A stretch of 38,091 nucleotides of DNA from Fragilariopsis cylindrus CCMP1102 (taxonomy: Eukaryota; Bacillariophyta; Bacillariophyceae; Bacillariales; Bacillariaceae), in NCBI GenBank assembly GCA_900095095.1, contig FMBT01000242.1, positions 1 to 38,091 on the forward strand. The letters are read 5' to 3'. The notes beneath the pieces are model-generated. The model worked only from the letters and a program-made list of their open reading frames with translations, made no database searches and had not been told where the DNA came from. Position 1 is the first letter of the stretch, and each line of letters opens with the position of its first letter. This document shows, piece by piece, positions 1-38,091 of the stretch. The position numbers were made by a program, and so were the translations under genes.

Positions 1-506
1 TATAACGTATTCTTGAACGTAGCCTGAAATTCGTATTCCGATACAATATTAATAACAAGTATGCCGATTCCATTTCACATTCTGAAAGTTACCCCAAGAT
101 ACAGCGTAACACTTGTACATATTTCAGATTTCACCAGGAATGAACTGTGACAAATGAAATAAAGATATATTTTAGCTTCCTTTCCAGATTGTATTACAGT
201 AGGTAACTAAAGAAAAAAACTAGAAATGCTATTATCTTAGCCCCTTACTATTTTAGTATTATATTCGTTTTCATTTTAGGAATTCAACATTTTACGAATG
301 AACATTAGAGAGACTATTGATGATTATTCACCACGAAATGCGTCCAAGTAGTGTGTTGAAAGTACGCTTTTTGTTAGCGGCAGCTACTTTATTTTTATAC
401 ATATGCATTTACTCCCTGTTTTCAACGCACAGAGCTTTGACTATACAGACGAACGTCTCGGGGCAAGAAATTATAGTGGTGGTAATGATACTGTTATATT
501 CTTATT
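1..506. other. Left flank without a supportable gene
   Basis: This AT-rich stretch lies downstream of the stop codon of the glutaredoxin gene. I see no conserved protein, RNA gene or repeat in it. A 79-codon open frame at 317-556 has no recognisable features and runs into the antisense of the glutaredoxin 3' end, so it is not annotated. Part of the segment is presumably the 3' untranslated region of the neighbour. Confidence 0.5.
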
Positions 507-1942
507 TTAAGCCTTTAGCATGTCTGCTAATTCATCCGTTTCCTTCAATTCTATAATTATGTCTAATCCACCTAATAATTCACCTTTTACATATAATTGT
601 GGAAACGTTGGCCAATCTGAAAATTCTTTTAATCCCTGTCGAACTTCATCATCTTCTAATATATTAAATGCATCATACGGTTCACCCGTTTCATCTAATA
701 TACCAACAATTGTACGAGAAAATCCGCATTCAGGTCCACTGGGTAATCCTTTCATAAATAACATAATGTTCGAACGATTTACTAGTTTGGTCAAACGATC
801 ATGAAGTGATTCAGAAGTGGTGTTAATTACTGTTGCTGTGGAGGTGATGTCCTTAATATCCCATTCTTCCTTTAATGATCCATCTGCGGCAGTCTCTTTA
901 AGAATATCTAAACCACCCATTAATTCACCTTTGACATACTGTATTAGATAATATTAGATTTTGTAGATTGATTGTCAAAAAGAAAACGAGAAATAAATAA
1001 CAGAACAAAAATAGATTTCAAATTAGGGAATTGCAATCACCAAAGCATCATAACGATTGAAATTCGCCGTCGTCAACAATGACAAAATATGTTAATAACA
1101 CACCAAAAATCCTGGTTTTTTTTAACTTTTCTCTCTATGAAAGATAATATTCCTCTATTCTTTCACCAACAACAACTACTATTAGCACATACGCTATTAG
1201 TTACATCATATTATATACGTACAATTTGTGGATACGTTGGCCAATCAGAGTAGACTTTTAGTTCTTGTCGAACATCTTCATCGGATAAGATATCAAAACT
1301 TCCAAATGGGACTTCATTTTCATTTAATAGTTCAATTGCTTGTCGAGAAAAACCACATTGAGGTTTGTTTGGGTTACCCTTCATGAACAACATCACAGTA
1401 TCACCACGAATTAATCGTTCTAATCGGTCATTCAATGCCTGTTTTGGATCATGATCATTATTATTATTATTATTCTTTGATGATGCTGATGCTGCGGATG
1501 CTGATGCTGATGCAGATGATGATGTCGTCCCACCACCATTGTCATCTTCCTCATTATTAGTCCGTGCCTGAATCAGTCGTTGGACGGCGAGTGTAACATG
1601 AGATGGATCACTCAACACTTCACCCTCCAGTCTTTCCCAAACGGTATCAGTAGTAGTATTTAATAACAAAATGACGGTGGGGACCATCGTGACATTATAT
1701 TTTTCGGAAAGGTCTGAAACATTTTCGGCATCGATATTTCCAAATAAAACGTCGTTACCACCACTACTGTTGTTGTTGCTTTGTGCCAAAGCATTTAATA
1801 CCATTTTCAACATCGGACAGGCTTCATGCCAGTCCGCACCAAATAAAAGGACCGCCTTCTTTGATTTATTGTTACTACTATTGCCAAGACCATTAGTCAA
1901 GGCATCGAATGAATCGATCTCAATCAAAGCGTTAGTGCTCAT
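507..1942 (-). CDS. GRX3: Multidomain monothiol glutaredoxin (PICOT/GRX3 type: Trx-Grx-Grx)
   Basis: Two exons, 1942-1223 and 938-507, are joined across a 284 bp phase-0 intron (donor GTACGT, acceptor ATACAG) and give about 383 residues. An N-terminal thioredoxin-like domain ([13 protein letters not shown], active site degenerate with a single Cys) is followed by an Asn/Ser/Ala-rich linker and two monothiol glutaredoxin domains. Both carry the CGFS active site (KPQCGFSRQ and GPECGFSRT) and the PTYPQ/PTFPQ and GGLDI glutathione-contact segments. The intron interrupts the first Grx domain between PQI and YVKGEL. The family forms glutathione-ligated [2Fe-2S] dimers and serves cytosolic/nuclear iron-sulfur trafficking and iron sensing. 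I start at the ATG giving [10 protein letters not shown], because the 9 residues from the upstream in-frame ATG at 1969 look unrelated to the domain. Family assignment is firm; the gene symbol is by architecture. Confidence 0.93.
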
Positions 1943-2362
1943 GATTAAAAAATTGCTGTGTTGCTGCAAAGAAAGATGGGAAGTAGAAATGAGGATACGG
2001 GAAGACGATCGAGAACTATTTCTTCAATGCAAGTAGTAATTGAATGGGTTTCAATTCGATTAATACTGTTTTCAAAAAGAATGACATGTATTGTTTGTGG
2101 TGGTCTTCAAGTCTACTGTACGCAAAAATCAGAGCAAAAATACGAATGAATTTGCTTTCCTCGAATGTTTCGTGCCTAACGCGCGCAGTAAATATGCTAC
2201 TACAGTATTAACGTTACAAAGAAATCCCTATCCAAATACTGTACTAAATCCTACAGTACATTAAAATTATATTTTGAATTCTTGCTAAAGTAATAATGAA
2301 TACCATCATACTAAATGTCGCTCTAGTTTGCTCGGTAATTATAACAGTATCTTTTTTACTAG

Positions 2363-4348
2363 CTAGGTGGATATCCCATAATCATTGCGTTCTAGTAGTA
2401 TTATGTTATCCTCCGACTCTTCTTCGGTTTGATTCTGCAAATCATTCTGTGGTTGTTGGATCATTCCATATTCTAGTAGTTGTTCTTGTTTCTGCAGGAA
2501 GGATGCACGGAGGTATCCAACAATAGCCACGACAGCAGACACGATCACGATCAGTTCAAAGGTCCAAACATCGTGGAGAGTACCATCGTTGTATTCGATA
2601 CAATATCGACTGGGTGTCTCACAAAGTAAAGCGAAGGTCACTGTCCCCCCAAAGATGAAAAAGAGAGGACAAAAGAAAAAAAGCAGGAACAGAAGGAATT
2701 TTGAAATAATGGCGAGTACAGTAAGTAAAGATTCAACGACGAGAACATCAACAGAAACAGAGAAAATAGAATTATAAAATAAAAAACAACGAATAGCAAT
2801 ATTCTACAAATAAACTAATCTAGGCGACTTACGTATGTAACCAACACCACTCGCAATTCCGTTTTGAAGAATGATGTTCGCGAAGGCACCTTCATTTTCG
2901 TATGCGAAGTAATCGGCAAAGGTCGCCCGGAGTGTACCCTCAAACGTCGCTCGTCCCGTACCATGGAAGGCATACACTGCAATCAACGCGGCCCAGCCAT
3001 ATTCGCTAGCATCCGGTTGTACTATGAAGGGCAGGACGACACCTCCAAAACACAGTGCACCAAAAATTAAGATTGGACCTTTTCCTATGATTGGAGAAAT
3101 ACGACCAAAAAATAGACTCATACCTGCTGCTACCATGGGTACCACTGATGACAATAAACCAATATACTTGGAATCGGGATCGTGTAAGGCGACTGGGACC
3201 ACTTGTCCGTTGATATAGGAATTTAAAAATGCTGCGGTAAAGCCAAATACAGCATTTAAACCGATCATCTTTTCGACGATATAATGGAGGCAAAGAAGAA
3301 AAGCGTTAGTCACACATACATGCACAAGCACATGCATGTAGAATGAAAGATTTGTCCTATTTTCTGGCCTTACATATTTCATTTTCGGATCCCGAACGAG
3401 GAGGCGTAACGCTGCCGTCACCTTGTAAAGTGCGCCTTTGTGATCATCATCGTCGTCGTTGCCTACATTATTATCGTTATTATTGTTCATGTCATTATCG
3501 TTATCGTTATTGCTATCGCTATCGCTATTATTATCGTTATCGTTATTGTTATCATTATTCGTATCATTATCGTTATCGTTATCGTCCGTTTCTCGATATT
3601 CGTAAATAATTGGCAATGCCAATGTCGATAGGAACGCAATGATTGTATAGATCTTAAAGATTGCTGCCCACGAGCATATTTCAAATTCCAATAACACTGA
3701 AGATAACAACTTGAGAGCGACTTCTTCCGACAGGTACAGAAACGCAAAGTATCCTGCTAAACTGGCTGTGGATTCTTCGACCGGTCGTTGTAATTTCTGT
3801 GCATGATCCTGGCTGGCAAATAAAAAGTAGGCTCCCTGTGAGACCCATAAAAATCCTGCACCGATCCCCCCAATCACCGCACCGGAATAGGCTGCTAATT
3901 CTTTATTTCGAAAGGTAATATTATCGTGTGTCGCCACAAAAAAACAACCCACGTACGCGCAATAACAGAGCATACCCAAACACATGGAGTTACGAGGACC
4001 GAAGCGTTTTACAATGTATGTCGAACCCAATAATGCCGATGCGGCGTACGTAATCATTAAGATTGCCGACTGCCAGGCACCCACCGATCCCAAACGAGCG
4101 GAGGCAATTCCTAAACAGGACACGACACAACCATGATTGGCACCAAACAGGACACTCATGACAATAAAATTTCCTAAAGTTCTTCGTGCCCCGATATGAT
4201 CGGGCCGACGAAATCCTTCTTCTTCTCGTCTATCATTATTATCGTCGGTATCCATCCTCTGATAGGATGTAATGGCAGCGGCGGCAATTCGAGAGGGATC
4301 GTCGTCGTCGTCTTTGCTGTTGTTGGATGCTGATGGACCTGACACCAT
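2363..4348 (-). CDS. UNC93-like major facilitator superfamily membrane protein
   Basis: Two exons, 4348-2833 and 2640-2363, with a 192 bp phase-1 intron (donor GTAAGT, acceptor GGACAG), encode 597 residues. The hydrophobic pattern fits an MFS protein of the UNC93 family: an N-terminal half with FGANHGCVVSCLGIASARLG and the RFGPRNSMCLGMLCY loop, then a C-terminal half with SSVVPMVAAGMSLFFGR and AFHGTGRATFEGTLRATFADYF. The intron falls inside a C-terminal helix, and exon 2 supplies the last membrane span (ELIVIVSAVVAIVGYL) and an acidic tail. A central loop of about 40 Asp/Asn/Ser residues (roughly 253-293) comes from a hexanucleotide microsatellite and sits where the cytoplasmic loop between the two six-helix bundles is expected. 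The transported substrate is unknown; animal UNC93 proteins act as regulators or chaperones rather than proven transporters. Confidence 0.85.
3475..3592. repeat. Imperfect hexanucleotide microsatellite (CGTTAT/CGCTAT-type) inside the UNC93-like gene
   Basis: Tandem variants of a TTATCG-type unit, degenerated with ATT triplets, run for about 115 bases and encode the Asp/Asn-rich loop of the membrane protein on the minus strand. The reading frame is preserved throughout, as expected for a repeat that changes length in multiples of three. Confidence 0.85.
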
Positions 4349-6180
4349 AATTACGTTACGATTTCTGGTTGTGGTTAGTTAACACTAGATACGATACGAT
4401 GCTCTCTTGTTATTAGTTTTTTCTATTATACAGTATTGTTCCAATTCTTTACCACTAGACTAGATATTTACCACTGCATGGTAGATACGATGTTCTCTCG
4501 TTTAGTTTTTATATTTATTTTATTGTTTGTTTGTTGTTTGTTGTTTTGTGTTGTGTCAATCAATCGTGAATTCTGACTCACTCGATCACTCTTAAGAAAA
4601 AGTTTTATCACAATAACTTTTATATTTAGGGACAGGACTCTCCCTAGAACTGTGTTTTTAAGTACAGTAACTATTTTAAATTCTAATAAGTTGTACTGGT
4701 CCCACCCCCATTAATGTTATTCCCAAAATTTTAAGCAAAATCACACTACTAGTCTACGAAAATCTATGATAAAAACTAGGTTTGAATTATAAGTTAGTCC
4801 TAATTTCTAACCTAGTTAAAAGATGCAGTGTGTTTAATTAAAACTAAAATGGCTGTAAAAGTTCAGGTGTGTTCAAAAACGCGTAAGGTTGAAGTGTTTT
4901 GCCTGTAGTAGTAGTACTTGTATAGAAGTATAAGTAAGTGTAATATAATATAGAAATACATCAAATCTATTTATTTGTTCTATGTACCAAGATAATACTA
5001 TAATTTTTATGTTCAATGTGTACCATCAAAATTGTTCGAATAAATTTCTTTTATCCACAAACACTCATTTTATCCACAAACACGCTGGGGGAGGAGGGGG
5101 GTAATAAACTGTGGCAACAAAAGTAGAGACAACATCTTTTCATTTCAGAAATTGAACCACACACTTTCCTTTGCTAGCTCCTCTTTGAATACTACACATT
5201 TATGTGGGTGCGGTGCAGTGGAGGTATATTTTAAGGAAAACACCAGTTTATTTATGTGGACAGCAAGCAAAATGCTCAATATGTCGAGAATTTTCTAGAA
5301 TTTTCTCCAAAAGCACAGAATAAGTTGCCCATGCTTTGAGAAGGGTTTTACATATCTTCTTTGTCCACAAAATATTAGCGTTGTTTGTTCTTTTCATATC
5401 AATTTTCCTTTATTTACCCTCATTGTCTGCCATTTTGATCAATTTGATCACTGTTTGCACTGTTGTTGCTGCTTGTTTGCAGCGTAGTTTTTGTGGTTGC
5501 GGACAAACTTTTGTCTATAGAACTGTTCAGTTAGACTAGTGATAATAGGTCATACAATTAGAGTAGTCAAAAGTGTGTTGTTAAGAGTATTATAGACAAG
5601 ATATATGCAATTAGATTCTATTGCATTTGGCTAGTGTTATGGTGGTAACTGATGTGCCAATGTGCCAATTAGCGATGCCGGTTGTAACAGCACAAGGAGG
5701 CTATATATAGAAGGAGGATGCTAGTGCACAGGGTGTCATGGTGGTCTCAACAGTGAGAAGATAATGCATGTTATATATAATATGTGAGAGCATCCATGGC
5801 CAGCTGTCCCAATCTTTGCTCTATCAGCATTATTTCTGTCTTCAATGTGACCATACCTTTTCTTTGCATTGGTTTTGTACAGTAATGAGCAGTTACTTTC
5901 CTGAAAAATGCTTTGGTGAACCAATAAAAGTTAAACTGTATTAAACATTGTTGACGATTAAAATGCACTCAATATCATGACATGTTCATGAATAATAAAA
6001 GTACTACTAGGCTGTAAACTATAAAAGTTCTTAATGCATAATATGTATATAGTAGAATAGTATAAATCACTGGAACAAAATACTCTCTATATATTAATTT
6101 ATAGTATTGCTACAACAGTGGTTGTGAAAAAAAAGTAGCTGTCAATCGATGGAAGGATGGATGGGTTGGCATGAAATAAT
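4349..6180. other. 1.8 kb intergenic region without a supportable gene
   Basis: It lies between the start of the UNC93-like gene and the 3' end of the FCP gene. Open frames here (for example 5336-5539 and 5736-5968) are short, lack conserved motifs and are not annotated. Two imperfect copies of TTTATCCACAAACAC lie at about 5047-5083, followed by a G-rich run near 5085-5102. I found no tRNA-like fold and no transposon termini. Confidence 0.5.
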
Positions 6181-6965
6181 TTATGGTAAGATGTTTCCAG
6201 GAAGGATTGAAACACCCAAACCTTCGTGTACAACAAGACCCCAGATACCCATCATAGCAGCACGTCCGTTGTTTAATTCGATTTTGCGCTTCTTCAGTTT
6301 GGTTTCAGCATCAAATTTATCCCAACCGAAGTCAAGGGATCCATTACGGTAATCACCAACGAATTCCGCTTCGTTGTCTAACCATTCCGCGTCACGGTTC
6401 ACAATTGTGGCAACAGCCATAAAGGCGAGCATTTGAAGAAGGACGTTTTGTCCATCCTTGGAGGCAAGAAGATAATCGAATGCCTTAAGTCCAGCAGGGA
6501 CATCTCCGGCACCAGGGAATCTGATTCCTGCGGCGGTGACCAAGTATCCTGTCACAGCCAACATAGAAACACGTCCGTGTGTGAGTTCGTATTCTCTGAG
6601 CATATCGAATTTTTTTTGGCTTCCATCTTCGATCAGGCCTAAAGGATCGAAAAGACCAAGCTGTTTTATTGAAAATTAGAAAGAGAAGGAACGGAAAGAA
6701 ATAAGAAATTTGATTGGGGAAACATAAATGGTCTTAAAAGAACGAACCACTCGACTAGACTAGGTAGTTTCGTTAACATTATTATCAAATAAAGCTTAAC
6801 AACACCCAACAACGACAACGATAAACTTACGGGAGCCATGGCACCGAAATCATCGGAGAATGCCTTTGCCTCGACGGCAGAAGAAGCACGTCCTTGTTGG
6901 GAAGGTGCGAAAGCAGCGGCAGAACCGGCGGCGGCAGCGATAAGAGTAAGTGTGAATGTGTTCAT
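6181..6965 (-). CDS. Fucoxanthin-chlorophyll a/c-binding light-harvesting protein (LHCF-type)
   Basis: Two exons, 6965-6831 and 6660-6181, with a 170 bp phase-0 intron (GTAAGT..ACAG) encode 204 residues, the usual FCP length. The leader MNTFTLTLIAAAAGSAAAFAP is an ER signal peptide ending in AAAFAP, the ASAFAP-like cleavage site of diatom plastid import. The mature protein has LGLFDPLGL, the first chlorophyll-binding helix with ELTHGRVSMLAVTGYLV (ExxHxR), a middle helix and the third helix with KIELNNGRAAMMGIWGLVVHE (ExxNGR). These Glu, His and Asn residues are the chlorophyll ligands of the family. It acts in the thylakoid membrane as an antenna protein binding fucoxanthin and chlorophylls a and c. 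It is divergently paired with the oxidoreductase starting at 7500. The start is chosen because the leader begins there directly; an upstream in-frame ATG adds unrelated residues. Confidence 0.95.
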
Positions 6966-7499
6966 TGTGAATGTTTTTATTGTTATTTTATGACGTCTGT
7001 ATTTGATACTTGAGATTGGCAATGAGCCTCTTTACGTATATTATCTCGCAAATTTAGCTAGTGAGAAAAAGAACAACAACGATCTTGCTGTTCAACATTC
7101 AAAAGATCGGCAATGAGAAATATGGGTCGTTAGGGTACGTGTTCTATTTCCTCCGACATACTTACGTACTTAGTAGTATTTTCCAAGAAAAACACTAAAT
7201 AATGCCTTGACGATACGGCACGCGAATTTCGTGACAAAAGTCGGCAGACAGTACGTGTTCTATTTCAATTGAACATACTACGTATCATATATATAGTAGA
7301 TATTAAACTAGCATATGATACTTACCTACTGTATGCGCTATTGATAGTCGGATAGTCTGTAACCAAACACCACCAGATCTAGATTTTCTTTCAAATTCGA
7401 GATGCCGACAATGAACAATGCGGTACCGTATATGCCACAACAATCGAAACCAGAATTAAAATTTCTCATCTAAAGTAAACTTAGATATATTAGTCAACG
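6966..7499. promoter_or_regulatory. Divergent intergenic promoter region between FCP and Gfo/Idh/MocA genes
   Basis: The 534 bp between two divergent start codons must contain both promoters. A 16-base direct repeat, GTACGTGTTCTATTTC, occurs at about 7136-7150 and again at 7251-7266. Variants of GGCAATGAG recur at about 7018, 7110 and, as GACAATGAA, at 7405. Repeated words in a short bidirectional promoter are candidate factor-binding sites, but no named element is recognised. Confidence 0.4.
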
Positions 7500-8618
7500 A
7501 TGGCTACTGCTGCTACTACCGGATCACCAAATCAATGTGAAGTACTCTTAATCGGATGTGGAAACCCACTTAAATCGATGGGCGGGTATCATGCACTCCA
7601 AATTCTTGATAATCGTGTACCGGATGCAAAACTCAAGTACGTTGTTGAACCGTGGTATTTTTCGGAGGCAGCAAGCAGTGCACCAGGTCATGATGAATTT
7701 CATTTGTGGAGGAAAGATCAAGAATCAAAAAATGGGATTGTGTTTCTCTCAAAAGTATCCGATGTTCCTCTCCTGAGGATGGGGTACTTCGATTGGCTAT
7801 TATTAGTGCCCGAACAGCAGACAATCCAGCTTTATTAGAAGCATCTGTCGATATTGGTTGTAAAGCAATCTATTTAGAAAAACCTGGAGCTACATCCGTT
7901 GACGAATTATTGAAATGCGTAACAAAGCTAACGAAGCAAATGTCAAAGTTTATATGGGATTTAACAAAAATGTATCAAGTTACTTGGATTTGTCGAGAGA
8001 CTTTGCTAAAAATCATAACGGTAAATGCGATGTAACATTTTTACACAATAATAATTACAAAAATACAAAAGAAGAACTATCCGAATGCTTTGAACGGAAT
8101 TCCGAAGGAATGTTAAAAAATATGGCTATCCATGAACTTGCGATTGCTGTTACATATTATGGTATTACTGTCGAAACTATTGCAGAAGTTATTGCTGATA
8201 AAGAATATTCCAGTCTTCAAACACTAACAGGACCATCGTCGGGAAACAAATAACCGATTTTGATAAATTAAGATTCAAGTTAGTAACTAAGGATGGTGTA
8301 GAAATTAATATCGCTGCCGATCGTTGTGGTGGTGATGATTCTGTTGGGATCATTACGGATGCACAAACAGGTCATGAATTAGCAAGATTTAGTATGCCCG
8401 ATGAGGCAACGATCGCAAACATCCCAACCCTAAAAGAAAAATACGGTGATGCAATGCCATATTTCTTTACACAAGATCCGGATTATCTCAAATTAAAAAC
8501 CTTAGTTGTTAGTAATTTCGTTCATGGTACACCAGCGACTGGGGTTGCTGATATTGATATTGCAATTGAAACCTTAAAAGTTGCTGAATATCTTACTCCA
8601 TTCTTCAAGAGCAACTAA
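7500..8618 (+). CDS. Gfo/Idh/MocA-family NAD(P)-dependent oxidoreductase (reading frame broken three times)
   Basis: The N-terminal Rossmann strand reads CEVLLIGCGNPLKSMGGYHAL. The segment IYLEKPGATSVDEL carries the EKP motif whose Lys is catalytic in this family, followed by NVKVYMGFNKNV and a C-terminal alpha/beta domain. The frame changes near 7770, 7911 and 8243. Each change means that exactly one base is missing, and 1119 + 3 bases gives a closed 373-residue protein of normal family length. Between breaks there is no decay: no internal stops and all motifs are intact. I infer consensus errors, though a young pseudogene is possible. The family oxidises or reduces sugars, inositols or related carbonyl substrates with a nicotinamide cofactor; the substrate here cannot be told. 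Confidence 0.8.
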
Positions 8619-8909
8619 AACAATGATAACAACAACAACAACGAAAATGAATACTACGAAAATACTCTTCTGGTAATTTAATGAACTAAAAAACAAGCTA
8701 CACAGCTATGACATAATGCTATAGAAATTGATACATTTTATAATAAGTTATGAAAAAGAGTTTCGCTCACTCTTGTATATTGAATTAGGCTACTGGGTTA
8801 TCGATACATTCGACACCGGTAGTAGCAGTAGTAACGAGCATTAGATCCAGACCTTATGACCTAGTTTTATGTTTTTAAAAGTACAACGTGCTTACATCTA
8901 CAAGTATTC

Positions 8910-9605
8910 TCAATCGTTCTCCGACTCACTCTCGCCCATCAACTGAAGTTCTCGAGTTATCAGGAGGATGGCAAGAGAACTTTTAACTTCGCTACCATCA
9001 TCATTCGTTATCAAGGGATTAGTATTGATCTCGTCGCTTTCATTATTATTGTTGTAACTGTTACTGTTACTGTTACTGTCATCGTTGTTGTTGTAATTAC
9101 TTTTATCATCATCATTTTTATTGTTCCTGTAGCTTCCTTTGCCCGTAGACTTCGTCAAGAGTCTCCTTATTGATCGGAACGGTTTAAATAATGGCCTTGT
9201 TTCCTTCATGGATGTCTCTTTTTCCAATTTCGTTGAACCCATTACTTGGGTATCGTCCTCCATTTTATCGTCACCCGCAACATCCCTCTTAGAACGCCGA
9301 AAAGGGTTGTGTAATCGATTCGCCAATGAGCGAGATGATAATGCCGACTTACCGGTAACAAACTCAATGTCACTGGCATCAATCTCATCCATATTATCTA
9401 TGTTGCTGCTATCATCATCGAGTCCAAATGCTGAGCTCGACAATCTTCTCATCGAGCTAGAGCGTTCTGGCAAAGGAATTCGATCTAAATTGAATTCTCT
9501 AGAGCATAGTTCCGTCCTATGCGATCTGCTCATATACAGCCTCCGAGTACCAATTTCACCCCTCCTCGGTCGTAAGAAACGCGATGGCTCTCTTCGAGAA
9601 TTCAT
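8910..9605 (-). CDS. Hypothetical intrinsically disordered protein
   Basis: A single uninterrupted frame of 231 residues begins MNSRREPSRFLRPRRGE. It has an Arg/Ser-rich N-terminus, a Ser/Asp-rich middle, a short basic patch (FRSIRRLLTKSTGKGSYR), then an Asn/Asp/Ser run from a GTT/GTTACT microsatellite, and ends in SSLAILLITRELQLMGESESEND. No domain is recognised and there is no signal peptide or membrane span. The conserved-looking C-terminal helix SSLAILLITRELQL might be a short interaction segment. Coding status rests on length and on amino-acid runs like those of proven genes in the window. Confidence 0.5.
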   Translation of the reverse strand: MNSRREPSRFLRPRRGEIGTRRLYMSRSHRTELCSREFNLDRIPLPERSSSMRRLSSSAFGLDDDSSNIDNMDEIDASDIEFVTGKSALSSRSLANRLHNPFRRSKRDVAGDDKMEDDTQVMGSTKLEKETSMKETRPLFKPFRSIRRLLTKSTGKGSYRNNKNDDDKSNYNNNDDSNSNSNSYNNNNESDEINTNPLITNDDGSEVKSSLAILLITRELQLMGESESEND

Positions 9606-9754
9606 GGTTTTTGATTATTATACATGTATAGAGAGATGATACTTCTGTAGTCTGTAGAGGCAGAGAGATACTTTTTATTATTTATATACTATTGAGCAGG
9701 AATAAAAACTTATGTCTCTACATGAACATCTACCGCTCTGCATGCGGTGTGAGC

Positions 9755-9768
9755 TACCGCATGCGGTA
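9755..9768. repeat. Perfect 14-bp palindrome TACCGCATGCGGTA with a degenerate copy beside it
   Basis: The palindrome is preceded at 9731-9748 by a related copy in which TACCGC and GCATGCGGT are separated by TCT. Together they can form alternative hairpins. No factor is recognised for it. It lies about 110 bp from the inverted-repeat element. Confidence 0.7.
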
Positions 9769-9878
9769 TCAATAAAGAGGCAGGAAGGGTGAAGAAAGTA
9801 CCTACTGTAGTACTCTAAGGAGAGATCTAAGCAAGAAGAGCGAAGAATGAGGTTTTTCATGAAACCGAACCCACCCTA

Positions 9879-10094
9879 CTTCCTCCGGGCAACGCATAAT
9901 TCGTACGTGCTATCGTTGGAATTATTACACCAAAAAAAGTGCTTTGAACCCTTAAAATCTTCGTAAAATCTTCGCTTATTTTTATTTTTTTTCGTACATT
10001 TCGCATTTTGTGAGTAGAATCAAGGTTTAGTGTGCTTTAGCCCATCTTAATTTTCAACAATAGCGCGTACGAATCGGGCGTTGCCCGGAGGAAG
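9879..10094. mobile_element. MITE-like element with ~47-bp terminal inverted repeats flanked by TA
   Basis: The left end (from 9879) begins CTTCCTCCGGGCAACGC, and the right end, read on the other strand from 10094, begins identically. Counting the flanking TA, the two arms match at about 40 of 47 positions, with perfect identity over the first 19. Both ends are bounded by TA, the target duplication expected for Tc1/mariner-type insertions. The 216 bp interior encodes nothing convincing. Non-autonomous element is the best reading; a chance hairpin of this length is unlikely. No transposase is present in the window. Confidence 0.6.
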
Positions 10095-10850
10095 TACTTA
10101 TTAACACACGTAAAAAACAAAACCGGTATGTTGTGAATGGAAAAATTGCGTACAGTGCGAACTTTAGTGGCATATGTTGGTAAAATGACTTTTGTCTTTT
10201 CTTCTGTTCTGCAACACATATCTGCAATATCTATGATTGGTGTCGGCATGCTCTTCGCATTGATTGGTGCGAATTCAGAACTAGAGTTGAGTGATATGAT
10301 GTGCCTAAAGATGTAAGTTATTATTCTACCTATTTTTCTTGGGGAGATTTGATAGTCAGCACCATGTAAACGGCTATTTAGAGAGGTACAATGATGGGTG
10401 GACAATGCATGTATTGAGCTACTACTGAGTACTCCCCATGCTGAATGCATGGTATGTGATGGTTTTATGATCTTTGTGTAGTTACTTAAATATGAGTCCT
10501 AATCTATCAAAGTAGTGTTGGGTATTCTTATAGCATGTACTTGTACTGCTCACTGTGTGCTTGCATACTATCAATATTAACACACAGTAGATATGCTTAC
10601 TATATTTGTTGAAATTAATCAATTTTAGTCACGAGGGAGTCAAGTCCCGTTTTTAAATTTTTAAATTGATACAGTAGCAGCAAAAGGCAAGAAAGAAGGA
10701 TCGAATATCAAATATTGAGGCAGAGTTCAGAGTTGCCCTCAAAAAAATGATCAGCACTATTAGTACTCATAATTCTTGTTTTACGATCAATCCAACAATG
10801 GTATGACGACTCGACTCTCATCGCTGTAAACATAGAAAAGAATACATTAC
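10095..10850. other. Intergenic region without a supportable gene
   Basis: A 137-codon minus-strand open frame (10037-10450) overlaps the inverted-repeat element and has no recognisable features. A short hairpin-capable pair, ACTGTGTG and CACACAGT, lies near 10551-10588. The stretch otherwise provides the 5' flank of the LarE-like gene. Confidence 0.4.
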
Positions 10851-10898
10851 ATGTTTGGGGGTTTATATGGCACTGCTGCCCACCGTCATCGGTCGTTG

Positions 10899-12272
10899 AT
10901 GCATTTAATACGGCGTAGTTGTTGCTTGACGTTGCAACTTCATCGAAACCATCATCAAATTCGAATAAATCAAAAAAGAAGATTTTCATCGCTTCATGAT
11001 GATCGAAAAGCAGTGACAACTACTAGTATAAAAAATACTTCCACCCAAAAAGATGAAATAATTAAGATCTCAAGGACGACAATGGCAACGACGTCCGTAA
11101 ACGCTAATACTAACAACACTGCAACAACAAATATTGTGTCGTTAGAAAAAGAAGAAGTTACCGTTTTAGTTGACGATTTGTTACGTCGCACTCGATCCCT
11201 GATGGACAACAACAACGACGACGACGACAACAACGACGGTGGTGATAATCCCGAAATTGATGGTCCCGATGATGGTCGTAAGAAGAATGCTCATCATGTG
11301 ATCGCTTTTTCCGGTGGTATTGATTCTTCTGTTACAACTGCCTTAATTCAACGAATTGTTTCATCGTCGTCGTCGTCGTCGTCATCGTCATCGTCATCAT
11401 GGCAACTAGCATCAACTGTGTACGATACTGAAAATGTCACTGCTGTTCTTGGGTTGTCACCCGCAGTTCCTGTTGACCAACGACAATTGGCCGAACGTGT
11501 AGCAGAACAGATAGGGGTACGATTTGAACAAATTGCTACGAGCGAGGGAGACGATGAAGTGTATGTTGCTAATGATGGTCGAGCATGCTTTGCATGTAAA
11601 ACACATTTATATACATGTTTAAAAAGTATCTCCGATCGATATTCATTTTCCTCTAATAATAACAACAACAACAACAACAGCATCAACAGCATCAACGACG
11701 TCATATTATATAATGGCACGAACGCAGATGATCTGATGGATCCGACACGATTGGGATTGATTGCAGCAGATGAATTTCATGTCCGGTCACCACTTCGTTA
11801 TCTAACAAAAAGTGAAGTACGATTAGTAGGAAGGCATCTTGGTTTACTAAATTGGGATCATGCAGCCTCACCATGTTTACGATCACGATTAGCAGTAGGT
11901 GTAACAGCAACATCCGATCGACTTCAAAATGTTGAATTTGCGGAACGGTTCGTACAAAAATCATTACCACAACTTATAGATGATCCAACTCGGAATTTAC
12001 GTGTCCGAATTTTAAGTGGTAATCGTGCAATGATTGAGGTGGATAATGATGATATTTTAAATGAAATTCAGAATCATATTATTCGTTTTCCTAGTGAAGA
12101 TTCAGAATCGTTATCATCATCATCATCATCATCATCTTCGTGGAGACAATACTTTGAACGAGACTTGGGATTTTCTTCAGTAGATGTACGACTATTCAAA
12201 ACAGGATCGGTAGCAACTATGCCAACAACAATACGACAGCAACCCAATACAAAAATAAAGAACTTATTATGA
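10899..12272 (+). CDS. LarE-like PP-loop ATP-dependent sulfur transferase, probably mitochondrial
   Basis: One intronless frame; from the chosen ATG it has 457 residues. The start at 10899 is preferred to the in-frame ATG at 10851 because it gives MHLIRRSCCLTLQ...RRFSSL, a basic, hydroxylated leader typical of mitochondrial presequences. The catalytic core has the PP-loop AFSGGIDSSVT (11307-11336), AVLGLSPAVP, the CFAC pair (Cys codons 11586 and 11595), NGTNADDLMDPTRLG with RSPLRYLTKSEVR, and SPCLRSR (Cys codon 11874). This order matches LarE, which installs sulfur in the nickel-pincer nucleotide cofactor of lactate racemase. A CxxC plus the Cys of PCLRSR fits LarE enzymes that bind a [4Fe-4S] cluster rather than sacrificing a cysteine. 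Ser, Asp and Asn runs interrupt loops between core motifs. Other PP-loop sulfur-transfer roles remain possible. Confidence 0.82.
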   Translation: MHLIRRSCCLTLQLHRNHHQIRINQKRRFSSLHDDRKAVTTTSIKNTSTQKDEIIKISRTTMATTSVNANTNNTATTNIVSLEKEEVTVLVDDLLRRTRSLMDNNNDDDDNNDGGDNPEIDGPDDGRKKNAHHVIAFSGGIDSSVTTALIQRIVSSSSSSSSSSSSSWQLASTVYDTENVTAVLGLSPAVPVDQRQLAERVAEQIGVRFEQIATSEGDDEVYVANDGRACFACKTHLYTCLKSISDRYSFSSNNNNNNNNSINSINDVILYNGTNADDLMDPTRLGLIAADEFHVRSPLRYLTKSEVRLVGRHLGLLNWDHAASPCLRSRLAVGVTATSDRLQNVEFAERFVQKSLPQLIDDPTRNLRVRILSGNRAMIEVDNDDILNEIQNHIIRFPSEDSESLSSSSSSSSSWRQYFERDLGFSSVDVRLFKTGSVATMPTTIRQQPNTKIKNLL

Positions 12273-12502
12273 CTAAACACTGTAAATGGCATATAATTAA
12301 CAACTATTATTACTACATTTATTAAATAATTGTATAGCATAATAAGTCGGGAAAATCCTGGTAATAACATAGAATTTCTAGTCTCCAAATCTCCACAAAT
12401 AACGCATGTTGCATTATAGTTTATTAGTTATGGATCTGATGTAATTTAGCAACTATTGCTTTAAAAGTTGCATCGCTTCATTGACTACTTCAATAGTTTC
12501 GA

Positions 12503-13205
12503 TTATTTCAGGAGATGGTGATGGAGAATTAGTATACCATTAATTTCATTATTATTACTATCATCCACGGTAATATGATTCATACGAATAAGATTGCCAT
12601 CTTTGTCTATTGGATACGAGGATGTTACATGTAATATACCAAATAAGAATCCAATAACGATTGCAGATCCAACCAATAATCCAACACTTAATGCTAAAAT
12701 AAAATCTTGGCAATCATTTATTTCACGTTCTAAAAATGATCGCCGTGCGTATTTTAATGAAGATGATGATGATAATTTCTTTCTATTAGTGTTGCTTCCG
12801 TTATTATTATGATGATCATCATCGTCGTCGTTATTGTTATTATTGTCATCGTCCCCATCATGACTATTATTATTGGTAACAATAACGGATGCCGTTGCAG
12901 TCATTAAGTTGCTATTATTATCACCATTAGCGATTTGAGTAGCAGGAACAACCGTAACGTTATCCCCTCCCCAACTGGTATCGTGTCGTCGTCGTCGTCG
13001 TCGTCGATCTATTGCTGTCAGATGAGGTATATAACTGTTGTGGATTTTGCAGTTGATGTGTTGGTAAATCAAATATAAATGAATTATCACCTGTTTGAAA
13101 TAATCCATTTGGTATTTTTACATTTGCTTCTGTACCATCTTGTAGATGTATCCGTACTACTTGACCCGCCTCACATTCATCGGGAATCAGAACTCGAAAT
13201 TGCAT
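12503..13205 (-). CDS. Small single-pass membrane protein with N-terminal PDGT-type beta domain (frame break in microsatellite)
   Basis: The first frame (from 13205) reads MQFRVLIPDECEAGQVVRIH, then LQDGTEANVKIPNGL and SFIFDLP. This is the compact beta module seen in many diatom proteins, of the pattern V-P-x-G-x-x-x-G-Q-x-(V/I)-x-(V/L)-x-D-G. Past a CGT-triplet microsatellite near 12985-13010, coding potential moves to another frame with an Asn/Asp-rich linker, a juxtamembrane KYARRSFLEREINDCQDF, one clear membrane span (ILALSVGLLVGSAIVIGFLF) and a short tail. The break equals one extra or two missing bases within the repeat. The function is unknown. The two halves could be separate genes, but the second lacks its own plausible start near the linker. 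Confidence 0.5.
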
Positions 13206-13820
13206 TTTGCTTTCTATTTTTTTTTTTGTTTTATTATATCAGTTTTTCGTTGTCGTCGTCGTTGTCGACGTCGTCGTCGTCTTGTCACTTCTTCTGTGTA
13301 CTACTCGTAACAGATACCTTCTAATTTCCTCTTCAATATTATTGTTGTCTTTGTCGATGATTGTTGTCTACGTCAATATTCAGTATTTGTTGCTGTCAAT
13401 GATGTATTATTGTGTCTTTGTCAACGATGATGTTGGTGTGATCTTTTTAAAGGTTCTAATTGTTGAGACTAGATTTCATTCATTAGTCCTTTAGCGGTAC
13501 AGCTGCGGGGATATCAGTTATGACCAAAAGATGTGATTTTTTGACGAACATGAGTGACTCAAAATTTAAAAAACGAAATGGGATTGAATTGATGGGGTGA
13601 CAAAGGAGGGTCAAGGGAGACAAAAATCTAATTTTATTATTAATTTATTTAAAGAGAGGAAAAGTAAGATTCCATTTGGAAATAAAGATACAGTAAGTAA
13701 CATAGCACCTATTATTCTATTTAAGAAAAAAAATTCTGTGCGTGTACTGTATTACGTAGGATTGTTGTGTGTATTCGGGAATCATCCACTGATTCGATTC
13801 CTCGCTTTATGCATCTTCGA
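13206..13820. other. Intergenic region between two minus-strand genes; nothing recognised
   Basis: The segment is T-rich, with GTC/GTT triplet repeats near 13250-13290, and AT-rich towards the NCS2 stop codon. Open frames here are low-complexity and are not annotated. It must hold the promoter of the small membrane protein and the 3' end of the permease gene. Confidence 0.4.
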
Positions 13821-16595
13821 TCATTGCCATTTCTTTGCATCGTATTCACCCGAGGATTTCTTATCAAAATCATTATCGCCTTTGCTTTCTACTTTGTCTG
13901 ATTCATCCTTCTCGTTGTTTTCGGTAAGAACCAAATCATCCTTCTGATTATCATCGTCTTCAGCGTAAGCGAGTTCAACATCGCTGGGTAAGATACCATG
14001 CAACATCATAGCAGCAACGCTACCCACACAATATCCAGTCGACAAAAAGATCGATAATCCATTTCGAAGTCCCTTCATCGCATCAGAGCAGTCTCCACAT
14101 TCCCAGAAAGGTGCAGTATAAGGAGATGCACGACGGTCGAGAAAAGCATATGGCCAGACCGTGACACCAACACCAAGTGCCATACTAAAAGCCATGATGA
14201 ATCTATTACGGCGGCTATCTAAATCAACATTTTTGGTAAGAGCAATACCGCTTACTAAGACGTTGGCGAACAAAAAGATTATCATTCCTCCCAAAACACA
14301 ATCGGGGATACTTGTAATTACACCAGCAATTTTACCAAAAATACCAAGTAGGATTAACCAGATACCACATGCGTACCCAGCACGTCTCGACGCACACTTG
14401 GTCAATGCGACAACTCCATTGTTTTCAGAATATGTAGTGTTGGGCATCGATGTGAATAAACCTGCAAGAATCGAATTTATTCCATCGGCTGTAAGGCCTC
14501 CTTGTATCGACTCATCGAATTCCTCGGACATTGTATCCAATTCGGAAGCTTCGTAGACAGCTTTTATGTAATGAAAATAATGATTATGATCGCGCAAAAT
14601 AAGTAGTAAATCAAGATAAGATATATTATGACAAAACGACGGTCAATTGCATACTGTACTATTAGAATAAATATGAAAATCTACCAGTCGACTTACCAGA
14701 AATATCACCGATGGTTTCAATGGTCACCACAATAGACGCGATTAAGAGAGGAATTACGGCCGGCCCATAAAAACCAAGCGGGAAAGTTTCCACCCATAAG
14801 AATGTGATAGGATCAGCATCTTTGATAGAACTAGTATCGACGTATGATTCTCCTTCAAAGTCGGTAAGACTAGCAATCATATAACCAAATAGTAGGGCAA
14901 AAATAACGTTACAATTCTTCATAAAAACACTTCCAAATAGTTCAATAAATACCAAGAAAACGAGAACTAATGATTATGATCGCGTATAACAAGTAATAAA
15001 TCAAGATAAGATGACGGTCGATTGGGCGGGGGTGGTGGTAAGAAGAAAAAGTGATGAAGACCAAGAAATAGTATGAATTATTCGCATATATTTAGAATTT
15101 TTTTTATACCAAGTCAACTTACCAGAAAAACCAAGTCCGATGTATGGTGCCGATCCGTAAGTTAAGGAAGTTTCACCGTTGGTACAGGTAGGGAAAGGTG
15201 GGGGGAATGTAATGTCTTGTGACACAATTTGAGAATGAGTTTTCCATCCCATATCAGCGCAAACAACACCCCCACCCCAATATTTCATTCCTGCTCCTGT
15301 CAAAGCAATACCAATTAACATAACGGTGATTGATGTAACGATCGGGGGGAACAAGCGTCTCAAACGAGCAGGTGGGATCAATGAAAGGAATAATTCAAGG
15401 AGGCAACAAACCATACTTGTTCCAAGCATTTTGCCATATGCTACCCGTCCATCAATTCCATCAATTTTCATTTGTGCAATTGCTATCTCAAATATAGGTA
15501 GGACTATATGATATAGTATAGTATAGTTTAGTATAGCATCATATAATACAAAATAATATATATCATACAAATAAGGGAAAGCAAAAAGGTTAGGTTCAAT
15601 TATATACCATTCAATAAAGTCCGAATATAATGTTCCATCATTGTAGTGCATTGTTTACTAACGTGTATAACTTGAACGAATGAGCGAAATAATGATGAAC
15701 GAACTTACATGTGAATGAGGTACCCATCACACTGAGAACTCCACTACCGATATAAAGTTTTCTTCCGAAGAATTTCTCAGAGAATGGAATGGTTACCTTA
15801 ACAATATTGATAATAGTACAAACTCCAGAAGTAATCAATGAGGCGCTGACAGCATACTTTAATAATCATATAGTATAAAAAAGAACGACAAATGATACAG
15901 TAAATGTATGAGAACAGTATGATAAACAATAATAAATACCGCAACAGATCAAAGAACGACGATATTGTATCTCTTCATGTAAAAAGAATAAGAAAGCGTC
16001 CGGACAAACAAACAAACAATACAATACAATACAATACAATACACTAAAACAAGCAAATAAACAACAAAATATAACTCACTTGAACTAACTCTGGACAAAA
16101 CCCTTCAGCAAAACCACAAACGGAAAACTTGAAAACAACAAGAGGTGGAGTAATCAATCCTCCGACCATACAGAAACAATGTTGTAAGCCCATAATTAAG
16201 GACATTAAAATTGGGAGCTTCTCATCTGTACAAATAAATGACAATGTTGTGTGTTTCGATTTTGTATCATTTATCGTTTTTTAATGGATATTGCAAAAGC
16301 AGAAATATAAAAATAAGAAACAACAGCACGAAGAAAGTAAGATTTTTTTTTCTGGTATAGATACATATCAGAATAACATACCCATAGTATATCATCGAGA
16401 TGATATTGAAGATGACGATGAGGATTATATAAAATATGATGCTAACACTGACACTGATACTACCTACATACCTTTGGAATAAAAATTTAACTTCGTCTTA
16501 GATTTCTTCCACGGAGCTGTTGGCATACACATGGACCCGTATTGATACCGTGAGCCTTCTCCTAAAAACTGGCGAATGATACTTTGACGATCCAT
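13821..16595 (-). CDS. NCS2 (nucleobase-ascorbate transporter) family xanthine/urate-type permease
   Basis: Six exons: 16595-16472, 16225-16080, 15856-15709, 15503-15123, 14966-14697 and 14560-13821. Their 1809 bases form an exact frame of 602 residues. All introns have GT..AG ends; phases are 1, 0, 1, 1, 1. The first membrane helix has the GLQH motif (MGLQHCFCMVGGLITPP). A later helix has VETIGDIS, whose Glu binds substrate in UapA-like carriers. The family signature [QEP]-N-x-G-x4-T-[RKG] is present as ENNGVVALTK, and GVLSVMGTSF and SLIPPARLRRLFPPIV are typical. The C-terminus is an acidic, lysine-rich cytoplasmic tail. The protein should be a plasma-membrane cation-coupled importer of xanthine, uric acid or related purines, useful as nitrogen sources. 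It is divergent from the CbiZ-CbiB gene across 726 bp. Confidence 0.92.
16016..16043. repeat. (ACAAT)n pentanucleotide microsatellite in NCS2 intron 2
   Basis: Five consecutive ACAAT units plus a partial one lie within the intron between exons 2 and 3, directly after an ACAA-rich run. This is a simple tandem repeat with no coding effect. Confidence 0.95.
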
Positions 16596-17321
16596 CTTGA
16601 TATGCAATGTACGTAAACTGCTCTTGTTGCTACTGTTGCTGTTGTTGTAAAAGTTTTTTGTGAGTAAGCAGTTATGGAAGGTATAGAAGCTAGCAATAAT
16701 ATTAAGGCAAATGGAGCTACGATACCAAATGTTGTGGATATTATTATTATTTGGAACTTCGAAAAGAAAGATGGAGGTAAAAATCACTCATGCCAGGGAA
16801 ATCGTGGTTGTAAAGAATACATTGATGCTTACTTTCACACAAGAAGAAGAACGATTGCTAGACACATTGTCTATCTATTATCTTTATCCCAACTTGAAGC
16901 AGAAATCATCCGAATTCCTTTCTGGGTTCCCATCTTTTACTAGGATCTTTTGAAAACAAGAACAAACAAGAACACAATCTTCTGTGGCTTATTTTTATTC
17001 CAAACGCAAGATGGATCATTATCTTTGTTTTAGCTACATATTTTTTCCCGCGTTAAGCGCGTGTATTTGTTGCGCGGGGGAGAGGGGAATAGACGCTTTC
17101 ACGAAAGTATTTTTTGAGCGCGCCATAATCAATAATACTGAGTACTGTACAGCACCTATCATCACTGTACTGTACTGTACCCGATATCTTCTGATGACGA
17201 AGAACGTGCTCGAGCCATCATAAGCGAAACTTGATAATAACAATGTAATAGAAATTTAAGAAAAACAATACTTTGTGTAAGTTAGCCTCTGTTTATTACT
17301 ACCTCAAGTGAAGGAAACATC
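16596..17321. promoter_or_regulatory. Divergent promoter region between NCS2 permease and CbiZ-CbiB fusion
   Basis: This 726 bp spacer separates two divergent start codons and must contain both promoters and 5' leaders. Short open frames in it lack conserved features. A CGCG-containing patch near 17047-17122 (CCGCGTTAAGCGCG, TTGCGCGGGG, GAGCGCGCC) is much more GC-rich than its surroundings and is followed by a repeated ACTGTAC word. No named binding site or cobalamin riboswitch-like element was recognised by eye. Confidence 0.35.
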
Positions 17322-20030
17322 ATGGCTGACGACGAGTACAAGCGGTACATTATCCTACCAACTGGATGTAAGGTAAATGTTGATGAACATCGGTCTTTGA
17401 TCGAGCTTCCCTCTGTTGTTCACTTTGATGATGGTAGTAAAAGAAATGACAACAATCGAAGTATTGTCTCTTGGAATGCGCTTTCATCTGCAATTTGGAA
17501 TGGTGGACCTCGTTCTTTCTGTTGCAGTAGCAATCATACCATCCCTGCTTCTGATGAGCAGAATATCGACAATTATGGTAGCGATAAGCTGCAAAATCAA
17601 AAAAATCAAAAGGTATGCGTTCTTAATTACAAAATGCCATCAACGTATGATGGTTTAAACCCTGAACCAAAATGCTTTCTCCGAACTGCGATCGGTAAAG
17701 AACAACTATGTAATAATGGTAGTAGTAGCAACAATAACGATGATAACCACGACGATAATGATACTCATGTATCTTCTTCTCCGCCTCCCTCCGCCTCCAC
17801 CTCCTCCTTATACTGTGACGAAGAAAAAACTGTTGGTCTGATGACGGCAGCATCAATGCAATCTCTACGGACAGCAAGTCGATCGGCCGGTGGTGTTATT
17901 GTGGACGTTATCGTACGGCAGGTATATCGAACGCAAGATCTGCGGGGGCTGATGCCGATTGCTTTTATATGTTCCCTCCCACTACCATCACACGATCTCA
18001 AAATGATAAAGGTTGTGATGATGATGATGATGATGATGTGGTGGTGCAGGTGAAGGTGAAAGTAGTGGCAAAGAAGGTGATAAGTCTCAAGATAATCTTC
18101 GACGTCGTCGTGGTCAACAAAACAAAACAGAAACAGCACGAGGAACCAAAAAATCCACCATATACACCAGGCACTATTAATACCGTCGTTATTATTAATG
18201 CACCATTATCTGCGGGGGCTATGGTAGAAGCCTATGCAATTGTGATTGAGGCGAAATGTGCAGCTTGTGCCGATCTACGAGTACAATGTGCTAAATCATT
18301 GCAATCGTTGTACGGGAGTAACTTAGCTCAGGGAACTGGTACGGATTGTGCTGTTTTATTTACTCCTGGTAGTAAGATGGAGACTACTACAACAAAGAAT
18401 GATGATGATGATAATGTTAATGATGTCGTTATTGAATTTGCGGGAAAGCATATCCTCCTTGCAGAGATGATAGGACAGGCAGTTCGTGAAGCGACTCATG
18501 AGGCGATCCTAGCAAATATATATCACATCCACGGTGGATCACTTATTCGGTATAATATATATCAATGGTATCGATCATTTATCGGTATCCTACAAGGTGC
18601 TAGACCGTGTGTTCCACCCCTTCCAATGATGCCAGTACCCCGAGCACCCATATCGGTAATACTTTTTGGATGGATATGTGTACTCGCTTCGTATTGTATC
18701 ACACCATTTATTGGTCAATCGGCAACAATATTGATAGCTGCAACTATCTGGGACCGGTAAGTAATACATCGTAAACAACTATCAATACTCTTCCTACGAG
18801 AGAGATGTTCTCGATTTTCTTTCCTTCTCGAGGAATTAGAATATATCGTAGTTCGACTCACATTTTTTTTCTCAAAACTACTTGTGCAAATTAATCAACT
18901 TGTTGACTGATTGAATGAACCACAGCTGCCTTCCGGAGCCACCCCTTATTGTACATCCTGTTTGTCTAGCCGGATCGACGATCAGTGTCATAACCAAAAA
19001 ATGGATACCCGAGCGAGTGTATCAAAGCCCTATCCTAGGGTTTAGTTCGGGAGTATTGTTTCTCGTGGGGATGCTCTCGCTATTTCTAAGTGGAGCGTGG
19101 TTATTCCTCTACATTATCCAATTTACCACCGATGGTGTCGGAAACATTTCTTGCAGTGCATCATCTTCATTCTGTGACAAATACACTCTCCAAAATATCA
19201 CGGCCTTCGCTTCCTGGATCCTAAAGGTGGTTCTTTTCAAAACGACATTTTCTCTCCAACTCTTGTGTACAATTGCACTTCAAATGGCCCGATTCTTAGA
19301 GCGCTCTCAACTCCAAGAAGCTCGAAGTCAGCTGTCGTGGTTATGCAGTCGTGATCCAACACATCTAAATTCGGAGGAACTAGCAGGTGGGACGCTTGAG
19401 AGTTTAACGGTAAGCAGGACTACAAGATAGACGATTTTTGGAAACGTCCCTTGTTTATGAGAATCAATCGCACACGGCTATGACTTGAAAATTAAATTAA
19501 AAAAATCTCACACACGATCTGTCCTTTTTGTTTTGACAACAGGAAAATCTTTCCGACGGTACAGTCGCCCCCTGGTTCTGGTATATCCTCTTTGGGCCTC
19601 TTGGTGCTCTGGGATACCGCATAGCGAACACACTAGACTCTCGTGTGGGCTATCATGGAAAGTTTGAATGGTTTGGGAAAGCGTCCGCTAGATTCGACGA
19701 TCTGATCAATCTTATCCCTGCAAGACTAACGGCTGTGTCACTTTGTATTGCTGCAGCATTTGTACCCGATTGCAATGCAGGGAGAGGTTTGAAAACAGCC
19801 TGGGAAGACTGCGGTCAATGCGATTCACCAATGCTGGTTGGCCGATGGGAGCTATGGCGGGAGTATTAGGGGTCAGATTGGAGAAGAGAGGACAATATTG
19901 CTTAGGAAGGAATCTGAATGGCGTCCGAGGTCCAAGTCCAAGAGATATACGAAACGGTCACCGTGTTGCGCAGCTAGCCGGAGGAATAGTATTTGTGGTT
20001 GCTGTCATTGCTTGTATTATAAAGGGATAG
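17322..20030 (+). CDS. CbiZ-CbiB fusion: adenosylcobinamide amidohydrolase + adenosylcobinamide-phosphate synthase
   Basis: Three exons, 17322-18756, 18926-19409 and 19543-20030, with introns of 169 and 133 bp. The first half is CbiZ: VGLMTAASMQSLR, GGVIVDVIV then TAGISNARSAGADADCF, VVIINAPLSAGAMVEAYAI, EAKCAACADL, QGTGTDCAVLF and EFAGKHILLAEMIGQAVREA. The second half is CbiB: PEPPLIVHPVCLAG, SRDPTHLNSEELAGGTLESL, ENLSDGTVAPWFWYILFGP, YRIANTLDSRVGYHGKF, ASARFDDLINLIPARLTA and NAGWPMGAMAGVLGVRLEKR, with several membrane helices. CbiZ cleaves the linker of cobinamide or pseudocobamides to cobyric acid; CbiB attaches an aminopropanol(-phosphate) linker to cobyric acid. The fusion therefore looks like a cobamide remodelling enzyme. 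Single bases are missing near 17914 and 19830; with them the frame closes at about 802 residues. An Asp-rich linker near 18020-18140 may hide further indels. No clear targeting peptide is seen. Confidence 0.88.
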
Positions 20031-20185
20031 TTAAAATATTAGATCAGATCGTAGCTATACAATATTACAATAAGCGTAGGATTTCCTGTATTATCCATTG
20101 TTGCTACTGCTGTTACTACAATCATTTTTTGTAATTATTACACAATTATTACTAGTTCTAGTCTGGAAGATCTAGTTCTATAAAT
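20031..20185. other. Short convergent spacer between CbiZ-CbiB and kinase-like gene
   Basis: About 155 bp separate the stop codon of the fusion gene from that of the minus-strand kinase-like gene. The two genes are tail to tail. Nothing beyond AT-rich 3' sequence is seen. Confidence 0.4.
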
Positions 20186-22227
20186 CTAATCCATTCGTTC
20201 GTAACAAGCCGTGGTGACATCAATGTCACAAATCGTATCGGCGGTGGAAGCGATGAAACGATGATGATGATGATGATGATGATAAGCGCTTATTATTTGA
20301 TGAGCAGTCACAAATTCGATACGTGTACATCGTCCAACAGATTCACCGGAATGTTGAACAGGAAATCCTGCCTCTTTTGTTGCACATTGCTGCCGTTACT
20401 TGTACTTGTACTTGTACTGTACTGTAACTTTCATTGATTTCAATCTTAAAGTTGTACCCACAAAATCTAAACATTTAAAGTATTCGAAGAAGAATCACGA
20501 TACGATCCATTAAAAATTGACATGACTTCGATAAACCTTCCAGTGGATGCAATTGACGAACGATCCGTAATTGCATACTGGTGTTATCGGATAGTCTTGC
20601 GAATGGAAATAATTTTAATTTACCACCATAATACGGAACAGTCGAACCAGCGATGATCCCAGCAGAACCACGATATAGTAATATTTCTTCTTCATCATTA
20701 TTGTTTTCATCTGTATTTTCTTCTTCTTCTTCATCATCATCATTGTTGTGGAAGATGATTGATCTTTCTGATGACTCTAATTCAATTGGTCTTATTATAT
20801 CCCACGTCGATGATCGATCCAGGAGGTTGCTTGTACATTTGATTTGGTGGTGGTTATTCGAACATCACGTAATAATTTGATGGATCTTGTAATTGAATTA
20901 GTTTTGGTATACTACGTGTTAACATCGCAACGGTATATCCTAATACACCTGTGTTAGGAAACGTGGTCGCGAGGCAGCAAGTTTGATTACTGTATTTTTC
21001 TTTTTTTTTTGGTCCACTCTTGTAAATCCTTATAATCTTGTAATATAAAGAATCGTAACCAACACCAGCGAAAAATGCATACTGATCATCACAATTATCA
21101 TTATTATTATCATTATCCCCATCGATGATGTTGTCGTCGTTTCACCGTTACTAACTCCTGTTTTTGTTGCTTTCGTAGTCCGAACACGAATCAAAGGCAA
21201 ATCAATGATATCAGTCTCCAACGACGACGACGATTTGTGGTTGTCTGTTGTGGTGGCTTCTATTAATTGTTGCAACACAATTTTAAAATTATCTTGTTTC
21301 CTTTGTTGTGGATGACGGAATAAACTTTTGAGAAATTTTCGTTTACGACCACTACTTCTTTTTTTGTGGTTGTTGGTCATGTGACGTGCTGCTGCTGCTG
21401 CTGCTGCTGTGGACGACAACCCACAACCGTCCCTAATGCATTTCCTGTTCCCATGGCAATATAACCAAAAATAAAAGGAAATCTCCTCATTATTATTATA
21501 TTATTCTTGTTCTTGTTCTGTTTGTTGTTCCTTCCATAACAAATTGATAATAGATGTCAACGTCCCATCACCTCCTATCGGAATAATTAAAGTAGGTTTA
21601 CTCCTATTTTTCTTCTTCGCGTGACGACGACGACGACGAAGCGAGTCATTCATAATACCTTTTGCAGCAAGTTGAGCATCCTCCCAGGTGGATGTCACTA
21701 ACAGTCGAACATCAATATTACTATTACTATCCATAGTTATTTCTCGTATAAGATCATTTGCGGTATTGACTAAATCATAGGTACACCACCTGAATTCGTA
21801 TTTAAAACAACTACAATCTTATCCACTAATGATGATGTACCTGCTGTTTCTTGAGTTAATCCTTTGTTGTTGTTGCTGTTGTTGTGTTGTTGTTGCTGTT
21901 GCTGCTGTTGCTGCTATTGTATCAATAGTATTACTATCGGACGATTCTTACATTAACACTTCCTTCATTGTAGGAATATTCTTCTTGATCTTTAAAGGAC
22001 TGAACAGAATTAGAATACGTCGTTGTATTGTTGTTACTACTACTGCCACTACTACTGCTACTAGATCGCAAGGATGACAATGATCTAACAGGAGAAGGGA
22101 CAACAGCACTTCTACTACTACTACTACCGATTCCACAATGATGATGATGATGATGTGAAGAGGTCCAAGCATATATTGTTGTCGTCGTCGTAAATAGTAG
22201 TAGAATCAGTAGTACTGATTTCTGCAT
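20186..22227 (-). CDS. Diacylglycerol/sphingosine-kinase-like protein, reading frame broken many times
   Basis: Translation across frames recovers a colinear DAGK catalytic domain. It runs KIVVVLNTNSGG, LLVTSTWEDAQLAAKGI, LIIPIGGDGTLTSIINLLW, PFIFGYIAMGTGNALGTVVG, YAFFAGVGYDSLYY then DYKDLQEW, GVLGYTVAMLTRSIPKLI, LLYRGSAGIIAGSTVPYYGG with LKLFPFARLSD, and finally FPVQHSGESVGRCTRIEFV. GGDGT is the nucleotide-binding motif of the family. A leader MQKSVLLILLLFTTTTTIYAW looks like a signal peptide; it precedes a natural His run. At least seven frame changes occur, several interpretable ones being single missing bases (for example near 21770 and 21040) and others lying in CAA, CAG or AAT repeats. 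It is either an error-rich patch or a decaying gene. Lipid versus other substrate cannot be decided. Confidence 0.7.
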
Positions 22228-23052
22228 TGTCGACGTCGTCGTTGTTGTCGTCGATTGCATGGTGAAGAATTTGATGAAAGAAGGAAAAAAATCAATGTAT
22301 CTTTACTGCATACTGTTGATATGGAATGATAATTAGGTAGGACTACGCTGCCCACGATGTTTCAACAGGTTTTTGAACTTACTATCCACTCATTCATCCT
22401 TGGAAACTTGGAAAATGCATCCGATCGCATGTTTGTTTTCTGTTTTGCTTCTGTTTTACAGTTGCGATTGAATGAGTTGGACACGAAAAATGATAAGCAC
22501 AGCACGAACAACAACAGGAGTGACGCGCAAAATTCTTTGTATCTATCAAGATTAGATCATTTGAATCTTGGCAAGATTCAAATAATGAAAGCACGGAAAG
22601 TGTACGTAACCAGTGTACATTTTAGTTTCGGAACTGGTTTCGGGAGGTATTTAAAAGGGGTTGTAAAGCAAGCAATTACTTCCCCCGAAATAGCCCCAGA
22701 AATTGTTCTTTAGGGTTCTTACCACTGCTGTCTGCTACGGTATGCGTATCACAAGTACGCATCGTGTGCGACTACAGTAGATAAAGCAACGATGTCAACA
22801 TCACACATAATCGATTAATCACGCCAATACAATATTAATTAACTAAAACTTCCTCTTGCTGTTTGTTGTGACACACCTTCAATCTGGAAGATACATGATA
22901 TACAGTAATAATAATAAAATGATGGCGACAACAAAAGTAGAAAGGATACGAATAAATAACACTGAAGAATAACAACGGATAACAAGATCAGCTGCAACAA
23001 CAACAACAACAGCTACAATTCGCCCTTAATAGAATTATCATCGCTGCAGAAG
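22228..23052. other. Divergent intergenic region; nothing recognised
   Basis: This lies between the kinase-like gene (minus) and the DHH-CBS gene (plus). A 118-codon plus-strand open frame at 22357-22713 shows no conserved motif and is not annotated. CAA-type repeats at about 22993-23015 precede the DHH gene start. The stretch presumably holds both promoters. Confidence 0.4.
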
Positions 23053-25917
23053 ATGCGGCGGCTTAAACTGTTGATAGGAGGAATCGTTCTCTTGGTGATA
23101 TCATCTATCACTGTGACAACAATGCATTTCAACATCCATTATCAATAACAACATACCATCGTTACCATCACGAAAGAAATATGAATATCCACAACAGCAT
23201 CGGAATCAACAACAACAGCATTATAACTTTAATACGAACGAACAAAATCGAAAACCAACAGGCATTTTTACGACGCCCTCTATTAATGAGAGAATTTATT
23301 ACTTCTCTATCGGGCTGAGGAGTCAACGTCATCATCAGCTGGTGATCCCTGGTCGTCGTCTGCGTCTTCTTCCTTGCAGCTTCTTCCCTTCGGTAGATTC
23401 TGGTATCGCTGCCGTGGATCAGGAGTTTCAGTTAGATAACGACGATCTGATTTTGATTTTGATCACATCGATAATGAGACGAAGAAGATGATGAGGATGA
23501 TATTTTTAAAGATTTTGAAAACTTTGATTATACACCCTTTTTAGAAAAAGAGTTATCCCTCGATTCAATAGACGACGACGACAATAATGATGATATTACT
23601 TTGCTTCTTCTTCTGACGTTTCAACGTCCTCATCTCCGACCACGACTACAACAACAGTAGAAGAAGACAGCGTCGTAGAAATATCCATAGAAGATAAAAC
23701 CACACGCAAAGAAGAACAGCAACAACAGCAACAAGATCGTCCCGCGGTGGCTGAACAATCAGTGCATGTGGTACCAATTACGGGCTTCAATGTTGTACTT
23801 ACCCATTGTACGGCGGACTTCGATTCTTTAGCGAGTGCTGTGGGGTTGGCGAAGTTGTGGTCTTCCCAAACATCCGTTGGTAACGAAGACGACGACATTA
23901 CTGATAATGATGGTGATGGTGATGGTGACTATGATAGCTCTAGTAGCAACTTTCCGACATTTGTTGTACTACCTCGTGGATGCCATCCCGATGTACAACG
24001 TTTCCTCGGGCTACATAAACATCTTTTTCCTATCCGTTCTCTTAAATCTCTTCCGAAAGATCTTTCTCAGTTACATCGGTTGGCATTAGTCGATGCACAG
24101 CGAAAGGATCGGATCGGACCCGCAGAGGTATTGTTGCAGCATGCTGATCGGATCACCGTGGTCGATCATCATGTGATATGGAATCGGATATTGCAAATAT
24201 TACAGATTACGTAGTAGATGGAGTTGGATCCGTGTCGACGCTCATCATTGAACGACTTATGAAACAGCAAGAAAAACAACAGGCAGCCGCATCAATGTCA
24301 TTATCACCATTGCCGGTATCGACGCTAACAGCAGCTGAAGCGACGTTGTTGGCTCTGGGTATCCATGCTGATACGGGAAGCTTATGTTACGATTCAACAA
24401 CTCCCCGCGATGCCTTTGCTTTGGCTTGGGTTATGGCGCAGGGGGCAAGTCAAGTCGCAATTGCGGAACATGCTAAAACATCGCTCAGTCCCGAACAACA
24501 AAAGGTCTTGACTCAAGCTCTCGTCAACGCCAACGCCACCGTCGCACATGGGGTAACACTAACTACAGTATTGCTAACAGCAGATGGATTTATTAACGGA
24601 TTGGCAGCGGTAACTAAAGATGCTATGGAACTTAGTTCTGCTGACGTATTCCTGTTGGGAGTAGTTTACGAACCAAAATCAGGTCGTGGGGGACGGAATA
24701 AGAAAACCCGACCACCAGGCGAAAATGTGAAATCAAAACTCCTTAAAGGAAAAGAAAAAACTATAGATCAAACAACATCTACCGGTATTGTTCATAATCC
24801 TAGTCCGGAATATATGAATACATTGCAAAAATTGAGGTCCTCCTTCGATAAGAAGGATTTAGACGGGAATGGTTACATAGATCGAAAAGAATTATCGGCC
24901 GCTTTGGTCAGTTCGGGAATTATTGCCACAGAAGACACAATCCTTGGTCTAATGGATACCATTGATACCAACAAAGATGATATAATTTGTTTCGAAGAAT
25001 TCGTTGAGTTTTCGAATGATGTCCAAACAAAGTCGAGGGGGCAAAATTATATGCTGCCCAGCGAAACCTCCCCTGAAATATCTACTTCACCACCCAGTAC
25101 TCTAATCATAATTGGTCGCGTCAAACCTGGTGTCAAGACGAAGTCGGTCAATCTAGGAAAACTGCTGGGAAAGCATGGTGGTGGTGGTCATCCGAAGGCA
25201 GCTTCTGCTACTGTCCGTTTGAATGACGAATCCGAAGCGGCTGGGATTATGTCCGACCTTGTTGACGAACTAATTGAAACCAGTTTACAGGAACAAGCAA
25301 CGGTCGGTGATTTTATGACCTCACCCGTCTTGAGCGTGAAACCTGATATGACGGAATTCCAAGTAGAAGACTTATTTACACGGTACGATGTCCGGGCATT
25401 ACCTGTTGTGAACGAAGAAAATGAAGTGATTGGTCTGGTAACCTACAAAGAAGTAGCAGCAGCCAAGCAACGTATGTGGAATAAGGAACAGAAGCGACTG
25501 CGGCAAGAGGCAAACAAGAAGAAGCAAGACGACAATGACGACGATGATGATGATGATTCCTTATCACCGGAGGAGAAGAAAAAGATAATTGAACAACGGA
25601 AGATCGCCGATGAACAACGCCGCAGAGGACCTCCTGTGAAGGCCTGGATGAAACAGCATATCAAAACTGTAGAGGCAAGTCTTACGATGGCGGAAGTGGA
25701 AGCTATATTATTGGAGAATGATGTTGGTTGTATCCCCGTCGTTCAGGATGGTAGTCGTTATTTAGTGGGGATGGTTACAAGGACTGATGTGTTACGACAG
25801 CATCGTTATTATCCATCCCTACATTATAACAACAAGGGGATGAGTGATTCTATAGCAGCGCGTGCACCTATCATCGCCTTACGAAAAAAGCTAAAGCAAT
25901 TCGACCTCGATGAGTAA
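23053..25917 (+). CDS. DHH/DHHA1 phosphoesterase with EF-hand insertion and two CBS domains; 5' part frame-broken
   Basis: A probable start at 23053 gives a hydrophobic leader (MRRLKLLIGGIVLLVISSIT) followed by acidic low-complexity sequence spread over several frames. The conserved part begins near 23747. It has THCTADFDSLASAVGLAKL (motif I), RLALVDAQRKD (motif II), ITVVDHHV (the DHH motif), LGIHADTGSLCYDSTTPRDA (motif IV) and the DHHA1 glycine loop GKHGGGGHPKAAS. One base is missing near 24177, directly after the DHH motif. Two EF-hand loops, DLDGNGYIDRKE and DTNKDDIICFEE, lie between DHH and DHHA1. CBS domains at about 25305-25470 and 25636-25800 are separated by a charged coiled-coil linker. 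From 24178 the frame is clean for 579 residues. DHH/DHHA1 enzymes are Mn-dependent and cleave nucleotide phosphodiesters; no polymerase domain follows the CBS pair. The substrate is unknown. Confidence 0.82.
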
Positions 25918-26832
25918 TAATAGATACAATACAGCTAATAATAATATAATGATACAAATCAAGTCATTACTATTTGTTTCTTGATCTATGTGTTTATCTA
26001 TCTTTCATATCAGCGAAGAAGCACACACATTCTCCTCGATTGAATAGCGTACATAAGTGCATACTGTAGTTAATATATACATATATATACATATATACAT
26101 ATAGGTCCTAACGGTAACAAGAACATGCATCTGCATGGATGTTATGAAGAAGAATGAGTATGATATCGTATGGCATAGCGAACAGGTTATACATGACGAT
26201 TGCCTGCTGGAAGGAATAGGAGATAAAGGAAGTCAAGTAAGTACGAATCCGATCTTATTCGCCAGTGAGCTTGAGAAATAATATACGATAACAAACACAA
26301 ACGCAAACGTAAACGCATATCCTTTTCTATGGTAAGAAACTAGTACACCAACACATATAAGAAGATGAAAACTATGATATATATTTCATAACTAAATAGA
26401 TTGCAGTAGTAGAAGAAAAACTGCCATTACCACCTCCTACGAAACACTGATGATAATGAATATCATAGCCAAATACAAGTATAATATATAATTTCTAGCT
26501 AGATACACATCTTTCAATTACTATACTATATAACAATTGTGTATGAAATTAATTGTATCTATCATAATATACGGTCTTTTGTGGTTGGGCTGTGCTGTGC
26601 AGGAGAGGGGCAGAGGATGAAAAATCCTCGCATTCATTCTCTCTTTCTCCTGTATGTTTATTATTATTTCCAATGGTTTGATTCCATTCCATTCCTTCGC
26701 TTTTGTTCTTTTTAAAACAAGCAACTGCTGCTTATTCTTGAATGAAAAGGTAATGGGTTTATATTATAGTACTTCTATTCTTTACTTTTTCTTCTTGTCT
26801 TTGATAAAATTGAAAATTAATTTAATTAATCC
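25918..26832. other. Tail-to-tail intergenic region; nothing recognised
   Basis: About 900 bp separate the stop codons of the DHH-CBS gene and the V-ATPase proteolipid gene. It contains a TATACATATA simple repeat at about 26073-26103 but no convincing coding frame. Both 3' untranslated regions lie here. Confidence 0.4.
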
Positions 26833-27740
26833 TTAATTGTATTCACAAGTATAATCTTGCTGTGATAGAATCAGCGATGTAATAAGTCCATATAGACCAA
26901 TATTGGAGGCAAAGACTTGAATTAAAATCGTGGCACAAAGAGATTATCATTACCCGAATTGGCTTGCCCACCCGCATCACCGGAAAAGCCCATTTTTTTC
27001 CAAGATTCGTCATTTGTGATTGTGCCCCCACCGCTCGTGTACCAGCATCGGCGGATATACCAATGGCGATACCCGAAATTAAGGAGGTTAAGCCACAACA
27101 AAGACCGGCGGCTAAATGACAAAAGGCATTAAATTGGGAATAGGTCGCATACCGTGTGCCGGCTCCCGGTGGAGTAATCTTTCCATTCAAAATCACCGCT
27201 ACAATCATCCCGTAAATACCTAAGACACCTGCCATCACCACTGGAATAATATTCTTCATTAATAATTCTGGTGATCGGATCCCCATAGCCATAATCCCTT
27301 GTCCTGCTCGGGCTGTTCCGTACGCACCACCAATGTCTACACAACACAAAAACATCAATCAATACATTTTATTATTATTTATCGATCGTATTCGAGTCAA
27401 ATCAATTCGAGTTTTATTTGAGGGAATAAAGAGAAAAGTAAGTAATCATCAACCAGACTTGTTAGAATAGAACTAGATAGACTAGAGAAACAACAAATAT
27501 TCAACGAGCTAGCGAGAACGGAAATCTCCTCCTCCCCCATCAGCAACAGTCATGCCAGTACATAAAAAATAAATAGGAACTACACAACACAACACAACAC
27601 TACCAGGAACTGTACTTACTAGCAAAGCAGACCGCACAGGCAATTCCTATGAATCCCACCGTTGGTGCCCATGATGGACACGCATAACTTTCATTGGAAT
27701 CATTATAATATTCTTCCAGAACTCTCCGACTTTGATCCAT
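26833..27740 (-). CDS. V-type ATPase membrane proteolipid (subunit c/c''-like), frame broken twice
   Basis: Exon 1 (27740-27620) encodes MDQSRRVLEEYYNDSNESYA and the start of the first helix. A 283 bp phase-1 intron leads to exon 2 (27336-26833). The joined sequence reads IGGAYGTARAGQGIMAMG and MKNIIPVVMAGVLGIYGMIV, typical of subunit c helices 1-2, then HLAAGLCCGLTSLISGIAIG and SADAGTRAVGAQ, and ends ILIQVFASNIGLYGLITSLI. Single bases are missing in the A7 tract at 26993-26999 and near 26934; restored, the frame closes at 208 residues. The protein belongs in the proton-translocating rotor ring of vacuolar or endomembrane V-ATPase. Oddly, the last helix has Ser where subunit c has its proton-carrying Glu (FAE..GLYG), and no other membrane carboxylate is evident. 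A specialised ring subunit is possible. Confidence 0.85.
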
Positions 27741-28021
27741 GATTATTATTGTTATTGTTATTGTTATTTCTAGTATATTTGTATTTGTATTTGTATTCGA
27801 TATATAATATATATCTATCTATAATATATTGAAGATATTTCCAGTGCCTACAGTATGGCCGAGTTCGATTGATGATGTTGATGTTGATTGTTGGTAGGTT
27901 TATAACTACGTTCAACAGTACTATCAGGAGAGATGATGAATACGGTACTGAACAATGTTGAGGCAAGAAGAGATGATGATAGTAGAACGAATGTTGAGCG
28001 ACAAATTTAATTTTCTTTGGT

Positions 28022-28620
28022 CTACTGCGAAAGAAGGCCTTCCACCAATGCAAAACTATAAAATGGACACGTACTAGTATCTCCACATTCACTATCATCA
28101 CGACTTTTTTTAGCGAGATAATTATTTGTGGTGCCGTGAAATGTTAATTTATATCCATACTCGTATATATTCATTGACAATGCACGCGTGAAATAAGTGG
28201 ATTTTAAATAAAACATTTTTGAACGGCTATAAAATAAATTATTTGGGGGGATTGTCCGATTTATTTGATTTATATTGCTGGAGGAACACAGAATGAATTT
28301 TGTATCCATGTCTGAACGGAAGGCAGATGGTCCTTCAGCAATATCCGGGTTACAATACTAACGGAAGATCTATGATTTTTCCTTTTCATGAAGAAAAACG
28401 CTAACAAATTTTACCAAATTTTCTTTGATTCTTCATTCTTCATCATCAATCAAGATGATGATGATTCATTCTTTCACTCTCACTTCAATTTTAGCATCTG
28501 GATCGGACAAACAGCATATACAAATAGCTTAAATCGGTCGTTGGACTTATTCTTCACGAGTACATATCGTTATCGTTGAACAGAGTATCGACGTTACGCA
28601 GAACGATAACAGAAGTGATG
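28022..28620 (-). other. Possible unrecognised coding remnant, multiply frame-broken
   Basis: Reading across frames gives protein-like segments in order: SVIVLRNVDTLFNDNDMYS, KSNDRFKLFVYAV, SDPDAKIEVRVKE, then CNPDIAEGPSAFRSDMDTKF with ILCSSSN and a long final frame ending DDSECGDTSTCPFYSFALVE. Successive frame changes near 28559 and 28506 would each be mended by one base, the same pattern as in known genes here. No family is recognised. If real, its 5' end would run antisense into the start of the ABC1 kinase gene, which weakens the case. The Cys-containing C-terminus suggests a secreted or lumenal protein, if it is a gene. Confidence 0.3.
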
Positions 28621-28738
28621 CATATATTAATAGGAAACGCACAAGAATAGTAATGGTTTCGAGTACAGCACAACCAACAACATCGACAATGGTAACTTTG
28701 GTTCCATTATCATCATCGTCGTCGTCGTGGCGGCGCGT

Positions 28739-31700
28739 ATGATACTATTAGTATCAATGATTTTCGTCTGTAGCATCCTTTCTTCTTGTACATACCAAAC
28801 AACGATGATGGTATCAGCATTTTTGCCACACAATAGTTGTAGTAGAAGAAATAATAATGTTATATCATCATCAACAACAACATCAACAACAACAACTCAA
28901 CGCTTTGTTACATCGGCATCAAAACCGAGAACTAGTTCAAGTAAGAGTAAGATTGATATCACGCAATCAAAGAATATGAATAAGAAGAAGAAGAAACAAA
29001 TATTGCAAAAACAACAACAAGTGAATAGGAATAATTCCGAGAATGAGAACGGCGATAACGACCACAATAACAACAATATGGAGGAGAAGAAGAAGATTAT
29101 ATCATCTGTTTCTCCTAGACTACAAAAGGCAAAACTACTTTTGGGTCAATTAACTATAGATGAAGAGGAAGAAGAAAGTCTGAATATGGGTAGTAGTGTT
29201 AGTAGTAGTACGAGTACCAGTAGCAGTAGCAGTAGCAAAAACGCCAACAAAAACAAAAACAGGGGCAAGAAGCAAAAGGACAAAAAGGTCATCAAAGATA
29301 ATGATGATACTGATACGGTAGTGGTTCCGGATAATCAATGGTCGAATGGATTATTAGATGGATCAGATGTGGTGACACGGTATGCGTTTCGTCAGGGGAT
29401 TAAAATTGCGGAACCACTCGTGAAGTATGATCCCATTAAGGCAGAAAAAATGTTATTCAAACAACCCGATCGATGGTTGATACGTAATATAGAAATAGCG
29501 GTACCGCTCGGTTGGTGGGCGGTGGGTGTCGTACAAGATTATTTTTTATTTGACGGTGGTGGTAATAATAATAATGGAGATGATACTACTATTGATACGA
29601 AACAACTGGTAGCCTCCGCCAAACGACGGAAGAAACGTGCTATACAATTACGGAAGGCCATCTCTAATTTAGGACCTGCCATCATCAAGGCCGGACAGGC
29701 CTTATCCAGTCGACCCGACTTACTACCATTAGAGTATTTAGACGAATTACAAAAATTACAAGATGATGTACCAAGATTTTCGAATAAATTAGCCTTTGCC
29801 ACGGTCGAAGAAGAATTAGGTGTACAAAGTTTTGACGATGGTAAGTAACTACACTACGATGTTGTTTGTTTTGTTATCTGGTCCCGATCTGATCTGATCT
29901 GATCTGGCTTGATATGGTTGTTATATTATATTATATTATATATTTATTATTGGCAAATGATATTTCAAAACATAAAACAGAAACTTGAATTCTTAATATA
30001 ACTTGAAGAGAAATTATGAAAACTTTCTGATGTCAAAATAATAATAATTATAATCATATTACTATATTATATGTAATAATATTTTTTCCTTTGTTGGTAT
30101 TACGAACATTATTTTCTCATATTCTTTTTCTTCTTATTCTAATTCCTATTCCATTTTTCAATACACACTCTCTAAAGTTTTTGAATTGGAATTTGAAGAA
30201 CCAATTGCAGCAGCATCCATCGGACAAGTCTATAAGGGCCGACTCAAAGCGAATGGTGATATGGTGGCTATTAAAATCCAACGTCCAAATTGTGAAGAAA
30301 TTATTGCCTTAGATTTGTATATATTACGGTGGTGGTCTGGTATATACAATAAAATATTTCAATTTCTAAATCGTGATATTAATGTCCAGTCTATCATTGA
30401 TGATTTTGGTGAATTAATATATCGTGAAATTGATTATGTTGCGGAAGGTATGTACTGTATTTGATACAATAATGTTAAAACCGTGTGTGTGTGTGTGGTG
30501 TAAATGCATACTTTTATTGCATGCATGGATCTATCATTATTGTTCGTATGTAAACTAAACTCGTATACATTTGTATTTTAAAATTTTCTTTTCTCATCGT
30601 GAAAACAAAACACAACAACCACATACAGCCGCCAATGCACAACGTTTCAACGAATTATATGCAAGTGTAGCCGAAGAAGTTTTTGTTCCTAAAGTTTACT
30701 CGGATCTGACCACAAGGAAAGTATTAGTTATGGAATGGGTTGATGGTTCTCGATTAACTGACAGTGCTTATTTGGATAAATACGATTTAGATCGAAGTAA
30801 ATTAATTGATACATTAGTCCAATCATCAATACGACAAATTCTAGAAAATGGTACGTAATACTACGAAGAAACAACATACAAATATTATGTACAGACTATG
30901 CTCGCAAACAACACCGCAAATAAAAAAATATGTTTGTCGCCGCTTGCATGGATCATTCACAAATCTAAAACTCATTTTTCCTCAATAATTATTCTTTGTT
31001 GTTATTAGGATTTTTTCATGCCGATCCGCATGGCGGAAATCTGTTAGCATGTCCGGATGGTAGACTTTGTTATCTCGATTTTGGTATGATGTCCTATGTA
31101 GATCGTACACAACGGAATGGATTTTTGTTGGCCGTTGTACACATCGTCAATCGTGATTGGGCCGAGCTAATTAAAGTATATCAACGATTAGGATTCATTC
31201 CAGTAGAAGAAGATTCCAAACCGATTGAAATTGCCCTAGAGAAGGCATTACCTGATGTATTAAATGCGGATATTTCAGAACTCAACTTTAAGAATGTTGT
31301 TAATAAGCTTGGTGATATCTTCTACACCTTCCCATTCAGCCTACCACCCTTCTACATTGCAATTATTCGTTGTTTGGGTGTATTGGAGGGATTGGCAATT
31401 CAAGTGGATCCCACCTCAAGAATTATCAGTGAGGCATACCCCTATGTTGCAAGCCGAGTCTTAACTGACCCTCAACAAGATCTTCAAGAGGCATTGAAAC
31501 GTCTAGCCTTAACAAGTGATGGTAGAGTACGATGGAATAGATTAGAAGGACTTCTAGACGAAGCTCAGGGATCTTCAGGCTATGACGTTTCTGCGGCATT
31601 GAATCTATTGACTGACTACCTCATTTCTGATGAAGGAGATGCAGTATTGAGTGATTTGGCAGACGAAATCGTGCACGAAGCAGATAGTCTTGGAACTGAT

Positions 31701-32096
31701 GGTCTGTCGTATCTTGTGAAGGCTATTCAAGCGATTGCGATCAACGACGACATATCCACAGTCAATGCCTTTCGGTCACTGCAATCAGTGATCAGTCAGG
31801 AAAAAGGACTCAGTGATGAAGTCAAAGGTGTTCTTCCAAAACCGACTGAATCTATGATGAGATTTTCAAAGATCCTTTCTTTACTTAACGTGGGAGCAGA
31901 TACAGATTATTCGAAAATTGTACCAATCATTCGTAAGCTTGCGGTGGAACCAAAAATTCAACGCAAATCCAACGAGATAACAGCAAGGTTGGGAGAGAGA
32001 GCTCTCAGTAGGTCATTACGATCTCTTTTTGGTTTGCCCCCACCTACATTCGACGGGCCGTCGTCTACTGTCTTTGAAGAAAAAGAAATTAATTAA
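28739..32096 (+). CDS. ABC1/COQ8/ADCK-family atypical kinase, probably plastid-targeted
   Basis: Four exons, 28739-29840, 30178-30447, 30629-30850 and 31009-32096, with all three introns in phase 1, give exactly 893 residues. The leader MILLVSMIFVCSILSSC ends near VSAFLP, resembling the diatom ER-then-plastid import motif. A Ser/Asn/Lys-rich linker follows. The kinase part has the family KxGQ motif (IIKAGQALSSRPDLLP), the alanine-rich loop AAASIGQVYKG that replaces the glycine loop, the Lys of VAIKIQRP, EIDYVAE, the catalytic loop HADPHGGNLL and the metal site YLDFGM. A long C-terminal extension is typical of plastid ABC1K proteins. In plants these regulate prenylquinone metabolism and plastoglobules; ADCK/COQ8 members serve ubiquinone synthesis in mitochondria. 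The frame is clean throughout. The stop codon is 59 bp from that of the NAT10 gene on the other strand. Confidence 0.92.
29886..29906. repeat. (GATCT)4 tandem repeat in intron 1 of the ABC1 kinase gene
   Basis: Four consecutive GATCT units lie shortly after the intron donor, followed by a TTATA repeat at about 29931-29942. They are simple intronic repeats; a (GT)n run also occurs in intron 2 near 30483-30497. Confidence 0.9.
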
Positions 32097-32155
32097 GTCT
32101 TTAAGATCTAAGTTTAGTTGTTGAATAAATAATACACTTTCTATAAAATTTGATA

Positions 32156-35100
32156 TTATGATCTTCTTGATTTCTTTTTCTTGCTACCCTTAGCCTTCTT
32201 GTTTCCTTTCCTTTCTTTATCAATGGCGTCCTCCTTCTCCATATCTTCGGCATCTACACTTTTGCGCTTATCTCTCACACTAGCGACAGATACCATTCCA
32301 GTCTCGCTCACGCTCTTTCCATCTAGTATATTATCCCATTGCTCATCACTTCCCTTTATTGTGTATTGCATCAAAGACCTATCGTTTGTAATTGCAGAGG
32401 GCAAACTGTTCTCACTGGAGTTGTTCAGTTGCTTGATTGCATCCGTCGCTGCCTCAGCCGCATCCTCCTCCAATGTCTTCGGTGCAACATCACGCATACC
32501 TTCAACCGCCTCTCTTGCCTTCACTCTCTTATCTCCATTGAGAAGATTCTCCTTCTCCTTTTCTTCAATGATACTGTACAAAGCGATAGATATCTTACGA
32601 ATTGCTTTGTTGAACATTGCAAGAACCTGGTTTGATGGAAGGCCTAATTCTTTTGTCAACGAGTCGACAACTCGATTTTGAACGCCAATTCCACAAAGAA
32701 TGGCAGATTGAACGCTAGATAGTTTAAAATCTTTTCCAAATCGTCCGATAAAGTACAGACGGGCTACAGTTGGAAGGAGATCGGTAATCAAATGATGGTC
32801 GCAAAGGTTTCTTCCGTACAGCTCAAGCCGTTTCATGTCATGCGGAGTCATTATAAGGCCAAGTTCTTCCGCCGAAATTTTGTCGGCAGCAATACCGGAG
32901 CGTTCTGTGACATTTTTATTTTCACCCATTTTCTCAAGAACAGAATGCGCCGTTCTAATTCCCATATCCCGGAACGAGCCAGCTAGTAACGCTATAAATC
33001 GTCGTTTCGTATCATTGACAAGGCGCTGAGCCAAGCATCGTCCACTCCGGATGTTTTGGGGAGTGCCCGCACCATAATGAAGAATGTTCACCAGTCAATT
33101 CATTCTTGGTTTGTCGAAGATATAGCATTTTCATACCTGCTCTGCTCCAGAATTTATGCAGATTTAGAGTCAATCCAAAAGATGTTCCCATCCAGTCAAG
33201 TCGAGGGGCTTTCACCTCAGTGAGTGGTAGAAGAAGTGGAGGTAGCTCCTTTCGGGGAGCCAATTTTTCTGCTCGAATCCCTTGTTGCTCTTACCGTCTT
33301 CGTCCTTCATGTCGTTATCGGATTCAGATGCTTCGTCGTCGTCGTTATTATCATCCTCTTCGTCATCTTCTTCGTTGTCAGAACCATCTAGGGATATCAT
33401 ATCTCCGTTGTAGAACCTATAAAGTAATTCCACTGCTCGAGAACCGTAACCCATACCCTGTACAGACGGATGAACTGCTATTCGAACAACGCGTGCACCA
33501 CTCAACTGAGCGAATTTCGAGTCTCCGAATTGCTGAGCAATTGTCCAGGGGATTAAATCTCCAGCCGATCGATGACCACGAGCAAGTTGCGCTTCCACGG
33601 CCTTGCGTGAAATCTTACCCTCCAGTGCCACCTGCACTACTGCTAGAATGTCAGGCAAGGAATTTGAATCCTTTTCCGCAGATGGAGATAACAACACAAA
33701 TACGGAATGAGCTGGTGCGTCCGATAGCATCTGTAAGTCATTTGGTGTTTTTTGTAATGCGCTGACGTATAAAGGCCCATCAATTTTTGAAGGAAAGACT
33801 CCGACAACTTATGGTACGAAAAGAGTGCATCTCTATCAATACTATATAGTTCACAGTCGGATGGCGCCGGTGCACCCCCGTTCAGTTTCAACTGGGCACT
33901 TGATCCCGAATCGAGACATAGTAATTTATTTAACCAACTTTCCACACCATCTCCTTGAGCGTATCGAATCGGCATTGATAGTTCGATTTCACGGAGCGGT
34001 CCGGAGAGAACATCACCCCTTCTCCTCCTCCGTTTGCTTCTGCCGCTGCTTTGTATCGTTGTTCGTGAACTCTTGCCTCTCCCTTTTTGGATCTTGCACC
34101 GACGATCGCTCCAGCCGCAGCTCCGGCGGTATTCAGCTGGGCCTGTCTTCCACCCTTCGAGTCTCGTAATTCTTTGATTAGTTTCAAACTTAATGCTCGC
34201 CCAGTACCTTCGTATCCGTTGATTGTTGAACTGAGAAATGTCAATCGATCTGGATGCTGCATTAGTTTTCGAACAACTGGGAGAGGGATAGCCGCTGCTT
34301 CATCGACGGCAACAATTTCTGCCGAGGAAAACTTATCTGTTTCGTGTGGTGGAATGTATTGGATGACTTGACGGTGACTTCGATGAATATTGATTGCTAC
34401 TATGCATTTGATCGCCTCACGTCCAGATGCAGTATTATATGTGATGTTATAATCCAGATGTTCCTGGTATTTGAGTGCCTTGAGACCACGGATCAAAAAA
34501 TCAAAGACAGAAACAAGATTTTCAGGTTCCGGAGCTGTAACAGCCATAGTAGAAAATCCCAATGAAATTGCGCCGGCTAGGCACAATCCCATGGCTGCTG
34601 ACTTTCCTCGACCTCTAGCTGCTGTCATTGCTACGGTAGAGGTTATGCTAGTCTTTTCCGAGCACGCTTCCAAAAATACCAATAGCGCCTTAGCTTGATC
34701 GACCGTCTTGGCTAGATCAACCAATACACCGACGTGAGGAGTATCGTGTAGAGATTCTTTCAGCGCGTTTAATTCCATTTCTTCCTGTGTTTCTTGCTGG
34801 ACAACTTCCCCAGCGTCACCTTTTTCGACTCGACCTCCACCAGTTTTAGGATCCAAGCCCTTTAGGGTCTTTCGGGAGACGGGTAAGACATTAAGCTCGT
34901 CGTCACATACCAAACAATTCGAGCATTTTGCTAGAGATAAAATGAACCGTTCGTTGAATCTTGGGACTAGATCACCTGATGACTCTGTTCGGTATCGTGC
35001 ATGAACGTCCATCGTCATAGTATAAAGTTGCTTAAGAGATTTAACTGTTCGCATTAAGAACACGACCAAGCCACCACCTTTTACTGTCTCGATTGTCCTT

Positions 35101-35517
35101 GCCATTAAATTCGGTGTTAAGGCTTCAAAATCTTGCAGAACGAGCATACCAACAGTAGTACCTAGGACACGATGTGAATCCTTGTAGTAACACCAATTAA
35201 CGTCTGTCGAACCGATAAATAGCTCGAAGTTGTCGGCTGTTCCATCGTTAGCACCACCATTGCTCGATAATCCGCGGCCTTGTCTCGCTTAATTTTTTTA
35301 ATACGTTTCTGTTTATGAGTTGAAAAACCAGTTCCTTTTTGTAACACCACAGGACATTTGGTCGTTGCTGTAATGACGTCTTCGATAGGATCTGGTGTAG
35401 ATTTGGAACTTGGTCCTTTCCATGATCACCGACCAACACCAAAATCGACCGCTCGTTATTGACGACACCTCGTTCAATTAGAGTTCTTACTCGTTCGTCA
35501 AGTTTTTTTCGAACCAT
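32156..35517 (-). CDS. NAT10: RNA cytidine acetyltransferase (NAT10/Kre33/TmcA family), frame broken seven times
   Basis: Intronless and colinear with NAT10 along its length. It has the N-terminal SILVLVGDHGKDQVPNLHQI and NVLWCYKKEL, then MLVLQDFEALTPNLMARTIE and ERFILSLAKCSNCLVCDDEL. The helicase module has AARGRGKSAAMGLCLAGA (Walker A) and VDEAAAIPLPVVRKL (DEAA Walker B). After YKNTPNDLQMLSDAPAHSVF comes the GNAT acetyl-CoA loop RIAVHPSVQGMGYGSRAVEL. YLRQTKNELTGEH and a lysine-rich tail complete it. The family makes N4-acetylcytidine in 18S rRNA and tRNA and is needed for small-subunit assembly in the nucleolus. Frame changes lie near 35330, 35266, 34002, 33750, 33266, 33076 and 33021; every one is a single missing base. 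3362 + 7 = 3369 bases closes a 1122-residue protein of normal length. Start is the first ATG giving MVRKKLDERV. Confidence 0.93.
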
Positions 35518-36135
35518 CTTCAATTTTTTTTACTACTACTACTACTACTAGAGTTACTTCCTAATTGATTTCAAGAATGATGAGAAGAAGAAAAAGGAAA
35601 TGAAGTACTTTATGATAAACAGATATTTCTATTTTTTTTGATGTCCTTTTGTACAAAAAAGTATGTGTGAACGCGTCGAAACTATTTTGGTGGCTGAGAA
35701 AATCTACGGTCAGACAGACAGACAGATCCACTCACACAAAACTGCGGTTTTGTACGTACCGGTGGGCTGTTCCTTATTTGGATTGAACTTATTATCCTAC
35801 ATATATCTCGCCTCCTCCACGCCGAACGAAGAATGGATGAATGAATTGGCGATGATTTCCTGTTTCTTCTCTTTGTTCAGCTCAAAAAACCTATGTGTTT
35901 GGTTGTAGAAAAAAAGACAAAGGTTTAATATGTTTTTATTTCCGACTTGCCCACGCACAAGTCGCCGTCTTTGATAGTTGGCTTCCCTCATAAAAAACTT
36001 TATCTTGTATTTGTTTGCATTGCAACTTACACGACGACTTCTATTAGAAAAATAATTTCACGACATCACAACACAGAAACAACAACAAGTTCTTTTATTC
36101 ACATCGTTGATTACATCAAAGCCGACCGCGAAGAA
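35518..36135. promoter_or_regulatory. Divergent promoter region between NAT10 and the FG/J-domain gene
   Basis: The 618 bp between divergent start codons contains an (ACT)n run at about 35531-35550 and a GACA run near 35711-35727. Open frames here are short and without conserved motifs. The frame of the downstream gene stays open upstream of its first ATG but has no ATG there. Confidence 0.4.
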
Positions 36136-37269
36136 ATGGAACTCCGTAGTAAGACGATGACGTCCCCACTGACTGCAGGAGTGAAGTCTTCGAAGAGAAA
36201 GCACGAAGGTGATGCGTCGTCACACGATTCATATAACAACAATGAGAGGAAGAAAGAGACTGCCAAGAATTCCCCTTCCACTTCAACTTCGAATTCTTCA
36301 AACGAAGATAAAAAGAGAAAGATCGGCGATGACGATAGAAACCCTGCAGCAGCAGCTGCTGCTGCCACAGGAACAGCGGTGCTTGGTGCGGTTTCATCAC
36401 TAAGTGCGACGGCTTCTCCGGTAACATCTACTCCTGTTAAACCTACCAATGCATTTGGAACAAGTGGAACGTTTGGATCTAGTACACCGTCGTCAATCGG
36501 TGGCTTCGCGGGACTTTCTTCTGGAGGTGGTGCGTTTGGTTCCAGTAATACTCCATCTCCGGGTGGCTCAGCTTTTGGCTCAAGCCCATTTATTGCTTTT
36601 TCAAAGTCATCGACACCAGCATCGACAGTAGGAGGGTTCTCAGTGAAGCCACTTTTTGGTCAGGCTTCCGCGCCACCAACGAGTACAAGCGAACCAACCA
36701 CGGTCTCAGGAAAACCTGCAGCAGCAGCAGCTGCCACAGGAACAGCATCTTCCAAAGGAATTGGTGAGGATGGGAACAACAACAAGGAGAAAGAGACTAT
36801 CGCAGCGTTTAAAGAATTCGTCAAGAATTTTGGCAGGAAGAAGAAACCTACTAGTCCGACGAAAGGATTTAATTTCGGTTTCGGTAATAATGCATCATCC
36901 GGCGCTCCTCCCGGTTTTGCTCCTTCATCATCATCATCATCATCATCATCATCGTGTCCATTTAAGCATGGTCCCAGCAACAAGACGAATTCTTCCTTTT
37001 CTTCTGCACCACGACAACGATCACAAAATGATAACGGTGTCGTCGTGATCCCACATTATTCTTTGAAGGTACATTACAAGACATTAGAAATGGTCGATGA
37101 CGATGGAAATTATTTAGATAATAATCCAAGAGAGATATACGTTAAAAAGTTCAAGAGACTATGCCTAATCCACCATCCGGATAAGAATAACGGAAAAGAC
37201 AGGAAATTTAAGGAATTGAATAATGCACGGCATGCGATACGTGAATACTACGACTTCACCTGGCACTAA
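36136..37269 (+). CDS. FG-repeat protein with C-terminal J domain (FG-nucleoporin-like/DnaJ fusion)
   Basis: One uninterrupted frame of 377 residues begins MELRSKTMTSPLTAGVKSSK. The N-terminal third is basic and Ser/Asn-rich with candidate nuclear localisation patches (KSSKRKHEGD, EDKKRKIGDDDR). From about residue 110 to 185 it has spaced FG dipeptides as in FG nucleoporins: NAFGTSGTFGSS, GGAFGSS, GSAFGSSPF, KPLFGQ; FNFGFG follows later. Ala and Ser homopolymers come from GCA and TCA microsatellites. The last 70 residues form a J domain: YKTLEMVDDDGNYL, then a lysine-rich helix KKFKRLCLIHHPDKNNG with the diagnostic HPD, and FKELNNARHAIREYYDF. J domains stimulate Hsp70 ATPase. The combination suggests an Hsp70 co-chaperone working at or on the nuclear pore or FG condensates. 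Both segments are plain in the sequence; the joint role is inference. Confidence 0.85.
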   Translation: MELRSKTMTSPLTAGVKSSKRKHEGDASSHDSYNNNERKKETAKNSPSTSTSNSSNEDKKRKIGDDDRNPAAAAAAATGTAVLGAVSSLSATASPVTSTPVKPTNAFGTSGTFGSSTPSSIGGFAGLSSGGGAFGSSNTPSPGGSAFGSSPFIAFSKSSTPASTVGGFSVKPLFGQASAPPTSTSEPTTVSGKPAAAAAATGTASSKGIGEDGNNNKEKETIAAFKEFVKNFGRKKKPTSPTKGFNFGFGNNASSGAPPGFAPSSSSSSSSSSCPFKHGPSNKTNSSFSSAPRQRSQNDNGVVVIPHYSLKVHYKTLEMVDDDGNYLDNNPREIYVKKFKRLCLIHHPDKNNGKDRKFKELNNARHAIREYYDFTWH

Positions 37270-38091
37270 GATGATTCGAGTAACGGCGTAGTGATTCCTT
37301 TTTAGAAAACATTTAAAGGAAATACGAAAATGTGCTCCTGAGAGAGGAGGAACAAGAGACGAAGATGAGATAACAATTCTAATAGAATAGTATATAAAGT
37401 TAGCGACATGATCTGAAAATACAATATCTTATGTATCATAAGGATATCTTCACAATGGTTTCAAGTTTCCAGTATAAATACAGCTGTACAATAATAAATT
37501 TTCGTATCAAATTCATAATTCAAAAAATAATAATTCTAAAAAAATGTATACATTATTTTTAAGATGGAATAGAAATCCAAACGGCAAATAGTATTATACT
37601 TGAAGTAGTTCTGTGTTGTCATTCTTGCCATGTGGGATAAGAAAAAGTGTTCTATCATCTTTCTCCAAAATTTTCATATGAAATAGCATGCATTATCACA
37701 CTTGTTGAAATATTCACCAAAAGAAAGTGATGCACGGGCTTGAAATTTTGTACACTACGAGGGGGGATAGCACAAATAAATGCACTTGTATGTAGCAGCA
37801 CAACAAACCAGGGATCAATGAATCCTGGATTTGAATTGATCTGATTTAGATCCAATAACCCCCCCCCCCCCCCCCCCCAGCTGTACCATGCCTGTAATTG
37901 ATGCAATTGTTGCCTCAGCTGGTCCCCCCACAGTGTTTTGATTCAGCATAAAGCTAAGAATCTATTTTGGCCATAGGGGAAAAGTCTAATCTACATGGTT
38001 GACATATCCTCCTTTATTTACAAACTACTTCATAATAAGATCTGTAAAGTTTATTTTCAATTGGATTCTTATTATGAGTGTATTCCTTCTT
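37270..38091. other. Right flank without a supportable gene
   Basis: The sequence is AT-rich downstream of the FG/J-domain gene and holds its 3' end. A minus-strand open frame at 37655-37906 runs across a poly-C tract and is an artefact of low complexity. No conserved protein or RNA gene was seen. Confidence 0.45.
37859..37878. repeat. Homopolymer tract of 20 C
   Basis: An unbroken run of C in otherwise AT-rich intergenic DNA. Its exact length is doubtful in any assembly. The complementary G strand could form a quadruplex. Confidence 0.95.

Follow-up and report, generated by a model that had tools for sequence, protein, structure and literature searches.

A CbiZ-CbiB fusion gene in the diatom Fragilariopsis cylindrus, encoding a candidate cobamide-remodelling enzyme

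Introduction

The roles of archaeal and bacterial CbiZ are set out in the accessible part of PMC3541065, and the enzyme responsible for cobamide remodelling in algae was, according to the accessible part of a 2020 paper, still undiscovered (PMC7733943). According to the same text, neither the transcriptome of Pavlova lutheri nor the genome of C. reinhardtii contains a CbiZ or CbiR homologue; as P. lutheri remodels without a CbiZ homologue in its transcriptome, either it takes another route or the gene was missed. The available portion of a 2016 paper gives cbiZ and cbiB as absent from the algal genomes analysed there, and describes Thalassiosira pseudonana as apparently without remodelling and without CobT and CobS (PMC4850488), so that the fusion reported here is not present in every diatom.

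Transfers of CobU and bluB into diatoms have been published, CobU being found in Pavlovales as well (PMC12803021, accessible part). A CbiZ-CbiB fusion is not mentioned in the accessible parts of PMC11439496, PMC7287063, PMC10974524, PMC9033121, PMC9544697 and PMC8123684. No published account of it was found in the literature searched, which consisted mostly of titles and the first lines of abstracts, with the main diatom gene-transfer paper outside this scope; within these bounds, the remark of a first-pass annotation of the locus, to which no described eukaryotic fusion of this type was known, holds. Acquisition of the single genes by diatoms is known or likely known, and no description of the fusion or of its use in remodelling seems to exist in the literature searched. 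Vancaester 2020 is said to report that diatoms acquired five late cobalamin genes, all of them present in Fragilariopsis cylindrus, and this set may well include the CbiB part.

Gene structure and allelic copies

The window, i.e. the whole stretch of DNA that was analysed, is contig C126 (38,091 bases) of a 67.9 Mb genome in 818 contigs. The fusion gene contained in it has three exons and two introns, both of the latter in the CbiB half (Table 1). Exon mapping and Pfam matches agreed with the first-pass annotation in coordinates, strand and the order of CbiZ before CbiB, and also in the spliceosomal introns, at least one of which it had placed in CbiB; both introns found there are of the GT..AG type. 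An intron between the domains, which it had likewise assumed, is absent: exon 1 ends at residue 484 and the CbiB Pfam match starts at residue 476 (numbering of the copy on contig C288), so that CbiZ and the first ~8 codons of the CbiB match are all located in exon 1 and the domain junction does not coincide with an intron. A contig chimeric at such an intron had been considered; the arrangement is common to three contigs of the genome.

Table 1. Features of the fusion locus in window coordinates
Feature	Position	Strand	Remark
CbiZ-CbiB fusion gene, start to stop codon	17322..20030	+	window copy frame-broken; intact copy is C288:49116-51842
Exon 1, all of the CbiZ domain, linker and start of the CbiB Pfam match	17322..18756	+	
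CbiZ half, with conserved N-terminal segment, low-complexity insert and core	17322..18496	+	PF01955 match 17915-18496 (genome profile search) plus conserved residues upstream
Frame break preceding TAGISNA	17914..17915	+	one base short compared with C288 and C451
Several small indels that shift the low-complexity insert out of frame in the window contig	17978..18123	+	
CbiB half	18731..20030	+	start set by Pfam residue 476 of the C288 protein
Intron 1, within the CbiB part	18757..18925	+	169 bases, GT..AG; after residue 483 of the C288 protein, phase 2
Exon 2, CbiB	18926..19409	+	
Intron 2	19410..19542	+	133 bases, GT..AG
Exon 3, end of CbiB	19543..20030	+	motifs ENLSDG, NTLDS, SPNAGWPM
Frame break preceding NAGWPM	19827..19828	+	one base short compared with C288 and C451

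Two sister contigs carry the same locus: C288 aligns along the whole window in pieces of 97.9–98.8% identity, and C451 over ~25 kb with 96.5% identity. After splicing, the C288 copy yields an uninterrupted protein of 807 residues; the C451 copy is also frame-broken, at places other than those of the window. In the window, the motif TAGISNARSAGAD is in a different frame from the preceding CbiZ residues (one base short near 17914) and AGWPMGAMAGVLG in a different frame from the preceding CbiB residues (one base short near 19827), the extra base being present at both sites in C288 and in C451. The motifs on which the first identification relied are thus real in the window but spread over different frames, and the single polypeptide was recovered from C288, the window copy not being one open frame. 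Since the window gene resembles C451 up to ~18.1 kb and C288 from ~18.3 kb on, it looks like a mosaic, and the window contig is a noisy haplotig. Its sequence repeats that of C288 and most of that of C451, from which it differs by numerous small indels, and gene calls in it need comparison with C288.

The coding parts of C288 and C451 differ by 17 synonymous and 20 non-synonymous substitutions, corresponding to a dN/dS of ~0.36 (a rough value, gapped codons excluded and the low-complexity insert included). Neighbouring genes in the window (1214-37266) were assigned to thioredoxin-glutaredoxin, MFS, chlorophyll a-b binding protein, xanthine/uracil permease, CBS/EF-hand, ATP synthase c-type, ABC1 kinase and NAT10, and no obvious B12 gene was found among them.

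Domain assignment and predicted fold

In the intact C288 protein, PF01955 (CbiZ) matched residues 160-397 (E 4.3e-37, 128.4 bits, cut-off 27) and PF03186 (CobD_CbiB) residues 476-769 (E 3.4e-71, 240.3 bits, cut-off 34.4), which places both families named by the first-pass annotation far above their thresholds; the frame-broken reading frames of the window reached 80.6 bits for CbiZ and 106.7 bits for CbiB against the same Pfam cut-offs. The CbiB model TIGR00380 was passed narrowly (171, cut-off 165.9). The narrower CbiB model NF002281 (PRK01209.2-5) was missed with 225.3 against 273, which counts only against that sub-model, as several prokaryotic-looking CbiB rows are also below its cut-off. 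The CbiS model NF038002 was missed with 51.9 against 250, the second domain being CbiB. No PDB chain matched the C288 protein by sequence at E values up to 1.

Comparison with 31 prokaryotic and 21 algal or environmental CbiZ rows showed that the signature residues TAAS, GxxN, GTIN, GTGTD and GKH are kept in the C288 protein, as are most positions conserved in at least 85% of the 31 prokaryotic rows; some positions (A212, Q342 and C328 of C288) differ between these two groups of rows. A Skeletonema homologue gave a confident predicted two-domain model (pLDDT 90.9, pTM 0.82), the CbiZ part of which resembles amide-hydrolysing enzymes. In a fold search that took in the CbiZ part only (P0028 model, residues 1-280), the prediction matched the fold of DmpA, BapA, NylC and ornithine acetyltransferase over most of the domain, and this fold, if shared, would give the CbiZ family a structural home.

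Occurrence in algae and origin

A homologue search with residues 160-807 of the C288 protein as query returned 96 proteins, 91 of them listed with both Pfam families, four with CbiZ alone and one with CbiB alone, and a profile built from 12 fusion proteins returned 105 matches; as each search scored only ~7,990 candidates, absence from these lists shows nothing. Twelve homologues with both domains carry a taxon name: the cryptophyte Guillardia theta and eleven diatoms, namely Thalassiosira sp. AJA248-18, T. profunda, Skeletonema potamos, S. menzelii, S. marinoi, Odontella aurita, Pseudo-nitzschia australis, a Psemu1 model (a prefix that we take to denote P. multiseries), Seminavis robusta, Nitzschia inconspicua and Bacillariaceae sp. 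The same fusion, which was to be sought in other algae and in transcriptomes, was thus found in twelve named algae, with MMETSP transcriptome sources behind the Odontella and Guillardia rows; both of these carry the two domains together, and transcripts of two separate genes did not come up. The P. australis and Psemu1 models end by running on into sequence that seems to correspond to the second intron of the window gene. Among the 105 profile matches, a CbiB-only model from Pavlovales sp. CCMP2436 (P0101) matches, with its first residues, the linker that precedes CbiB in the fusions.

A prokaryotic-looking protein of 596 aa with CbiZ and CbiB in the same order (P0105) was rejected as a true fusion; because its CbiZ profile match ends at 165 of 191 and its tail looks frame-shifted, it was taken as probably two adjacent genes run together. 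Scanning of GTDB genomes with short peptide patterns, which is not exhaustive, yielded 32 prokaryotic CbiZ loci of at most 42% identity, mainly from Gammaproteobacteria and Desulfobacterales, and no CbiZ-CbiB fusion was found among these 32 loci. Of the same loci, only L056 matched a CbiB profile, its own CbiB being among the profile rows. A viral carrier was rejected, as none of 110 pattern matches in viral contigs was confirmed as a relative.

In a CbiZ tree of all 54 rows, the bacterial rows L056 and L068 are placed on long branches amid the algal ones. Omission of five long or odd rows (L068, L056, P0105, L050 and L064) gave a 49-row tree in which one branch, with support 100/99, separates 28 bacterial rows from 21 rows of the fusion type, algal or environmental (11 named, nine other and one from this genome). 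In the CbiB tree, Guillardia and Pavlovales are among fifteen rows that form one group with support 96/97, set apart from seven presumed prokaryotic rows, whose ‘bact’ and ‘arch’ labels are guesses. Both topologies would fit a single origin of the fusion, which may also have spread between algae. Its status as a resident nuclear gene, put forward at the outset, is supported by the two spliceosomal introns, its presence on three contigs and the homologues in named algae.

Partner genes in the same genome

Profile searches of the genome, with Pfam cut-offs passed, located CobS on C679 and C127, and CobT and CobU on C679; CbiB was found in the three fusion copies and nowhere else. The homologues needed to finish the loop, for which a search had been proposed, are present as CobU, CobS and CobT, whereas no CobC exceeded its curated cut-off in an exon-wise genome search (other phosphatases may serve). 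The CobD decarboxylase (TIGR01140) likewise gave no match above cut-off in this type of search, in which split genes can be missed; the best candidate, on C89 (140.9 of 290.55 bits), was rejected, its sequence looking like histidinol-phosphate aminotransferase. A PduO-type adenosyltransferase is encoded on C91, MetH on C128 and C608, and MetE on C548 and C751, the presence of MetE meaning that B12 need not be essential. The match to the MetH activation domain holds one TAG in both copies (C128:14250-15062, C608:147558-148370), perhaps a short intron.

BluB was found on C91 with 188.5 bits (cut-off 150), and the only PDB match of this piece at E values up to 1e-5 was BluB 2isj. The catalytic residues of BluB, presumably Asp32 and Ser167, have the same letters in the C91 piece at the corresponding 2isj sites (with a three-residue offset in that chain). 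The BluB-type DMB synthase (C91:1033109-1033720, L082) lies within a long low-complexity frame, and by eye a reverse-transcriptase-like open frame adjoins it.

On C679, CobU, a gene for a BT1-/MFS-like transporter (with its BT1 match below threshold) and a CobS-CobT gene occupy ~7 kb (600900-607460), a eukaryotic cluster of lower-ligand genes. Against the stricter NCBIfam equivalog cut-offs, CobT reached 300.9 of 319.3 bits, far above the Pfam threshold, and the two CobU exons, scored apart, 102.2 and 39.6 of 161. The CobU gene runs on into a PterinBD-DUF4346 domain (E 1.5e-16, L034:4454-5098). CobS and CobT look like a single gene, in which the frame changes between the CobS pieces in this assembly (L034 ~9663-9678); the C127 copy reads through the same end as C679, which may reflect either an assembly error common to both or a real feature. 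In P0111, which is 98% identical over the aligned part, CobS and CobT are continuous within 787 residues, and both were listed in 86 of the best 120 of 1,427 matches. Among the matches listed, the closest CobS-CobT row with a taxon name is from Bacillariaceae sp. (91%), and Seminavis robusta and Nitzschia inconspicua are common to the fusion and CobS-CobT lists. Judged by gene content, the genome would hold nearly everything needed for lower-ligand replacement.

Proposed function

The locus is probably a resident gene of the diatom nucleus whose product remodels cobamides with two enzyme activities. What the sequences show directly is a single gene that carries the two domains, the retention of this one-protein arrangement in other algae, and a set of partner genes in this genome; activities, substrate, hand-over and direction are read from the two families. 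On this basis, the CbiZ domain would hydrolyse the amide bond between aminopropanol linker and corrin ring, converting pseudocobalamin (or cobinamide) to cobyric acid, and the C-terminal CbiB domain in the membrane would add a new aminopropanol phosphate to give cobinamide phosphate. CobU could then form GDP-cobinamide, BluB would produce DMB from flavin, and the CobS-CobT protein would activate DMB and join it, providing cobalamin for MetH. Chances are about even that diatoms with the fusion, perhaps along with some cryptophytes and haptophytes, convert cyanobacterial pseudocobalamin to cobalamin unaided in this manner, with CbiZ-CbiB cutting and rebuilding, BluB supplying DMB and CobS-CobT closing the loop. 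If so, these algae need some corrinoid, and neither added DMB nor bacterial cobalamin.

It is less likely, at roughly one chance in five in our estimate, that the pair serves salvage as in archaea, where CbiZ works in this way (PMC3541065, accessible part): scavenged cobinamide would be converted to cobyric acid by CbiZ and returned by CbiB, pseudocobalamin not being the main substrate. The 49-row CbiZ tree, built from rows other than characterised bacterial or archaeal CbiZ, leaves room for this reading, but the CobU-type kinase would itself take up cobinamide and make cutting and rebuilding unnecessary, and the nearest rows in the search are bacterial; it is for bacterial CbiZ that cleavage of pseudocobalamin has been reported (PMC3541065, PMC7733943, accessible parts). 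Far less probable still is a pair that clears or rearranges unusable corrinoids without finishing cobalamin, or that builds another linker, for instance with ethanolamine phosphate; the lack of a TIGR01140 match above cut-off, with a histidinol-phosphate aminotransferase-like sequence as best candidate, would suit it, but CobU, CobS, CobT and BluB would be left idle, and the exon-by-exon search may have missed a split CobD gene. Bacterial contamination, a chimeric contig or a dead gene, as the frame breaks in the window and C451 copies might suggest, is rejected for this locus in view of the intact C288 copy, breaks that differ between copies, two spliceosomal introns, neighbours including chlorophyll a-b binding protein and NAT10, the same fusion in named algae and the rough allele dN/dS of ~0.36.

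With remodelling as the preferred function, a fused candidate that is conserved in diatoms and a cryptophyte makes the question of the algal remodelling enzyme directly testable. BluB in the same genome means that the diatom could in principle exchange lower ligands with no external supply of DMB, a point relevant to B12 scarcity as a limit to phytoplankton and to the usability of cyanobacterial pseudocobalamin.

Comparison with known systems

In CbiS (NF038002), a CbiZ domain is likewise joined to a late cobamide enzyme, which is an alpha-ribazole phosphatase there and CbiB in the diatom. In Halalkalibacterium halodurans (L056), CbiB follows directly downstream of the CbiZ gene in the order seen in the fusion, but as a separate gene, and CbiZ carries an N-terminal extension of ~300 residues, which we take to be a transporter ATPase. 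Diatom CobU and bluB are also genes of bacterial origin for lower-ligand assembly; the accessible part of the paper describing them names CobU, bluB and an adenosyltransferase, with no mention of CbiZ, CbiB or a fusion (PMC12803021). Remodelling by CbiR of Akkermansia begins by hydrolysis as well, at a different bond and with a protein of a different family from CbiZ (PMC7733943, accessible part). In Rhodobacter sphaeroides, remodelling likewise pairs CbiZ with CbiB and proceeds by cutting and then rebuilding (PMC7733943, PMC4850488, accessible parts); the two are separate bacterial proteins there, whereas the diatom gene, interrupted by introns, encodes both in one predicted membrane-bound eukaryotic polypeptide.
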